DNA of 64,000 nucleotides, from assembly GCF_000759025.1 (NCBI RefSeq), contig NZ_JPOS01000084.1, positions 62,001-126,000 on the forward strand. The letters are read 5' to 3'. This DNA comes from Phaeodactylibacter xiamenensis (GTDB lineage: Bacteria > Bacteroidota > Bacteroidia > Chitinophagales > Saprospiraceae). Each line of letters begins with the position of its first letter. The first letter of the stretch is position 1. Positions 1 through 64,000 of this stretch are shown here, piece by piece. The notes below the pieces were generated by a model. It was not told the DNA's origin and did not search any database. It saw only the letters and a program-made list of their open reading frames with translations. The translations under genes and the position numbers were made by a program.

Positions 1-282
1 CCGCTCGTGCAAATCGTCTACGTTTTGGGTCACCACAGTGGTGTTGAAAATATCCTCCAAAGCAGAGAGGGCTTCGTGTCCGGAATTAGGTTCCACTTCA
101 TGGAGTTGCCGCCGGCGCTGATTGTAAAAGTCAAGTACCAGCTCAGGATTCTTGCGCCAGCCCTGAGGGGAAGCCACTTCCATGACATCATGCCCTTCCC
201 AAAGACCGTCATCGTCCCGAAAGGTTTTTATGCCGCTTTCGGCGCTCATGCCGGCGCCGGTCAATATTACCAGTTTGTCCAT
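1..282 (-). CDS. cobB: NAD-dependent protein deacylase, sirtuin (5' part only)
   Basis: The 94 N-terminal residues of a Sir2-family enzyme, which removes acyl groups from lysine using NAD+. Visible motifs are the GAGMSAESGIKTFR NAD-binding stretch (GAGxSxxSGIxxFR in the family) starting about residue 9, and TQNVDDLH near residue 86, matching the family TQN(I/V)D(x)LH signature. A Y-x-x-R motif in FYNQRRRQ is the arrangement seen in class III sirtuins (SIRT5/E. coli CobB type), which favour succinyl/malonyl-lysine; that specificity is an inference. The gene runs off the left edge of the window, so the zinc site and catalytic His are not seen. The start is the ATG at 282-280, directly in front of the conserved DKLVILTGAGMS stretch. 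Confidence 0.9.
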   Translation of the reverse strand, partial: MDKLVILTGAGMSAESGIKTFRDDDGLWEGHDVMEVASPQGWRKNPELVLDFYNQRRRQLHEVEPNSGHEALSALEDIFNTTVVTQNVDDLHER

Positions 283-340
283 ATCGTTTGCACTGAAAAT
301 TATGTTCCTAAAGATACACAATCGGTGCAGACTGTAAAAA

Positions 341-2833
341 CTAATCCCGTAACTTAAGCAGGGCCGCCTTTACATAACCATCCCAACCACCCATAGAAAC
401 TTTCCACCACCATTCATTTGTTTTTTCCAGCAATTTCAGCTCGGTGTATACCGGCATACGGGAAATCACTCCCGAACTGGAGTTGGGGGCTTCCCGCAGA
501 CTCGTCCGCTGTGTCAGTAGGTAAGTAGCGTAGGGTGGCTCGTAGGCGATGGGGTACCCGCTCTCTGCTCCATCAGAGGCAGTATCAGCTGCTTCTGGTC
601 CACTATCAACGGCAGGCTCCGATGCATTTGCTGGCATTTCGGGCTCAGGCGCTGTTTCCATTAGCGGTGCCTGTTCGGGCATCGGTTCGGGTGCCGGTGT
701 TTCCATCTCTTCAGGGACAAGGGTTTCGGGCGCTGATTCCCGGAGTTCAGGTTTGGGAGCGGGCGCCTCTGTTTCCACTTCAGGCATAGCCTGAGCAGGC
801 ATTTCGGGGCGCTCAGGAGTTGCCGGCGCTTCTGAGCCTGGCACATCATTTATCGCTTCTTTTTCGGCGGCAATCAGGAAAACAACCTGATTTAGGGAAG
901 ACTTCCGCTCCGGCTGGAAGTCTACAGTCAGGCTATCGTAGCCGGCAGATTTCACTACGGCCTGGTACGGAGCACGTTCGGCAGAAAGCTGCATATTCAC
1001 CCGTCCACCAAAGGCTTCTTCTGTTTGGATGAGTTTGTAGTAGCCTCCTTGTTCTATCCGGTAAACATCTACGCTTGCCGCTTCGACCAGTCCCAGGTCC
1101 TGGTTGTCCCGTAGTTCAAGCCTGAAGGGGAATAGCTTTAGCCCGTCTGCGTTAGCGGGGTGGTTCTCCGGGTAGTTGTCTTCTTCATCAGGGTAGGTGA
1201 GCAACGGTGACTGTGCGGATGGCTCAGGGTTATCGGTGGCTATAATCTCGGTTGTAGCGGGCTCAGGCTCCGCAGGTGTGGCTCCTTCTTCCGAAGCGAC
1301 TTGATTACCATTAACCGCAGAGACCTCTTCCGGTGTCTCGTCGACTATTGCCTTGGCGGGCGATTCAGATTCAGCAGCTACTGGTGCTTCAGCCGGCGGA
1401 GTGGCGGCAGGTACATGGACAGGATCAGGCATTTCTGAATCCAAACCACGGGCAGCAGCCAGTTTTAAATCTGATTGCTTGCGCCCGAACGTCAGATTGA
1501 GCCCTGCCCGGAAGTTTGCCCCGTCGAGGCGCTCCTCGTTGGTCACAGCAGACAGGTTGTCAGCAATGGCATAAACCTGAAGCGGTCCCAGTTTAAGGGC
1601 TGCATTGGCGCCCAGGCTGTTAAAAGTACCGTTTTGCATAGTGTAAACGCCGCCTACGCTGAGTATACGCCCTAAGGAGAACCGGGTGCTCAGGGACAAT
1701 GCCGTAAAGGTACCACCGGTAAAAAACTCGTTGTACAATAACCCACCGACATCCCAAAAAGGAAAAAGCTGATAATTCGCGCCCAGGTAAGTGCGGGGTG
1801 CAAGCGCCTGCGTGTAAGCGACATTTGAGGTGGCTTCAAAGGTGCCCACCGTATCAATACCAGGCACCACTTCAAAGTCTTCTCCCTCGTCCAGGTTAGC
1901 CGCATCTACGCCTTCAAAGTTGACAGTGCCGGTCAGGTTAACTTGTTGTGTGGCATTTTCCCACCGGATACTGCCCAGGTTGAGCAAGGATGCAGACAGG
2001 GTCAGCCGGTCGCCCATGAGATACTCAGCGCCCAGGTCGAATGACCAGCCAGTGTTCCCATTGGTAAATCGCCGCAGCCCGGCACCGCCTTCCGGCTCCA
2101 CGCCATCCGTGTCCAGCGCATCACCAAAGTTTTCAAATCCTTCTATGGTCTGATCGAGCAGGTTGAATTGCCCGGCACCATAGTAAAAGGCTTCATAGTC
2201 CAACTCTGCTGTAGTTTGGTAAATATCGCTGCTCTGCGTAAGGGTCAGACCGCTTCGATTGGTCACAAAACTTCCAGCACCCATCAAACGGTTGATACGC
2301 AGGCCTATAGCCAGGCGGGGGTTAACTTCATAATTTAGCCCCAATCCGATTTTCTGATACGCGATCATATCAACTGATGGACCGATATTGAGGGGCTGAT
2401 CGAGGTATTGCTCAGTCCCTTCCCATACGGTTTGCAGCAGGGCTTCCGGAAGGGTAAACTCAGCGTCCAGCACACTACTCGTGGACAGGCTGACGAATAA
2501 TTTGCCAACCCTGCCGCCTACGCCCAATCCATCAATTATAGTAGAGTTCTTCAGGACCAAATCGCGCTCCAGCTCGCCTACCACACCATCCAGGTTCAGG
2601 TAATTAGTATTTTCTGCACTGTTGTACTCGAATAACCGCTCCTGATTGATGCCAATCGCATTCAAACTGGTATGCACAGACGGCAGTGATACAATGAATT
2701 CCTGGCGGGGGAAAAAGCCGGGATTGAGATGGCTGGCATTCCAAACATCGCGCATTTGGTACAGCCCGTATTCCTGGGCAGGAAGCGCCCAACCCATCAA
2801 AAGCAGTAATGCCGTGATAATTATACGATACAT
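341..2833 (-). CDS. DUF5723-type outer-membrane barrel protein with Pro/Glu linkers and C-terminal SH3 domain
   Basis: 830 residues. A signal peptide (residues 1-19, ending PAQ) is followed by about 430 residues resembling the DUF5723 / PorV-PorQ-like Bacteroidota beta-barrels (near-N-terminal LNPGFFPRQEFIVSLPS and many alternating hydrophobic strands). Residues about 460-600 are a low-complexity Ala/Pro/Glu linker. Residues about 600-690 look like a carboxypeptidase-regulatory-type beta-sandwich. A second Pro/Glu/Met-rich linker precedes a C-terminal bacterial SH3 domain (about 765-830; TSLREAPNSSS and EWWWKVSMGGWDGYV). Barrels of this family sit in the outer membrane; the SH3 tail suggests peptidoglycan or protein binding in the periplasm (inference). 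It follows the lipoprotein gene at 2852 by 18 bp, so the two are probably co-transcribed. The linker-SH3 extension is not the usual family architecture. Confidence 0.72.
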   Translation of the reverse strand: MYRIIITALLLLMGWALPAQEYGLYQMRDVWNASHLNPGFFPRQEFIVSLPSVHTSLNAIGINQERLFEYNSAENTNYLNLDGVVGELERDLVLKNSTIIDGLGVGGRVGKLFVSLSTSSVLDAEFTLPEALLQTVWEGTEQYLDQPLNIGPSVDMIAYQKIGLGLNYEVNPRLAIGLRINRLMGAGSFVTNRSGLTLTQSSDIYQTTAELDYEAFYYGAGQFNLLDQTIEGFENFGDALDTDGVEPEGGAGLRRFTNGNTGWSFDLGAEYLMGDRLTLSASLLNLGSIRWENATQQVNLTGTVNFEGVDAANLDEGEDFEVVPGIDTVGTFEATSNVAYTQALAPRTYLGANYQLFPFWDVGGLLYNEFFTGGTFTALSLSTRFSLGRILSVGGVYTMQNGTFNSLGANAALKLGPLQVYAIADNLSAVTNEERLDGANFRAGLNLTFGRKQSDLKLAAARGLDSEMPDPVHVPAATPPAEAPVAAESESPAKAIVDETPEEVSAVNGNQVASEEGATPAEPEPATTEIIATDNPEPSAQSPLLTYPDEEDNYPENHPANADGLKLFPFRLELRDNQDLGLVEAASVDVYRIEQGGYYKLIQTEEAFGGRVNMQLSAERAPYQAVVKSAGYDSLTVDFQPERKSSLNQVVFLIAAEKEAINDVPGSEAPATPERPEMPAQAMPEVETEAPAPKPELRESAPETLVPEEMETPAPEPMPEQAPLMETAPEPEMPANASEPAVDSGPEAADTASDGAESGYPIAYEPPYATYLLTQRTSLREAPNSSSGVISRMPVYTELKLLEKTNEWWWKVSMGGWDGYVKAALLKLRD

Positions 2834-2851
2834 AACGAGGGGTTTTTGAGG

Positions 2852-4363
2852 TTAAAGCCCGGCAAGGATACCCAGCCTGATGCCAAGGATATAAGTATTC
2901 AGCATACGGGCAGCATCAGCGCCTTCATTGGGGCTTTCGAGTGTAGCAATGATCCGGGCGTCGGTGGTCCGCCTCAGGATTTGCTCCAGCTGAGTGCCGC
3001 TGAGGTCACTTTCCAGGATAGATTCTTTACTCGTGGAGACAGTGCCATCGGGGCGCAGGTTGCCACTTGCCACCAGGCGCGGGCCTTCCTGAAAAAGGGA
3101 ATCAAACACCATTCCGCTGCCGTCCATAAACTGTAACTGCATACCTAACTCAAGCGGAAAGCCATTGTCAGCCACCATTTTGAACCCGAGGCGGTCCAAA
3201 TCTTCAAGGTCAGAAAGGTCGACTTCAAAGGTGTCGACAATCCGGAAGCCCCTGGCGCGGGCGTACAGCGGGATGTCCACTTCAACATCAATACCTACCT
3301 TAACGGAATCCGTAAGGTGATTGGTAATGAGGTTGTTTTCATAAGGGTTAGCCACTGCGCTGAACGCATAATCCAGCTGATAAGGCACGCCGGATATAGC
3401 AGATACGATGTTAGAGTTTTCAGCGTCCAGACGGAGCATCGTAGGCCTGGCTTCTCCTACCTCCTCAATAGAGGGGAAGGCAAACAGCAGCCCACTGTTA
3501 AGCATGGGGTTGTCGAGCGCTACAATGCCATTGCGGTAAGTATGCAGGTCGAAAGTGTCTGACCGCAGCTCCAGAGGGATGCCCATAGTGTTGTAAAACG
3601 TCAGGCTGATAACCGGCTCCAGAAACTCGAGTTCGCCTGCTTCCCAGTTGTCCAGAAAGGCAAACTCCAGAGAATCCCCGGGCAGGCTTACATCAAATTT
3701 CCCAAAGTAACCCTGTATGTAGCTATAGTCCATCCCGCTGATGGACGTTAGAAAAGGCGGAAGGTCAACCGGGCTGTTATCGCTGATGCGGTTGGCGGTA
3801 TACGTAGTCTCAATGTCTTCATCCAGAATCAGTTCGTAGCCTGTCAAATCCAGCGTGCCAACTGTTTCCGAAGCGCCATTCATATCGGCGGGAGGAAGCG
3901 TAGCCGCCACTGACAGGCTGTTGCCGTCCAGCCGTAAATTTGAGAAAGTGAGGGTAAACGCAATTGATTCAGGGAATGGATTAAGCACAGTATAGGCAAA
4001 CTGACCGGCTTTCAATCGGATGATTTCATACCGGTAGTTGCCAGGTGCCTGGTACTCCACCGTTTGTTCTTTTTCGGCGATGGGTACAGGGATAGTTGGT
4101 AGTGGGTCTAACTCAAACTCCGGTCTCGCTTCGATACGGTCCTGGTAGACAATGGTAAGCCGGTTACCAAAATCGGTTTGGATCAGGCTACCATCATCAA
4201 GATCATCGAGCAAGTCATTGATACTGAATGAAGTATTAATAAGTGGCACCCCGAAGGCAGGGTTCCAGTTGTCAGGCTCTGCCACTTCAAATCGGTCCGG
4301 GAAACAACTGACCAGTCCAACCATCACCAGGAGGGCTAACCAGATAGAGGGTAGATTTTTCAT
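2852..4363 (-). CDS. Secreted lipoprotein of unrecognised family
   Basis: 503 residues from the ATG at 4363. This start places a signal peptide with lipobox LVSC about 20 residues in; an upstream in-frame start at 4405 would add 14 residues that spoil the signal peptide. The mature part is rich in beta-strand patterns and in Asp/Glu, with no catalytic motif I recognise. It lies immediately upstream of the DUF5723-like barrel gene with an 18-bp gap, so a joint role at the outer membrane is likely, for example as a surface or periplasmic partner of the barrel. That role is inference from context only. The length and lipobox are seen directly. Confidence 0.7.
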   Translation of the reverse strand: MKNLPSIWLALLVMVGLVSCFPDRFEVAEPDNWNPAFGVPLINTSFSINDLLDDLDDGSLIQTDFGNRLTIVYQDRIEARPEFELDPLPTIPVPIAEKEQTVEYQAPGNYRYEIIRLKAGQFAYTVLNPFPESIAFTLTFSNLRLDGNSLSVAATLPPADMNGASETVGTLDLTGYELILDEDIETTYTANRISDNSPVDLPPFLTSISGMDYSYIQGYFGKFDVSLPGDSLEFAFLDNWEAGELEFLEPVISLTFYNTMGIPLELRSDTFDLHTYRNGIVALDNPMLNSGLLFAFPSIEEVGEARPTMLRLDAENSNIVSAISGVPYQLDYAFSAVANPYENNLITNHLTDSVKVGIDVEVDIPLYARARGFRIVDTFEVDLSDLEDLDRLGFKMVADNGFPLELGMQLQFMDGSGMVFDSLFQEGPRLVASGNLRPDGTVSTSKESILESDLSGTQLEQILRRTTDARIIATLESPNEGADAARMLNTYILGIRLGILAGL

Positions 4364-4445
4364 AGTATTTTCTTTGCTTGGGTCATCTAAAGGTAATGAC
4401 CCCACCGCAAAAGTTTACGCATAAACCTGCCAAAATGTTACAGGC

Positions 4446-5612
4446 TTACCCTCTCATATACTGAAAGCCTTTTTCAAGCCCCTCCCACAGCCAGGCTGGG
4501 TCTTCCAATCCGATGTATAAACGGACCAGGTTCCAGGGCGTGGTGGAGTCCTCTCGTCCCGGCACGCCGTAGAAGGCAGTAGCTGGCATGACAAGCGACT
4601 CGTGCCCGCCCCAGGAAACCGCCAGCAGGAAACGCTCCAGGCCTTCAAAAAAGCGCTCCGCCTGACCGAAAGTATCAGCATCCAGATAAAAGGAAAACAA
4701 GCCTCCGGCTCCGGTCATCTGCCTCCGGGCCAGTTCGTACTGAGGAAATGAGGGCAGCCAGGGATGCAGGACCTTGCCTGCGGCAGGGTGGCCTTCCAGC
4801 TGACGGGCGATTTCCAAAGCACTCTCGTGGGTACGCTGCATGCGAAGCTCAAGGGTCCGCAGCCCGCGGATGACCAGGCTCGCATCGTGTGGGGAAAGAA
4901 TGCCGCCCAGGGTCATGTATTCTCCGGCGAAGACTCGCCCAATGGTTTCATAGCTGCCGCAGAGCACTCCAAATACGACATCGCTATGCCCGTTGAGGTA
5001 TTTGGTGCCGGAGTGGACGACCATATCGATATCAAAGTCGATGGGGTTTTGAAATACCGGCGAAGCATAGCTGTTGTCGATGCAGGTAGGAATGCCATGC
5101 TTTTTGGCGATAGCCGCACAAGCCTCAAGATCCTGCAGCTCGAAAGTCATGGAATTGGGGCTTTCCAGGTAAAGCAAAGTGGTATTGCTTTGAATAGCGG
5201 CTTCGATTTGCTCCGGGCCAGTGCCATCCACAAAGGTGTGGGACACTCCAAACCGGGGCAGGTAGTTCACCAGTATACTGTGGGTCCAGGAATAGGGCTT
5301 GGCTACACATACAACGTGCCCGTCTGCCTTGCAATGTGCCAGAATTGCAGCCGAAATGGCGGCCATTCCGCTGCCGAAAACCAGCGCATCCTCAGCGTGC
5401 TCCAGGGCAGCCAGCTTTTTGCGCAAAATGGCAACAGTAGGATTAACCCCTCTGGAGTAGACCGGTTGCTGAGCCTCCTGAGCGATAGCCTGCCGAAAAT
5501 CATCCAGTGAATCAAACGCGAAATTGCTGGTCTGCATGACCGGCGGAGAAACCGCGTTAAAGTAGTTGTGGCGGTCCTCGCCAAGGTGCATAAGGATTTC
5601 GCTCAGGTGCAT
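4446..5612 (-). CDS. Trans-sulfuration PLP enzyme (cystathionine synthase/lyase family)
   Basis: 388 residues, normal for the Cys/Met-metabolism PLP family (cystathionine gamma-synthase, cystathionine beta/gamma-lyase, methionine gamma-lyase). The PLP-binding lysine lies in VHSGTKYLNGHSD. Other family marks are YSRGVNPT near residue 52, the FGSGMAAISAA cofactor-phosphate loop and YLESPNS. Substrate specificity within the family cannot be read from the sequence; the short N-terminus and the YSWTHSILVN stretch do not settle it. It acts in the cytoplasm on sulfur amino acids. It lies 15 bp downstream of the PhzF-like gene on the same strand and may share its transcript. A second in-frame Met at residue 8 is an alternative start. 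Confidence 0.88.
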   Translation of the reverse strand: MHLSEILMHLGEDRHNYFNAVSPPVMQTSNFAFDSLDDFRQAIAQEAQQPVYSRGVNPTVAILRKKLAALEHAEDALVFGSGMAAISAAILAHCKADGHVVCVAKPYSWTHSILVNYLPRFGVSHTFVDGTGPEQIEAAIQSNTTLLYLESPNSMTFELQDLEACAAIAKKHGIPTCIDNSYASPVFQNPIDFDIDMVVHSGTKYLNGHSDVVFGVLCGSYETIGRVFAGEYMTLGGILSPHDASLVIRGLRTLELRMQRTHESALEIARQLEGHPAAGKVLHPWLPSFPQYELARRQMTGAGGLFSFYLDADTFGQAERFFEGLERFLLAVSWGGHESLVMPATAFYGVPGREDSTTPWNLVRLYIGLEDPAWLWEGLEKGFQYMRG

Positions 5613-5627
5613 AGCATCAGCGGTTTT

Positions 5628-6425
5628 CTAAATAAAAATTTCACCTTCCATATAGGTAACAGCCGGACCGGAAATGGCCACCCGCTCTCCCAGCATAGTA
5701 CAGCGCAGATGACCGCCTCTTTTGCTCAGCTGACGGGCAGTGAGCTCCTGCTTCGAAAGCCGTTCTGCCCAGTATGGGGTCATCGTCGTATGTGCAGAAC
5801 CGGTAACCGGGTCTTCGTCAACGCCCGCAGCCGGATAAAAACAGCGGGAAACAAAATCGGTGGTACTGCCGGGTGCCGTCACAATTACGCCCCTGCAACG
5901 GACTTCTTTCAGCAACCGCAGGTCGGGAGCAAGCTGAGCGACATCTGCTTCTGATTCGAGGACGACCAGAAAATCGTCCCGCCCCATTAGCACCTCCACG
6001 GGCTCCGTGCCCAGTGCCTCTTTGAGGGCTCGAGGGGCTACCACGGTTTCAATATTATCTGCCGGGAAGTCGAGCATGTACTCCTCCCCTTCCCTGGTCA
6101 CCGTGAGCAAGCCGCTGCGGGAACCGAAGGTGATACTTTTATGCGGGTGCCCTAAGTGGGTAAACAAACAGTGTGCGGCAGCCAGGGTCGCATGCCCGCA
6201 CAGGTCCACTTCAATAGCCGGGGTAAACCAACGCAGTTCATAGTCCGCTTCTCCTCCGGGAATGAAAAAAGCCGTTTCCGATAGATTATTCTCAGCAGCA
6301 ATAGCCTGCAGGGTAGCATCCGGCAGCCAGGAAGGCAGTGGGCAAACGGCAGCGGGGTTTCCTCTGAAACGTTGGCTGGCGAAAGCATCAATCTGATAAA
6401 TCGGAATTTTTCCTGGACCAGGCAT
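5628..6425 (-). CDS. PhzF family isomerase/epimerase-like protein
   Basis: 265 residues from the ATG at 6425, the start that begins just before the conserved IYQIDAFASQRFRGNPAAVC motif; the longer in-frame start at 6476 adds 17 poorly conserved residues. PhzF proteins are two-domain alpha/beta folds that use a Glu as acid/base. Here that residue is E50 in AAENNLSETAFF, which is intact. LCGHATLAAAH and DEDPVTGSAHTTM are the two other family signatures. The physiological substrate of most homologues outside phenazine clusters is unknown, and no phenazine genes are nearby, so only an isomerase-like role is supported. It lies between tyrS and the trans-sulfuration enzyme on the same strand. Confidence 0.88.
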   Translation of the reverse strand: MPGPGKIPIYQIDAFASQRFRGNPAAVCPLPSWLPDATLQAIAAENNLSETAFFIPGGEADYELRWFTPAIEVDLCGHATLAAAHCLFTHLGHPHKSITFGSRSGLLTVTREGEEYMLDFPADNIETVVAPRALKEALGTEPVEVLMGRDDFLVVLESEADVAQLAPDLRLLKEVRCRGVIVTAPGSTTDFVSRCFYPAAGVDEDPVTGSAHTTMTPYWAERLSKQELTARQLSKRGGHLRCTMLGERVAISGPAVTYMEGEIFI

Positions 6426-6505
6426 AGCATATGAATTTGGGATTTCAGGATCAGAGCGAAGGCAAAACGGGGTCAAGCTAACCTACTCAACCCCAGTGCT
6501 TTCCA

Positions 6506-7780
6506 TCACTCTGCTTCAAGAATAAATTTATTCTTTTTACCGTTTTCGACCATGAGGTATTTGCCATGCAGCAGTGCCTCATGGGTAATAACCACATCGT
6601 GATCGCTCACTTTCTCCTTGTTCACACTGATGGCATTGCCTTTGATCGCGCGGCGGGCATCTCCTTTAGAAGCCACCACCTGGGTGTGCTCTGCCAGTAA
6701 GTCTACGATATTGGCTCCGCCTGCCAAAGCATCCTTCGGCAAGGTAAAGCTTGGAATCTCTGCGGCTACGGTCTTCAGCTCGCTTTCCGACAAATCAAGC
6801 AGTTGCTCCTTGCCTGCCTTTCGGTTGAAAAGCAGTTCCGTCACCTTTAGCACCGAGCGGTAGGCCTCCTCAGAGTGGATGCGGATGGTCAGCTCTTCAG
6901 CCAACAGGCGCTTGAGTTCCTGTGGATTCTCTGCATGCTCGGCTTCCCGGGCTTCGATCTCTTCCCGCGTATGCAAGGTGAAGTAGCGGGTAAATTTAGG
7001 GACATCGGTATCCGCAGCGTTGATCCAGAACTGGTAGAACTGGTAAGGCGTGGTCAGCTCTCCGTCCAGCCAGATATTACCCTCGGTGGACTTGCCAAAC
7101 TTGCTGCCATCAGCTTTAGTCAGCAATGGCGTAGTCACGGCGTAAGCTTTCTCATTGAGGTTACGGCGAATGAACTCCGTACCACTCGTGATATTACCCC
7201 ACTGATCAGAACCGCCCATTTGCAGGATGCAGTTGTGCTTATTGAACAGCAGCTGAAAATCGTAAGCCTGCAGCAATTGGTAGCTGAATTCGGTAAAGGA
7301 TAGCCCGGTCTCCAGGCGTTTCTTTACGGACTCCTTAGAGCTCATGTAATTCACGGTCAGGGTCTTCCCCACATCGCGCAGAAAATCCAGGATATTCATA
7401 TCCTTGTAGAAGTCCAGATTGTTGACCAGAATTGCCTTATTATCGCCTTCTGTGAAGTTGATAAATTTTTCCATCTGCCGTACCTGATGCTGCAGGTTGT
7501 TGTCCAGCTCATCGTAAGACTTCAGCTCGCGTTCCTTATCTTTTCCGGAAGGGTCGCCAATCCGGCCCGTAGCGCCCCCCATAAGCACAACCGGCTGATG
7601 CCCGGAGCGCTGAAACAGGGTCAGCAGCATCAACTGCACATAATTGCCGATAGTCAGTGAAGGGGCGGTGGGGTCAAAGCCAATATAGCCGGCAACTTTA
7701 CCCGATTGTAATACCTCTTCGATGCCGGGGGTCGCATCGTGTAACATCCCCCTCCATTCCAGTTCTTTAAGAAAGTCCAT
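6506..7780 (-). CDS. tyrS: Tyrosine--tRNA ligase
   Basis: 424 residues, full length for the bacterial type. It charges tRNA-Tyr with tyrosine in the cytoplasm. The class I HIGH-type motif appears as PTAPSLTIGNYVQ, with an unusual Asn where His/Gly is normal; the KMSKS-type loop is KADGSKFGKS near residue 235. The C-terminal S4 RNA-binding domain is complete (AEHTQVVASKGDARRAIKGN onwards). The GGATGRIGDPSGK stretch and the YQLLQAYDF and QMGGSDQWGN motifs confirm TyrS rather than TrpS. A TAACTTTG -7 box lies 22 nt upstream of the ATG, which supports this start. Confidence 0.97.
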   Translation of the reverse strand: MDFLKELEWRGMLHDATPGIEEVLQSGKVAGYIGFDPTAPSLTIGNYVQLMLLTLFQRSGHQPVVLMGGATGRIGDPSGKDKERELKSYDELDNNLQHQVRQMEKFINFTEGDNKAILVNNLDFYKDMNILDFLRDVGKTLTVNYMSSKESVKKRLETGLSFTEFSYQLLQAYDFQLLFNKHNCILQMGGSDQWGNITSGTEFIRRNLNEKAYAVTTPLLTKADGSKFGKSTEGNIWLDGELTTPYQFYQFWINAADTDVPKFTRYFTLHTREEIEAREAEHAENPQELKRLLAEELTIRIHSEEAYRSVLKVTELLFNRKAGKEQLLDLSESELKTVAAEIPSFTLPKDALAGGANIVDLLAEHTQVVASKGDARRAIKGNAISVNKEKVSDHDVVITHEALLHGKYLMVENGKKNKFILEAE

Positions 7781-7802
7781 TTGAGCTTGGATTCGTTTGG
7801 CG

Positions 7803-7810
7803 CAAAGTTA
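7803..7810 (-). promoter_or_regulatory. Bacteroidota-type -7 box of tyrS
   Basis: TAACTTTG on the minus strand matches the Bacteroidota sigma-A -7 consensus TAnnTTTG exactly and ends 22 nt before the tyrS start. The same spacing is seen at 55761 and 59411. The expected -33 TTG about 19-20 nt further upstream is not convincing. Confidence 0.4.
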
Positions 7811-7856
7811 ATTTTTTCTACCAAACTAACGATCCCCGGCGGAAGTTCCTGAAGGC

Positions 7857-7919
7857 TTAAAAAATAACACTGCCCAGCCCACCGTCTATGTTAAGGGCCT
7901 GCCCGTTATTAAAGACTAT
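7857..7919 (-). pseudogene. 3' remnant of a second SDR gene
   Basis: The minus strand reads, in one frame, ...NNGQALNIDGGLGSVIF followed by a stop. The neighbouring intact SDR gene ends ...GQALEVDGGLGSVIF and stops 87 bp further on. The two ends also match at the nucleotide level. This is the tail of a tandem paralogue whose body has been lost; only about 20 codons remain. It sits between tyrS and the intact SDR gene. The match is seen directly; the duplication-then-deletion history is inference. Confidence 0.7.
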
Positions 7920-7943
7920 ACTTCTGATAAAGTGAATGAAAAA

Positions 7944-8717
7944 TCAAAATATTACACTACCCAAACCACCGTCTACCTCCAGGGCCTGCCCGACGATGAA
8001 GTTAGAATCCGGGCTCCACAGGAAAAGCGTGGTTCTAGCCACCTCCTCCGGCTGCCCTACCCGGCCTATGGGATGATTGCGCCCCCATTCAGCGATGACC
8101 TCGTCTGCCGGGCCGTGCTCACCGGCACCGTACCTCAGCATAGGCGTATCAATGGAGCCCGGGCAAATACAATTGATGTAAATCCCCTCGGCGGCGTGGT
8201 CGATGCCCATAGACCGGGTCATAGCGATCACAGCACCTTTGGATGTGGAATACGCCAGCACATTTTTCTGGCAGCGCTTGCCCTGTATGGAGCTGATGTG
8301 TACGATGCCTCCGCCTCCATTCTTGCGGATGAGCGGAAGGATAGCTTTGGTGGCCAGGAACATCCCCTTCAGGTTGACATCGATAGTGCGGTCCCAATCG
8401 GCTTCAGAGGTCGTATCTACGGTGCCGTAAGTTTGCAATCCCACCGAGTTCGCCAGGTAGCAGACCGGTGCATAGGCAGCGGCCTGAGTGGCAAAGGTTT
8501 CCAGGGACCGGCTGTCGGTCACATCTGTGGGAATGAAAAGCGCCTGCCCGCCTTCTTCTTCAATCATTTGCACCGTTTCCTGCCCCATGGCCTCATTGAG
8601 GTCGGCAATAATCACTTTGGCGCCCGCTTTGGCGGCTTCCAGTGCAATGCCCCGCCCAATGCCGGAAGCACCACCGGTAACGATGGCGCCCTTACCGGCT
8701 ATCCAGTCCTGTTTCAT
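7944..8717 (-). CDS. Short-chain dehydrogenase/reductase (SDR)
   Basis: 257 residues, the classical SDR length. The Rossmann dinucleotide motif TGGASGIGRG starts at residue 14, and the Asp in IIADLN after beta-2 suggests NAD(H) preference. The catalytic Ser lies in HISSIQG and the Tyr/Lys pair in AYSTSKGAV (YxxxK). CPGSIDTPM and the C-terminal VDGG are typical of the sugar- and hydroxyacid-dehydrogenase branch. It is divergent from the first sulfatase gene of the polysaccharide island, with 38 bp between them, so it may oxidise a released sugar such as L-rhamnose or L-fucose; that is inference. A decayed copy of its 3' end lies just downstream. Confidence 0.9.
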   Translation of the reverse strand: MKQDWIAGKGAIVTGGASGIGRGIALEAAKAGAKVIIADLNEAMGQETVQMIEEEGGQALFIPTDVTDSRSLETFATQAAAYAPVCYLANSVGLQTYGTVDTTSEADWDRTIDVNLKGMFLATKAILPLIRKNGGGGIVHISSIQGKRCQKNVLAYSTSKGAVIAMTRSMGIDHAAEGIYINCICPGSIDTPMLRYGAGEHGPADEVIAEWGRNHPIGRVGQPEEVARTTLFLWSPDSNFIVGQALEVDGGLGSVIF

Positions 8718-8755
8718 ACTCTTTTATTTTGAGGTCAAAATACTAAGAAATTGTA

Positions 8756-10177
8756 ATGTTGGCAGACAGGAAGATGACACCAGCCATTTGTAATCTACCT
8801 CCTAAAAAACTGAAAGCTTTGAGCAGACTGATCTTTCCACTATTTGTTTTGCTGAGTATTTCCGCTACAGCTCAGCCGGACAAGCCCCGCCCAAACATTA
8901 TTTTTGTAATGACCGATGACCTGGGCTACGGGGACCTGGGCAGCTACGGGCAGGACGTCATCCCCACGCCCTTTCTGGATCAAATGGCACGGGAAGGCAC
9001 GCGTTTTACGCAGGCTTATGCTGGTGCGCCGGTATGTGCACCTTCCCGATCCGTACTAATGACCGGTCAGCATAGCGGGCATACGCTAATCCGGGGCAAC
9101 TTTTCAGCGGTGGAAGTCCCTGAGCTCCCTAAGCCCAGGCGGATTCCGCTACGGCCTGAAGACACAACAGTTGCAGAAGTGCTCAAACAGGCCGGCTACA
9201 TCACGGGGATGTTTGGCAAATGGGGACTGGGAGAGGCAACCACCACCGGCGAGCCCAACCGACAGGGTTTTGACGAATGGATGGGCTTTCTCAATCAGCG
9301 CCGGGCACACAGCCATTATCCGGAATTCCTTTGGGAAAATCAGGACACGCTGAAGCTGTCCGGCAATACCAATGGGCAACGGGAGCAGCATACACACCCA
9401 TTGTTCACGGACTATGCACTGGACTTTATCGACCGGCATCATGATACCACTTTCTTCCTTTACCTGCCCTACTGTCTGCCGCATAGCGAAATCGCCGCCA
9501 CACAGCCATACGTTGATCTTTACCGAGACAAAAACTGGACAGACAAACAGCAACACTTTGCCGGTATGATTAGCATGATCGACAGCGATATGGGCCGCGT
9601 GCTGAACCTGCTCAAAGCACATGGCATTGCAGAAAACACCCTGGTATTCTTCTGCTCAGACAACGGAGCCGCCAACCGCTACGACGGTCTGTTCGATAGC
9701 TCCGGCGCGCTGCGGGGGCGCAAACGCGACATGTACGAAGGTGGCATTCGTACCCCAATGATTGCCTGGATGCCTGGATGCGTCCCGGAAGGAAAGGTCA
9801 GCGATTATCCGTGGTATTTCCCGGATGTACTCCCTACCCTGGCGGCTGTCTCGGGCGCTGAAGCACCTAAGGACATTGACGGCATGAATATCGCCCCGGT
9901 TTTGTTTGGGGAAGACATGCCGGTTTCCGACCGCTTCCTGTACTGGGAGTTTCATGAGAAAGGCTTCGACCAGGCGGTGCGATGGAAGAACTGGAAAGCA
10001 GTACGGCACGGTTTGAATGGCAAACTGGAATTGTACAACCTCACCGATGACCCAACGGAGAACAACGATGTCAGCCGGAAAAACAAAAAAATTGTCAAAA
10101 CCATAGAGACCTATCTTGCAGAAGCCCGCTCCCCTTCCATTTACTGGCCGGCGGGGAAAGCGGCACCCAGAGATTGA
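8756..10177 (+). CDS. Type I sulfatase (secreted, formylglycine-dependent)
   Basis: 473 residues. An N-terminal signal peptide (hydrophobic core about 24-37, cleavage after ATAQ) directs export. The metal-binding Asp pair is in VMTDDLGYGD (54-55). The formylglycine motif is C94-A-P-S-R within APVCAPSRSVLMTG. GMFGKWGLGE supplies the catalytic Lys region and FFCSDNGA the second metal site. Members hydrolyse sulfate esters, usually on glycans. It is the first gene of the plus-strand island and is followed by GH2 (47-bp gap). The start is uncertain: Met at 8774 or an in-frame TTG at 8819 would give a shorter, more typical signal peptide. Confidence 0.9.
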   Translation: MLADRKMTPAICNLPPKKLKALSRLIFPLFVLLSISATAQPDKPRPNIIFVMTDDLGYGDLGSYGQDVIPTPFLDQMAREGTRFTQAYAGAPVCAPSRSVLMTGQHSGHTLIRGNFSAVEVPELPKPRRIPLRPEDTTVAEVLKQAGYITGMFGKWGLGEATTTGEPNRQGFDEWMGFLNQRRAHSHYPEFLWENQDTLKLSGNTNGQREQHTHPLFTDYALDFIDRHHDTTFFLYLPYCLPHSEIAATQPYVDLYRDKNWTDKQQHFAGMISMIDSDMGRVLNLLKAHGIAENTLVFFCSDNGAANRYDGLFDSSGALRGRKRDMYEGGIRTPMIAWMPGCVPEGKVSDYPWYFPDVLPTLAAVSGAEAPKDIDGMNIAPVLFGEDMPVSDRFLYWEFHEKGFDQAVRWKNWKAVRHGLNGKLELYNLTDDPTENNDVSRKNKKIVKTIETYLAEARSPSIYWPAGKAAPRD

Positions 10178-10223
10178 CGGTCTGCTTGATCATTTTAAAC
10201 CAATCACCGAAAAACAATTCAAG

Positions 10224-12866
10224 ATGAAATATACCTGGCTTGGGCTTTTGAGCAGCCTTTTGTTGACTACCCTTCTTTCTGCCCAGGAATCCACTTTCAA
10301 TGCAGGTTGGAAGTTTCTGCTGGAGGAAAATGTAAGCATTAGCGCCCTGCCGGACTACTCTGGTGCCTGGACTACCGTCAATACGCCCCACACCTGGAAC
10401 CGGCTCGACGCCTTCGACGATGCGGACGGCTACCTAAGGTCAGTGGGGTGGTACCAAAAGCGGGTTTTCCTGCCGAAAACCGGGCAGGATCAACTATTGC
10501 TCAAGTTTGAAGGTGCTTATCAATGGGCCCAGGTTTATGTCAACAATCAACTGGCAGGCGAGCACAAAGGTGGGTATACGGCTTTTGCGGTGGATATCAC
10601 GCCCTATGTCCAACTGAATGCGGAGAATACCATCACCGTACGGGTAGACAGCCGGCACGATCCGGCTATTCCGCCTATGTCGGGAGATTTCACCTTCTAC
10701 GGGGGTATCTACCGGGATGTCTACCTCATCCGTAAAGGAGAGCGGCACTTCGACCGGATGGATGGCAGTACAAAGGGGGTTTACCTAAGCGCTCCGAAGG
10801 TGTCTAAACGATCGGCCTCCCTAAAGGTAAAAGCCCGTGTCCTTAATAAGTCAGCCAAAAGCGCCAAGCTCGCTCTCCAAACCTTGGTTTTCGATAAGAG
10901 CGGGGAACTGGTCGCGAAAGCAGAAACACCGATTAAACTAGGCAGCAACAGCCCTGGCATTGCAGAAATGGAGGTCATGGTCAGTCAGCCCGATCTTTGG
11001 TCGCCGGCACAGCCTAATTTGTACCGGGTGGAAGTCACGCTCCTCGATGAAAAAGGGAAAAACATTGACCTTTACACCAGCAAATACGGTTTCCGCTGGT
11101 TTGAGATGAACGAGGACCGGGCTTTTCTACTCAACGGGGAGCCGCTTGACCTTATCGGCACCAACCGGCATCAGGACTATCCGGGACTGGCCAATGCCCT
11201 ACCAGACCAGCTCCACCGCCGGGACATGGAAATCCTGAAAGCCATGGGCGGCAATTTTATTCGTATTGCGCATTATCCGCAAGACCCGGCCCTGCTTGAG
11301 GCTTGTGACGAACTCGGCATTCTGGTCTGGGAAGAAATCCCCATCGTCAATTCCATCACCGTTTCCGAAGACTTTACTAAAGTCAGCACCCGCAACCTGC
11401 AGGAGATGATCCGGCAGCACCATAACCATCCAAGTGTCATTATGTGGGGCTTTATGAATGAGGTGCTGCTCCGCCTGAAAAACGGGCTAAAAGGCAATCC
11501 CGGTATTACCGAAGCCGACTACCTGAAAGCAGTGGAAAAGCTCACCCACCATCTCAATGGCGTCGCAAAAGCAGAAGACCCCACCAGATGGACGACTATC
11601 GCCCATCATGGCAACTATGAGCTGTACGAAGAGGCGGGCATGAATGACATCACGGATGTGGTAGGCTGGAACCTCTACTACGGCTGGTACTCCGAAAATA
11701 TGCCCAAGGCTGGTGAATTCCTCGACCGTTTTCACGAAGACCATCCGGACAAGGGCATTATCGTGGCCGAATACGGAGGCGGCAGTGACCCACGCATCCA
11801 CGCTGCGAACCCCAAACGCTTTGACTTTACCGTGGAATGGCAAACGATGATCCACGCCAGCTATTACCAGCAGATCATCGCCCGCCCGCACGTGATGGGC
11901 GGAGCAATCTGGAACTTTGCCGACTTTGGATCCGAGGGCAGAAAAGACCCGGTGCCTCATATCAACAGCAAAGGCATACTGCACCATGACCGTACTCCAA
12001 AAGACAGTTACCTTTACTATCAGGCAGCTTTATCGCAACAGCCTTACCTGCAAATTGGCAGTCAGGACTGGCGCTACCGAGTCGGTTTTGCGGATGAAAC
12101 CAACACCTTCACCCAACCGGTCTGGATTTTCTCCAATCAGCCGGCCGTTGAAGTGGTGGTGAATGGTAATGTCTTGGGCACTTTCGAAACCGACAATTAC
12201 CACACCGTGGTAGGGGTCCCTTTCCGGGAAGGCACCAACCTTATTGAGGTCAGCGCAGGCAAAGGCTTGTCCCGGCAAAGTGAGTTTTATGCACAGGCCA
12301 TCCCGTCTAACCTCAGCAATCTTTCCATCAAGGATATTGACCTGCGTATGAACCTGGGGGCGCACTTTCACTACACGGATATGCTCACCAAAGAAACCTG
12401 GCTCCCCGAGCGTGCCTATCAGCCGGGGTCCTTCGGGTTTGTGGATGGTGCTGCGCTGATGAGCTGGAAAGGCTTCCGGGTGGGCAGTGACAAAGAGATT
12501 TTCGGTTCCGATAACGAGCCCGTTTACCAGACCCACCGCGATACCTTCACTACTTTTCGGGCAGATGTGCCGGATGGTTGGTACAAAGTCACCCTCCACT
12601 TTGCCGAGGTGTACAGCAAGTCCGGCCGGGAAAAGCTGGCTTACAATCTTGGCGCTGAGGGGAATGAAGCCGAAGTGGTTGCAGATCGCCTGTTCCACAT
12701 CAGCGCCAACGGAGAAAGGGTACGTTCTGCTGTGCAACTGGAAGACGTTCAGGCTACCGCTATTACCTTTCAGGCGAAAGCCACCGGGCAACAAGGACTG
12801 AGGATTGAACTGGAACCGGAAATCGGCACCACTTTTCTGAGCGGGATTGCCATTCGCGGACTTTAA
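10224..12866 (+). CDS. Glycoside hydrolase family 2 with C-terminal malectin-like domain
   Basis: 880 residues from the ATG at 10224, which gives a clean signal peptide (residues 1-20, ending LSAQ). The GH2 sugar-binding, immunoglobulin-like and TIM-barrel domains come in order. The general acid/base is E413 in MWGFMNEV and the nucleophile E516 in IIVAEYGGG. After the barrel (about residue 610) come a beta-sandwich with the Asn/Val-rich pattern of DUF4982-type domains and a malectin-like carbohydrate-binding module (about 700-880, VTLHFAEVYSKSGREKLAYN). Family members are beta-galactosidases, beta-glucuronidases and relatives; which one is unclear. It lies between sulfatase and GH28 genes and probably removes terminal residues of the same glycan. 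Confidence 0.92.
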   Translation: MKYTWLGLLSSLLLTTLLSAQESTFNAGWKFLLEENVSISALPDYSGAWTTVNTPHTWNRLDAFDDADGYLRSVGWYQKRVFLPKTGQDQLLLKFEGAYQWAQVYVNNQLAGEHKGGYTAFAVDITPYVQLNAENTITVRVDSRHDPAIPPMSGDFTFYGGIYRDVYLIRKGERHFDRMDGSTKGVYLSAPKVSKRSASLKVKARVLNKSAKSAKLALQTLVFDKSGELVAKAETPIKLGSNSPGIAEMEVMVSQPDLWSPAQPNLYRVEVTLLDEKGKNIDLYTSKYGFRWFEMNEDRAFLLNGEPLDLIGTNRHQDYPGLANALPDQLHRRDMEILKAMGGNFIRIAHYPQDPALLEACDELGILVWEEIPIVNSITVSEDFTKVSTRNLQEMIRQHHNHPSVIMWGFMNEVLLRLKNGLKGNPGITEADYLKAVEKLTHHLNGVAKAEDPTRWTTIAHHGNYELYEEAGMNDITDVVGWNLYYGWYSENMPKAGEFLDRFHEDHPDKGIIVAEYGGGSDPRIHAANPKRFDFTVEWQTMIHASYYQQIIARPHVMGGAIWNFADFGSEGRKDPVPHINSKGILHHDRTPKDSYLYYQAALSQQPYLQIGSQDWRYRVGFADETNTFTQPVWIFSNQPAVEVVVNGNVLGTFETDNYHTVVGVPFREGTNLIEVSAGKGLSRQSEFYAQAIPSNLSNLSIKDIDLRMNLGAHFHYTDMLTKETWLPERAYQPGSFGFVDGAALMSWKGFRVGSDKEIFGSDNEPVYQTHRDTFTTFRADVPDGWYKVTLHFAEVYSKSGREKLAYNLGAEGNEAEVVADRLFHISANGERVRSAVQLEDVQATAITFQAKATGQQGLRIELEPEIGTTFLSGIAIRGL

Positions 12867-12875
12867 CACCTGATC

Positions 12876-13383
12876 ATGAAGCGATTCAGAACTCTGATTC
12901 TACTTACCACCCTCGCCCTGCCCTTTTCCCTTTTGGCTCAGGCACAGACGATTTTTGCCGTACAGGAGTATGGTGCAAAAGGAGACGGAGCCACGGTGAA
13001 TACCCAGGCCATTCAGGCTGCCATTAACGCAGCCCACGAAGCTGGCGGCGGAAGGGTACTCATCAGCGGCGGCACCTTTTTAAGCGGGACGCTTGTCCTC
13101 AGAAGTGGCGTTGAAATCCACGTTACAGCCGGAGACACTTTACTTGGCAGCCCCTATCTGCGGGACTATCCGGATATGGAACAGCGGACCATCCGTTCCT
13201 ACACGGAACGCTACAGCCGCAAAGCGTTTATCTACGCCGAGAGCGCTACCGACATCGCCCTTACCGGACGAGGCATGATACACGGCAATAGCTATGCTCC
13301 GGAGTTCAAAGCCGCCGAGCATGACCGGGACAAGCCGCTGGGCATGCGCCTCATCTCCTGCAAGCGCGTAAAAGTGGAAGCAG
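12876..13383 (+). pseudogene. GH28 polygalacturonase-like gene, 5' third only
   Basis: About 169 residues of a pectin-lyase-fold GH28 protein: signal peptide (1-23), the AVQEYGAKGDGATVNTQAIQ start of the right-handed helix, and EAGGGRVLISGGTFLSGTL. It is cut after GMRLISCKRVKVE, before the catalytic Asp residues (NPD, DD) of the family, so it cannot be active. The sequence switches at about 13384, without a gap, into the GH78 gene in another frame; the open frame reads on to a stop at 13404-13406. It starts 9 bp after the GH2 stop. A deletion that fused two formerly separate genes is the simplest explanation. Confidence 0.85.
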
Positions 13384-14589
13384 GATACACTCGACAAGAT
13401 TCTTGAGGTTGGAGAGCGGACCATCTGCCTTTGTGCTCACGATACCTATATGGATTGCCCCTACTACGAGGAGAGTCAGTTTGGAGGCGACACCCGGGTG
13501 CAGGCATTGATCAGCTATGTGCTGTTCGGGGATGCCCGTTTGGGTAAAAACGCTATCGAGCAATTTTCCTGGTCACTCAACAGCGAGGGCTTTTTGTCAG
13601 CCCGCTACCCGACCAATTCCACCTACTACATCCCCAACTACAGCCTGTACTGGATTGGGATGCTGCACGACTATATGATGTACGCGGGCGACCAGGCATT
13701 CATCCGGCAGAAGCTGCCGGTTGCCCGCATTTTACTGGGCTACTTTTTGGACCGGCTGCGAGAGGATGGTACCGTCCGGCGGCCTGATTACCACAACTTC
13801 GTGGACTGGGCATTCCCAAGAGGCGAAGCGCCCTCTGATGACAACGGCTATGCTGCACTGGTCGACCTCCATTTATTACTTGCCTTGCAGTGGGCGATGG
13901 AGCTGGAAACTTACGCCGGCGACTTCCACTATTACAATCAGTATCAGAGCGCAGCCGAGGGCCTTATAGAAGCAATCCCGAAGTACTATTGGAACAGCAG
14001 TCGTCAACTCTATACCGACACCCCGGAGGGCATCCACTACTCTACCCATACCAACCACCTTGCTATACTCACCGGTATTGTACAAGGGGAAGCCGCCGCT
14101 CAGCTCATGCGCCGCGCCCTGACCGACACCACTCTGACACAACCCACAGTCTACTGGCAATTCTATCAGTTTGAAGCCCTACGGGCCGCCGGATTAGGGC
14201 AGGAATACCTTGATAATCTGGGCATTTGGAAAACGATGCTTCGCGCCGGGGTCACCACCTGGCCGGAAACCACCTTGCGCAGCCGCTCAGAGTGCCACGC
14301 ATGGGGGGCGAGCCCAAACTACCATTTGTACGCCATTGCTGCGGGTGTAAAGCCAGCTGCGCCCGGGTTTGAGGCCGTACGGGTCGCGCCTCAGCTGGGA
14401 GAAGACCAAACGCTACAGTGCACCCACCCCCACCCCAGGGGAAGCATCGGCCTGAAACTCACTCTTAAAGATGGAAAGCTACGTGGAACCATCGAATTAC
14501 CAGCAGGCACCACTGGCGAATTGATTACGGAAACGGGCGCCATCGAACTTACGACCGGAACCAACAGGCTAAATCTTACAAAACATTAA
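13384..14589 (+). pseudogene. GH78 alpha-L-rhamnosidase, 3' part only
   Basis: The frame from GAT at 13384 reads DTLDKILEVGERTICLCAH and then DTYMDCPYYEESQFGGDTR, the catalytic six-hairpin domain of GH78 rhamnosidases, with the acidic residues of that motif present. The C-terminal beta-sandwich is complete (SRSECHAWGASPNYHL onwards). The N-terminal beta-domains (roughly half of a normal ~900-residue enzyme) are missing, and no start codon precedes the conserved block. An internal ATG at 13450 could allow a 379-residue product, but it would cut inside the catalytic domain. Its presence implies that the island once acted on an L-rhamnose-containing glycan. Confidence 0.85.
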
Positions 14590-14600
14590 AAATCAATTAC

Positions 14601-15327
14601 ATGCAACTTTCAAAACCGGAACAGATGGGCAAAATACTTTTTACACAAAGCAGGTATTTTACCCTAATCTTCCTTTTCTGTTCTTTTGCCTGCGTGTCCG
14701 TAGCTCATACCTATTCCTACGTATCAGACGGCTACCTAAAAGCTGTGGAAATGGACTGGAGGATACACTCGTGTACAAATTGAAAAGCGGCCAGGTGCGC
14801 ACCTTTGTACTGAAAAAGACAGCAGCCGAACCCGTTTATATCTATGATCTTCCCGAGAACCAGTGGCGGAACGGATGCATATACCGCATGCAAGCTTCAT
14901 TACTCTGCGAAGGCCAGCCCCTCACCCTGCACCGCATCGTTTCGGCACAGCAGTCGTACTACGAGCCTTATCACATCAATGGTGTTACTATCTTTTTCGA
15001 TGCCGTGAATGATATTGAGGACTTCATTAAAGACAACCATGGTTCCAAGGGCATGGCAGCTACCGCATGTGGGCAGGCACAGCAGCACAAGGCTTCGCCC
15101 GCTACCAGCCCGATCTGCAAGCGGGGCGATACCTTATCTCACTGCATCCCGATGCTCACCCTACCTTGCCCTACAGCGAGGAAGCCACTGAAATGCTTCG
15201 GGTGCGGATCATGACCATTGAAGGCTTACAGGAGTTGGACTGGCATCCCTCCGAGTCAAGGACAATCGGAGAATTTCATTTAGCAGGAGGTCAGGAAAGC
15301 GTTCTCGATATCTGCACAAAAGGGAGC
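14601..15327 (+). pseudogene. Broken secreted protein of unrecognised family, fused to a sulfatase remnant
   Basis: A signal-peptide-like start (hydrophobic segment within residues 15-35) leads into three consecutive frames that form one protein only if two frameshifts are repaired. The first break is at about 14760: VEMDW in one frame, DTLVYKLKSGQVRTFVLKK in the next. The second is at about 15045, where a 14-bp segment beginning CATGG is followed by a second CATGG; removing it restores DNHGSYRMWAGTAAQGF. The protein continues to about 15327 and then runs in frame into sulfatase sequence. No catalytic motif is recognised, so the original function is unknown. Confidence 0.6.
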
Positions 15328-16506
15328 CAGGGGTTGGTGTTTGCTAATGCTTACACCGGTTCACCCGTTTGTGCGCCCTACCGCTCCACACTGATGGAAG
15401 GGCTGCACGCCGGGCACACCCTGGTGCGCAATAATCGCTCTTTGCAGCGCGAGCTGGTCAATTTTAACGACTCCACCTTCACCGTGGCGCAACTGCTGAA
15501 AGACGCTGGCTACCGCACCGGGCTGTTTGGCAAATGGGGCCTGGCGGAGGCAGGCACTTCAGGCATCCCAAACCAGCAGGGGTTTGATACTTTTTACGGC
15601 TTTCTTGATCAGCGTAAGGCACACCATTATTATGTGGATTCCCTGTGGGAAAATGAGCAGGAAATCCCTGTACCACTCTCCGAAGCACAGCAATACAGCT
15701 CCGCCGACTGGTACTTTGATAAGGCCAGGGACTTTATTCGGAAAGAGGCAACAACGGATGCGCCCTTTTTTGCTTACATCCCCACCCAATTACCCCACCT
15801 GTACATGCCCTACGAACCGGCGGAAATCTATAAGGATAAGCCCTGGCTCGTTGGCGACAAACGCTGGGCGACCATGATCCACACCATCGATCAGCAAATG
15901 GGGCAATTGCTTGATTTAGTAGACTCCCTGGGCATTGCCGAAAATACACTGATCGTGTTTATGAGCGACAACGGGGGTGGCAACGGGCAGCGCCATTTCT
16001 ACCACGATGTGCGATTTTTCAACTCCAATGGCCCTTTTCGGGGTATGAAGCGCGACTTGTTTGAGGGCGGGATTCGGGTGCCACTCATCGCCCAATGGGA
16101 AGGTGTTATTGAGGCTGGAAAGGTCAGTGCAGAGCCTGTGGCCTACTACGACTTCATGGCTACGGCGGGAGAATTGGCAGAAAATCCACCCCAAAGAACA
16201 GATGGTAAAAGTTGGGTGCCCCTGCTTACAGGCAAAGCCGATACGCTGGCCCGTGAATTCCTATACTGGGAATTTCCCTATATGGACCAGCCTAATGCTA
16301 AATTTGCGGTGCGCATGGGCAAATGGAAAGGGGTAAAGGAATGGATGGGTGGCCCCTTGCAAATCTACAACCTCGAAGAAGACCCCGAAGAGTTGTACAA
16401 CTGGCACTACGAGCGTGCGGATTTGGTAGAAGAGTTTGAAGCCATTATTTTAGAGGAGCATGAGCCAAGCCCCTTTTGGCCAATTAGGGGAGAAAAAAAG
16501 CGGTAA
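15328..16506 (+). pseudogene. Type I sulfatase lacking its N-terminus
   Basis: Sulfatase homology begins at LVFANAYTGSPVCAPYRSTLMEG and continues to the normal C-terminus (LEEDPEELYNWHYE and SPFWP). The formylglycine motif is C-A-P-Y-R, which fits the CxPxR core but has Tyr where Ser, Thr or Ala is usual. The first ~70 residues of a sulfatase, including the signal peptide and the DD metal ligands, are missing and replaced by part of an unrelated gene, so catalysis is unlikely. The rest is closely related in plan to the sulfatase at 8756: LFGKWGLAEAGTSG in place of MFGKWGLGEATTTG, and QQGFDTFYGFLDQRKAHHYY in place of the corresponding QRRAHSHY stretch. Confidence 0.85.
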
Positions 16507-16627
16507 GCTCAAAAAAATAGTATTTTGACAGCTTTGCTAAATCATGCCCCCCCCTGAAAGAACCTAAAGTTATCATTGATTAGAAACCATGTGGTTATCG
16601 ATTCACCATTTAAAATAGTAGCAAACC

Positions 16628-17383
16628 ATGCGGATCAAGTTTATTATTTTTCTCGTTCCCACCATTTTCTTTTCGGTAGCTGCCGTTGCCCAAAAAATCG
16701 ACAGATCAGAAGTCAAACCGGCAATGACGGAATTCTGGGACAATGAACCCGAAGTTGTTACCCCCGGAGAAACATACGGCGCTCCGCCTTCGGATGCAAT
16801 TATCCTTTTTGATGGAACAGATTTCTCAGAATGGCTTTCAAAAGACGGTGGGGAGGTAGAATGGGCGCTGGATGAAGGGGCGATGACTGTAAACCCCGGA
16901 AAAGGCTACATTTCCACCAAAAAGAAATTTGGGAGTATTCAGTTACATATTGAATGGCGCGCTCCGGCTGATAATAACAAAGAAGGTCAGGCAGGAGGCA
17001 ACAGCGGTATCTTTCTTATGGAACGGTACGAAGTACAGGTACTGAATTCCCATGAGAACAGAACCTATAGTAATGGTCAAGCGGCCTCGGTCTATAAGCA
17101 GTACTCTCCAATGGTCAATGCGTCGCGTCCAAAAGGGGAATGGCAAACGTACGATATCATCTTTACGGCTCCCACATTCAAAAAGAACGGCGCTGTTGAA
17201 AACAAAGCCAAATTGACCGTAATCCATAACGGGATCGTCGTGCAGAACGCCGTTGAACTTGATGGTAGTACAGTTTACAAAGGCACGCCCTATTACATCC
17301 CTCATGGCGAAGCACCTATCATGCTCCAGGATCACGGCGATCTGGTAAGCTTTAGAAATATCTGGGTCAGAGCGCTGCGGTGA
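16628..17383 (+). CDS. Secreted DUF1080 (3-keto-disaccharide hydrolase-like) protein
   Basis: 251 residues, full length. A signal peptide (1-23) precedes a concanavalin-like beta-sandwich of the DUF1080 / 3-keto-disaccharide hydrolase family. Typical motifs are AIILFDGTDFSEW, ALDEGAMTVNPGKG, GNSGIFLMERYEVQVLNS, and the terminal PYYIPHGEAPIMLQDHG and SFRNIWVRAL. Some members cleave 3-keto-glucosides made by Gfo/Idh/MocA dehydrogenases, and two such dehydrogenase genes occur in this window (33710, 38523), so a keto-sugar route is a reasonable inference. Its base composition is more AT-rich than that of the neighbouring GH genes. Confidence 0.88.
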   Translation: MRIKFIIFLVPTIFFSVAAVAQKIDRSEVKPAMTEFWDNEPEVVTPGETYGAPPSDAIILFDGTDFSEWLSKDGGEVEWALDEGAMTVNPGKGYISTKKKFGSIQLHIEWRAPADNNKEGQAGGNSGIFLMERYEVQVLNSHENRTYSNGQAASVYKQYSPMVNASRPKGEWQTYDIIFTAPTFKKNGAVENKAKLTVIHNGIVVQNAVELDGSTVYKGTPYYIPHGEAPIMLQDHGDLVSFRNIWVRALR

Positions 17384-17385
17384 TT

Positions 17386-17493
17386 GCTGAACATGCCATT
17401 GAAAACAACATTGATGTGCAGGATGTGGAGTATGCCAAAATTAAGGTTGACTTGGAAGAGAGAGGGCAAATTCTAAACTTAAAGCAACCTTGA
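17386..17493 (+). pseudogene. 3' tail of an unidentified gene
   Basis: Directly after the DUF1080 stop, one frame reads AEHAIENNIDVQDVEYAKIK and on to DLEERGQILNLKQP and a stop: about 35 protein-like residues with no start. It looks like the last codons of a lost gene left behind by a deletion that ended next to DUF1080. The parent family is not recognised. Confidence 0.35.
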
Positions 17494-17506
17494 AACAGGC
17501 AGGAAA

Positions 17507-18085
17507 TCAACTCCCAGGCAGTTTTTCTCCAATGGAGGAAAGATGTGCAATTTTATTGATCCTGTTCATTCTGGTTTTCTGCGTTTTAGTCAGTTTGATC
17601 CACCGCAGGACGAACCGCTTACTTGAGTCATTGATTTGGTCAAAAAAGCCTTTTGCTCCCTCTAATTGTTGTAATGCAGCATTCAGATCGTCTGGAATTA
17701 CCAAATTATCCACATCGTCCATAAAATTCCAAAGCCAGCTTTCTTTTCCAGATTGAATGGATTGAAGGCCTGCCTCGTGCATACGGTTTTCATCCATTAG
17801 TTTTTGCGCACGATCTTTATATGTTTTTGCCCAATGCTGCGCTTTCCTGGGCGCGATAAGCTGCATGGTACGTGTTTCATCGAGCTTTCTGCGGATGCCA
17901 TCAATCCAGCCGAAGCATAAAAGCTCATCCAGCACCTCCTCCCGTGAATCGTATTTCCCAACTTCTGATTTTTTGTAGGTTACGAGCCAAACGCTTTCAC
18001 TTTGAGGGTAGTTTTTCAGTAGCCACTGCCTTAGTTCCTCCGATGATTTGACCTCCACTTTTTCGAAGTGCTCTGTTTTAATCAT
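17507..18085 (-). CDS. YdeI/OmpD-associated family protein
   Basis: 192 residues, the usual length of the YdeI / bacteriocin-protection (OmpD-associated) family. Recognisable parts are the N-terminal SSEELRQWLLKNYPQSESVW, the FGWIDGIRRKLDE motif, and WAKTYKDRAQKL; the C-terminal helix of the family ends in KTRMNRINKIA. The molecular function of the family is not known; links to resistance against antimicrobial peptides come from E. coli work. It points against the surrounding sugar genes and is AT-richer, so it may have been acquired separately. Start ATG at 18085. Confidence 0.82.
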   Translation of the reverse strand: MIKTEHFEKVEVKSSEELRQWLLKNYPQSESVWLVTYKKSEVGKYDSREEVLDELLCFGWIDGIRRKLDETRTMQLIAPRKAQHWAKTYKDRAQKLMDENRMHEAGLQSIQSGKESWLWNFMDDVDNLVIPDDLNAALQQLEGAKGFFDQINDSSKRFVLRWIKLTKTQKTRMNRINKIAHLSSIGEKLPGS

Positions 18086-18163
18086 AGCGTTAACGGTTCA
18101 TTTGAAAAGTGAAATGAAAGGGAAAGGTTATAAGTTTACGATTTACAAGATGATCTGCTTGTT

Positions 18164-18592
18164 TTACTTCCCTGGGGATTTATGGTCGTAACTCAGTACC
18201 CGTTTCAACTTCCACTGGTCCTTTTCAAGGATCCAAACATGGCTAAATTTAGCCGTACTCGTCAAATATTTAGGCTTGCCTGGCTCTTCTCCGTAGAACT
18301 CATGCACCCCTTTTTGTATGGCACCGTACAGCTCCCCCTTGGAATACAATGGAAAAACCTCCATGCTTCCATCCACCAAAACCCGAGTGGGCTTGTAGTT
18401 CATATTACACAGGTTGGGGATGTTCCGGATGAAGTTTTCCTTTGAATCCAGGAGTCCGCTTTGGTCATGGTAAAACTCAAAATCATCACTAATCAAAACC
18501 CTTAATTGGGCCGTATCACATTCGTTGAAACCGAGATTGAAAACCAGGCTATCTTTCTGCTTTATAGTTCTGCGAATAATTCCTGTAGCTTA
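18164..18592 (-). pseudogene. NTF2-like (DUF4440-type) protein, frameshifted and 5'-truncated
   Basis: An SnoaL/DUF4440-like domain: ISDDFEFYHDQSGL, VLVDGSMEVFPLY, and the C-terminal HVWILEKDQWKLKRVLSYDH. The main frame (18164-18496) has only a TTG start, but homology continues upstream as FNLGFNECDTAQLRVL. At a run of five A at 18540-18544 it shifts frame into RRTIKQKDSLVF, then meets a stop at 18591-18593. Upstream of that the sequence belongs to the oppositely oriented GH116 gene. The small-molecule binding role of such domains is general; the substrate is unknown. Both genes lost their 5' ends at the same joint. Confidence 0.65.
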
Positions 18593-18600
18593 CCATCATC

Positions 18601-21063
18601 CTGCTGACCATATCCCTTGGTGGCCGCAGGGAACTGCGTGATTGGGAGATTATGAATGTGCCTGCGAAGGGCTACAGTACCGTTACCGATGGGAATGATG
18701 CGCCTTTTTTCGCTATTTACGCCAAGCCCGAAGGAGGGAAAGCCATAACCAAAGGCTTAATGGGCCCCCTCTACGATTCGGAGTACCAACATGCGGAAGG
18801 GCGACCCGTTAACCACCACGGCTTGCCCCGTTTCCGCGAAGCCTCCTTTGAAGCCTCCTACCCCTTCGGCATCGTCAACCTTAAAGACAGCGTTTTTCCC
18901 GCCACGGTCAAAATCGTGGGCTACAATCCCTTCATCCCGGGCGATTCCGATGATTCGGGCATCCCAATGGCCGTTTTTGAAATGGAAGTACACAATCCCA
19001 CCGGACAGGATATGGAAGTGGCCATTGCAGGAAGTATTCGAAACTTTATCGGCAAAGACGGAAGGGAGTACAGTACCGATTGGAAAGGTGATTATATCCC
19101 GACAGGTGCTAAAAGTAATGCCAACACTTACCGGACAGCTGATGGATTTTCAGGTATTTTTATGCATTCCAATGACGTAGACACCCTCCATCCGGCCTGG
19201 GGCACAATGGCCCTGACTACATCCGCACCAATGGATCAGGTCAGCTATCGGACCAGTTCCGCGAAGAATGCCTGGAACCGCGGCATCCTCGACTTTTGGG
19301 ATGATTTCAGTGCTGATGGAATGCTAACGGAAAAAACAGTATCTGCCGACCCCGATCCCATGGCTTCCTTAGCCGTAAAACAGGTAGTGCCAGCCGGGCA
19401 AACCAGGGTCTTCCGTTTTTACCTCACCTGGCACTTCCCCAACCGGCAGTCCTGGGGCAGCTGGAGCGAGGTGCAGCCCGTGGTCAGGGTCGGGAATTAC
19501 TACACCACGCAGTACGCGGACGCCTGGGCGGTTATCAAACAAACCCTGCCCCGACTGCCACAGCTCACCAACAAAACCCTTGCTTTTGTGGAGGCGCTGA
19601 TCGCAAGCGATTATAGCGAAACGGTGAAGGAAGCTGCTCTATTTAACCTAAGTACCCTGCGCTCGCAAACGGTCTTCCGGACTGAAGATGGGAAAATGTT
19701 TGGCTGGGAAGGGGTATTCGACCGCTTTGGTTCCTGCTTCGGTTCCTGCACCCACGTTTGGAATTATGAACAGGCCACTGCCTTTACTTTTGCAGATCTG
19801 GCACGCAGCATGCGGGAAGTGGAGTTTGGGCATGCCACGCGTGAAGACGGCTTCATGAGCTTTCGGGTGAATTTATCCCTTGACAGTGCCCACCTCTACC
19901 GCAAAGCCGCTGCCGACGGGCAAATGGGTACGATTATGAAGTTTTACCGGGAATGGCAACTCTCCGGAGATGACGCCTTCCTCAAAAGGCACTGGTCACA
20001 GGTGAAGTCTGCCTTTACCTTTGCCTGGATAAAAGGAGGTTGGGACGGCGATCAGGATGGTGTGATGGAAGGCGTGCAGCATAACACCATGGATGTGGAG
20101 TACTTCGGCCCCAATCCGCAGATGCAGTTCTGGTACCTCGGTGCGCTCAAAGCCATGCAGGAGATGGCGGATTACCTGGGTGAAAAAGACTTAGCGAAAA
20201 AGTGCCAAACGCTTTTCGAATACGGCAGCCAATGGACGGACGAAAATCTGTTCAACGGAGAATATTATATCCACCGGCTACAAGTTCCGAAATCACTCGA
20301 TGACATCGCCAAAGGGTTAATGGGCGGCATGGGCAGTGAAGATCTGGAACACCCAAAGTACCAACTGGAAGAAGGCTGTCTGATTGACCAACTCGTGAGG
20401 CAGTATATGGCACATGTGGTGGGGCTGGGCTATCTCGGAAAGCCCGAAAACATACGCAAAACCCTGCAAAGTATCCTGCACTACAATCAGCGGGAAACCC
20501 TGTTCGAACATTTCAACAATATGCGGTCCTACGCTATGGGCGATGAGAACGCCCTGCTGATGGTGAGTTACCCCAAAGGTGGCCGCCCTGAAGTGCCCTT
20601 CCCTTACTGGTCAGAAGTGATGACCGGCTTTGAGTACACGACCGCTATTGGCATGCTTTACGAAGGAATGGAAGCCGAAGGGCTGGAGGTAATCCGGAAT
20701 ATAAGAAGCCGCTACGACGGCAGCAAACGCAACCCCTTTGATGAGGCAGAATGCGGACACCACTACGCGCGGGCAATGGCTTCCTGGGCAGGTATTTTGG
20801 CACAGAGTGGTTTTCAGTTCTCAGCGGTGGATCAGTCGATGCAGTTCCATCCCAAGGCCGGTAAGTGGTTTTGGTCGAACGGGTCTGCCTGGGGCACTTG
20901 CCTTATTTCAAATGAGCATGGGAACTGGGTGGTAGACCTGAAAGTATTGCATGGGGAGGCCAGCTTGAAGTCCTTTCAGTTAGGAGAAGGGTTAAAGAAA
21001 CGCTTTAAGGAGGTTCAAACCGTTGGTGAGGGTAATAGATTGACTTTTGAAATAAATCCATGA
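18601..21063 (+). pseudogene. GH116 family glycosidase, 5'-truncated
   Basis: About 820 residues of a GH116 (GBA2-like beta-glucosidase/xylosidase) protein. Homology already runs in frame from 18607, upstream of any ATG: ISLGGRRELRDWEIMNVPAKGY, which in intact relatives follows a signal peptide and a short glycine-rich start. The N-terminal beta-sandwich and the alpha/alpha-barrel (SCTHVWNYEQATAF, NTMDVEYFGPNPQMQF, PFDEAECGHHYARAMASW) are complete to a normal end. The first ATG, 18652, would give an 803-residue product without a signal peptide. An upstream in-frame stop at 18538-18540 excludes a longer start. It may still be folded if translated, but export seems lost. Confidence 0.85.
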
Positions 21064-21105
21064 AACAGTTGAACGGTCTGCTGATCAAAAACCCATCAGA
21101 AAAAA

Positions 21106-21219
21106 TGCGAACTCCAGGTAGAAGGCTTGCTCTTAAACAACCTCACCTTCAGCATCAAAGAAGATCCCAGGCCCCTATTATTCTTAGTCATACCGGTACA
21201 TTACAGATTGGATCAGTAA
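21106..21219 (+). pseudogene. Possible 3' tail of a lost gene
   Basis: Between the GH116 stop and the next lipoprotein gene a 38-codon open frame reads CELQVEGLLLNNLTFSIKED and then a stop. It has protein-like hydrophobic patterning but no start codon or RBS. It resembles the other short 3' remnants in this island; its identity is unknown and it could be chance. Confidence 0.25.
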
Positions 21220-21264
21220 CCAACCTCGGAGAGACAGGAAAAACTATTGTGACCAAATAATGGA

Positions 21265-23313
21265 ATGAATATGACCTACCGGATAACAACACTGCTCCTT
21301 TTTTTATTCCTACTTAATTCCTGCACGGAGGAGGCTAAGAAATCTAGTCCACTGCCTCAACTCAGCGGCATCTACCCCCACCTCGCCTACTACAACAACG
21401 AAGGCGAATGCGGCACCGGAGCAGTTGTCCCCTGGGCCGACCGGCTATGGGTCATCACCTACGGGCCTCATCTGCCCAATGGCTCATCGGACCAGCTTTA
21501 CGAAATTACGCCCGACCTGGAGCAGATCGTTCGCAAAGAAAGCATCGGTGGTACCCCCGCCAACCGTATGATCCATCCCGAAAGCCAGCAGCTGTTCATC
21601 GGGCCCTATGCGATTGACCAGCAAGGACAGGTCAGGACGATTCCTTACCCACAAATGCCGGGAAGGCATACCGGCAATGCGCGCCACCTGGAGCAGCCGG
21701 AAGATAAAATCTACTACGGTACTATGGAGGAAGGGTTCTACGAAGTCGATGTCCACTCCCTGGAGGTGAAAGAACTCTACGAAGATGCGAATGGGCTGAA
21801 AGGCGACCAATACAGCACTTTACTGCCCGGTGCCCACGGCAAAGGACTGTACTCCGGACAAGGCGTCCTGGTCTACTCCAATAACGGGGAGCCCTCAGAA
21901 GAGGCGCTGAAGCAGTTTGACATTCCCTCCGGCGTCCTCGCGGAGTGGAATGGCAAAGACTGGAAAACCGTTAGAAGAGCCCAATTTGTGGAAGTGACCG
22001 GTCCGGGTGGCATTAATGGCAATGAAAATCCTGAGACTGATCCTATTTGGGCTACCGGATGGGACCACAAGTCTGTCCTCCTCGGTACACGCGATGCTAA
22101 AACCGGGTGGAGCTTCTACCGCCTGCCCAAAGCCAGCCACAGCTACGATGGCGCGCACGGCTGGAATACCGAATGGCCCCGGATACGCGATGTGGGCACT
22201 GAAGGGCAGCCCGACTACCTGATGACTATGCACGGGATGTTCTGGCGCTTTCCGAAGACCTTCACGGCTGGTAACAGTGCAGGAGTACGACCGCGTTCGG
22301 CTTACCTGAAAGTCATCGGCGATTTTGCCCGCTGGAAAGACCAACTGGTTTTTGGGTGCGATGATTCGGCCAAAAAAGAGTTTCTCAATAAACGAAAAGT
22401 AAAGGGTGGCATTGAAGGCCCCGGGCAATCCAATGTGCTCGGCGGATTGCTCTACGGGCTGGGCGACAACAGCAGGAGCCTGGGCGTGGCCGCCACCAAC
22501 TTTTCAGGCACGCAGGCTGATGATTACCGCTACTACGAACTCAACGAAAAGCTGGAGCTGCAACCTAAAGAAGATCCGAAGACGCTGGACTTTATCACCG
22601 GGCAATTTGCCATCCCCAAAAATGTCGTTATGGTGGAGGAAAGCTCCGTTTTGGTGGTCGACGATTCCGGAAGGCGATGGCAGTTCCCACTCGGAGACCC
22701 CAAATTTTCTGAATTAACGAATGCGGGAGTCTTAAGGATCGCCCGGGAGGTTGCCACCGAACGTGACCTGCTCAACCTCCACGGCACTTTCTACGAACTT
22801 CCGGCTGAAAACGCCGATGGCTTTGCCAAGGTACGGCCAGTGGCATCCCATAACTTCCGCATCCACGATTACGCCAGCTACCGGGGCTTACTGGTCATGA
22901 CAGGAATTGACCCGGCAGCCGGGAAAGGCAATGAGCATATGATCGTCTCGGGTGATGAGCAAGCCGCTGTTTGGGCCGGCGCCATTGACGACCTTTGGCA
23001 ACTGGGCAAGCCCACGGGGCAGGGCGGTCCCTGGAAAAACACCGAAGTTGAGGCTGGAGTCCCATCCGACCCCTACCTCATCGGTTTTTACGACCGCCGC
23101 AGCCTTGAGCTTTCGCATCAATCGGCTGAGCCTGTTACCTTTACCATTGAAGTGGAGCCCATTGGCCATGGTCCCTGGATGGAATATCAGCGCGTCACGG
23201 TAGCACCCGGCGAAACGTACACCCATGAGTTCCCCGATGAGTTCCAAGCTAGATGGATTCGGTTTATGGCGGATCAAAATACTTCAGTCTCAGCATTTTT
23301 AGAGTATAAATAG
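21265..23313 (+). CDS. Lipoprotein of unrecognised family, beta-propeller-like
   Basis: 682 residues. A signal peptide ends in lipobox LLNSC (Cys at 20), so it is an outer-membrane or surface lipoprotein. The body has repeated short beta-rich segments with pairs such as DRLWVITYGPH, DKIYYGTMEEGFYEVD and GKGLYSGQGVLVYSN, suggestive of a beta-propeller, and ends in a jelly-roll-like stretch (TFIEVEPIGHGPWMEY-like region to the end). No catalytic motif is recognised. It is intact while its neighbours are broken, and it lies between GH116 and GH105 genes, so a glycan-binding or lyase/hydrolase role on the same substrate is plausible but unproven. An alternative start is the Met at 21271. Confidence 0.7.
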   Translation: MNMTYRITTLLLFLFLLNSCTEEAKKSSPLPQLSGIYPHLAYYNNEGECGTGAVVPWADRLWVITYGPHLPNGSSDQLYEITPDLEQIVRKESIGGTPANRMIHPESQQLFIGPYAIDQQGQVRTIPYPQMPGRHTGNARHLEQPEDKIYYGTMEEGFYEVDVHSLEVKELYEDANGLKGDQYSTLLPGAHGKGLYSGQGVLVYSNNGEPSEEALKQFDIPSGVLAEWNGKDWKTVRRAQFVEVTGPGGINGNENPETDPIWATGWDHKSVLLGTRDAKTGWSFYRLPKASHSYDGAHGWNTEWPRIRDVGTEGQPDYLMTMHGMFWRFPKTFTAGNSAGVRPRSAYLKVIGDFARWKDQLVFGCDDSAKKEFLNKRKVKGGIEGPGQSNVLGGLLYGLGDNSRSLGVAATNFSGTQADDYRYYELNEKLELQPKEDPKTLDFITGQFAIPKNVVMVEESSVLVVDDSGRRWQFPLGDPKFSELTNAGVLRIAREVATERDLLNLHGTFYELPAENADGFAKVRPVASHNFRIHDYASYRGLLVMTGIDPAAGKGNEHMIVSGDEQAAVWAGAIDDLWQLGKPTGQGGPWKNTEVEAGVPSDPYLIGFYDRRSLELSHQSAEPVTFTIEVEPIGHGPWMEYQRVTVAPGETYTHEFPDEFQARWIRFMADQNTSVSAFLEYK

Positions 23314-23352
23314 AAACACAAGAGCACTTTCCAATTTGATGAAACATTACTT

Positions 23353-23799
23353 ATGAAAGACAAAACTTACCTATTCCATCTTTTTTTCCTCCTTTTCTCT
23401 CCCCCTCTGCTGGCCCAAAATTCTTTCGATGTGAAACACATCAAAGGCACTATGGAAAAAGCCACATTCTGGCAGCTGGAAAATCCAAAAAACAAGGATT
23501 ACGACTGGACCAATGGCGCGTTCTACGCCGGCATATTTGCCGCTTATGAGACGACCCGGAACGAGGCTATTTTCCAGGCGCTGCTGGATATGGGCCAACG
23601 CGTCGACTGGCGCCCGGGGCTGAGGCTTACCCACGCTGATGACCACGCCATTTGCCAGACTTACATTGATGTGGCCCGGGTGCTGGAGGAAAGAGGCGAA
23701 AACACCTGGCGCATCATGAACCACACCCGGGTGGTCCTCGAAGACTTCATTGAATTTGAATATGCACAGCGGGAGCGGCGGGACTCCATCACCTGGTGA
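23353..23799 (+). pseudogene. GH105 unsaturated uronyl hydrolase, 5' third only
   Basis: 148 residues: signal peptide (1-21) and the start of the alpha/alpha-barrel of GH88/GH105 enzymes (DWTNGAFYAGIFAAYETT, LTHADDHAICQTYID). It ends in RDSITW and a stop, exactly where intact relatives continue with the conserved W-W-C-D-A motif; the catalytic and sugar-binding remainder (about 250 residues) is absent. GH105 enzymes remove unsaturated uronic acid after lyase action on pectin or ulvan, so the remnant indicates the former substrate class. Directly after it, 23814-23870 reads CPSFEEPFWENLSTFYQT and a stop, which looks like the tail of another lost gene joined at the deletion. Confidence 0.82.
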
Positions 23800-23885
23800 G
23801 AGTAACGGCTCATTGTCCGTCTTTTGAAGAGCCGTTTTGGGAAAATCTAAGTACCTTTTACCAAACATAGCAAAACTACTCAGGC

Positions 23886-25014
23886 ATGAAACAAAGATCT
23901 CACCTATGGCTCCTGGTATTTGCAGGGCTCGTCCTGGTCGCCTGCAATCAGGAAAACTCTACCAACGCATCAGAGACGCCACCCAACATCGTTTTTATCC
24001 TCGCCGACGATTTTGGCTGGAAAGACGCTAGTTACAATGGCTCTGAATACTATGAAACGCCAAATATTGACCGGATTGCGAAGAAAGGATTCAAGTTTAC
24101 CAATGGCTATGCTACCTGTCAGGTCTGCAGCCCTTCCCGGGCCAGTATCATGACGGGGAAGTTTCCGGCACGGCATGGCATTACTGATTATATAGGAGCG
24201 TGGTCAGATACGATATGGAGGGGCGCCGGGCGTTTTACTGCTCTTTTGCCGGCCAAGTATGATCAGGCGCTAAATTCGGCAGATACGACCCTTGCAGAGG
24301 TATTGCAAACGGCAGGCTATCGTACTTTCTTCGCTGGCAAATGGCACCTGGGCAGCAAGGGTTCATGGCCGGAAGACCACGGTTTCGACATCAACAAAGG
24401 CGGCTGGGAAAAAGGCTCGCCCATCGGCGGGTACTTTTCGCCCTGGACCAATCCTAACCTTGACAACCAAAAGGATGGTGAAAATCTCTCCATACGCCTC
24501 GCAGACGAGACTGTTGCCTTCATGAGCAGCCATCATCCCGATACTACCGGGTAAGCCTTTCTTCGCTTTTCTGTCCTTTTACGCCGTCCACTCCCCTATT
24601 CAAACTACACAGGAAAGGTGGGCAAAATACCGGACAAAAGCCGAGGAGCAGGGCATCAAACCAAACGGCTATAAAACGGGCCACTTCCTGCCCATCCGGC
24701 AAGTGCAGGACAACCCCATCTACGCCGGGCTGGTGGCAACCATGGATGAAGCGGTTGGAAAAGTGCTAACAGGACTGGTGATGAAGCATCCTGAAATTGC
24801 AGAACGCCTGCACAAAGAGTTGTTTGATTACTTAAACAGCGTAGGCGCACTGTTCCCCAGAAAAGACCCGCTATACGATGCCCAAAATGAGCAAGCTTAC
24901 CTGCAAAGTATCGAAAACGAGCTCCTGCCCCGTTTGGAGGAGGAACGGCTGCAAATCCTTTCCCCGGATTTTGACGGTGGGAATTGGTGGGGAAGTCAGG
25001 TGGTAGAGGACTAG
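23886..25014 (+). pseudogene. Type I sulfatase with a frameshift and a large internal deletion
   Basis: The N-terminal part is well formed: lipobox VLVAC (Cys 20), metal-binding ADDFGW, formylglycine motif C81-S-P-S-R, and FFAGKWHLGSKG. The frame breaks at about 24551 (DTTG then stop), where a one-base shift restores KPFFAFLSFYAVHSPIQTT. This second frame runs to MDEAVGKVL at about 24770 and then passes, still in frame, into the normal C-terminal tail (KHPEIAERLHKELFDYLNS to the stop at 25014). About 200 residues between these blocks, with the second set of metal ligands, are missing. It is certainly inactive. Confidence 0.88.
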
Positions 25015-25154
25015 TTTATAGTGTTTCTTGAGATGTACAGACAAAGTCGTACCCCCCGGTTGAGCAGAAAGTACAACTATGCTGGGTTTGAGTTTTTGGA
25101 AGAACGGCAATTTGAGGATTCCCTTTGTTTCGTTTATGAATTGAAGAGGGCAGC

Positions 25155-25323
25155 CTAGTGGTCTGTCAAGTGTTAATTTATGGGTTGAGTGGGAGCGAAT
25201 TTTGAGACTAATCGAGGCGGATGTTCCCGCGCATAGCAGCGCTACGTAAGGGGTTGTCCAACGAAGAGTAGCCTCAAAAGTCGCCGCAGGCAACCCCTAG
25301 TTTTAGCCTTGACAGACCACTAG
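25155..25323. mobile_element. MITE copy 1 (161 bp plus CTAG at both ends)
   Basis: A short non-autonomous element bounded by CTAGTGGTCTGTCAAG and its exact inverse CTTGACAGACCACTAG. A second copy at 52510-52678 is the reverse complement with only three differences in 169 positions. It encodes no transposase; the open frame inside it is chance. CTAG at both ends fits a 4-bp target duplication as made by some IS5-group transposases; if only TA is duplicated, an IS630/Tc1-type source is equally possible. It lies in non-coding sequence after the broken sulfatase. The stretch 25015-25154 before it has a protein-like frame (RLSRKYNYAGFEFLEERQFE) of unknown origin. Confidence 0.88.
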
Positions 25324-25443
25324 CATGGCAGGCATTACAAGGGAGGCTAAAAAAGGTCACTCTGAGGTAAACTGTGTTCATCAAACCTGATCCACCGGGT
25401 CAACTAAAGATGTAACGAATTATACCTTAGAAAAAATTACAAT

Positions 25444-27635
25444 ATGCCAACGTGTAATGGACAGTGCCCCCATACTTTCCCCGGATCCCACTTATTCCTT
25501 TTCATTGCCCTGCTGCTTACAACGGTTTTCAATCAGGCAGGGGCTCAAAATGGTGCTTTCCGCATTACCGATTACAGCGCAGTGGGCGATGGCATAACTT
25601 TGACCACTCTGGCCATTCAATCTGCCATTGATGCAGCTGCAGAAGCCGGGGGCGGAAGGGTGATCGTACCACCTGGCAAATACCTCACTGGCGGGATAGA
25701 ACTGCGCGACAATATCATCTTCGAACTCCAGGGTGGTGCCACCCTCCTTGGCACCGACCAACTCGATGCCTACGCCACCCACGAAGGGACTGATCAACAT
25801 GGGAAGGTCATACAGCGGAGGCACCTCATTTCCGTCACTGGAGTAAAAAACGTGCTCATCGAAGACAAAGGCACCATCAATGGACAGGGGAAGTTCTATT
25901 GGGAAACCCCGGCCGCTCCACCACCTCAGTGGATCAAAGCCAAAACGCCCCGCCCCAATGCCCTGCTGGAGGTCGCCGATTCTGAAAATATTACCATTCG
26001 CGATATTACCCTGACCAATTCGCCCAACTGGACCTGCCATATTATGCACAGTCAGGACGTGGTGGTGGACGGCATACGGATCATCAATGACCTTTTTGCC
26101 CCTAATGCCGATGGGATCGACATTACCGGCAGTCAGAGGGTGCGGGTCACCAACTGTGACATTACCACCTGCGATGATGCAATTGTATTGAAAACCTGGA
26201 AAGACGGGCAGCCCTGCGAGGACGTGACCGTAACCAACTGCACCCTGGAAACGCTCTGCGCAGCATTGAAGCTCGGCACCGAATCCTACGCCGACTATCG
26301 CCGGATCACCTTCAGCAACTGCGCTGTACGGACCGCTTCCCGACTATTTGCTATTTACGTACGGGACGGAGGCACGGTGGAAGATGTGCTGGTTAGCAAT
26401 ATCACCGGGAGTACCAAAGCTCCACTGGTGCTGAACCGCCCCATTCAGCTGATGATCGCCAAAAGAACGCCCGAATCTCCAGTGGGGCGCATCCGTAACG
26501 TCAGCATTAATCAGGTGAGCTGCGAAACCGATGGCCGCATCCTGCTTACCTCCATTGAACCAGACCGCATTTCTGATGTCCGCATCCGGAACCTGCACCT
26601 TCGCTATCCATTTGTGGAAGACCCTACAGCGGCAGGCTCAGATATAAAAAGCGCCCAATTTCCAACTACTTTGCCGGAAGTGCTCACTGCCAAAGCCACG
26701 ATCGTAGCTAAAAATATACGCCACGATCTGGATGAGATGAAAGGCCTCGGCACCGATATTGTATGCATTGGCATCACCGAAAGTGATATCAAATACAATG
26801 AAGGCAATATCCGCTTCATTATCGAAGAAGCTCATCAACGGGACATGCAGGTCTTTGCCGTACCTTCGCGCATGGCAGGCATTACCGCCGGGCAGCCGAT
26901 CGAACCGCCGCTCTTTGGTTATCATCATCCGGAAACAGCGGTGCTCAGGAAAGACGGCACCCCCGTTGTGCGCAAAACGCATGGCATACTCAGCAGCTTT
27001 TACCACCCGGAAGTCAAAAACTACTTCATCGAAACCACCTCAAAGATGCTGGAACAGTTTGACTTGGACGGCATCATCTGGGATGAGCCCAAATCCACCT
27101 GGTGGGAATGGCAGGATTTTTCCGAACTGGCACTTAAGGACAACCCGGAAGGCGCGACTACGTCAAATACATGGAGGACTTTGCGGACTTCTTTTCTGAT
27201 ATCAATGCTGAACTAAAGGCGCAGCAACCCGACCTCACCATCGTCCACTTCGATGAGGCCTGCCGGGACGATACTGTTGTCAACGTTTCGGCGACCATCC
27301 GCCACCTCGACTACTTCGGCACCGATGGCAAACCCTACCCCCTCACCAAGACCGAAAACATCACTAACCGGGACACCAAAGTACTACCTGAATACGGGGA
27401 GCGCTACCTCAAAGCAGGGCGGGAAAATGACCTTAAAACCATGATGCTGGCAGAAAATCAGCGCATGAGCCAAGCCGAAGTCGACAAAATGGACGCTGCA
27501 CTGCCCGACATCCTGAATATGGACGTAGACCTGTTGCTCTACTATTACTACGGGTTCTACGATGAGGCGCCAGAGTACAAAATGGACGTCATCCGGAAAC
27601 ACATCCCGAAGTTCAAAAACCAAAATATTCAGTAA
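25444..27635 (+). pseudogene. GH28 polygalacturonase fused to a TIM-barrel glycosidase-like protein, frameshifted
   Basis: Residues about 1-425 are a nearly complete GH28 enzyme: signal peptide, GITLTTLAIQSAIDAAAEAGGG, NSPNWTCHIM, and the catalytic NADGIDI and CDDAIVLK motifs. Near 26720 (VAKNIRHDLDEMKGLGTD) the sequence changes into a different protein with IIWDEPKSTWWEWQDF, typical of a TIM-barrel carbohydrate-active fold with an acidic active site; its N-terminal part is missing. At 27154-27156 the frame shifts (EGA then DYVKYMEDF) and the second protein continues to its stop at 27635. The GH28 half could fold, though its last coils are lost. The family of the C-terminal half is not recognised. 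Confidence 0.8.
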
Positions 27636-27653
27636 AGCGAAGTTCTGCCAAAG

Positions 27654-29147
27654 ATGATGCATAAAGCTGTAAAACGCTATTTTTCCTGCCTTTTCGGTAT
27701 CGGGTTAAGCCTGATACTGAGTCTTTGCACGGCCACCGTTCACGGCCAAGTCGTCACCGATGAGTCCATTAGCAAAGCGTGGCTGCGGGAACACCTCCAA
27801 CCTCAGACGCCAAGACTCATTTTCGATATTGAAACGGAGCAGTTGCTCGCTGAAAAGCTGACAACCGATGCCCACATTCAGCAAATCTACCAACACATCA
27901 AAGCCTATGCAGATTATTGTCTTCAACTTCCGCCTTTGACTTATCAGAAACGAGGCAGAAGGCTGCTCAGTGTCTCCCGGGAAGCACTTCAGCGCATGCT
28001 CGCACTCGCTATGACTTACCGCATGGAGCAGCAACCGGAATACCTGCACCGGTTGGAAGCCGAACTCCTGACCGTGGCCCACTTCCCTGACTGGAATCCC
28101 AGCCACTTTCTGGATGCCGCCGAGATGGCCACGGCCGTGGGGCTCGCCCTAGACTGGTGCGGAAAAGATATGGCTCCGGATATTCTGAAAGCCTCTAAAA
28201 ATGCGCTGCTCGAAAAAGCCATCAAGCCCGGCATAGGCATCACCTGGGAAAATTGGTGGTGGGTCTCGGAGCACAACTGGAACCTGGTTTGCCACGGTGG
28301 ACTGGCTATAGCAGCGCTGGCTATTTTTGAAGAAGAACCCGACCTGGCTTCCTATACCCTGAACAGAACTGTGGAGCGTTTTCCGCTTGGCCTCCTGCCC
28401 TATCAGCCCGATGGTGCCTACAACGAGGGCCCCGGTTATTGGTTTTACGCCACTAACTACCTGACCCTTACGATTTCCGCTTTTGAATCAGCCGTGGGCA
28501 CCGGGTTCGACTTTTTGGAAGTGCCGGGTGTCGCCCGCAGTGCCGAATTCAGCGAAATGACCGCCGGACCCTCCGGCGATTACTACAATTACTTTGATGC
28601 CAGTACTAAAGGGTACCATAACTTTCAGCATATCGGCCTGCTAAGCTGGTTTGGACAACGGGGAGGATTCCGACCTCCGAAAGAAGCCCTTGAGCAGGCG
28701 ATAGCGGACATCCCGCCACCTGAGCAGCAATCAAAGGGCCGGTTTTCCACCCTATACCTGCTCAATCTGTTACGCCTGTCCGAAGATGCGCCCGAAATCA
28801 AGCGGGAGCCTGTATGGCTGGCCCAGGGCGATGCCCCACTGGTCGTTTTTGCCCCAAGGCAACCCGATGGGCTCTACCTGGCTGCCAAAGGCGGCAGTGC
28901 CAACGACAATCATGCCAATATGGACGCCGGCTCCTTTATTCTGGAGTGGAAACGAACCCGCTTTGCCATTGACCTGGGCAATCAGGACTACTACGAGTTG
29001 GAGCGTACCATTGGGGTGGATGCACTCTGGAACCGGGCACAGAATTCTCCCCGCTGGGACCTGCTGACCAAGAATAACTTCGGGCTGAAGTCCGCATGCA
29101 GTCACAAGCCTTCAAAAAGAAAAAGGGTCGTATCACCGTCAAAGTAA
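27654..29147 (+). CDS. Heparinase II/III-like polysaccharide lyase, 3'-truncated
   Basis: Signal peptide (to about residue 31), then an alpha/alpha toroid with WENWWWVSEHNWNLVCHGG and PDGAYNEGPGYWFYATNY, the Asn/His/Tyr lyase motifs, and the start of the beta-sandwich (GSANDNHANMDAGSFILEW) that carries the second His. Intact relatives continue about 150 residues beyond LLTKNNFG, whereas here the next 20 residues come from another gene: the +1 frame reads VRMQSQAFKKKKGRITVKV to a stop at about 29160, the tail of a lost gene. The active-site residues are present, but loss of half the sandwich makes activity doubtful. Lyases of this group cut uronic-acid glycans. Confidence 0.78.
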   Translation: MMHKAVKRYFSCLFGIGLSLILSLCTATVHGQVVTDESISKAWLREHLQPQTPRLIFDIETEQLLAEKLTTDAHIQQIYQHIKAYADYCLQLPPLTYQKRGRRLLSVSREALQRMLALAMTYRMEQQPEYLHRLEAELLTVAHFPDWNPSHFLDAAEMATAVGLALDWCGKDMAPDILKASKNALLEKAIKPGIGITWENWWWVSEHNWNLVCHGGLAIAALAIFEEEPDLASYTLNRTVERFPLGLLPYQPDGAYNEGPGYWFYATNYLTLTISAFESAVGTGFDFLEVPGVARSAEFSEMTAGPSGDYYNYFDASTKGYHNFQHIGLLSWFGQRGGFRPPKEALEQAIADIPPPEQQSKGRFSTLYLLNLLRLSEDAPEIKREPVWLAQGDAPLVVFAPRQPDGLYLAAKGGSANDNHANMDAGSFILEWKRTRFAIDLGNQDYYELERTIGVDALWNRAQNSPRWDLLTKNNFGLKSACSHKPSKRKRVVSPSK

Positions 29148-29179
29148 CTGGGTTGCCCTGATCAAAACTACTAAAATTC

Positions 29180-30823
29180 ATGGATGAAAAACTTCGAAGA
29201 TCAAATCGGCTTTTTGCATTCAGCAGTATTTTGCTGTTGCTAAATGCCTGCACACCGGCAACAGAAACGGTAACCTCTCCCCCCAACATCCTGCTCATCC
29301 TGGTGGATGACATGGGGTATTCTGACCTTAGTTGCTACGGGAGCGAGATCGCCACCCCGCACATCGACAGCCTGGCGTACAACGGGCTTCGGCTCACCCA
29401 GTTTTACAATGCCGCACGCTGCTGTCCTACCCGTGCTGCCCTCCTTACCGGATTGTACCCGCATCAGGCGGGCATGGGGCATCAGAATCAGGACAAAGGG
29501 CTAGACAGCTACCGGGGCCGGATCAATGAAAATGCTACGACCATTGCCGAAGTGCTGCAACAACGGGGATACGCCACCTATCAGGTTGGTAAATGGCACG
29601 TCGGCAATACCGAACCTTCTTGGCCAGGCAATAAGGGCTTCGATCAGTACCTCACGCTCGTCGAGGGCGCGATGAGCTACTTCAATGACTGGCCTTGGGC
29701 GAAAAATCAGGATACGCTGGAAATGCGGTGCAACGGCAGCACCTACCGAACTTCACCCGACTTCTTCGCCACTGATACGTTTTCAGATACCGCAGCAGCT
29801 TTCATCCAAAGGCACGACAGGGCACACCCTTTTTTCATGTACCTGGCTTACAATGCCCCACACTGGCCCCTGCACGTGCGCCCGGAAGACCGGGATTTTT
29901 ACGATGGAATTTACGATGATGGCTGGGCGCCGATCCGCGAAAACCGGCTAAAAAAGATGCAGGAATTGGGGGTCATTGGGTCTGAGGTGGAACTGACCGA
30001 GCCCTACCCTACCGTTCCGGACTGGGATACCCTTTCCAGAGCCGCCCGAAGTGAATGGTCAGACAAAATGGAACTCTATGCGGCAGTGATGCACCGGCTC
30101 GACCTCGGCGTAGGGAAAGTGGTGCAGGCATTACGCGAAAGCGGCCAGCTCGACAACACCCTCATACTTTTCCTCAGCGATAACGGCGCCTGTCAGGAAG
30201 ACCCCCTGGGCCCGTGGATCACCTACCCAAATGACGGGGAGGTTGGTGGCCCCTTTTCCTTCCCCGCCTATGAATTGCCTTGGGCGAATGTCAGTAATAC
30301 CCCTTATCGTTTGTTTAAATCTTTTCTCCATGAGGGTGGAATGCGCACGCCATTTATTGCGCATTGGCCGGAGCAGATACAAGCAGGTCAAATCGACCGG
30401 ACTTCCGTGGGGCATATTATTGATGTGTTGCCAACCTTAGCGAATATCGCAGAGGCTCCCTACCCTACTCAGATTGGTCAGCGCAGCATTACGCCCACTG
30501 CCGGGCACTCCCTGTCCAATGTGCTCAAAGGCATACCAGATAACGCCGGCAGAATCCTGTTCTGGGAGCATCAGTTCAACCGGGCAGTCCGGGACGGCGA
30601 CTGGAAGCTTGTCTCCGCCCGCCGGCTGCCCGGACAAGACTCAAAAGGGGAATGGGAACTCTACCACCTCCCGTCGGACCCCACAGAAATCAATAATCTC
30701 GCCACAGAACACCCTGAAAAAGTGGAAGCCATGGCTCGGCAGTACCAAACCTGGGCGGATAGTGTAGGCGCCTACGACCCAGCCACCCTAAAACAACGCA
30801 TGGCTCAAAAGAAAAAGCAATGA
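29180..30823 (+). CDS. Type I sulfatase, lipoprotein (arylsulfatase-like)
   Basis: 547 residues, complete. The lipobox is LLNAC (Cys 24). Metal ligands are in LVDDMGYSDL (43-44), and the formylglycine site is C81-C-P-T-R followed by AALLTG. VGKWHVGNTEPSWPGNKGFD carries the catalytic Lys/His; LFLSDNGAC has the second Asp/Asn pair. The insert around residues 245-300 (DGWAPIRENRLKKMQELG, VPDWDTLS) places it in the large arylsulfatase A-like subgroup with the sulfatase at 36894. It should remove sulfate from glycan fragments at the cell surface. Its stop overlaps the start of the next gene by 4 bp (ATGA), so the two are translationally coupled. Confidence 0.93.
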   Translation: MDEKLRRSNRLFAFSSILLLLNACTPATETVTSPPNILLILVDDMGYSDLSCYGSEIATPHIDSLAYNGLRLTQFYNAARCCPTRAALLTGLYPHQAGMGHQNQDKGLDSYRGRINENATTIAEVLQQRGYATYQVGKWHVGNTEPSWPGNKGFDQYLTLVEGAMSYFNDWPWAKNQDTLEMRCNGSTYRTSPDFFATDTFSDTAAAFIQRHDRAHPFFMYLAYNAPHWPLHVRPEDRDFYDGIYDDGWAPIRENRLKKMQELGVIGSEVELTEPYPTVPDWDTLSRAARSEWSDKMELYAAVMHRLDLGVGKVVQALRESGQLDNTLILFLSDNGACQEDPLGPWITYPNDGEVGGPFSFPAYELPWANVSNTPYRLFKSFLHEGGMRTPFIAHWPEQIQAGQIDRTSVGHIIDVLPTLANIAEAPYPTQIGQRSITPTAGHSLSNVLKGIPDNAGRILFWEHQFNRAVRDGDWKLVSARRLPGQDSKGEWELYHLPSDPTEINNLATEHPEKVEAMARQYQTWADSVGAYDPATLKQRMAQKKKQ

Positions 30824-32664
30824 ATCCAAGAATCCTGTTCTTTAGCTTGATAATACTGGCTCTAACCCTGCTCCAAAGCTGTCGGCCCGCCCCGGAAAAC
30901 GGGCAGTCCGGGGAGCGCTTTTCCTACCGGGGCTGGAACATCCTGTCTTCCCACCGGGAGAACGGACTGAAGACCCTGGACAAAGCCGTAGAATATGGCA
31001 TCAACCACATCGAACTGTCCCACTACCAGTTGGTGCATGACCTGAAGGACTTTCGCAAGCCGGAAAACCGGGAAGCCACCAACTTTTTCATTGATGCGGC
31101 CCACGAACGCGGCATTGAAAATGTCTACGTTTGGGACCACGCTTTTTATCCCCTGGATTACTACCCCGACCGCTTCAAGGTGGAGGCACAGGCTAATGAA
31201 GACTTCACTCATCACACTACCAAATTTGAGGGCGGGCTGCAGCAACAACTGAACCTCGACGACCCCAAATTCTGGCAGTGGGTATATCAGGATTACGATA
31301 GCCTGCTGGACTTGTCCCCAAACCTGGATGGAATCGTACTGACCTTCATCGAAACCGGCAGCTACGTGATTTACCAGCATTCCGAAAAGCTGAAAACCAA
31401 AAGCGAAAAGCTGGCGGCCCTGGTCGACTCCCTGGGCGGCTACTTCATCGATCAGCGCAGGCTTAAGCTGACCATCCGCACCTTCATCTACAATCAGTTC
31501 GAACGGGACATCATCCTCGATGCGCTGAAGCAGATCAAGCGCGACGACATCACCGTCATGATCAAAATGACGCCTCATGACTGGTTCCTGACCTATCCTT
31601 ACCAGGATTACGTCACGGATATTCCCTTTCCGGTTGTCATTGAATACGACTGCGGTATGGAATACGCCGGGGAAAACCTGATTGCCAATACCTTTCCGCA
31701 TTATTTCGCCGATGCTTTCCGGCACTATGCGCAGTTTGACAACGTAGTGGGCTACTGTGCCCGTACCGACCGTTTTGAGGAAACGGCAGCCGTAGGCACG
31801 CCAGGCGAGCTTAATCTGTTCGTCCTTTCCCAATTGTCAAAAGACCTCAGCACGGATACAGACAGCCTGACCACCGCATTTATCGCGCAAACTTACGGTG
31901 CAGAAGTGGTCCCACTGCTTAAGCCAGCCTTTGACAGCGCCCTGTCCATCGTCCTCTCCACCTTTTACACCCTGGGCACCCACACCGCCAACCACTCCCG
32001 CCTCAACTACCACCGAAAAGGGCATTATCAGACCCACACCACCGGAGAATGGTTTGCACCGGATGATCAGTACACCTGGATTGGGCATGACGTCAACAAG
32101 CGGCTTCACCATTACAAAGACATCCTCAACGCCCTGTCCTTCCCCGCCTACAAAACCGATACTGCCGGCATGCGGAAAGACCTCTCCTGGGTAGTAGACA
32201 GCGCCTGGCTTTCGCCAAATGAAGACCTCACTCCCGAATACTATCAGGACATCCTTACGGAAAAAGCGTACGGTATCCAGCTAGCTAAGGAGACCCTGAA
32301 AAGGGTGGAAAAAGCCCTGCCGCTCATCCCCGATACAGCCGCCGCACAACGGCTCTACCACACCTTCAACCGTACCCTGATTGTTGCCAAAGAAAGGAGG
32401 GGCGCAGCACAGGCCGTCTTCGGCTACCGGCTCTGGTGCAAAGGACCGGAATACCGTACCCCGGAATTGCAACGGCAGATTTACGACGGGCTGGAGGAGA
32501 CTGCTTCTATGCTGGAAGAGATTGACAATTACCCCGTCCACACGCCCCTCGGACAGTGGCGCTGGCACCGTGACCGGGAGTCATTTGACATCTACTATAA
32601 GGCGATTACGGAAGCAGGTTGGCCGGAGGTGGGGCTGTATGAAGTGGTGCCGCGACCGGAATAA
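30820..32664 (+). CDS. Lipoprotein of unrecognised family, probable TIM-barrel glycan-active protein
   Basis: 614 residues with lipobox LLQSC (Cys 21). The central part (about 35-370) alternates strands and helices like an (alpha/beta)8 barrel: INHIELSHYQLVHDL, VYVWDHAFYPLDYYPD, LDGIVLTFIETGSY, RLKLTIRTFIYNQFE, DITVMIKMTPHDWF, FPVVIEYDCGMEYAGE. Conserved-looking acidic residues at strand ends (ELS, WDH, FIETG, EYD) suggest an enzyme, with resemblance in plan to alpha-glucuronidase-type barrels. The remainder is helical. I cannot assign a family. The 4-bp overlap with the sulfatase gene implies a joint function on the same sulfated glycan. Confidence 0.65.
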   Translation: MNPRILFFSLIILALTLLQSCRPAPENGQSGERFSYRGWNILSSHRENGLKTLDKAVEYGINHIELSHYQLVHDLKDFRKPENREATNFFIDAAHERGIENVYVWDHAFYPLDYYPDRFKVEAQANEDFTHHTTKFEGGLQQQLNLDDPKFWQWVYQDYDSLLDLSPNLDGIVLTFIETGSYVIYQHSEKLKTKSEKLAALVDSLGGYFIDQRRLKLTIRTFIYNQFERDIILDALKQIKRDDITVMIKMTPHDWFLTYPYQDYVTDIPFPVVIEYDCGMEYAGENLIANTFPHYFADAFRHYAQFDNVVGYCARTDRFEETAAVGTPGELNLFVLSQLSKDLSTDTDSLTTAFIAQTYGAEVVPLLKPAFDSALSIVLSTFYTLGTHTANHSRLNYHRKGHYQTHTTGEWFAPDDQYTWIGHDVNKRLHHYKDILNALSFPAYKTDTAGMRKDLSWVVDSAWLSPNEDLTPEYYQDILTEKAYGIQLAKETLKRVEKALPLIPDTAAAQRLYHTFNRTLIVAKERRGAAQAVFGYRLWCKGPEYRTPELQRQIYDGLEETASMLEEIDNYPVHTPLGQWRWHRDRESFDIYYKAITEAGWPEVGLYEVVPRPE

Positions 32665-32936
32665 GATTAATCAGATTCGACTGAAGGATTACTCCCTCCC
32701 TGTTCTTTCCATACAATTCATAGCCCACCACAAAATCAAAGCAGTCTTGTCCTTCAATGAACAGGTACACTATTTCACAACGACGGGCACAAATCAGTCA
32801 GGCTTTAATGCGTCGATAATGGAACTTTTTAAAAATATTTCAAGTTTTTCGTTTATTAGCTTAGATAAGCAATACTTGGTTTTCCTTTTTTATGGTTTAC
32901 CAGAATTGCTGGGAAATTAGGCAAGCTTTACAAACA

Positions 32937-33350
32937 ATGGCTAGAGATAGTTTTCATGACTTGTTTAGATCAGCCCTAGAGGATGACGGATGGATTGTTA
33001 CAGATGACCCACTGACATTTAAAATCGGTAAAGTTCATGTACAAATAGACCTGGGTGCAGAAAGATTGATCGCAGCCCAAAAAGACCAGGAAAGGATTGC
33101 AGTTGAGATAAAGACCTTCGTCAATGTTTCATTCATAACTGCACTCTACGAAGCGATCGGTAAGTATGTAGTTTACAAAAACGTTTTAAAATTAACAGAT
33201 CCAAACCGAAAACTTTATCTGGCCGTTCCAAAAAGTATTCATGGCCGGTTTTTCGAAGAGCCTGTACTTAAACAAGTCATCACGGAAGAGGAAGTCAATC
33301 TCGTTATTTACAATGAAAAACTTCAAAACATAGATTCATGGATAAAATAG
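32937..33350 (+). CDS. xisH: XisH family protein
   Basis: 137 residues from the ATG at 32937, which begins the conserved MARDSFHDLFRSALEDDGW; an in-frame start at 32892 adds 15 unrelated residues. XisH has a PD-(D/E)xK nuclease-like fold, with candidate active-site residues D38 (VQIDLGAER) and E57-x-K59 (VEIKTF), and family tail LYLAVP and INDEKLQ-like segments. It was first described with cyanobacterial fdxN excision, but homologues occur widely as a two-gene unit and its true role is unclear (toxin-antitoxin or defence has been suggested). The gene overlaps xisI by 13 bp. It is AT-richer than the flanking island, a sign of horizontal transfer. Confidence 0.9.
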   Translation: MARDSFHDLFRSALEDDGWIVTDDPLTFKIGKVHVQIDLGAERLIAAQKDQERIAVEIKTFVNVSFITALYEAIGKYVVYKNVLKLTDPNRKLYLAVPKSIHGRFFEEPVLKQVITEEEVNLVIYNEKLQNIDSWIK

Positions 33351-33673
33351 AAAAATACGAATCTGCTATCCTCACTATTCTAAAAAAATATGCTGCCATA
33401 AAATACGCAAATATTAAAGGAGGCAACCAACTCATAGTTGATAAAGAAAATCGCCATTATCAGGTGCTCACCCTTGGGTGGGATGAGGACCGTTATGTAC
33501 ATGACTGCCCCTTGCACTTTGACATAATAGGTGACAAAGTGTGGGTGCAACAGAATATGACAGAATGGGACGTTGCGAAAATGTTAGAGGATCAAGGCGT
33601 TCCAAGAAAAAATATTGTTATCGGCTTTCTCTCTTCTGAGCTCAGAGCTTTTTCCGATTATGCAACAGATTGA
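33338..33673 (+). CDS. xisI: XisI family protein
   Basis: 111 residues, the normal length. Family features are the N-terminal helix KIEKYESAILTILKKYA, the DKENRHYQVLTLGWDEDRYVHDCPLHFDI block and the C-terminal WVQQNMTEWDVAKMLEDQGV with GVPRKNIVIGF. It is the constant partner of XisH and probably binds or restrains it (inference from constant pairing). The 13-bp overlap with xisH indicates coupled translation. The pair lies between a sugar-island lipoprotein gene and a Gfo/Idh/MocA gene and is of lower GC than both. Confidence 0.92.
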   Translation: MDKIEKYESAILTILKKYAAIKYANIKGGNQLIVDKENRHYQVLTLGWDEDRYVHDCPLHFDIIGDKVWVQQNMTEWDVAKMLEDQGVPRKNIVIGFLSSELRAFSDYATD

Positions 33674-33709
33674 CAGATGCAGTCCTAAGGGCAAAGTCCT
33701 GACATACCT

Positions 33710-34735
33710 CTAAAGCTGAACCGGCTTATTTTCCGCCTGAGACCGGTAAACCGCTTCCAAAATTTCCACAGACTTCCGGGCTTCCCTTCCATCAACCGAA
33801 AAAGGTGTTCCTGTTTCCAGAGCCGTCAAAAACTCAGCGATGCAGCGGGCATGATTCGCGTATTGGATGGCCATCGGGTCGGCAGCCCCACTTGTGCCGG
33901 CCTGACCAAAGTTAGAGCGGACGGTTTCATCCTCCGGTAAAGCTTCGGCGAAAGCCCAGACTGATAAGCTGTCTTCCACCTGTTGAATGGTACCCTTAGT
34001 CCCCATCAGGTCTAGTTGGCGGGGCTGCCCGGGATAGGCAGCGGTACTGCCGTAAATTTGCCCTAATGCGCCATTGGCAAAGCGCAGGGTCACTACGGCC
34101 GTATCTTCCACCTCAATATCGTGCGCGAGGGTATCGGTGTAGGCGAACAAGGACCGCACCGGGCCCATCAAATGCTGCAGCAGGTCGACCATGTGGATGG
34201 ACTGATTCATCAATGCGCCACCACCATCGAGGGCCTGCGTGCCCTTCCAGGAACCGGCATAGTAAGCCTCATCGCGCCACCAGGGTACCCGGACAGCCGC
34301 GTAGGTAACTTTACCCAGGCGTTGCAGTGATAAAGCCTGCCGGATTTGCCCAACAACCGCATCATACCGGTAGTTAAAAATACAGCCTAGAATGGTACCT
34401 GCCCTGTCATGAGCCGCAATCATCTCATCAATCCGGTTGGTGGTGATTTCGAGTGGCTTCTCACAGAGAACAGGCTTGCCCTCCTCGGCCGCCAAAATAG
34501 CTGGTTGCAGGTGAAGCCCGCTGGGGGTGGCAATGAGCACCACATCGACTTCCGGCGATTCGATCAGTGCCTGGTAATTGGCAAAGGCAACAGCCCCATA
34601 TTGATCTGCTAACGCTTTAGCACGTCCGGAGCCTCCGTCGCAGCAGCCCGTTAGTTGTGCATTGGGCAGGGAGGCAATGGCTTGTGCATGCAGGTCGGCG
34701 ACTGCCCCGGCACCAACGATACCTATTTTATACAT
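33710..34735 (-). CDS. Gfo/Idh/MocA family oxidoreductase (cytoplasmic)
   Basis: 341 residues. The N-terminal Rossmann fold has GIVGAGAVADLHAQAI, and the family Lys is in VLCEKPLEITTN. The C-terminal alpha/beta domain contains GGALMNQSIHMVDLLQHLMG with the His near the active site. No signal peptide. Members oxidise or reduce sugars and inositols with NAD(P); here a role in converting a sugar released by the sulfatases and glycosidases is likely from context. It is the only minus-strand gene in this part of the island and is divergent from the FAD oxidoreductase at 34848, so the two may share a regulatory region (34736-34847). Confidence 0.92.
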   Translation of the reverse strand: MYKIGIVGAGAVADLHAQAIASLPNAQLTGCCDGGSGRAKALADQYGAVAFANYQALIESPEVDVVLIATPSGLHLQPAILAAEEGKPVLCEKPLEITTNRIDEMIAAHDRAGTILGCIFNYRYDAVVGQIRQALSLQRLGKVTYAAVRVPWWRDEAYYAGSWKGTQALDGGGALMNQSIHMVDLLQHLMGPVRSLFAYTDTLAHDIEVEDTAVVTLRFANGALGQIYGSTAAYPGQPRQLDLMGTKGTIQQVEDSLSVWAFAEALPEDETVRSNFGQAGTSGAADPMAIQYANHARCIAEFLTALETGTPFSVDGREARKSVEILEAVYRSQAENKPVQL

Positions 34736-34847
34736 AGATCTTGTTTTTTACAGGTTAATGCTAACTCAAAAGGGTAACCGTAAATTACAGCTATTCAGGT
34801 TACAAGCCCCGCAGGCAAACCACTTGATAGTAGAAAAAACCATTGCG

Positions 34848-36881
34848 ATGAACCGACTCCTTCTTCTCCTTCCAATTATGGGCCTGCTGCTCTTTGGCTG
34901 TAGCAATGAGCCCACTGCTGAATCTCCGGAATATGACCTCTGTATCTACGGCGGTACTTCTGCCGGGGTGATTGCCGCTCATGCTGCCGGCAAACTCGGA
35001 CTCAAAACCCTGCTCATTGAGCCCGGCACACATTTGGGAGGCCTCTCGTCCTCCGGTCTGGGCTCCACGGATATTGGCAACAAGCATGCCGTCACCGGGC
35101 TGAGCCGCGATTTCTACCGCAGGTTGGGCGATCACTACGGCATCTTTGAAGCCTGGACCTTTGAGCCTTCTCTGGCTGAAAAAACCTTTGAGGAATACAT
35201 CGCTGAGGTGGAAGTGGACGTATGGCGGGAGCACCGCCTGCAATCTGCTGCAAAAGAAGGGACCAACATCCAACGTATCACCGTGGAAGACCTGTCAGCC
35301 GGTGGCGCGAGCAAGCAGGTTTCCGCCAGGATGTTCATTGATTGCACCTATGAGGGCGACCTGCTGGCAGCGGCGGGCGTTTCCTACACGATTGGCAGAG
35401 AAGCCAACAGCACCTACAACGAGACCCTGAATGGCGTTCAGCTCCGTAAATACCATCAGTTTGAGGATGGCATTGATCCTTATGTAGTGCCTGGCGACTC
35501 CACAAGCGGGCTGCTTTGGGGCATTAATGACGAGCCCCTGTCCCCCGATGGCACCGGCGATAAAAAAGTACAGGCGTATAACTTCCGCCTCTGCTGGTCG
35601 GATGACCCCGACAATCAGGTACCCTTTTCCGAGACCCGACCGGATGATTACGATCCGGAAAAGTATGCGCTGCTCCTTCGCCTTTTGGAATCGAGAGAAG
35701 CTAAAGGGAAAAAGCGGCACGATGCCGGTACCTATTTCATCATCAACCGCATGCCCAACCACAAAACCGACATCAACAACCGGGGTGCTTTCTCCACCGA
35801 TCATATCGGCGGCAACTGGGACTACCCCGAAGCCTCCTACGAAGCGCGCGAAGCTATCCGGCAGGACCACGAGGACTACATCAAAGGACTTTGCTACTTC
35901 CTGGCTACCGATCCCAGGGTTCCCAAGCGCGTACAGGACGACCTGAATACCTGGGGCTGGGCCAAGGATGAGTTTACCGATAACGGAAATTTCCCCCATC
36001 AGATGTACGTGCGTGAAGCGCGACGTATGATTGGAGAAACAGTCATGACCGAACACCATTGCCTGGGGGATGAAGTCCTTCAGGATCCTATCGGGCTGGC
36101 CGCCTACACCATGGACTCCCACAATTGTGATCGCGTAGTCATCCACAAAGATGGCAAGGCGATGGTCAAGAACGAAGGCAATGTGGAAGTCGGTGGTTTT
36201 CCGCCCTTCCCCATCGGCTATTCCGCACTAACGCCGAAAGCCTCTGAATGCACCAACCTGCTGGTTCCGGTTGCCCTGTCTGCTTCCCACATCGCCTATG
36301 GCTCTATCCGGATGGAGCCGGTTTTCATGGTTATGGGGCAGGTCACGGCTATTGCTGCGCAGCTCGCGATTGAAGGGCAAAAAACCGTGCAGGAAGTCGA
36401 CCATCAAAAGATCGTGGACCTCATGAATACCGATCCCTTGCTCAACGGTACCCGCCCGGACATCCTGGTGGACAATACTGATGCCGGTCAGGTGGAAGCA
36501 GTGGGCACCTGGCAGGACACAAGCCGGTGGATGGGACAGTACAAAACGAACTACGCCATGACGGACCCGAAAGAGAGTGAGGCATCTCAATTCTCCTTTC
36601 AGACCCCTGTGGAAAGGCCCGGGAAATACCAATTGTATCTCTATGTTCCGAGCCGGCCACGTGGCATGGAAGCCGAATGGGCAACCACGCTGCCCGTCAC
36701 CATCACTCATCAGGAGAGTCAAACTCAAAAAACGATTGATCTTCAGGCACACGAAAGAGACTGGGTCGATTTAGGCAACTACAGCTTTGAGCAGGGCGGG
36801 CAATGCCAGCTTACGCTAAATGCCGGTACCGCTAACGGGCCCGTTGCCGCTGATGCCCTCCTGCTGGTGCCCACAAACTAA
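34848..36881 (+). CDS. FAD-dependent oxidoreductase lipoprotein with golvesin-like C-terminal domain
   Basis: 677 residues from the ATG at 34848, which gives a signal peptide with lipobox LLFGC (Cys 18); a longer frame from 34662 is an artefact overlapping the divergent gene. FAD-binding GGTSAG (35-40) follows LCIY, and PGTHLGGLSSSGLGSTDIG is typical of the FAD_oxidored (PF12831) family. The body ends about residue 550. The last ~125 residues form a beta-sandwich like the golvesin/CBM-type domains (AGKYQLYLYVPS-like RPGKYQLYLYVPSRP, final GPVAADALLLVP). Family members in such islands are thought to oxidise sugars outside the cytoplasm; the substrate is unknown. It heads a run with a sulfatase (13-bp gap) and a TAT-exported dehydrogenase. 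Confidence 0.85.
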   Translation: MNRLLLLLPIMGLLLFGCSNEPTAESPEYDLCIYGGTSAGVIAAHAAGKLGLKTLLIEPGTHLGGLSSSGLGSTDIGNKHAVTGLSRDFYRRLGDHYGIFEAWTFEPSLAEKTFEEYIAEVEVDVWREHRLQSAAKEGTNIQRITVEDLSAGGASKQVSARMFIDCTYEGDLLAAAGVSYTIGREANSTYNETLNGVQLRKYHQFEDGIDPYVVPGDSTSGLLWGINDEPLSPDGTGDKKVQAYNFRLCWSDDPDNQVPFSETRPDDYDPEKYALLLRLLESREAKGKKRHDAGTYFIINRMPNHKTDINNRGAFSTDHIGGNWDYPEASYEAREAIRQDHEDYIKGLCYFLATDPRVPKRVQDDLNTWGWAKDEFTDNGNFPHQMYVREARRMIGETVMTEHHCLGDEVLQDPIGLAAYTMDSHNCDRVVIHKDGKAMVKNEGNVEVGGFPPFPIGYSALTPKASECTNLLVPVALSASHIAYGSIRMEPVFMVMGQVTAIAAQLAIEGQKTVQEVDHQKIVDLMNTDPLLNGTRPDILVDNTDAGQVEAVGTWQDTSRWMGQYKTNYAMTDPKESEASQFSFQTPVERPGKYQLYLYVPSRPRGMEAEWATTLPVTITHQESQTQKTIDLQAHERDWVDLGNYSFEQGGQCQLTLNAGTANGPVAADALLLVPTN

Positions 36882-36893
36882 AAACCGGAACCG

Positions 36894-38519
36894 ATGCACT
36901 ATAGATTTTGCTGGATTGCAGGCCTTTTCTTGTTATTGGGCAGTTGTCAGGAAAAGGCCTCCGATACCACACAAACCGACGAGCGCCCGAACATCATCAT
37001 CATCCTGACCGATGACATGGGCTATTCCGACCTCGGCTGTATGGGTTCAGAAATCAATACCCCTACCCTCGACCGTTTGGCCGGCAACGGGCTGCTGATG
37101 ACGCAGTTTTACAACGCCGGGCGCTGTTGCCCCACCCGGGCTTCCCTGCTCACCGGGTTATACCCGCATCAGGCAGGGATGGGCTCCATGACCTTGGATC
37201 TGCCCGAGCTGCCAGCTTATCAGGGCTACCTGAACCAAAACTGTGTGACCCTTGGAGAGGCGCTTGGAGATGCCGGCTACACCACCCTCCTGTCCGGCAA
37301 ATGGCACGTAGGCGAACACCGCCCCCACTGGCCGGGCGACCGGGGCTTTGATCAGTATTTTGCCTTTATTAATGGTGCCTCGAGTTACTACAATCTCGAC
37401 CCTTACCGGCCAGGCAGAGCGCCACTGGAAATGACCCTGAATGGCGAGCCCTACACGCCCGGTGAAGGCTTTTATATGACCGATGCTATTTCGGATTATG
37501 CCACAGACTTTATCGCAGCGCAAAAAGACAGCACGGCTCCATTTTTCCTTTACCTGGCCTATACTGCGCCCCACTGGCCACTGCATGCTCCCGAGTCAGA
37601 GATTGCCAAATACCGCAACAAGTACAAATCCGGCTGGGCTAAGATCCGGCAGCAGCGCTACGAGCGCATGCTTGAACTGGGCATTATAGATTCGGCATGG
37701 GCTTTATCCCCGGCTTTCCCGGACCTCAAAAAGGTACCGGACTGGGATACGCTCTCTGATGAAGAACAAGACCTCTGGGACCTGCGCATGGCCACTTACG
37801 CGGCGATGGTTGACCGCATGGATCAGGGGATTGGCAAAGTGGTGGCACAACTTGAAGCACAGGGCGAACTCGACAACACCCTAATCGTATTTTTATCCGA
37901 CAACGGCGGGTGCCACGAGGAAGTCTACAACTGGAATATTGCCTACGACCAAAGCGGGGAAACCGGCGGGCCCAAATCCTTCGACGCTTACGGTTTTGCG
38001 TGGGCGAATGTCAGCAACACCCCTTTCCGCCTCTTCAAATCTCTGACGATGGAAGGGGGCATTTCCACCCCGCTCATTGCCCACTTCCCAGCCATGATCA
38101 AGGGCGGACAGAAGAGTAATGCACTCGGGCACATTACCGACCTCATGCCAACCTGCCTCGACCTTGCCAATGCCACCTACCCGGAGGAATTTCAGGGCAA
38201 CATCATCAACCCTACTCCAGGCAAAAGCCTGGTCCCCGTCTTCCGCGAACAGCGCCAAACCCACAGAGAATTAATATATTGGGAACACAATGACAGCAAG
38301 GCGATCCGCAAAGGCGACTGGAAGCTGGTGCTGCCATCCTGGGGCGGGCCGGAAGACTGGGCGCTGTACAACCTGAAAGAAGACCGGTCTGAGCTGAAGG
38401 ATTTGTCCGGCCAGCACCCGGAAAAAGCAGAGGAAATGCGCCTGGCTTTTGAGTCCTGGGCAGACAGCGTTGGGGTGATGCCATGGCCGGAAGTGAACAA
38501 GATTAGAAAAAACAGATAA
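36894..38519 (+). CDS. Type I sulfatase, lipoprotein (arylsulfatase-like)
   Basis: 541 residues, complete. Lipobox LLGSC (Cys 18); metal ligands TDDMGYSDLG (40-41); formylglycine site C78-C-P-T-R then ASLLTG; LSGKWHVGEHRPHWPGDRGFD; second site FLSDNGGCHEE. The same VPDWDTLS insert as in the sulfatase at 29180 marks the two as paralogues in one subgroup. It lies 12 bp after the FAD oxidoreductase and 3 bp before the TAT-exported dehydrogenase, so the three form one operon that ends in the terminator at 39864. It presumably removes sulfate from glycan fragments in the periplasm or at the surface. Confidence 0.93.
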   Translation: MHYRFCWIAGLFLLLGSCQEKASDTTQTDERPNIIIILTDDMGYSDLGCMGSEINTPTLDRLAGNGLLMTQFYNAGRCCPTRASLLTGLYPHQAGMGSMTLDLPELPAYQGYLNQNCVTLGEALGDAGYTTLLSGKWHVGEHRPHWPGDRGFDQYFAFINGASSYYNLDPYRPGRAPLEMTLNGEPYTPGEGFYMTDAISDYATDFIAAQKDSTAPFFLYLAYTAPHWPLHAPESEIAKYRNKYKSGWAKIRQQRYERMLELGIIDSAWALSPAFPDLKKVPDWDTLSDEEQDLWDLRMATYAAMVDRMDQGIGKVVAQLEAQGELDNTLIVFLSDNGGCHEEVYNWNIAYDQSGETGGPKSFDAYGFAWANVSNTPFRLFKSLTMEGGISTPLIAHFPAMIKGGQKSNALGHITDLMPTCLDLANATYPEEFQGNIINPTPGKSLVPVFREQRQTHRELIYWEHNDSKAIRKGDWKLVLPSWGGPEDWALYNLKEDRSELKDLSGQHPEKAEEMRLAFESWADSVGVMPWPEVNKIRKNR

Positions 38520-38522
38520 ATC

Positions 38523-39857
38523 ATGCAGAGAAGAACTTTTATCAAGCAAGCCTCCGCCAGTGCAGCGGCGCTGTCCCTGGGCGGGCTTACGGCTACGGCT
38601 CAGAGCTACAACCGGATTATTGGCGCCAATGAGCGTATTAATGTTGCCATTATTGGTTGCCAGCGTCGATACGGTGGGTTGCTGGATAGCATTTCGAAAA
38701 CCCCAAATACGCAGGTCGTTTTTGTTTCAGATGTCAATCAGCAACGACAGAATAAGGCCATTGAAAAAGTGGCGAAGGTGATGGGGCAAAAGCCGCAGGG
38801 TGAAAAGGACATGCGCAAGATCATGGAAAACAAGGAGGTGGATGCCACATTCCACGCCACGCCTGACCACTGGCATGCTCCCGGCTCCATTCTCAGCATG
38901 CAGGGTGGCAAGCACGTTTACGTTGAGAAACCCTGCAGCCACAATCCGGCTGAAGGGGAAATGCTAATCGCCTGGCAAAAGAAGACCGGGCTGCAGGTCC
39001 AAATGGGTGCTCAGCAGCGGTCATCACTGGAAAGCCAGGAGATCATACAGGCTATCCACGAGGGGCTGATTGGGGAAGCCTACCATGCCACCGCTTTCTA
39101 CTCCAACAACCGGGGGCGGGTGCCTGATGCTAATAAGATCCCTGTACCGGACTATCTGGACTGGGAACTGTTCCAGGGCCCTGCACCACGCACCGATTTT
39201 ATTGATATCGTTGGCGATTACAACTGGCACTGGTACTGGCGCTGGGGCACAGCAGAAACCGGCAATAATGCCACCCACGAATTCGATATCGCCCGCTGGG
39301 CGCTGCAGGTGAAATTCCCGGAAGAAGTACGGGTCAACTCTGCCAAGAATCATTTCAGGGACGACCCCTGGACTATGTATGATACCATGTACGCCACCCT
39401 TAAATTCCCGGGGGGTAAGGTCATCAACTGGGATGGCAAGAGCCGAAACGCTAATCCGACCTACGGCGGTGGGCGGGGAACCGTCATTTATGGTACGGAA
39501 GGCTCTGTATTTGTAGACCGGGGCCATTACAAACATTATGACAGAGATGGCAAACTGGTTACGGAGAAAGTCTCTGGTGGAGATGAAGCGGGTACAGCGC
39601 TGGGCGGCGGCGGCAGCCTGACCGACCGACACGTGCGCAACTTTTTTGAAGCCATTCGCGGTAAAGCCAAGCTCGCCTGCCCGATCGATGAGGGCTCCAT
39701 CAGCACCAACCTTTGCCACTATGCCAATACCTCCTCAAGAGAGGGCGACGCCATTTTGAAAATTGACCCCAAAACCGGTAAGTACACCGACAGAAAAATA
39801 ATGAAAAAGTACTGGGGCCGGGATTACGAAAAAGGCTGGGCTCCGGAACAGGCCTGA
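38523..39857 (+). CDS. Gfo/Idh/MocA family oxidoreductase with TAT signal
   Basis: 444 residues. The N-terminus MQRRTFIKQASASAAALSLGG is a twin-arginine signal, so the folded, cofactor-loaded enzyme goes to the periplasm. The Rossmann part has VAIIGCQRRYGGLL and VYVEKPCSHNPAE with the family Lys. The C-terminal half has GNNATHEFDIARWAL with the conserved His/Asp. TAT-exported members of this family are common beside DUF1080 proteins in Bacteroidota and oxidise glycosides at C3; with the DUF1080 gene at 16628 this suggests a keto-glycoside step (inference). It is the last gene of the operon; the terminator follows within 10 bp. Confidence 0.92.
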   Translation: MQRRTFIKQASASAAALSLGGLTATAQSYNRIIGANERINVAIIGCQRRYGGLLDSISKTPNTQVVFVSDVNQQRQNKAIEKVAKVMGQKPQGEKDMRKIMENKEVDATFHATPDHWHAPGSILSMQGGKHVYVEKPCSHNPAEGEMLIAWQKKTGLQVQMGAQQRSSLESQEIIQAIHEGLIGEAYHATAFYSNNRGRVPDANKIPVPDYLDWELFQGPAPRTDFIDIVGDYNWHWYWRWGTAETGNNATHEFDIARWALQVKFPEEVRVNSAKNHFRDDPWTMYDTMYATLKFPGGKVINWDGKSRNANPTYGGGRGTVIYGTEGSVFVDRGHYKHYDRDGKLVTEKVSGGDEAGTALGGGGSLTDRHVRNFFEAIRGKAKLACPIDEGSISTNLCHYANTSSREGDAILKIDPKTGKYTDRKIMKKYWGRDYEKGWAPEQA

Positions 39858-39863
39858 TGATAA

Positions 39864-39908
39864 CAGTCGGCCGGATTACTTCTTGCCTCCGGCCGACTGG
39901 TTTTTTAA
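39864..39908 (+). terminator. Rho-independent terminator of the sulfatase/dehydrogenase operon
   Basis: CAGTCGGCCGG pairs perfectly with CCGGCCGACTG across a 14-nt loop, an 11-bp GC-rich stem, followed by GTTTTTTAATTTT. It lies between convergent genes and ends the long plus-strand island; the T run overlaps the 3' end of the minus-strand yheT-like gene. Confidence 0.92.
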
Positions 39909-40873
39909 TTTTCCAGATGCTGGTTCAGAAAATCAAATGTCCGTTTTTCTGTCCAGTAGTACCCATCCCGGTTGACAGTGACAAAACCAACATGGCCACC
40001 CCGTTTTGGCGCTTCAAAATGGAAGTATTTGTGGTCCCGGGCCAGATCAAAGGGGTAACAGCTTTCACTTAGGAAGGTATCGTCCTGCGCGCTGACAAGT
40101 AAGGCCGGGTGCTCAATCGTTGGGATGAAGTAGATACTGCTGCAACTGGTCCAGTAATCTTCCGCATCTCTAAAACCGTGGATGGGCCCGGTAAACTGGT
40201 CATCAAATTCGCGGAAATCCCGGGGCATACGCTCCGGAATCTCTAACTGCCCGGGAAACCGGTTGGCTTTCTCCACCATTTTGGCGTTGAGGGTTTGCAT
40301 AAAACGCTGCCGGTAGTGCCAGTTGTGCCATTTGTCAATTTCGGTATTGGCTGACTTCACATCGCAGGGTACCGAAAAGGCCACGCCTCCCACCAACTCA
40401 TCCGGGTGGAAACCACCTTCGCCCAGGTATTTCAGAATCACATTGCCACCCAGGCTAAACCCTACCAAACCGATATGCCGGTAACGGCCAAGGCTCAGCG
40501 CATGATCAATCACCTGACGAAGGTCTCCAGTTTCGCCAATGTGATAAGAACGCAGCAAGCGGTTGGGCTCACCACTGCAACCCCGAAAATTCAAGCCCAG
40601 GGCATCCCAGCCCCGTTCATTGAAGTAGCGAGCCATGCCCCTGATGTAAGGGCGGTCAGCGGAGCCTTCCAAACCGTGCAGCCCGATAATGAGCTTGTCG
40701 CTGCCCGTGCAGGACCAGTCAATATCCAGAAAGTCGCCATCGGGGAGCTCCAGGCGCTCGCGCTCGTAGGCCACTTCCGGGACCTTACGGAAAAAGGCCG
40801 GGTAAATAGTATTAACATGATGGTTGCGAAACCAGGGTCTTGGACGATAAGAAGATGTAGTGATCAAAGGCAT
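39905..40873 (-). CDS. YheT-family alpha/beta hydrolase
   Basis: 322 residues. An alpha/beta-hydrolase of the AB-hydrolase-4 (YheT/EMB8) group: N-terminal RPRPWFRNHHVNTIYPAFF, oxyanion-side LIIGLHGLEGSADRPYIRG, the nucleophile Ser in LVGFSLGGNVILKYLGE, an Asp in LLVSAQDDTFL and the final His in PKRGGHVGFV. All three catalytic residues are present. The natural substrate of this group is not settled (short esters or lipids). It is the last gene of a minus-strand operon with folP and a membrane protein; the gap to the gene before it is 13 bp. Confidence 0.9.
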   Translation of the reverse strand: MPLITTSSYRPRPWFRNHHVNTIYPAFFRKVPEVAYERERLELPDGDFLDIDWSCTGSDKLIIGLHGLEGSADRPYIRGMARYFNERGWDALGLNFRGCSGEPNRLLRSYHIGETGDLRQVIDHALSLGRYRHIGLVGFSLGGNVILKYLGEGGFHPDELVGGVAFSVPCDVKSANTEIDKWHNWHYRQRFMQTLNAKMVEKANRFPGQLEIPERMPRDFREFDDQFTGPIHGFRDAEDYWTSCSSIYFIPTIEHPALLVSAQDDTFLSESCYPFDLARDHKYFHFEAPKRGGHVGFVTVNRDGYYWTEKRTFDFLNQHLEN

Positions 40874-40886
40874 TTCAATTTATAAG

Positions 40887-42299
40887 TTATTCCAATGGAG
40901 TGAGCGATCGCAGCTGCAAATTTAGGTTTAAGACGTTATCCCCCAAACGTTGCTGGTAATTTTCCAGGCTGGACCGGGCGGAAGTAGGGTCATCAAAAAT
41001 CAGCCCGAAGTACAAAGCATAGCCGCTTTCCAGCTCGTCAAAGCAGCCCAGCCAAACGGCACTTGCCGTAAAACCGAAGCCTTCCAGCTCCCGGATACGG
41101 GCCGTCACGGCGCTGTAGCTTTGGTATACCCCTTCCTGAATGATGTAGCCGGTCGAAGTTAGGGGCCGCAGGCGGGAACAATCGTAGGTGTAAGGCGCAG
41201 CATCGTCCAGATGCCCGACAAAACCCTCGCTGGAAGCCCCCGAACGCGCGACCGGAGGCACGGTCACCGATTCCGGCTGTGCAGGCTGCAGCGACAGGTA
41301 GGGCTCCATATCTTTCCGAATGGGATAGGGCCAGGTAATCAGGGTATCCAATACAAAGGTGATGGGCTGAGTGTAGCTTTCGTTGCGTTTCCGCACATCA
41401 GCCATTCGTCTGAGGTAGGCTTCCGGGGATTCTTCTTCAATAGTTTTAAGCTCCTGCATTTCCTGATAGAGTACGCCCGATGTAATCGCGAGGCATATCC
41501 CTACAATCAGCATTTGATATTTGTAGCGCCGCTGGAACCGCAGCAGGTTTTCCGGCTTAAGCGTAGCCATCCATTCCGGGTAGCGCCCTTCGTCTAACAT
41601 GCGTTGGAGGTCGTCCTGCCTGAGGAAGTCGATGTTGCTGCGTTTCTTTCCAAAAACATCTTTCCGGGCAGGCGACAGCTGCATCAGGATGGATTTATCC
41701 GGGCGCACGATCAGCAGTCCCATGCCGTTATAGATGCACTGCTTTTTCAGCTCCAGATAGTAGGGATCGCTTGTGAGATTGGCGAATACATCCTCCCCCA
41801 GCGCCACCCACTGCTCATCAGCATGGTAGCGTTTAAATTGCTCAATGGCGTAGATGTACCGGTACCGCCTCCAGCCACGGAACAGCAACAAAAACCCGAA
41901 AAAGCCAAACGTAAAAAAGGCAATGAACAAAGCAATCGCCCCGGTCAGCGTCAGGGCTTCCACCGTAAACCAGGCCCGGAACAAACCAAGCAGCAGCAAA
42001 CCACAGGCGAAACAAGCCGCCACAGCTGCAGCATCCCAATAAAGCAGGATTTTTTGCTTGCGGTAGCGTACCTCTGCCTTGGTATCGTAAGAAGTTGCCT
42101 CGAAAGTCGCCCGGAACACTTCGCCGGAAGGCTGCACAAAGGACAGGAAACCATCCGCTACAATCCCGCCCTTGCCCCGGAGATCAGAGGACAATTCCCA
42201 GCCGCCCTGCCTTTGCCGAAAGCGGTAGTGGTGCTTCAGGTAGCGCAAGGTTGCAGACTTGATGTCCGTTTCGGTAAGCGTTTGAGATTGCCATTCCAT
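40887..42299 (-). CDS. Membrane protein with SPOR-like C-terminal domain, function unknown
   Basis: 470 residues from the ATG at 42299, only 4 bp after the folP stop; a start at 42359 would overlap folP by 55 bp. Two adjacent hydrophobic segments at about 88-108 and 115-140 and a third at about 260-280 anchor it in the inner membrane, with a charged cytoplasmic region between them. Residues about 395-470 (TGYIIQEGVYQSYSAVTARI, FGFTASAVWLGC, ALYFGLIF) resemble a SPOR domain, which binds denuded peptidoglycan; that is a moderate-confidence match by pattern. No family for the rest is recognised. It sits in the operon folP - this gene - yheT. Confidence 0.65.
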   Translation of the reverse strand: MEWQSQTLTETDIKSATLRYLKHHYRFRQRQGGWELSSDLRGKGGIVADGFLSFVQPSGEVFRATFEATSYDTKAEVRYRKQKILLYWDAAAVAACFACGLLLLGLFRAWFTVEALTLTGAIALFIAFFTFGFFGFLLLFRGWRRYRYIYAIEQFKRYHADEQWVALGEDVFANLTSDPYYLELKKQCIYNGMGLLIVRPDKSILMQLSPARKDVFGKKRSNIDFLRQDDLQRMLDEGRYPEWMATLKPENLLRFQRRYKYQMLIVGICLAITSGVLYQEMQELKTIEEESPEAYLRRMADVRKRNESYTQPITFVLDTLITWPYPIRKDMEPYLSLQPAQPESVTVPPVARSGASSEGFVGHLDDAAPYTYDCSRLRPLTSTGYIIQEGVYQSYSAVTARIRELEGFGFTASAVWLGCFDELESGYALYFGLIFDDPTSARSSLENYQQRLGDNVLNLNLQLRSLTPLE

Positions 42300-42303
42300 A
42301 CGC

Positions 42304-43146
42304 CTATACCATTTCGAGTTGCTGCCAAAGCTTAATGGCTTCCATGGCCGGGCGGACATCGTGCACCCGAAGGATTTTAGCGCCCTGCTGCAGGGCGACC
42401 ATGTTTAAAGCAGTGGTTCCGTTCAACGCATGTTCCGGCTTGGTTTTCAGCACTTTATTGATCATTGATTTTCGGCTCAGCCCGGCCAGTAACGGTAAGT
42501 CTAAAATTTTGAACAGGTGCATTTGTTTGAGCAGCTGATAGTTGTGCTCCACGGTTTTTCCAAACCCAAATCCGGGATCCAGTACAATATCGTGCACATC
42601 GAGGGCCCGCAGCTTGCCTACCTCCGCAATAAAAAAGTCCAGCACCGTCTGCACCACATCCTCATAATCCGGGTTGTCCTGCATGGTCTTCGGGCTGCCC
42701 TTCATGTGCATAAGGATGTAAGGCACCTGCAGGCGGGCTACTGTTGGGTACATCGATTCGTCGAAAGCACCGGCGGAAATATCATTGACGATGGCAGCAC
42801 CCGCTCCCACCGCTTCCTCCGCTACCCGTCCGCGGATGGTATCAATACTGAGAATGGCCTCCGGAAAAGCCTGATGCAGGGCTTCAATCGCTGGCACTAC
42901 CCGCTGCAGCTCCTCCTCCACCGAGATGAGCTCAGCGCCCGGGCGGGAGGACATGCCACCGATATCCAGAATCGCAGCCCCTTCCTTTAACATCTGTTCT
43001 GCCTGCCGCAGCAAGGCATCCTGACGGGTATACCGCCCACCGTCAAAAAAGGAGTCCGGCGTCACATTCAATATCCCCATTACCTGAGGCGATTGGAGGC
43101 TCAGCAGTGTACCGCGGCAGTTTAAAGTGAGGCGAGGGTTCAACAT
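42304..43146 (-). CDS. folP: Dihydropteroate synthase
   Basis: 280 residues from the ATG at 43146; the frame is open to 43242 but the extra 32 residues are not conserved. It joins p-aminobenzoate to hydroxymethyl-dihydropterin diphosphate in folate synthesis, in the cytoplasm. All family loops are visible: VMGILNVTPDSFFDGG, ILDIGGMSSRPGA, LSIDT, VNDISAG, LMHMKGSPKTMQ, VLDPGFGFGKT and the C-terminal LRVHDVRP. It heads a three-gene minus-strand operon. The upstream region (43147-43387), shared with the divergent cytochrome gene, holds three hairpins in a row. Confidence 0.96.
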   Translation of the reverse strand: MLNPRLTLNCRGTLLSLQSPQVMGILNVTPDSFFDGGRYTRQDALLRQAEQMLKEGAAILDIGGMSSRPGAELISVEEELQRVVPAIEALHQAFPEAILSIDTIRGRVAEEAVGAGAAIVNDISAGAFDESMYPTVARLQVPYILMHMKGSPKTMQDNPDYEDVVQTVLDFFIAEVGKLRALDVHDIVLDPGFGFGKTVEHNYQLLKQMHLFKILDLPLLAGLSRKSMINKVLKTKPEHALNGTTALNMVALQQGAKILRVHDVRPAMEAIKLWQQLEMV

Positions 43147-43209
43147 AAGTGGGTCAATAAAAAGACAAAGGTAATAATTCCACAACCAAGGCCGCACCTT
43201 TACCGTTGG

Positions 43210-43363
43210 GTATACTGTAGTCGATGAGGTTTGGGAATCCAAACCGACATCGAGTGCAGTATATACTGACCGTTTTGGTCTGGGCTTCGGCCAAACGAAA
43301 AACGCGTCATGTATAGTTTGACGGAAGCAACAGAAACCATAGGTCGTTTCTGTCTCCGTTCAA
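43210..43363. repeat. Three consecutive hairpins between divergent folP and cytochrome genes
   Basis: Hairpin 1 (43210-43266) has arms GTATACTG...GGTTTGG and CCAAACC...CAGTATATAC around a GAAT loop, about 25 bp of imperfect stem. Hairpin 2 (43271-43297) pairs CGTTTTGG with CCAAACG. Hairpin 3 (43318-43363) pairs TTGACGGA..AACAGAAAC with GTTTCTGT..TCCGTTCAA. There is no convincing open frame. The block fills most of the 240-bp divergent intergenic region, so it could be a small dispersed element, a structured leader or an operator array. Structure is seen; function is unknown. Confidence 0.6.
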
Positions 43364-43387
43364 CGCAATTCAAACCGATCAAGTGCT

Positions 43388-44785
43388 ATGAGATTTTTTT
43401 GGTTTATCCTTGGGCTTGCCGCCCTTGCTGCCTGTCAGCGCTATAGTACGCTGCCCGGCACAGCCACCGACAACGACTGGAAAGTAAAGCCCCTGCCAGC
43501 TTCCCCGCAACAAATGGATGGCGACCCGGAAGCGGGCTATGCCTTCATCGGAGGGGGCTCCTACATCGGCTCCGGAGTGCCCTTTGAGATGATGAAAAAG
43601 CGCCTCTCCGGCACCACCGATACCGTGCTGAGGCGAGGTGGTGTCAATGCCAACCTGCCCTACCCTGTTAGTGCCTTCGAAGCAGCTAAAGGCGGAACAC
43701 TCGTGATGAACGGCAATTGCTTCACCTGCCACGCCGGGGAAGTCAACGGGCAGATTGTACCGGGGCTGGGCAACAGCTTCTCAGACTACCAAAAGAGCTT
43801 CAAGCCGATGGGCAAGGTGATCCGGGTGGGTGTAGACTTCAAGTACAAAAAGGACGAGCCCGAGTGGGAGGCCTATGAGGACTTCTCCCGCTACTTCAAC
43901 GCTATGGCGCCTTACATTCAGACCAATCAGCCCGGTGCCAATCCGGCTTTCCGCCTGGCAGAAGCCTGCATGCGCCACCGCGACCCGGTTGACCTGACCT
44001 ACCGGGAGGCACCCAACTACGACATGATGGACTACACCATCGCCACCGATGTCCCGCCTCTTTGGCATGTTAAGAAAAAGAACGCCCTGTACTACAACGG
44101 CATTGGGCGGGGCGACTTCACCAAGCTGCTTTTCCAGGCTTCTGTGCTGGGCATCCCCGACAGCACGGCGGCACGGGAAGCCATCAATGGATTTAAAGAT
44201 GTCCTGGCGTGGCTGCAAACCCTGGAGCCCCCAGCTTATCCCGGCCCGGTTGATCAGGCACTGGCTGCGGAAGGGCAGGTGGTTTTTGAAAAAAATTGCA
44301 GCAAATGCCACGGTACCTACGGCAATGAAGAGACCTATCCCAATAAGTTGGTTTCTCTGGCGCTGGTTAAAACCGATCCCATGTACGCCAACTACGCCAA
44401 AAACAGCGGCATCGTGGAATGGTACAACAGCAGCTGGTTTGCGCAATCAGAGCCGAAGTCGTACTTTGCGCCCGAGCTGGGATATGTGGCACCACCTTTG
44501 GATGGCATTTGGGCGACCGCGCCCTACCTGCATAATGGCTCGGTCCCTACAGTGGCTGCCCTGCTTGACAGCAAAAACCGGCCCGATATCTGGGCGCGGT
44601 CAGGAGACAGCCGGGATTACGATCACGAGAAACTCGGCTGGGCCTACACGGAGCTGGACAAAGCCAAAGGCGACTGGGCATTTGACACCAACCGCCCCGG
44701 CTACAGCAATGAAGGCCACGAATTTGGCGATAAATTATCAGTAGGTGAACGCACCGCTGTTATTGAATACCTTAAAACATTATAA
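43388..44785 (+). CDS. Di-haem cytochrome c lipoprotein
   Basis: 465 residues. Lipobox ALAAC (Cys 16). Two c-type haem attachment sites, CFTCH at 111-115 and CSKCH at 304-308, fit a two-domain cytochrome like the thiol-oxidase/peroxidase-related cytochrome families; candidate axial Met residues lie downstream of each. VAPPLDGIWATAPYLHNGSVPTV near residue 370 is the motif of this group. It would carry electrons in the periplasm or at the outer membrane; the partner is unknown. The next gene starts 2 bp after its stop, so they are co-transcribed. Confidence 0.85.
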   Translation: MRFFWFILGLAALAACQRYSTLPGTATDNDWKVKPLPASPQQMDGDPEAGYAFIGGGSYIGSGVPFEMMKKRLSGTTDTVLRRGGVNANLPYPVSAFEAAKGGTLVMNGNCFTCHAGEVNGQIVPGLGNSFSDYQKSFKPMGKVIRVGVDFKYKKDEPEWEAYEDFSRYFNAMAPYIQTNQPGANPAFRLAEACMRHRDPVDLTYREAPNYDMMDYTIATDVPPLWHVKKKNALYYNGIGRGDFTKLLFQASVLGIPDSTAAREAINGFKDVLAWLQTLEPPAYPGPVDQALAAEGQVVFEKNCSKCHGTYGNEETYPNKLVSLALVKTDPMYANYAKNSGIVEWYNSSWFAQSEPKSYFAPELGYVAPPLDGIWATAPYLHNGSVPTVAALLDSKNRPDIWARSGDSRDYDHEKLGWAYTELDKAKGDWAFDTNRPGYSNEGHEFGDKLSVGERTAVIEYLKTL

Positions 44786-44787
44786 AC

Positions 44788-45369
44788 ATGCGAACGCTAT
44801 TGCTTGGGATCGCTTTGCTGGCTGCCTCCACGGGCCTTCAGGCACAAGCTCAGGATGTACAGGATATCAAATCCCGGCTAAATCAATACTTCACCGCTAC
44901 CGAAGACAAAGACTGGGAGACGGTGGTCGATTTCCTATATCCGCGGCTTTTTGAGCAAGTCTCCAAAGAAGAGATGGTGCAAATGTTTGCCGACATGAGT
45001 GGCAACGGGATGGAAGTGGATATGTCGGGCTACCGCATCAAGCGCATCAGTGCTCCGTTCGCCTTTGAATCGGAGCGATACGCCCCCGTCAGCTACATGG
45101 GTACGATGACCATCCAATTCACCTCAGAGGCTTACAAAACCCCGGAAACGGTGGGCATGATCAAAGGCAACCTCGAAGGCACGCATGGCACGGACGCCGT
45201 CTCCTACGATGGCGCCACCAATACCTTTACAGTCCTGGTAGATAAGGTCATGTATGCGATTGCCGACGAGGGGACGAAGAACTGGCACTTCATCGAAAAT
45301 GATGCCCAAAATCCAATGACGCAGCAGCTCATTCCTGCGGAGGTGAGGGCGCATTTTGCTGAGGAGTAA
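44788..45369 (+). CDS. Secreted NTF2-like small protein, function unknown
   Basis: 193 residues with a signal peptide (1-19, ending LQAQA). The start of the mature part, DIKSRLNQYFTATEDKDWETVVDFLYPRLF, is typical of NTF2/DUF4864-like cone folds that bind small ligands. No catalytic residues can be named. It is placed 2 bp after the di-haem cytochrome gene, which suggests co-expression and possibly a periplasmic partner role; this is inference from spacing only. Confidence 0.65.
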   Translation: MRTLLLGIALLAASTGLQAQAQDVQDIKSRLNQYFTATEDKDWETVVDFLYPRLFEQVSKEEMVQMFADMSGNGMEVDMSGYRIKRISAPFAFESERYAPVSYMGTMTIQFTSEAYKTPETVGMIKGNLEGTHGTDAVSYDGATNTFTVLVDKVMYAIADEGTKNWHFIENDAQNPMTQQLIPAEVRAHFAEE

Positions 45370-45424
45370 AGCATCGAATTAAGCTGTTGCCGCGTTATAG
45401 TGGTGTAACCAAACCCTCAACCTT

Positions 45425-46192
45425 ATGACGCGGCAGCTTTCTCTCCTGCAGTCCCCGGCATTCCTCCTGAGCCTGGGCTTGTTACTCCTCAACGATTTTT
45501 TCCTGAAAGGCGCTTTTCCGGGCTTACTTGCCGGTAAATTATCCGATTTTGCCGGGCTGTTTGCCTTTGCGCTGTTTTGGATCGCGCTTTTCCCTGCTTA
45601 CCGCAAATCCATTTGCTGGGGCATCGCCTTGTTTTTCCTGTATTGGAAAACGCCATTCAGCCAACCACTGATCGAAGGCTGGAATAGCCTGACCGGGCTG
45701 CATTATGCCCGGGTGGTGGACTACACGGATTATCTGGCGCTGCCGGTCCTGATTTTGGCCTACCACTATAGCCTGGCGTACGCACCTGACTGGAAGGTCC
45801 GGGTCCCCTACGCGATTCCGTTTTCTGTGGCCCTTTTTGCCTTCCTGGCTACGAGCACACCGGATGAGTATGACTTTTTCCTGGTTCTGGATGAGACCTA
45901 TGAGCTCCCCTATGGGAAAAATGAATTCGTGCCGCGGGTGGATGCTGCCGACAGCTTGTTCATTGAGCATGGATTGCCGCTTTCCGAAGGGTTGGAACCG
46001 GATACGGTGAACATCAGCTACTACGCGGCCCACTGTGGGGGCTACCAATGGGCGGACATTATTCTCATCCCGCGCAATGATAGCCTTACTAACCTTCAGG
46101 TCATTGGGCTATACTACTGTACGGATGATCAGCAGCGGCGCCCCCTGGCTAAGGCGGAGTTTGAACGGCAGGTGATTGATAAGATTGATTAG
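45425..46192 (+). CDS. Membrane protein of unknown function
   Basis: 255 residues. The N-terminal half has about four to five hydrophobic segments (around 10-27, 40-60, 65-75, 105-120 and 130-145), with KLSDFAGLFAFALFW between the first two, a pattern seen in small Bacteroidota membrane proteins. The C-terminal ~110 residues (from TPDEYDFFLVLDETYEL) are soluble, acidic and with a Cys pair (HCGG, YYCTD). The family is not recognised. It follows the NTF2-like gene by 55 bp on the same strand, and the 210-bp duplicated repeat begins right after its stop. Confidence 0.65.
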   Translation: MTRQLSLLQSPAFLLSLGLLLLNDFFLKGAFPGLLAGKLSDFAGLFAFALFWIALFPAYRKSICWGIALFFLYWKTPFSQPLIEGWNSLTGLHYARVVDYTDYLALPVLILAYHYSLAYAPDWKVRVPYAIPFSVALFAFLATSTPDEYDFFLVLDETYELPYGKNEFVPRVDAADSLFIEHGLPLSEGLEPDTVNISYYAAHCGGYQWADIILIPRNDSLTNLQVIGLYYCTDDQQRRPLAKAEFERQVIDKID

Positions 46193-46201
46193 CGTTTTTA
46201 C

Positions 46202-46600
46202 AAATTGCAGAGATCGGGGGGTAACATGCGACTTCTACGAAGTCGATCTTCTATGGTATTGCAAAGGTTACGAACGTGCGACTTCTACGAAGTCTTTCTT
46301 CCATAGTGTTGCAGGTGATACTAAAGTGTGGCTCTACCTGGCTATGCCAGGCAGACAGGTTCTACGAAGTCTTCCGGAGTTTTATACAAACTGCTGGTTT
46401 TAGCATGCTTAAAAATTGCAGGGATCGGGGGATAACATGCGACTTCTACGAAGTCGATCTTCTTTGGTATTGCAAGGGTTACGAACGTGCGACTTCTACG
46501 AAGTCCTTCTTCCATAGTGTTGCAGGGGAATACTAAGGTGTGACTCTACCTGGCTATGCCAGGCAGACAGGTTCTACGAAGTCTTCCGGAATTTAATACA
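46202..46600. repeat. Duplicated ~190-bp palindrome-rich intergenic repeat (period 210 bp)
   Basis: Two direct copies, 46202-46390 and 46412-46600, about 93-95% identical by eye. Each carries the perfect palindrome GACTTC-TAC-GAAGTC twice (46230, 46280; 46441, 46491), a partial third copy GTTCTACGAAGTC (46359; 46571) and a hairpin CCTGGC-TAT-GCCAGG (about 46337; 46549). Six-frame reading gives only frame-shifting peptides with the palindrome translated as CDFYEV, which I do not regard as genes. The block separates a membrane-protein gene from the 3' end of smc (convergent). It could act as a terminator region or be a mobile RNA-like or REP-like repeat. Confidence 0.8.
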
Positions 46601-46633
46601 GGGGTGTAAAGCCAAATTGCACATTGGAATCCA

Positions 46634-49600
46634 CTAAGCTTGTTCCTTCACCTCGAAGGTGGTGGAGTGCTCGAAATCCCGGAAGTCGACTGCGCTGACA
46701 CCGGATACGCCCTGCTCGGCCATGTAGACACCGTAGATGGTATCCACAGCGGCCATCGTCAGCTTGTTGTGGGTGACGATGATGAACTGAGAGTCTTTGG
46801 AGAATTTCTTGATGATCTTGTTGAATTTCTCGATGTTGGCATCGTCGAGGGGGGCGTCCACTTCATCGAAAATACAGAATGGGGCGGGCTTAAGCAGGTA
46901 CAGCGCAAAGAGCAGTGCGGTGGCCGTGAGCGTCTTTTCCCCACCCGACAACTGACTGATGGTCTGCGGGCGCTTGCCTTTGGGCTTGGCGACGATTTCA
47001 ATTTTGGACTCGAGCGGGTCGTCCGGGTCCATAAGTATGAGGTCGCAGGTGTCTTCTATGGTGAACAGGCTGCGAAAAACATCGATAAAGTACAAGCGGG
47101 CCTTCTCGAAGGACTCCAAAAACTGCAGGGTGGCCGTTTCCTCGATTTCCTTTATGGTGGTTTCCAGGTCTGATTTGGCCTGAAGGATGTCGTCCCGCTG
47201 TTTGGTGATGTTCTCCGCCCGCTCCTTCATCTCATCGAAGGCTTCCACCGCCATGGGGTTGATCTCTCCGTAGTTCTCCAGACGGCCACGCAGGCGGTCT
47301 ACCTTCAGAGCGATTTCCTCCTCCGGCATGCCCAGGGTCGGCTCCTCATTGATGATGTCGTTGATCTCAATATTGAATTCGATGCGCAGGCGCTGAGCCA
47401 CGGAACCTACCTTGTACTTGACATCATTGACCTTATCCTTGAGCGTATTCACCAAAATTTGTGCGTCCTGCCGCTGCTTGTTGAGCTTGCGGAGCTGATC
47501 TTCCAGTTCGTTAATGCCACCCCGGGCTTTGTAGTAGGTCTGTTCCGCCTCCGTGAGTTTGGCTTCCCGCTGTTTGCGCAGGTCGTAGGATTCCAGCAGC
47601 TGCTTTTGGAGGGCATCGGTGGCATCCTGCAATTCCCGGATTTCGAGCTGCGATTGCTCCAGCTTTTGGGCGTTGCCGGAAACGGTCGTGGTGGCTTCCT
47701 GCAGTTGCTTTTCGCGGAAGCTCAGTTCGCGCTGTAGGGCCGATACTTTGTTCTGCTGCCGGATGAACTCAATGTTCTTTTCATTGAAGGCCGTGGAAGC
47801 GGCACTCATTTTCTCCGCTACATCCCGGTAGGTGATATCGGTGTCGGCAATGCGCTCCTTCAGCAGGCTGACTTCCCGTTTTTTCACCCGGAGCAAGCCA
47901 TCCATCTCCTCGTTTTCGCGGTCCAGGGATGTGACCCGGTCGGTGTGCCCCTGCAGTTTATCCTCCGCTTCTTTGATGAAGGACTCGAAGTTTTCGAGGC
48001 GGGTGGCATGTGCTGTTTTCTCCTGCATCAGCTGATTGAGCTGACGGCGGGCTTCCTGAATTTCCCGCTCGGTACGCCGGGCCTTGAGCTGATCCATGCG
48101 GTCCTTGAGGCTGTAGTAGGCAGACGATAGCTTGTCTTCCTCCCGTTCCAGCTTCCGGATCTCCTTTTCGAGGACTTCCAGGTTTTTCTTGCGGCCGATT
48201 TTTTTGCCTTCAAACAGGCCGATAGACCCGCCCGACACGCTATAGCGCCGCTGAATGAACCGCCCGCTTTTGGAGAGCAACACATAATCACTGTCCTCTA
48301 TGGCGCCCTTAATTTCTTCCTGATCGGTCACCAACACATTTTCCAGCAGGTGAGCCACCAGTTTGCGATAAGCCGGGTCGGTTTCCACCAAATCAAAAGC
48401 CTGTTGGGTATCGGGCAGCATCGCCATCGGGGGCACGTAGCGCTCGAAGGCGTCGAGCAGGAAGAAATTGGCCTTGCCTTTTTGGGTGCTGTTGAGCAGG
48501 CGGATGGCTTTATAAGCCGCTTCCAGGTCCGGCACCACGTAGTAGTTCAGGTAGGGCTCGAGGTAGTTTTCGATGGCGACCCGGTAGTCTTCCTTAACGT
48601 AGATGAGGTCAGACAGCAGGGGCGTTTCCGAATTCCACTCTTTGGATTTGGCGGTGCTCAGGAACTTAATCGACTCCGGAAAGCCCTCCAGGCTTTCGAC
48701 CATGCTTTTGGTCAGCTGATACTCATTGCGGCGGGCATCGAGCGTACGGTTGACCTTGGTGCGTTGTTTATTTAGGTCGTCGAGTTCCTGATCGGTTTTT
48801 TCGAGCTGCTGTTGGCGTTCCTCCTCGGCTTTTTCCAGGCTTTCCACAGCGGCCTGCCGTTCGGCTTGCTGTGCCTCCAGGGTTTTCATCTTGTCCTGTA
48901 GTCCAACAATCTCCGTTTTCCAGCGGTCGATTTCCTCCAATCCGCGTTTGAGCTCACGCTGACTGCTTTCAATCTGATTGGTATTGATGGCTTTCTGCTT
49001 CTCCAGCTCGAAGGTTTCCCGCTCCAGGGCTTGCTGTTGGCTGACCACCTCGTCCAATCCTGCTTTCAATTGCCCATGGTCTTTTTTGATGGTCTCCAGG
49101 CGTTCTTCTGCCTGATTCAACTCTTCTTCCAGGCGGGCTTCGATACGCTTTTCGCCATTCAGCTCGGAGCGGTACTGTTCAATGTCTTCCTCCAGCTGCC
49201 GGATGCGGACTTTCGCGTTTGCGGTTTCCTGATTGAGCTTTTGCAGGTTGTCTTCCAGGAACTGCTGCTTCTGCTGTTGCATCCGCTTGTCGTTCTCCAT
49301 ACCGCGGATGTTCCCCACCAGGTTGTTCAGCTCTCGTTGGCGTTCGGACAATGCTTGTTCTTTGTCCAGATTGGCTTTGCGCTCCTGTTCCAGGGCGGCT
49401 TCCCGGGTATTGATTTCCACATCGTACTGCCGGTAGTTGTCCTCCTCCTGTGTCAGCTTCCTGCCCAGTTCTTCCTGCTGTTGTTTGAGGCTGCCAATTT
49501 TGAGAATGGCCAGCTCGGTGCTGTAGCTTTTATACTTTTCCTTCAGCTCGAAGTACTTGCGGGCACGTTTGGCCTGCTTTTCCAGCGATTTCAGGTTGTT

Positions 49601-50197
49601 GTTAATCTCAAAGAGCAAGTCCTCCACCCGGTCGAGGTCTTCCGAAGTATGCTTAAGCTTATTGAGGGTCTCGCGCTTGCGGACTTTGTACTTGGAAATA
49701 CCGGCGGCCTGCTCAAACATCTTGCGGCGGGAGTTATCCTTATCGGCCAGGATGTCGTCCACCATCCCCAAGGCGATGATGGCGTAGGAATTGGAGCCAA
49801 TGCCCGTATCTAGAAAAAGAGAAGTAATGTCCTTGAGGCGGCAGGTGACCCCATTGAGCCGGTACTCGCTGTCCCCACTGCGGTAAAGCATACGCGTGAT
49901 GGTAAGCGTATGATACTCGGTAGGCAGGAGGTTTTTGGTATTCTCAAAGGTCAGGGAGACCGAAGCCACGCCGCCCGCTTTGCGCCGTTTGGTGCCGTTG
50001 AAGATCACGCTCGACATGGAGTCCAGGCGGAGTTCCCGGCTTTTCTGTTCTCCGAGTACCCAGCGGATGGCATCCACGATATTGGACTTGCCGGAACCGT
50101 TGGGGCCCACTATGCCAATAACGTCCTCCTCGAAGTTGATGACCGTTTCGTTGGCAAAACTCTTGAACCCCTTTATTTCCAGCTGCTTCAATCTCAT
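46634..50197 (-). CDS. smc: Chromosome segregation SMC protein
   Basis: 1187 residues from the ATG at 50197; the frame opens 10 residues earlier, but MRLKQLEIKGFKSFANET is the normal start. It is the ATPase core of condensin, organising and segregating the chromosome. Walker A GPNGSGKS is at 31-38. Two long coiled coils (about 170-500 and 670-1010) flank the hinge domain (about 515-645, LSDLIYVKEDYRVAIENYLE and SKSGRFIQRRYSVSGGS). The C-terminal head has the LSGGEKTLTA signature and Walker B FCIFDEVDAPLDDANIE. It is full length. Both flanks hold unusual repeats: a duplicated 210-bp repeat 3' and a tandem array 5'. Confidence 0.98.
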   Translation of the reverse strand: MRLKQLEIKGFKSFANETVINFEEDVIGIVGPNGSGKSNIVDAIRWVLGEQKSRELRLDSMSSVIFNGTKRRKAGGVASVSLTFENTKNLLPTEYHTLTITRMLYRSGDSEYRLNGVTCRLKDITSLFLDTGIGSNSYAIIALGMVDDILADKDNSRRKMFEQAAGISKYKVRKRETLNKLKHTSEDLDRVEDLLFEINNNLKSLEKQAKRARKYFELKEKYKSYSTELAILKIGSLKQQQEELGRKLTQEEDNYRQYDVEINTREAALEQERKANLDKEQALSERQRELNNLVGNIRGMENDKRMQQQKQQFLEDNLQKLNQETANAKVRIRQLEEDIEQYRSELNGEKRIEARLEEELNQAEERLETIKKDHGQLKAGLDEVVSQQQALERETFELEKQKAINTNQIESSQRELKRGLEEIDRWKTEIVGLQDKMKTLEAQQAERQAAVESLEKAEEERQQQLEKTDQELDDLNKQRTKVNRTLDARRNEYQLTKSMVESLEGFPESIKFLSTAKSKEWNSETPLLSDLIYVKEDYRVAIENYLEPYLNYYVVPDLEAAYKAIRLLNSTQKGKANFFLLDAFERYVPPMAMLPDTQQAFDLVETDPAYRKLVAHLLENVLVTDQEEIKGAIEDSDYVLLSKSGRFIQRRYSVSGGSIGLFEGKKIGRKKNLEVLEKEIRKLEREEDKLSSAYYSLKDRMDQLKARRTEREIQEARRQLNQLMQEKTAHATRLENFESFIKEAEDKLQGHTDRVTSLDRENEEMDGLLRVKKREVSLLKERIADTDITYRDVAEKMSAASTAFNEKNIEFIRQQNKVSALQRELSFREKQLQEATTTVSGNAQKLEQSQLEIRELQDATDALQKQLLESYDLRKQREAKLTEAEQTYYKARGGINELEDQLRKLNKQRQDAQILVNTLKDKVNDVKYKVGSVAQRLRIEFNIEINDIINEEPTLGMPEEEIALKVDRLRGRLENYGEINPMAVEAFDEMKERAENITKQRDDILQAKSDLETTIKEIEETATLQFLESFEKARLYFIDVFRSLFTIEDTCDLILMDPDDPLESKIEIVAKPKGKRPQTISQLSGGEKTLTATALLFALYLLKPAPFCIFDEVDAPLDDANIEKFNKIIKKFSKDSQFIIVTHNKLTMAAVDTIYGVYMAEQGVSGVSAVDFRDFEHSTTFEVKEQA

Positions 50198-50282
50198 AGC
50201 CCACAAAAATAAAACATTCCGGGACATTGAAAACCGGAGGGGTGGTATATTTTATCCACAACGTGTTCTCCGAGGCTATTTG

Positions 50283-50785
50283 AGAACGCCGGGGGAAGGG
50301 ACCGCCCCCCGGTGCTGACGCCCGGCGCTCTCCTTTCGCCGGGCGTCCTATCTAAGGCTTGTTTAAAAACACCGGGGGAAGGGAAAGCCAAAGGTGCTGA
50401 CGCCCGGCGCTCTCCTTTCGCCGGGCGTCCTATCTAAGGCTTATTCAAGAACACCGGGGGAAGGGAAAGCCCCCGGTGTTAGGGGCCCGGCGCTCTCCTT
50501 TCGCCGGGCGTCCTATCTAAGGCTTGTTTAAAAACACCGGGGGAAGGGAAAGCCAAAGGTGCTGACGCCCGGCGCTCTCCTTTCGCCGGGCGTCCTATCT
50601 AAGGCTTATTCAAGAACACCGGGGGAAGGGAAAGCCCCCGGTGTTAGGGGCCCGGCGCTCTCCTTCCGCCGGGCATCCTATCTAAGGCTTATTCAAGAAC
50701 ACCGGGGGAAGGAACTGCCTACGTCAAGACTATGGCGGTCAGAGCGTGTCCCCGGTGTTGACGCACGGCCGATCATTTAAAGGCT
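50283..50785. repeat. Six-unit tandem array (~83 bp) with two hairpins per unit
   Basis: Units start at 50283, 50367, 50449, 50532, 50614 and 50697. Five units contain the 9-bp stem CGCCCGGCG / CGCCGGGCG around a CTCTCCTTT loop, or a close variant. Units 3 and 5 add a perfect 9-bp stem CACCGGGGG / CCCCCGGTG around AAGGGAAAG. Units alternate: 2 and 4 are near-identical, and 3 and 5 are near-identical, so the array grew by two-unit (~165 bp) duplications. The last unit is diverged. It fills the gap between the broken T9SS gene and the start of smc, both on the minus strand. It encodes nothing convincing and has no unique spacers. Confidence 0.9.
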
Positions 50786-50851
50786 ACTGTACTTATCCTC
50801 TACAGGGGGCAGGTTTTCTGGTTATTGCCTGGTTGATTTTGTTTTGACGAT

Positions 50852-51861
50852 TCATTCCTTTACAAACTTCCGCACCATTTGCTCCGCTCCTACTTGCAAG
50901 CGAACCACATATACGCCGCTCGGCCAGCCTCCCACATCTAATTGCCAGCTACGGGGTGCCGGGCTCAAGTTCAGGTCTTCTGTGTAAAGCATTTGACCGG
51001 ATAGGTTTTCAATAATTAGCTTACCCTCTGGATTATGTGCTATAGATTTCCGATAAACTTCCTGCCCCCGCATATTGAATACCTGAAGTAACCCGGTATG
51101 TTGTATTTGACATTCAACTCGCAAGATTGTACTGGCAGGGTTAGGGAATGCCCGGCAATAAATACCGTCGTTGTTAAGGGTAGTAGTGCTCGTTGTCCTA
51201 AGGTCAATTTCCTGGCAAGACGTATGGCTGCCTTGAGCGTTTGTAGCCGTTAAGCAGGCTTCATATAAAGCTGGAAAAACATAGCTGTGCTGTGGATGGC
51301 GGCTATTACTGACCGCTCCATCACCAAAGTTCCAATGCCAGGCATAGGGCTGAAATTTAGAGCCATCATAAAAGTCGATAGCCTGCAAGCTGCTGTCCGT
51401 AACGACATAGCTGAATTCGGCTTCCGGAAGCGGAAGGTCTATGCCCAATGTATCACAAGCACCGCCATCCTCAGGGCCAAGGCCATAATATGGGTGGTTG
51501 GGCATGGTCCTGAAGTTCAAGCCAGGCAGTTGGATGCCATGCTGTTCTATTTGGCACCCGGCCCCTTTATTATTAGGCTGATGAATGACATGGAGCCGGT
51601 CCGTAGCACCCGGCGTCGAAATGTAAATTTTGCCATCTGGTGCAAGCTGTGCTAAAAAAAACGGGTACCAAAATTAGCAGGAGATTCAAACCCATCGTAT
51701 TCTGCAACAAGAACTTTTGACCCTTCTGTATCTTCCGCTTCTAAGTCATACTGATAAATATAGCGATAAGAAGAAATGTAAAGAAAGCGGCTGTTCTCTG
51801 AGATCGCTGCCCCGGCAAAGTAGGCGGTGTCGTTGTAGTTTATTACCCTTGGATTGTACAA
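50852..51861 (-). pseudogene. T9SS-exported PKD-domain protein, 5'-truncated and frameshifted in an A8 run
   Basis: The minus strand reads YNPRVINYNDTAYFAGAAIS with NSRFLYISSYRYIYQYDLE, then at eight A (51654-51661) the frame ends in FGTRFF and a stop. One extra base gives RFFLAQLAPDGKIYIST and continuous homology to the end. The later part has a PKD domain (YAWHWNFGDGAVSNSRHPQHSYVF) and a T9SS type A sorting domain (FPNPASTILRVECQ to VRKFVKE). The signal peptide and first ~200 residues of this Saprospiria-type family are missing before 51861. The A8 slip could be a sequencing or replication error, but the 5' loss is real. Confidence 0.78.
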
Positions 51862-51966
51862 ATATTTCCTGGTCGCTAAAGTAGGGCGTGTCGTTCAGTT
51901 GGCATCAAAAAGTCTGGCAAAGAAAACCGAAGGTGCCGTATATTTACTCACAAAAAACGCCAACAC

Positions 51967-52728
51967 ATGCAAAAACACACCCCCGCCTCTTTCCAGCGGC
52001 AAACACGACCGCTCATCGCCACTCTGCTGTTCTTAGGCCTCGCTTTTCAGGGCTTCGCTCAGGACCCGGACAAAACTCAGTATGGCATCAAAGCCGGCAT
52101 CAACTTTGCCGAACTCATTGGCGATGATGCGATCCCCGAAAGCGACCGGAAAGAAGGCTATTCCATAGGGGGCTATGTGAATTTCAAACTTTCCAAATCT
52201 TTGAAATTGCAGCCGGAAGTCATTTGGTCTTTGCAGGGAGAAGAGTCCAAAAGCAATGGCCGTTTTAAATTGTCGTACATCAACATTCCGGTGATGCTGA
52301 AATGGGTGGAGGGGGACTTTTACAGTGAACTCGGCCCGCAACTGGGCATCATAACCATATCTTCAACGGAGTCTGTACCGGAATCGCTGGCCCTGGATAA
52401 TTTCGAGACCTTTGAATTGGCAGTCAATGCGGGGATAGGATACGAGGTTTTTGAAGACTGGACGATCGGCCTTCGGTATTCACAGGCTGTAACGAACCTT
52501 ATCGAAGGCCTAGTGGTCTGTCAAGGCTAAAACTAGGGGTTGCCTGCGGCGACTTTTGAGGCTACTCTTCGTTGGATAACCCCTTACGTAGCGCTGCTAT
52601 GCGCGGGAACATCCGCCTTGATTAGCCTCAAAATTCGCTCCCACTCAACCCATAAATTAACACTTGACAGACCACTAGATATCAAGGGAAGCGTTTTCTA
52701 CGTCGGGATTGCTTACCGGATCTTTTAG
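51967..52728 (+). pseudogene. Outer-membrane beta-barrel (porin family) gene split by a MITE
   Basis: Signal peptide (to about residue 36, FQGFAQ), then a PorT/OmpW-like barrel: YGIKAGINFAELIG, GYSIGGYVNFKLSKSLKLQP, YINIPVMLKW, AVNAGIGYEVF, WTIGLRYSQAVTN. At 52510 the 161-bp MITE enters; the open frame runs 6 residues into it and stops at 52530. After the element, 52679-52728 encodes DIKGSVFYVGIAYRIF and a stop. Joining across a single CTAG gives GLDIKGSVFYVG and a normal 198-residue protein. The lost part is the last beta-strand with the C-terminal Phe needed for insertion by BAM, so the present product is probably not assembled. Confidence 0.92.
52510..52678. mobile_element. MITE copy 2, inserted in a barrel gene
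   Basis: The reverse complement of the element at 25155-25323, with three mismatches in 169 positions. The ends are CTAGTGGTCTGTCAAG and CTTGACAGACCACTAG. The target gene reads GAAGGC before and ATATCAAG after; collapsing the two CTAG copies to one gives GGC-CTA-GAT, restoring the reading frame exactly. This fixes the target duplication as CTAG (or TA within it). No transposase is encoded. Confidence 0.93.
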
Positions 52729-52776
52729 GCAGAGGGGGGCAAAAAGGGGCAGGTCAGGCGCAAGCCCAAAGACGAA

Positions 52777-52806
52777 AGGCTGAACAACCCGGAAGTTGCT
52801 CAGCCT
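52777..52806. terminator. Hairpin, probable terminator
   Basis: AGGCTGAACAAC pairs with GTTGCTCAGCCT around CCGGAA-type loop bases, about 11 bp of stem with one mismatch. A short T run follows on both strands (TTTGG on plus; TTTCG then TCTTTGGG on minus). It lies 49 bp after the split barrel gene. Confidence 0.5.
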
Positions 52807-52849
52807 TTGGCGGATACCGTACATCACACCATTTACAGGTGGTGTACCC

Positions 52850-52927
52850 TTACGGTGGCTCGGGTTGGGCAGTTAAAACCGTCGTTTCCGTCCACGCGCT
52901 GTTGCCGTTTTTTTGTTTCATGTTCAT
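52850..52927 (-). CDS. Possible 25-residue small ORF
   Basis: ATG at 52927, stop at 52850, product MNMKQKNGNSAWTETTVLTA plus QPEPP. Between 52729 and 53163 this is the only short frame with some gene-like setting: an AT-rich upstream stretch and two hairpins downstream on the same strand (ACACCACCTGTAAATGGTGT at about 52825-52845, then 52777-52806). It is hydrophilic with no signal or membrane segment. It may equally be the 5' part of a small RNA. I see nothing else in 52928-53163. Confidence 0.2.
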   Translation of the reverse strand: MNMKQKNGNSAWTETTVLTAQPEPP

Positions 52928-53163
52928 GGAATTTTACCTTTAAAAAATTTGTAAAATGGGATTAATACGTAATAAAGGTAATAATTTCCGGCAACGTTTT
53001 ATAGTGGGTGGACAACCTGCATTCCCTTTATTGCAAAGTTGTCGCTCAAATGGCACTTCTGCCACTACAAAGAAAAGAAAAATGGTGCCCGCGCCCGGCC
53101 CCAATCTAGATTCCGGGCCGCTTTAATTCGTCACAGTACCCCACGTCTTAGGAAGCGGTCAGG

Positions 53164-55509
53164 CTACCAGTCGAGCTGAAAGGTCAGGACAGGCACAATG
53201 CTCCCCAAGGTGCCAAATACCCAGTCCCCGAGGATGGGGTCAAAGTTGTAGTTGAGCACATCCTGGTTTTGACGGGAGATGAAATTCTGCACATCAAGCG
53301 AAATGTACCAGGCATTCTTCTCATTATCGTGGCGGTAGGCGAAGCGCAGGTCCGGGCGGAAGAAGTTATCTACACGTATGCTGTAGGGATTGGCTTCGTC
53401 CAGTATTGGGTTCAGAGGGTCGTTGGGGTCGCGCACCGGGCTCAGCACGGGTGAAATGCGCTGACCGCCGTTGTACATCAGCCGCACACTGCCCTGTATG
53501 GTACCCCGCTGCCCGGTAGGCCATTCTCTACCGCCCATAAAGCTGGTGGCGAAGGTATTGTCGAAGCGGGTGCTGTAGGTTTCTCCGTTGAGTGCCTCAT
53601 AGGTGGAACTGAAAAGCGAACCCGACAATATATAAAAGGTGCGGTTGCTGAAAAACTGCTCAAAGGTCACATCTAGACCGTAGTTAGTGCCCGTGCCTTC
53701 GCTCACGAGGTTGCGGGTGGCAAAACCGTCAATGTGATTAAGCAGGGAGAAGGTGCTGTTGACATCTGCCGCCACCGGCACATCAAACAGGCGTTGGTAG
53801 TAGGCTTCCATCCGCAGCCGTTTATTGGTCCCGACCAATTGATCGTACCCCAGTACAAAATGGTGCGCTTTCACCAGGTCCAGGTCCAGATTGGGCTGTT
53901 CTCCGTTCACTTGCGTAAAGTAGGACGCCATGGGGACAATCCGGCTGTGCAGACCGTAAGCCAGGCTGAGGGTAGCGCCCGGCCCGGCCTGATACTGCAC
54001 CCCTAACCGTGGCTCAGCACTCCAGGTGTCATTCAGGGTGAAAAACATGGCGTGAAGCCCGGCATTGACCGTCCACCGGGGATGCAACTGCCAGCGCACA
54101 TACCCATATGGCTGTAGCAGCAGGGTACTGCCTTCCTCATCTACATAAGTGGTGAAAGCATCCTCAACCAGATAACGGAAATCGTAATCGTAGCCCATCC
54201 GGGTCGCAATGGCGCCGAGCCGCATGGTGGCGCTGGAAGAGAGCTTGCGGTTGTAATAGGAGGTCAGGGTCAGGCGATTATTGTAGTACAGTTCGTCGTT
54301 GATCAGACTGGGCACCTCATTCTGATCGAGGGTGTCATTCTGGTAAAGAATACGCTGCCCCTGTACCGCCAGGCTGGTCTTCAAATAGGATTTATCATCA
54401 ATCAAATAGCTGTGGGAAAAACCGACAATCCCCATATCCGTATCAAAGTCGCGGGTGAGGTAGTCGGTGTAAATCTGCCATTCCTCCGGTCCACCCTCTG
54501 CCGGGTCGCGGCGCTCATCGCTCAGCCCGCCCATGCCCCAGAAAGAAAACATATGCTTGCCATTTTTGCTTCTGTGGTCGGTTTTGAAGGAAAAGTCCTG
54601 AAAGGTATTGCTGTCCCGCAGGCTCACTAGCCGAATGCCCAGCGCATTGAGGATGCCAAGGGTAGAGTACCGGTAGTTGAACAGATAGGAGCTCCTCCCC
54701 TTCTTAATGGGTCCTTCCCTCGAAAATTCCAACCCCAGCATGCCGGCACGGATGGAATATTCCTGCTGTTCCTTGTTACCCGAACGGAATTGAATGTCGA
54801 ATACCCCGGAAAAGGCATTGCCATACATAGCCGGGAAAGCGCCGGTGGAGAAATCCGAATTGCTCAGCACGCTTACGCTAAATATGGAAATCCCGCCACC
54901 GGAAGCACCTCGCCGCGCAAAGTGGTTCGGGTTGGGCACGTCGATGCCTTCCACCCGCCAAAGCAAGCCGAAGCCCGGATTACCACGGATAATGAGGTCG
55001 TTGCGGGCATCCCGACTGCCCTGCACGCCGGAGAAGCCCAGGGCCATGCGCATGGGGTCGTTGGCACTTGCGGCGTACCGCTGTGTCTCTTCCACGGAGA
55101 AGGAGCGGGTGCTGACGATGGAAAGCTCATTGAGGGGTTCGTTGCCATGGCTGCGGGCGGTCACAACCACCTCTTCTGCCATGACCGCCGACTCTGACAG
55201 GGCAATCTCCAGCACCAGTTCGCGGGCAGAATTGAGAATCGCATCCTCAGCGATGTAGGGCTCGTACCCCAGGTAAGTGGCTTCAATGCGGTGCCGGCCG
55301 GTAGGTACCTTGGCCAACAGAAAATTACCATCAATATCCGTAACGGTGCCCATAGCAGGCTCAACATCTGTAACCTGTACCGCAGCGCCAATCAATGGCT
55401 GCCGTGTGTCTTTGTCGACAATTGTCCCGCGGATGGTCTGTGTAGTGGTTTGGGCAGAAAGAGAACCGAATAGCGCTAGAAAAAACCCAAGGTAAAGGAT
55501 TCGTTTCAT
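53164..55509 (-). CDS. TonB-dependent receptor with carboxypeptidase-like N-terminal domain
   Basis: 781 residues from the ATG at 55509 (signal peptide 1-20, ending LSAQ); a start at 55554 adds a charged leader. A CarboxypepD_reg-like domain (about 25-110, IRGTIVDKDTRQPLIGAAVQ) precedes the plug (about 115-235, VVVTARSHGNEPLNELSIVS and NDLIIRGNPGFG) and a beta-barrel with repeated Tyr-rich strands to the end (VPVLTFQLDW). It imports a ligand across the outer membrane using TonB energy. No SusD partner and no siderophore or B12 genes are adjacent, so the ligand is unknown. It is monocistronic by position. Confidence 0.92.
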   Translation of the reverse strand: MKRILYLGFFLALFGSLSAQTTTQTIRGTIVDKDTRQPLIGAAVQVTDVEPAMGTVTDIDGNFLLAKVPTGRHRIEATYLGYEPYIAEDAILNSARELVLEIALSESAVMAEEVVVTARSHGNEPLNELSIVSTRSFSVEETQRYAASANDPMRMALGFSGVQGSRDARNDLIIRGNPGFGLLWRVEGIDVPNPNHFARRGASGGGISIFSVSVLSNSDFSTGAFPAMYGNAFSGVFDIQFRSGNKEQQEYSIRAGMLGLEFSREGPIKKGRSSYLFNYRYSTLGILNALGIRLVSLRDSNTFQDFSFKTDHRSKNGKHMFSFWGMGGLSDERRDPAEGGPEEWQIYTDYLTRDFDTDMGIVGFSHSYLIDDKSYLKTSLAVQGQRILYQNDTLDQNEVPSLINDELYYNNRLTLTSYYNRKLSSSATMRLGAIATRMGYDYDFRYLVEDAFTTYVDEEGSTLLLQPYGYVRWQLHPRWTVNAGLHAMFFTLNDTWSAEPRLGVQYQAGPGATLSLAYGLHSRIVPMASYFTQVNGEQPNLDLDLVKAHHFVLGYDQLVGTNKRLRMEAYYQRLFDVPVAADVNSTFSLLNHIDGFATRNLVSEGTGTNYGLDVTFEQFFSNRTFYILSGSLFSSTYEALNGETYSTRFDNTFATSFMGGREWPTGQRGTIQGSVRLMYNGGQRISPVLSPVRDPNDPLNPILDEANPYSIRVDNFFRPDLRFAYRHDNEKNAWYISLDVQNFISRQNQDVLNYNFDPILGDWVFGTLGSIVPVLTFQLDW

Positions 55510-55737
55510 GGTGCTTCGTTTTGATTTAAGGGTAAGGTGATAGTGTTTTTTCATTTATTCGATGACAATTCTCAGAACTCAGGCACCACGGAGAGGACAC
55601 CAATAACATTGTCTGGGGTTCGTCCTCACTAAGGTAGCATTTAAAAAATTTATTTTCTGATTTTAAACTCCAGGAAAACTCTAGATGAGTAAAGGCTAAT
55701 TTCGAATAAAACCAAGACATTTCATTTGAACAAAAAC

Positions 55738-55768
55738 TTGTTTTTATCAAAAAGAGGACATAAATTTG
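55738..55768 (+). promoter_or_regulatory. Bacteroidota promoter, TTG-N20-TAAATTTG
   Basis: TTG (55738-55740) and TAAATTTG (55761-55768) match the -33 TTG and -7 TAnnTTTG consensus with 20 bp between them. The -7 box ends 23 nt before the ATG at 55792, which makes that Met the true start rather than the in-frame 55726. Confidence 0.7.
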
Positions 55769-55791
55769 CTTTAGCATCAAATGATGGACAA

Positions 55792-56490
55792 ATGAAGAAG
55801 CAATCCACCAACCGTCAGTACAACTTTCCGGATGCAGACCTGTACCTGCAGTGCCTGGAGCGCATCAAATATGCCAACCGGGACCGGGAGCAGTTCGAGC
55901 AGTATGGCTACACGCTGCAGCGGCTAAAGCAATTCAAAGCCATGTGCGATAAATTCGGGGATTTGCCCGATGATGAGGAATTACTGGGCGATCAGATGGT
56001 CACTACCGAGAAGAAGTACGCTGCTGCGGAAAATCTTAAGTCTGCCATTCGCAGCCTAATGACGCGGGTAGCGATCAAGTACAACAACCGGAGCGGGCGT
56101 TACCGCAAATTTGGGACCGCCAAAATGGGAGACATGACCGATGCACAGCTGATCTTCTGCGGCCGGCGTGTGGTCCGCGTGGCCCGGCAGCAGCTGGACT
56201 TCCTGGCTGAGACCGGTGTGAATGAGAACGTCATCCGCCGCGTGGCAGAGGCGACCCGGCAGTTTGAGAAGTCTGTCAATATTCAGCAGGACAAGGTAGC
56301 CGACCGGGATATTTCCGTGGAGCGCCGTGTGGAAAAGGGCAATAAACTGTACGAAGAGCTGATTACCCTTTGCAATATCGGCAAGGACATCTGGGCAGAA
56401 AAGGACCCGGTGCGGTACGAGAACTACTGCATTTACGAAAGCAACAACGAGCAGAAAAAAGCCCGCAAGGCGAAGCAGGAAAATGCTTAG
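55792..56490 (+). CDS. Cytoplasmic helical protein of unknown function
   Basis: 232 residues from the ATG at 55792, chosen because the promoter -7 box ends 23 nt before it. The protein is charged and mostly helical (CLERIKYANRDREQFEQYGY, AAENLKSAIRSLMTRVAIKY, RVVRVARQQLDFLAETGV), with no signal peptide or membrane segment and a Lys-rich tail. The pattern resembles conserved Bacteroidota proteins of unknown role; possibly nucleic-acid- or protein-binding because of the basic helices, but this is a guess. It converges on the sulfurtransferase gene, overlapping it by 4 bp. Confidence 0.7.
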   Translation: MKKQSTNRQYNFPDADLYLQCLERIKYANRDREQFEQYGYTLQRLKQFKAMCDKFGDLPDDEELLGDQMVTTEKKYAAAENLKSAIRSLMTRVAIKYNNRSGRYRKFGTAKMGDMTDAQLIFCGRRVVRVARQQLDFLAETGVNENVIRRVAEATRQFEKSVNIQQDKVADRDISVERRVEKGNKLYEELITLCNIGKDIWAEKDPVRYENYCIYESNNEQKKARKAKQENA

Positions 56491-57335
56491 ACACTCCGCT
56501 CAATCGGCCGTTCAGGATCGGTAATCCAGTCGCTCCAGGACCCCGGATACAGCTTTGCATCTCCAAAGCCCGCATGATGGTGGGCCAGCAGATTGCGGCA
56601 GGCCGTAACACCGGAGCCACAGTAAAACACCATCTCATCGGCCACATCGTTGCCTACGAGGGTCTGAAAGCGTTCCTCCAACTCATCTGGTGTAAGCCAC
56701 ATCCCTTCTGAATCCACTAAATCGGTGTGAGGGAAGTTGGTCGCGCCCGGAATATGCCCGGCCACAGGGTCAATCGGCTCATCTTCGCCCCGGTAGCGCT
56801 CAGGCATTCTGGAGTCCACCAGGAGAAAATTCTCAGCGCCCAGTCTCCGCTGCACGTGGTCAGCATCCACCACCCAGCTCTCTCTCTCGCGGGGCTTAAA
56901 CACCCGTGGTCCAGCACCCATAATAGCTGTTTCTACCGGATAGCCTTCTGCTTCCCATGCCCGCCATCCGCCATCGAGCACGGCCACGCGATCGTGCCCC
57001 AGGTACCGGAGCATCCACCACAGCCTTGCGGCAATAGCACCAGACCGGTCATCGTACAATACGACCTGAATGCCATCGCTGATGCCCCAGCTGGAGAAGC
57101 GCTGCGTCATTTTTACGATTGAAGGCAGGGGGTGACGCCCCGTTTTTCCAGGTACAACCTTGCCAGACAAGTCTCTGTCGAGATGTGCATAACTCGCACC
57201 GGGGATGTGGCTCTTTTTGTAAGCCTCCTCCCCGGCATCCGGATGGCCAAGGCTGTAACGGCAGTCAATAATTACCCAGGTTTGGCGGCCCAGCTTTTCG
57301 TGCAATTCTTGTGGACTAATGATGGTGCGGAACAT
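56487..57335 (-). CDS. sseA: 3-mercaptopyruvate sulfurtransferase (tandem rhodanese domains)
   Basis: 282 residues with two rhodanese domains. The inactive N-terminal domain contains VIIDCRYSLGHPDAGEEAYKKSHIPGA; the C-terminal one has LLVDSRMPERYRGEDEPIDP and the active loop CGSGVTAC. CGSGVTA is the loop of mercaptopyruvate sulfurtransferases, whereas thiosulfate sulfurtransferases have CRxGxR/T. It moves sulfur from 3-mercaptopyruvate to a thiol acceptor in the cytoplasm. Complete, start ATG 57335. Convergent with the gene of unknown function before it. Confidence 0.92.
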   Translation of the reverse strand: MFRTIISPQELHEKLGRQTWVIIDCRYSLGHPDAGEEAYKKSHIPGASYAHLDRDLSGKVVPGKTGRHPLPSIVKMTQRFSSWGISDGIQVVLYDDRSGAIAARLWWMLRYLGHDRVAVLDGGWRAWEAEGYPVETAIMGAGPRVFKPRERESWVVDADHVQRRLGAENFLLVDSRMPERYRGEDEPIDPVAGHIPGATNFPHTDLVDSEGMWLTPDELEERFQTLVGNDVADEMVFYCGSGVTACRNLLAHHHAGFGDAKLYPGSWSDWITDPERPIERSV

Positions 57336-57480
57336 GATTTTCAGGTTTTCTGATGGCGAATATAATCCTTAGAACCCGGTTTGTGAACCCAATTGAATTA
57401 TTTTAAAGTTCTGTTGGCACCTGTAGCTTTTTTATGTATATGTTCCTATTTTGAATTCCTGAAAAAACAATTCCTGGAAT

Positions 57481-57837
57481 ATGCACAATTTCGAAGCCCC
57501 AGACCTTCATCAATGGCTGGACGGGCAGCGTACTGCTAATTTTGATCACCTCCCCTACGGTGTTGTCCAAATGGATCATTCCGATACCGTCCTGGCCTAT
57601 AACGCCACCGAATCTTCCTATACTGGTGTCGACCCTCAGCAAGCGATTGGCAAACATTTCTTTACAGAAATCGCCCCCTGTACCAATAATTTTCTGGTTG
57701 CAGGAAAGTATAATGAGGCGGCACTTGATGAAATTATCGATTACATTTTCACATACGTTCTAAAGCCCACGCCCGTAAGGCTCAGAATGCTTAAAGGAGA
57801 AAGCCCAAACATGTACCTCGTGGTTCAAAAACGTTAG
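57481..57837 (+). CDS. pyp: Photoactive yellow protein (blue-light PAS photoreceptor)
   Basis: 118 residues, against 125 in Halorhodospira halophila PYP, and colinear with it. PYP carries p-coumaric acid on a Cys thioester and signals blue light by chromophore isomerisation. The chromophore pocket is kept: C67 (FTEIAPCTNN; Cys69 in the reference), Y40 (LAYNATE; Tyr42), E44 (Glu46) and T48 (Thr50). The family core LPYGVVQMD, GVDPQQAIGKHFF and the terminal KPTPVRL / YLVVQKR are present. R52 is replaced by V50, and M100, which speeds dark recovery, by Leu. It is followed 5 bp later by a histidine-kinase gene and then a coumaroyl-CoA-ligase-like gene, both broken. I am confident of the family; whether chromophore is made here is unknown. 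Confidence 0.88.
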   Translation: MHNFEAPDLHQWLDGQRTANFDHLPYGVVQMDHSDTVLAYNATESSYTGVDPQQAIGKHFFTEIAPCTNNFLVAGKYNEAALDEIIDYIFTYVLKPTPVRLRMLKGESPNMYLVVQKR

Positions 57838-57842
57838 TCATT

Positions 57843-58788
57843 ATGGATATCCAGGCCCAAACCCAGCAAACGCTTTCCGTCATCTACCAGATTCCGGTAG
57901 GTATAGTGCAAACGGATGACTAAGGCACCGTGCAGGAAATGAACGCGATGGCCATACAGTACCTCATGCCTCACTTTATCGCCAACCAACTGACCGGAGA
58001 GAACTTGTTTGACCTGCTATCCGTCGCCTTTCCCAACGCGCTTGAAGCCTTGAAAAGCTACCAAAAGCCTTCCGGCAACATCCTTCAGCAGGAACGCTTT
58101 AGCGTCAACCACAACATCCAAAACCCAGCCACGGAACAGCACCTGATTCTAACCATCAACCGCCTGGACGAAAAATCCTATCTGTTCATTTTGGATGACC
58201 TGACGGAACTTTACAAAAAAGAACAACAGCTGTTTGCCATTCAACAAGAGCAGGCCGTGGAACGTGGCAAGTTTGAAGTCATCTCTGGTGTGCTCCACGA
58301 TATTGGGAATGCAGTCGTAGGATTTGGTTCCTACCTGACCAAAGTCAAACAACTGTCCAAGGGCAATGACGCTACCATGCTGAGCAAGCTTGCCCAGTTC
58401 GTAAAAGCCAACGAGGCTGCAATCGGTCAGGCTATTGGGGTACCCAAGGCACAGGCTATGGTACAGCTGATCGATGGGCTCAAGGCCAAACAGGAAGACC
58501 ATATGGTCAAGATGGAAAAAGCCATTACTGATCAAATGAATATTGTCACCCACGTAAAAGATGTGCTCAATATTCAGCGGCAGTACATCGGTTCAGAATC
58601 CGGAGAACGCTCCCTCGTCAGCCTCAGGGGTATCATCAACGATGCCCTGGCCATGCAACTGGCTACCCTGGAAAAGCGAAATATAGCAATAAGGTGGATT
58701 CGCCTGTCATAAAAGTGCGCCTGTCGGAATCAGCAAAGTTCGTTCAGATCGTTGTTTCTGATAATGGCCCAGCAATCAGCCCAGATCA
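57843..58788 (+). pseudogene. PAS/histidine kinase partner of PYP, broken by a stop, a frameshift and a 3' deletion
   Basis: Starts 5 bp after pyp with MDIQAQTQQTLSVIYQIPVG; an in-frame TAA at 57921 interrupts the PAS-like start (VQTDD then GTVQEMNAMAIQYL). The frame continues through a PAS domain and the phosphoacceptor helix GVLHDIGNAVVGFGSYLTK, with His in HDxxN. At about 58690 it shifts frame: the main frame ends WIRLS, while the +1 frame goes on VDSPVIKVRLSESAKFVQIV and SDNGPAISPDHL, the ATPase D-x-G box. At about 58788 it is cut and joined to ligase sequence. The G boxes that bind ATP are absent. A GTG at 57930 could restart a shorter product. Confidence 0.82.
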
Positions 58789-59360
58789 CCTTCTTTACCT
58801 CTGGCACCACTGACGAAGCCCGAACGGTGACGCATCAGCAGGCTTTTGCAGACCGGGAGGTCAACTTTCTGCGCGAACACTTTGGCAATCTTTCCTGCAT
58901 CATCCCTCTCGTGCCTGCTGCCAGTATCTACGGGTACCTCTACACCATAGCACTTCCACAGGCTGCGGGAGCCCCGGTCTGCTTCCCCTCAGAAGTCCAA
59001 TGGAATCAGCTTTCCGAAAATGCACTGATCGTTGGCACGCCCTTTACCTGGTCACACCTGATGCGCTCTATGCCCGGCCTGAATATCCGGTCCAAAGGCG
59101 TCTGTTCCACCGCTCCACTACCGAACCCGCTGTACGCATCCCTGCTTAGCCGTGGGCTTTCCCTCACGGAGGTCTACGGCGCTACCGAAACCGGAGGCGT
59201 TGGGTTGAGGAAAGCTCCAAATACCGCGTTTGAACTCTTCCCTTACTGGACCTTTCAGGACGCAGCTACCCTTATCGATTCCGATACCGGCCATACCTTT
59301 TCTCTTATGGACAAGATCTCAACCGCTGAACGCCCGGCTGAAATTCACTTTTGTTCTTAA
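58785..59360 (+). pseudogene. p-coumaroyl-CoA ligase-like (AMP-binding) enzyme fragment
   Basis: The middle of an adenylate-forming enzyme: the ATP-phosphate loop ITFFTSGTTDEARTVTH at the very start, FGNLSCIIPLVPAASIYGYL, LIVGTPFTWSHLM, and the A5 motif LTEVYGATETGGVGLR. The region before the P-loop and the C-terminal domain (after about 59350) are missing, so it cannot work. PYP operons carry such a ligase (pCL) to activate p-coumarate before attachment to the Cys; the short, divergent P-loop and the position after pyp and its kinase support that assignment over a general acyl-CoA ligase. It starts at the deletion joint with the kinase. Confidence 0.72.
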
Positions 59361-59410
59361 TTTTTCCTTAATCCACCACCCTTTGCTCAATTTGGTCCTG
59401 CCTAAACCGT

Positions 59411-59418
59411 TACTTTTG
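59411..59418 (+). promoter_or_regulatory. -7 box of the secreted-protein gene
   Basis: TACTTTTG fits TAnnTTTG and ends 27 nt before the ATG at 59446. A TTTGG about 16 bp upstream could serve as the -33 element, though the spacing is short. Confidence 0.4.
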
Positions 59419-59445
59419 CAGATGACCGAAAAAATTGAAATACCT

Positions 59446-60069
59446 ATGCTACGGACCGCGATTCTTTTCAGTATGTGCTGCTTTGTTTTTACTGCTTCCG
59501 CCCAGAAGGGAGAACGATATACGGCTGACTTTATCTTTGAGCGGGGCATCTACCCTACCCTTGCCGACTGGAAAGCCCAAATCCCGGTAAAACCGGAAGA
59601 AATCATCGTGGACATCGACCCGCAAAACCGAAAGTTCTTCCAGTATCTCTTTGCTAAGGACCAGTTCCGCTACCCCCGGAATAATGAAATCATTTACCTG
59701 AAACCGGAGGATATTTTTGGCTACAGCCCCGATGGGCAGTCCATGTACTACAGCACAAATTACCGCTTCGACATCATTGGCGCCATCTGCCTGCTACAGG
59801 AAGTTGACCAGGTAGACCGCTATTCCTCATTTATCAATCCCGGTGACGAGTATAAGGCCGCCCGAAAGGAAGGGACCGGCAAGCTCTATGTACTGGATTT
59901 TGAAAGCGGTGATTTTTTCCGCTGCCGTCCCGGCAAGGTGGAAAAAATCTTCAAACAAGACGCAGAGCTGTACCAAAACTACAAGTCGGCTAAGGGGAAA
60001 CGCAAAGAAAAAATCAAAGCCTTTATCAAGGAGTACAACTTCCGCCACCCAGTATACTTTGGCGAGTAA
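59446..60069 (+). CDS. Secreted protein of unknown function
   Basis: 207 residues from the ATG at 59446, which follows the -7 box by 27 nt and begins a good signal peptide (1-19, ending ASAQ). Earlier in-frame Met codons at 59230 and 59422 lie in or before the ligase remnant and promoter. The mature protein is mixed charged and aromatic (YTADFIFERGIYPTLADWK, KFFQYLFAKDQFRYPRNNEI, YSPDGQSMYYSTNYRFD) and ends with a Lys-rich helix. No family recognised. It is intact, unlike the genes on either side. Confidence 0.7.
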   Translation: MLRTAILFSMCCFVFTASAQKGERYTADFIFERGIYPTLADWKAQIPVKPEEIIVDIDPQNRKFFQYLFAKDQFRYPRNNEIIYLKPEDIFGYSPDGQSMYYSTNYRFDIIGAICLLQEVDQVDRYSSFINPGDEYKAARKEGTGKLYVLDFESGDFFRCRPGKVEKIFKQDAELYQNYKSAKGKRKEKIKAFIKEYNFRHPVYFGE

Positions 60070-60168
60070 TAACCCGCTCCCTCCATGCTGAAATTCACTG
60101 GTCCGGGCAAGCCAGGCCCGGCTGGGAGCAAACATATGCCGTTGGTTTCCCTTTTATAAGTAAACCAA

Positions 60169-60668
60169 ATGAAAATGGAAAACTCCCAAAATTCTACTAT
60201 TGAACGGCTGCGAGCTGCCGGATTATTCACCAAAGGTGTGGTATATAGACTGGTAGGTATGCTTACCGCTATGTTCGCCATTGGCATGGGTGGGGACATT
60301 AAGGGTGTTTCCGGCATTGCCGAGTTCTTCCCAAACAACCCGTTGGGTTTGTCTTGCTGGGCCTGACAGCGCTTGGCCTGGCCGCCTATGCCCTTTGGAG
60401 GCTTTATGAAACCTTCTCTAATTCAGACGCAATCTTTCAGGAAGATGAAAAGAAGACCGGCAAACGCCTTCGGCACTTCTATTCCGCAGTCGTATACGGC
60501 CTGCTGGCTTACACCTTTGCCAAACCCCTTTTCGGCGGCAGTTCCGGATCAGGCGGGGACTCCAAACAGGATGCGCTGGGCATGCTGCTTCAACAGTCAC
60601 CTCGACCGTCAAAAATGCGATACGCAGAAAAGGGATCAAAACCGAATAGCACCACCTGTAAAGCGTAA
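60169..60668 (+). pseudogene. DUF1206 membrane protein, frameshifted and 3'-truncated
   Basis: Frame one reads IERLRAAGLFTKGVVYRLVG with MLTAMFAIGMGG, the first membrane hairpin of DUF1206, and breaks at about 60350 (NNPLG then SCWA and stop). A one-base shift gives FVLLGLTALGLAAYALWRLY with ETFSNSD, the next segment. After DALGMLLQQSP (about 60600) the family would continue with its later membrane helices, but the sequence becomes basic and stops at 60668. The family function is unknown. Two independent lesions make this a clear pseudogene. Confidence 0.72.
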
Positions 60669-60825
60669 CAAGACAATACACCACTATTTGGGTGGTCGGC
60701 AAAGTGCCCGGCCACACAACTTTTTTGCCCAAAACTGTACCAAATATCCTCCCGGCGACATCCATTTCTCAACACACGAGCGGATTTTGCGTTTCCATTC
60801 TACGAAAAATGATAACATATAAACC

Positions 60826-61383
60826 ATGACACGACTATCCTGCTACACTATAATGGCTGCAATGCTCCTACTCACAGCATGCGGGCAGGCGCAATCCACA
60901 GAAAATCAGACTGCTTCCACAACTTCAACTGAAGCTGAAGGCCTCCTTATCGGACTAAACGGCGACACCCTCGACGCGGTGCAAAAAACCGAATCAGAAT
61001 GGCAGTCTGCCCTTAGCAAAGAAGCCTTTCATGTACTGCGGGAAGAAGGGACAGAGTATGCCTTCACGGGAAAATACTGGGATAATAAAGAAACAGGCGT
61101 TTACCTCTGCGCCGGTTGCGGGCTCCCCTTGTTTTCTTCCGAAACGAAATTCAAGTCCGGCACAGGTTGGCCGAGTTTCTGGGAACCTGTACTGGAATCC
61201 AACGTCAACCTTGTAGAAGACCGCAAGTTGGGTATGACCCGAATAGAAGTGGAGTGTGCCCGGTGCGGCGGGCATCAGGGCCATGTATTTGAAGACGGCC
61301 CCAAACCTACGGGGCTGCGTTACTGTATCAATTCCGTATCACTGGAATTTAAGCCGGGAGCGAAATTCAAAGCTAAACCATAG
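60826..61383 (+). CDS. msrB: Peptide-methionine (R)-S-oxide reductase, lipoprotein
   Basis: 185 residues. A lipobox LLTAC (Cys 19) makes it an exported lipoprotein, an extracytoplasmic MsrB. The catalytic domain spans about 55-180: zinc ligands in CAGC (95, 98) and CARC (144, 147), [16 protein letters not shown], and the catalytic Cys 167 in RYCINS. It repairs oxidised methionine in periplasmic or surface proteins. No MsrA gene is adjacent. Complete and intact, with an AT-rich 157-bp leader region upstream (60669-60825) without other genes. Confidence 0.95.
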
Positions 61384-61406
61384 GTTAAAGGCAGGGAAGT
61401 AGCAGA

Positions 61407-61910
61407 TCAGCGCTTCCCATTGTCTTTGCCCCGCCCCCGTTTCTTCTGGTTGCGCCGGATGCGGGGATGGTTCCATTCCTCCTTTTGAGCAAATTCCACA
61501 ATTTGCCGCATGAAAGCCATCATTCCCAAAAAAACCAGATAGCCTACCGTAAGGACCAGATAAATCCATCGGTAAGACCCCGCCTCATCTATAGACATGG
61601 AGGAAGAGAAGTAGGCTACCACACCGGAAAGCACAGCCAGCCCCAGATAGCTGTAAATACTGCGCCCCCAGTATTTGAGCATATTTTCAGAAGCCAGAGA
61701 AAACACACTGTTGCCCATAGCGAATAACAGCATAAACGAGGCTGCAGTCATCCAGGGGAAACGCTGAGGAATATCCATCAGCCCTGTTAAATTGATTAAC
61801 TTTGCAGACAGCACAAAAATTATGACAGCCCCAAAGGTTATAGCGGCTTGGATCACAGGGTCATAGGCCCGGTCAAATACAGATGTCTTCTGGTCGGTGG
61901 TATTCATCAA
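61407..61910 (-). CDS. Four-helix membrane protein of unknown function
   Basis: 167 residues with four hydrophobic segments (about 20-42, 55-73, 84-103 and 115-133) and a strongly basic cytoplasmic tail (NHPRIRRNQKKRGRGK). No motif of a known transporter or enzyme is visible. It is convergent with msrB, 23 bp away. The 154 bp between it and the divergent EEP-fold gene hold no other feature I can support. Confidence 0.72.
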   Translation of the reverse strand: MMNTTDQKTSVFDRAYDPVIQAAITFGAVIIFVLSAKLINLTGLMDIPQRFPWMTAASFMLLFAMGNSVFSLASENMLKYWGRSIYSYLGLAVLSGVVAYFSSSMSIDEAGSYRWIYLVLTVGYLVFLGMMAFMRQIVEFAQKEEWNHPRIRRNQKKRGRGKDNGKR

Positions 61911-62064
61911 AAGTCACTTGGAGGTGCAGGTGCAGCGGAATACTATACCAACCAACTGTTTTGAATTGGCAAGAAGTAAACCGGAAGCCTCTGAATTCAA
62001 TATCTAATGGCATTCCCGCATCTTGCTGCACTATATAAAAATGTAAGAACAAAGCTAAGTCTAA

Positions 62065-64000
62065 ATGGTAAGATTTCTTCCGCCCTTTTTAGTGGCGCTT
62101 TGCTTATTTGGAATAATTCCAGATAAACTGCACACCCAGCCGGCTTTTGCCATCCACGAAGTGCAGGGTACGGAAAACGAAAGCCCCCTGCAGGGACAGC
62201 TGGTAACCCTGCAGGGCAATATCGTCACTGCCCGGGGTGATAATTTTTTTGTCATCCAGGCGCCGGAAAGCGATTATGACAACAATGCCTTTACGTCGGA
62301 GGCGGTCGTTATCGCCGGGTCTTACTTCGGCAGTCCGGGCGATGTGGTGGAGGTCACAGGCACTGTCCGCGAAGAAGACGGGCTTACGATAATCGCCAGC
62401 CCGGGCCTAAGCATCACCAATACCGGTGAAGACCTACCCCTTCCTTCTCCAGTTGTACTGACCGAGACCCTTCCTTCTGCAAATTATACCCCAGTACACA
62501 GCCTTGAACGCCTGGAGGGTATGCGCGTAAGCTTTGAAGCGATTGCCAATGGCCCCAGCAGCTCATTTGAAGACGTCCCCCTTCGGATTGGGCCTAACCG
62601 GATCTTCCGTGAACCAGGGATTGAAGCCCCCGGAATAGTGGGACTACCGGAGTGGGATGGCAATCCTGAAATCTTTTGGATGGACCCCAATGGGCTTAAT
62701 GCTCCAAATCAGCGTTTTTTCAATACGGGCAGCCTGGTTAGCGCAACCGGTATCATGATTGAAGCAGCGCCCCGGTTCTGGAAGGTCCTGGCAGAAACCT
62801 ACACTTTTACTCCAGGACCAGATGCAGCGCCGGTACGGCCCAAAGCTGCCAACGAGTTTACGGTAGGCTCTCTCAATGCGCTTTTCCTATTGGAAGAAGA
62901 GGAGAACATTGAAGTGAAGTACCAAAAGATTGCCCGTTATATAGACGAACAAATGGGGCTACCGGATATCCTGGCTATGCAGGAAGTCGGGTCTTTCACC
63001 GAGCTCAACAACCTGGCTTTCTATCTGGAACAGCAAAACCCGCAGGCACAGTACGATGCCTACCTGCTGCCCACCAATCTCGATCTGAAGCTGGGGTACC
63101 TGGTTAAAGAGCATTTCACGAATCTTCAGATTAGCCAGTTGGGGACTGAAGAAACCTTTACTTTTAGTGGTGGCCTCCTGCACGATCGACCGCCATTGCT
63201 CCTGCAGGTGGAGCTGCCAACGGGCCCGCCAGTGACTTTACAGGTATTAAACCTCCATCTGCGCTCCCTCATCGGGATAGAGGGCAGTACTGCGGGTTTT
63301 GTACGAAACAAGCGCCATCAGCAAGCTATCTCCATTGCCAATATGATTCAGGATTTGCAAACTGCCGGGAATCTTGTGGTGCTCGGAGACTTCAACGCCT
63401 TCCAGTTTACCGATGGTTATGTGGATGTCTTCAATCAAATTGCCGGCCTGCCTGGCCTGGGCGCCCAGTTCCCTTTGCTGAACATAGTGGACCCACCACT
63501 CTCAGACCAGCTCCAAAGCATTCCTCCGCCCGAACGGTATTCCTATGTTTTTGATGGCAATGCACAGGCCCTTGATCATTGCCTGACCAGCAGCTTCAAT
63601 GGCCTCACCGTCAATGGCATGCAGTACGCCCGTGGAAATGCGGACTTCCCGGAAGCCTATGAGCTTTCTTTAGCCAATCCGCTCAGCGCATCTGACCACG
63701 ATGGGCTGGTCCTTTTCCTGGAATCAGAGTTCCCCATTGCCTCCCAGACGGCCACACGCCAAACAGATATCCGGATCCTGACTGCTAATCCGGCACATCC
63801 CGGCGCCCTTTTTCTGATTAAAAGCGGTACGATCCTGGAAGACATTAGCCTGTTTAACCTAACCGGCCAGCTGATTGCCAACTGGCAGCCTGAAGACAAC
63901 CAATATCAAGGCACCTGGTCTGATCTGCCCTTTGGCCTGTACCTTTTAAAAGTACAAAGCCAAAGAGGAATAAAGACGTTTCAGCAAGTGATAACTGAGT
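62065..64000 (+). CDS. T9SS-exported endonuclease/exonuclease/phosphatase-fold protein (3' end cut)
   Basis: 645 residues visible; the gene leaves the window. A signal peptide (about 1-25) is followed by an OB-like domain (about 30-250; GQLVTLQGNIVTARGDNFF) and an EEP catalytic domain (about 265-550): TVGSLNALFL, metal-binding Glu in LAMQEVGSF, LNLHLRS, GDFNAF, and the final His in SASDHDGLVLF. Known relatives are extracellular nucleases of the ExeM type. Residues from about 570 on (ANPAHPGALFLIKSG to SQRGIKTFQQVITE) are a T9SS type A sorting domain. It probably degrades extracellular DNA for phosphate; the DNA substrate is an inference. The ATG at 62065 is the only good start. Confidence 0.88.
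   Translation, partial: MVRFLPPFLVALCLFGIIPDKLHTQPAFAIHEVQGTENESPLQGQLVTLQGNIVTARGDNFFVIQAPESDYDNNAFTSEAVVIAGSYFGSPGDVVEVTGTVREEDGLTIIASPGLSITNTGEDLPLPSPVVLTETLPSANYTPVHSLERLEGMRVSFEAIANGPSSSFEDVPLRIGPNRIFREPGIEAPGIVGLPEWDGNPEIFWMDPNGLNAPNQRFFNTGSLVSATGIMIEAAPRFWKVLAETYTFTPGPDAAPVRPKAANEFTVGSLNALFLLEEEENIEVKYQKIARYIDEQMGLPDILAMQEVGSFTELNNLAFYLEQQNPQAQYDAYLLPTNLDLKLGYLVKEHFTNLQISQLGTEETFTFSGGLLHDRPPLLLQVELPTGPPVTLQVLNLHLRSLIGIEGSTAGFVRNKRHQQAISIANMIQDLQTAGNLVVLGDFNAFQFTDGYVDVFNQIAGLPGLGAQFPLLNIVDPPLSDQLQSIPPPERYSYVFDGNAQALDHCLTSSFNGLTVNGMQYARGNADFPEAYELSLANPLSASDHDGLVLFLESEFPIASQTATRQTDIRILTANPAHPGALFLIKSGTILEDISLFNLTGQLIANWQPEDNQYQGTWSDLPFGLYLLKVQSQRGIKTFQQVITE

Follow-up and report, generated by a model that had tools for sequence, protein, structure and literature searches.

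A photoactive yellow protein gene probably orphaned by recent decay of its operon in Phaeodactylibacter xiamenensis

A stretch of 64,000 nucleotides from Phaeodactylibacter xiamenensis (hereafter the window; contig NZ_JPOS01000084.1, positions 62,001 to 126,000) carries an intact gene for a photoactive yellow protein (PYP) followed by the debris of its partner genes. We propose, with a probability that we put at roughly 78%, that a once complete PYP operon was broken here in recent times and that its PYP has been orphaned, is apo or unused, and is on its way out. The window locus itself is a case of ordinary decay, while the intact system, which we found in a sister genome of the same genus, is an unusual variant.

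Results

The window retains pyp and has lost its partners

The pyp gene (57481..57837, + strand) is an open frame of 118 aa. Its top family was TIGR02373 photo_yellow (E 2.9e-27, 95.2 bits) and the top structures in a search of the PDB were PYPs, from E 3e-21. General PAS models gave weak scores (Pfam PAS 23.4 bits, PAS_4 23.9 bits), far behind the PYP profile, and on these grounds we rejected the possibility that the protein is an ordinary PAS domain. Neither this PYP nor that of the sister locus L008 (101.8 bits) reached the curated TIGR02373 cut-off of 143.05 bits, which is an NCBI annotation threshold and not a definition of the family; we read the two as a divergent branch of the family. 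The alignment showed that Cys67, Tyr40, Glu44, Thr48 and Pro66 of the pocket are all kept, at the positions of Cys69, Tyr42, Glu46, Thr50 and Pro68 of Halorhodospira halophila PYP, whose roles are described in section 5 of PMC12826048. The chromophore residues Cys, Tyr and Glu are also found in 13/13 PYPs aligned from loci L009-L020. The initial annotation had called the gene a genuine PYP with C67, Y40, E44 and T48 in place, and family, structure and alignment all bear this out. At the highly conserved position equivalent to Gly37, the window PYP carries Asp35; the sister L008 and 15/16 other PYPs counted (L021 left out) have a glycine there.

Downstream, the start codon of a PAS/HDIGN histidine kinase gene lies at 57843, 5 bp after the pyp stop codon as had been noted, but the gene (57843..58684, +) is a remnant. 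Its codon 27 is TAA (57921-57923) where L008 has a sense codon, and 5/6 bases of codons 26-27 differ from L008. Window and L008 DNA are 90.9% identical up to 58684, beyond which three deletions follow: L008 positions 2953-4665 (~1713 bp) are gone at window 58684/58685, ~442 bp at 58770 and ~243 bp at 59317/59318. Read by eye, the junctions showed no exact repeats beyond ~1 base, which gives no support to such repeats as the origin of the deletions. The deletions took the ATPase domain of the kinase, leaving ~280 of 408 codons, and no single open frame of this second gene combines PAS, H-box and HATPase. They also took nearly all of a receiver-histidine kinase gene encoding 526 aa in L008, reduced here to a stub of 86 bp (58685..58770, +), and half of the PYP-type coumarate ligase gene. 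The ligase remnant (58770..59360, +) lacks codons 1-88 and ~272-352 of the L008 gene; the remainder is an open frame, with TIGR02372 as top family (E 1.3e-34). Both genes seen behind pyp in the initial annotation are thus broken as it had stated, the kinase by the stop codon and deletions and the ligase by loss of half its length; the almost fully deleted third partner, the receiver-histidine kinase, had escaped it.

The operon remains are bordered on the left by a gene that we take to be rhodanese-type sulfurtransferase-like (56487..57335, -) and on the right by a gene of no assigned family (59368..60069, +), with the same neighbours in L008 and in the related genomes G681 and G645. In the region upstream of pyp (57336..57480, +), the first ~70 bp are strongly conserved in both sisters and the pyp-proximal part less so.

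Other genes of the window are also damaged. The gene at 60169-60668, presumably DUF1206-like, is broken by a 1-bp deletion and a ~580 bp deletion relative to L008, and is absent from the aligned stretch of G681. Short or split frames at 23886-24554, 12876-13406 and 50852-51861 (by eye sulfatase-like, pectate-lyase-like and T9SS-type) suggest that gene decay in this genome is more widespread. The frames at 24871-25293 (-) and 52540-52728 (+) have a nearly identical segment in common, which is probably a dispersed repeat.

A sister genome keeps the complete operon and a second has almost none of it left

A pattern scan of 84,980 species genomes returned 14 loci. Locus L008, which is the same as G680:C325 and comes from the genus of the window, contains four contiguous genes, all intact: pyp (1749-2105), a PAS/HDIGN histidine kinase of 408 aa (2111-3337), a receiver-histidine kinase of 526 aa (3349-4929) and a ligase of 365 aa (4929-6026), separated by gaps of 5 bp and 11 bp and joined at the end by a 1-bp overlap. 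The L008 PYP is 92% identical to that of the window. In the first kinase, Pfam recognised HATPase_c (E 2e-20) and PAS only below cut-off (E 0.0012), and the H-box was read by eye as HDIGN. The second kinase has Pfam receiver, HisKA and HATPase domains; the stretch between receiver and HisKA, which we take to be GAF-like, matched DUF3369 weakly (E 0.01). The top family of the ligase was TIGR02372 (E 1.8e-57, 194.8 bits). The suggestion that kinase and ligase are the natural partners of this PYP is supported by a sister that has them intact behind pyp, and alignment of the locus showed that relatives keep both the chromophore Cys and the ligase neighbour.

G681 (61% complete), a second sister, has lost nearly all of the operon: its deletion begins early in pyp and runs through the ligase, with only the first pyp codons, interrupted by in-frame stops, and the last ligase bases left; the breakpoints differ from those of the window. 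The identities of G681 to L008 and to the window are, respectively, 91.5% and 92.7% in the left flank, 88.9% and 91.7% in the right-flank gene, and 87.5% and 82.8% in the DNA farther right. Just upstream of pyp, the window differs from G681 by 6.2% and from L008 by 7.9%, which suggests that of these two G681 is somewhat the closer to the window. The flanking genes of G645 adjoin, 88 bp apart, and no PYP, kinase or ligase match was found in its 17-kb stretch. In the G679 stretch the left-flank gene and a kinase-like match were present, but PYP, ligase and right-flank gene were not found; the left-flank gene had no match in G682 (83% complete). A full ligase was present only in G680 among the 6 genomes of the genus. 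Since PYP occurs in only 2/398 genomes and 1/112 genera of the GTDB family, it was probably gained from outside the family, and outside gain followed by loss is the simplest reading of this distribution.

PYP loci in other Bacteroidota point to a PAS partner

We compared the genus with 12 further Bacteroidota loci (L009-L020) from Spirosoma, Fibrella, Rudanella, an unclassified Cytophagales MAG and one record that is labelled Flavobacterium but falls within Spirosoma; L006 and L007, identical to L010 and L018, were counted once, and L021 (Planctomycetaceae) was left out of the Bacteroidota counts. A ligase lies behind pyp at all of them (12/12, although the L014 copy is split in frame and truncated where the contig ends). 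At 10/12 (not L009 and L010) the gene immediately ahead of pyp on the same strand encodes a histidine kinase, and at 7/12 a lone PAS protein is encoded in the interval from pyp to ligase. This lone protein has 25-31% identity to its homologous counterpart, the N-terminus of the L008 kinase, and that segment of the kinase models as a PAS fold (pLDDT 86), with PAS and PYP structures among its best matches (best E 5.7e-4). Because the PAS element occurs as a free-standing protein in one clade and as part of a kinase in another, we infer that it is the best candidate for what PYP touches. A PYP-kinase-ligase arrangement in a Saprospiria-like organism had been described in the initial annotation as little known. 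It is not confined to this organism, however, given the intact L008 operon and the 12 Spirosomaceae-type loci, and PYPs of Bacteroidota are in print (PMC12826048, section 4), including a Spirosoma PYP in a table of PMC6273459.

In trees, the window and L008 PYPs branched from an open fork near the Spirosomaceae-type PYPs and the L008 ligase was long-branched, so that the placing of both is unsure. The pyp locus of L019 (record Flavobacterium sp. SUN052) paired with Spirosoma sordidisoli in both trees and is either mislabelled or transferred. Two pyp genes stand in tandem in Fibrella forsythiae (L012:9565-10363), and a Caballeronia plasmid (L028:7995-12424) has two pyp genes as well, one by a diguanylate cyclase and an EAL gene, the other by a ligase. 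L021 encodes a PYP; in its stretch, which extends only ~200 bases behind pyp, tblastn detected neither ligase nor kinase. Sampling by taxonomic rank was sparse in hits: the ligase profile at E <= 1e-30 gave no new loci in the phylum sample (2/395 genomes, the window genome and G351), and the window PYP at E <= 1e-8 found 3/395 genomes of the class sample (the window genome and two Spirosomaceae-type genomes) and 1/298 of the order sample, the window genome itself. Plasmid PYPs (13 records) all stayed below 60% identity.

Four of the 12 loci (L015-L018) carry a bacteriophytochrome and a response regulator immediately ahead of the kinase in the same orientation, in L017 with a heme oxygenase gene between. 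These same-strand phytochrome-pyp-ligase arrays span L015:4075-11496, L016:4846-11873, L017:866-7260 and L018:4075-11457. Their spacing is tight, and each is a predicted operon. The phytochromes have the domain order PAS_2-GAF-PHY-HisKA-HATPase, that of L016 only from GAF on in one frame; in L016 and L018 the response regulator was identified by similarity. According to section 8 of PMC12826048, not a single phytochrome-encoding pyp operon was observed in that 2025 survey.

The genomes with pyp and ligase mostly lack a recognisable aromatic lyase. No PF00221 protein was found in 10/13 of them (L008-L020; some are MAGs, so absence is not proof). A HutH-type protein was present in 2/13, namely in the L008 genome and in Rudanella, where it is partial and passes one of two HutH cut-offs, and a tyrosine ammonia-lyase (TAL) of FlxA type in 1/13, Spirosoma sordidisoli (L011/L032); in the other 12/13, MAGs among them, no TAL was recognised. 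For comparison, of the 113 pyp operons treated in section 8 of PMC12826048, 7 instances have TAL and 42 have pCL, and uptake of p-coumarate is put forward there as one possibility.

The Bacteroidota ligases have an unusual architecture

TIGR02372 was also the top family for the ligases of L011 (219.6 bits) and L015 (202.1 bits), which like that of L008 (194.8 bits) stayed under the cut-off of 334.7 bits. This cut-off is passed by the Indioceanicola ligase (343.2) and failed by those of Caballeronia (290.8) and Methylobacterium (294.3), the three Pseudomonadota copies scored. All full-length Bacteroidota ligases (12/12, the incomplete L014 copy left out) stop just before the A10 motif with its catalytic lysine, which is present in 4/4 Pseudomonadota copies (Indioceanicola, Caballeronia, Niveispirillum and Methylobacterium, the last with SK for GK). 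Correspondingly, matches to the 386-position TIGR02372 profile end at 372 in two Spirosoma copies and at 373 in L008, compared to 385 in three Pseudomonadota copies. The name ligase is thus given to the Bacteroidota proteins by kinship, and their activity is putative.

At the other end, the N-terminal 90 residues matched the PF00550 phosphopantetheine-attachment domain at E <= 0.001 in 12/15 ligases (13/15 with the limit relaxed to E 10). L008 and Indioceanicola gave no match and Caballeronia was under the cut-off (E 0.009); the Methylobacterium ligase, scanned apart from the 15, gave no PF00550 match either. Searched against the PDB, a profile built from the 15 N-terminal domains hit acyl carrier proteins (best E 2.6e-5). 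The attachment Ser45 is invariant (15/15), preceded by D in most copies and by N or E in four. In the model of the L008 ligase, helices span residues 5-20, 45-59 and 76-89, so that by eye Ser45 starts the second long helix, which fits a carrier fold, and the rest of the protein takes an ANL ligase fold in the model (pLDDT 87; E 4.3e-17 for the best PDB match). A predicted carrier domain is therefore well supported in the Spirosomaceae-type ligases; alignment and model suggest one in L008, and the alignment suggests a similar domain in the Pseudomonadota ligases.

Is the window PYP still used?

The initial annotation had asked whether the intact PYP works with another kinase and ligase or is itself about to decay. 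The single PF00221 lyase of the window genome scored 614 bits with HutH against a cut-off of 524, and 295 against 700 with the TAL model FlxA; as this sole family member passes the HutH and not the TAL models, no TAL was found in the genome. Nor did the genome contain a PYP-type ligase other than the remnant, or any PHY-domain match. Because no other such ligase, TAL or phytochrome was found, the PYP has most likely been orphaned, and recently, and the answer to the question is mostly decay, all the more as a sister has deleted the operon.

Substitution rates date the loss without settling the state of pyp. Relative to L008, omega (dN/dS) was 0.055 for pyp, 0.065 for the 5' part of the broken kinase and 0.114 for the ligase remnant. 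Since the broken kinase gave nearly the same value as pyp, the loss is recent and dN/dS is not decisive for pyp; we thus rejected it as proof of ongoing selection on PYP. In the PYP tree the window branch was longer than that of L008 (0.080 vs 0.024), a difference resting on 10 amino-acid differences. As a control, three flanking genes polarised by G681 gave 12 window-derived and 17 L008-derived changes, hence no excess for the window, with 2 more that could not be assigned; this control underestimates the window-derived changes if L008 is the more distant of the two sisters from the window. We take the longer branch as a weak sign that constraint on the window PYP may be relaxed.

Continued use of the PYP, with scavenged p-coumarate, a general acyl-CoA ligase encoded elsewhere and another PAS kinase, would account for the intact frame and pocket. 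The genome offers 34 PF00989 PAS matches and other AMP-ligases, with four further weak TIGR02372 matches, and the lack of any aromatic lyase in most pyp and ligase genomes means that external p-coumarate may be normal here. We nevertheless hold continued use to be unlikely, given that neither a second PYP-type ligase nor a TAL was found, that G681 deleted the operon and that the PYP of the window, on its longer branch, no longer has the conserved Gly37. A new role as a light-independent PAS protein might explain why the frame outlived the chromophore ligase, yet the chromophore-pocket residues are kept and no link to a new partner was seen here, which leaves such a role scarcely credible. The damage itself could in principle be an artefact of a draft assembly of 164 contigs, all the more as three sizeable deletions fall within 1 kb. 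A single base-calling error would not change 5/6 bases at kinase codons 26-27, however, and the deletions have clean ends after which the alignment resumes in the right order. G681 moreover lost the same operon with other breakpoints, and the genes adjoining both sides are open, though the gene at 60169-60668 is broken too. We consider an artefact very improbable, and retain recent decay of a complete operon as the explanation of the window locus.

Discussion

In its intact form, the operon would work as follows. The ligase would thioesterify p-coumarate, taken up or synthesised by some route, and pass it to the PYP cysteine (Cys67 in the window), perhaps via its own carrier arm. Blue light would isomerise the chromophore, and PYP would then act on the PAS domain of the kinase, or on the lone PAS protein in 7/12 Spirosomaceae-type loci, with phosphotransfer onward to the receiver domain of the second kinase. 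We infer this direction of signalling, from PYP through PAS to the kinases, from gene order and gene fusion. In the window, where deletions remove the kinase output and the ligase, PYP most likely lacks both chromophore and partner when it is made, or is unused; the endpoint would resemble G681, where only the first pyp codons survive.

The operon can be set against known systems. Like the Halorhodospira halophila-type pyp-pCL-TAL operon (PMC12826048), it has pyp followed by a TIGR02372-type ligase and the same chromophore residues, but it has no TAL, its ligase lacks the A10 lysine end, and in L008 two kinase genes stand between pyp and ligase. The Spirosomaceae-type loci resemble it in having pyp and ligase (12/12), a kinase, there upstream of pyp (10/12), and a PAS protein homologous to the PAS domain of the L008 kinase (7/12). 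Their PAS protein is lone and their kinase precedes pyp, whereas L008 and the window have PAS and kinase joined in one gene downstream of pyp, with a further receiver-kinase in L008. Ppr of Rhodospirillum centenum, a PYP-phytochrome-kinase fusion, likewise couples PYP to a histidine kinase, but in the window and L008 the single PYP domain has a gene to itself, and the phytochromes of L015-L018 are likewise encoded apart from PYP, within one array.

The combination of no recognisable TAL, a lost A10 lysine and a retained N-terminal phosphopantetheine carrier raises the idea that Bacteroidota have a second kind of PYP maturation, in which PYP would be loaded from a preformed activated (or different) acid via a carrier thioester and not from free p-coumaroyl-CoA, and that in some species the genes, arrayed with those for a bacteriophytochrome, a response regulator and, in L017, a heme oxygenase, form a blue-plus-red sensory operon. 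We offer this as a tentative reading and regard it as rather doubtful. A ligase and kinase neighbourhood of pyp is known in general (PMC9664959, section 7; PMC12826048, section 8). In the open literature on PYP, as covered by titles, the beginnings of abstracts and passages of PMC3992019 and PMC6273459, we found no description of the carrier domain, the missing A10 end, the PAS partner or the decay series.

Signal transmission by PYP is called an open question in the abstract of PMC12826048. The Bacteroidota operons name candidate partners, namely the PAS protein, lone or fused to a kinase as in the genus of the window, and the kinase directly upstream. The genus of the window holds intact, half-deleted and nearly erased copies of one operon, in genomes whose DNA upstream of pyp is ~6-8% apart, which makes the window and its sisters useful for tracing in what sequence the parts of a light-sensing system disappear.
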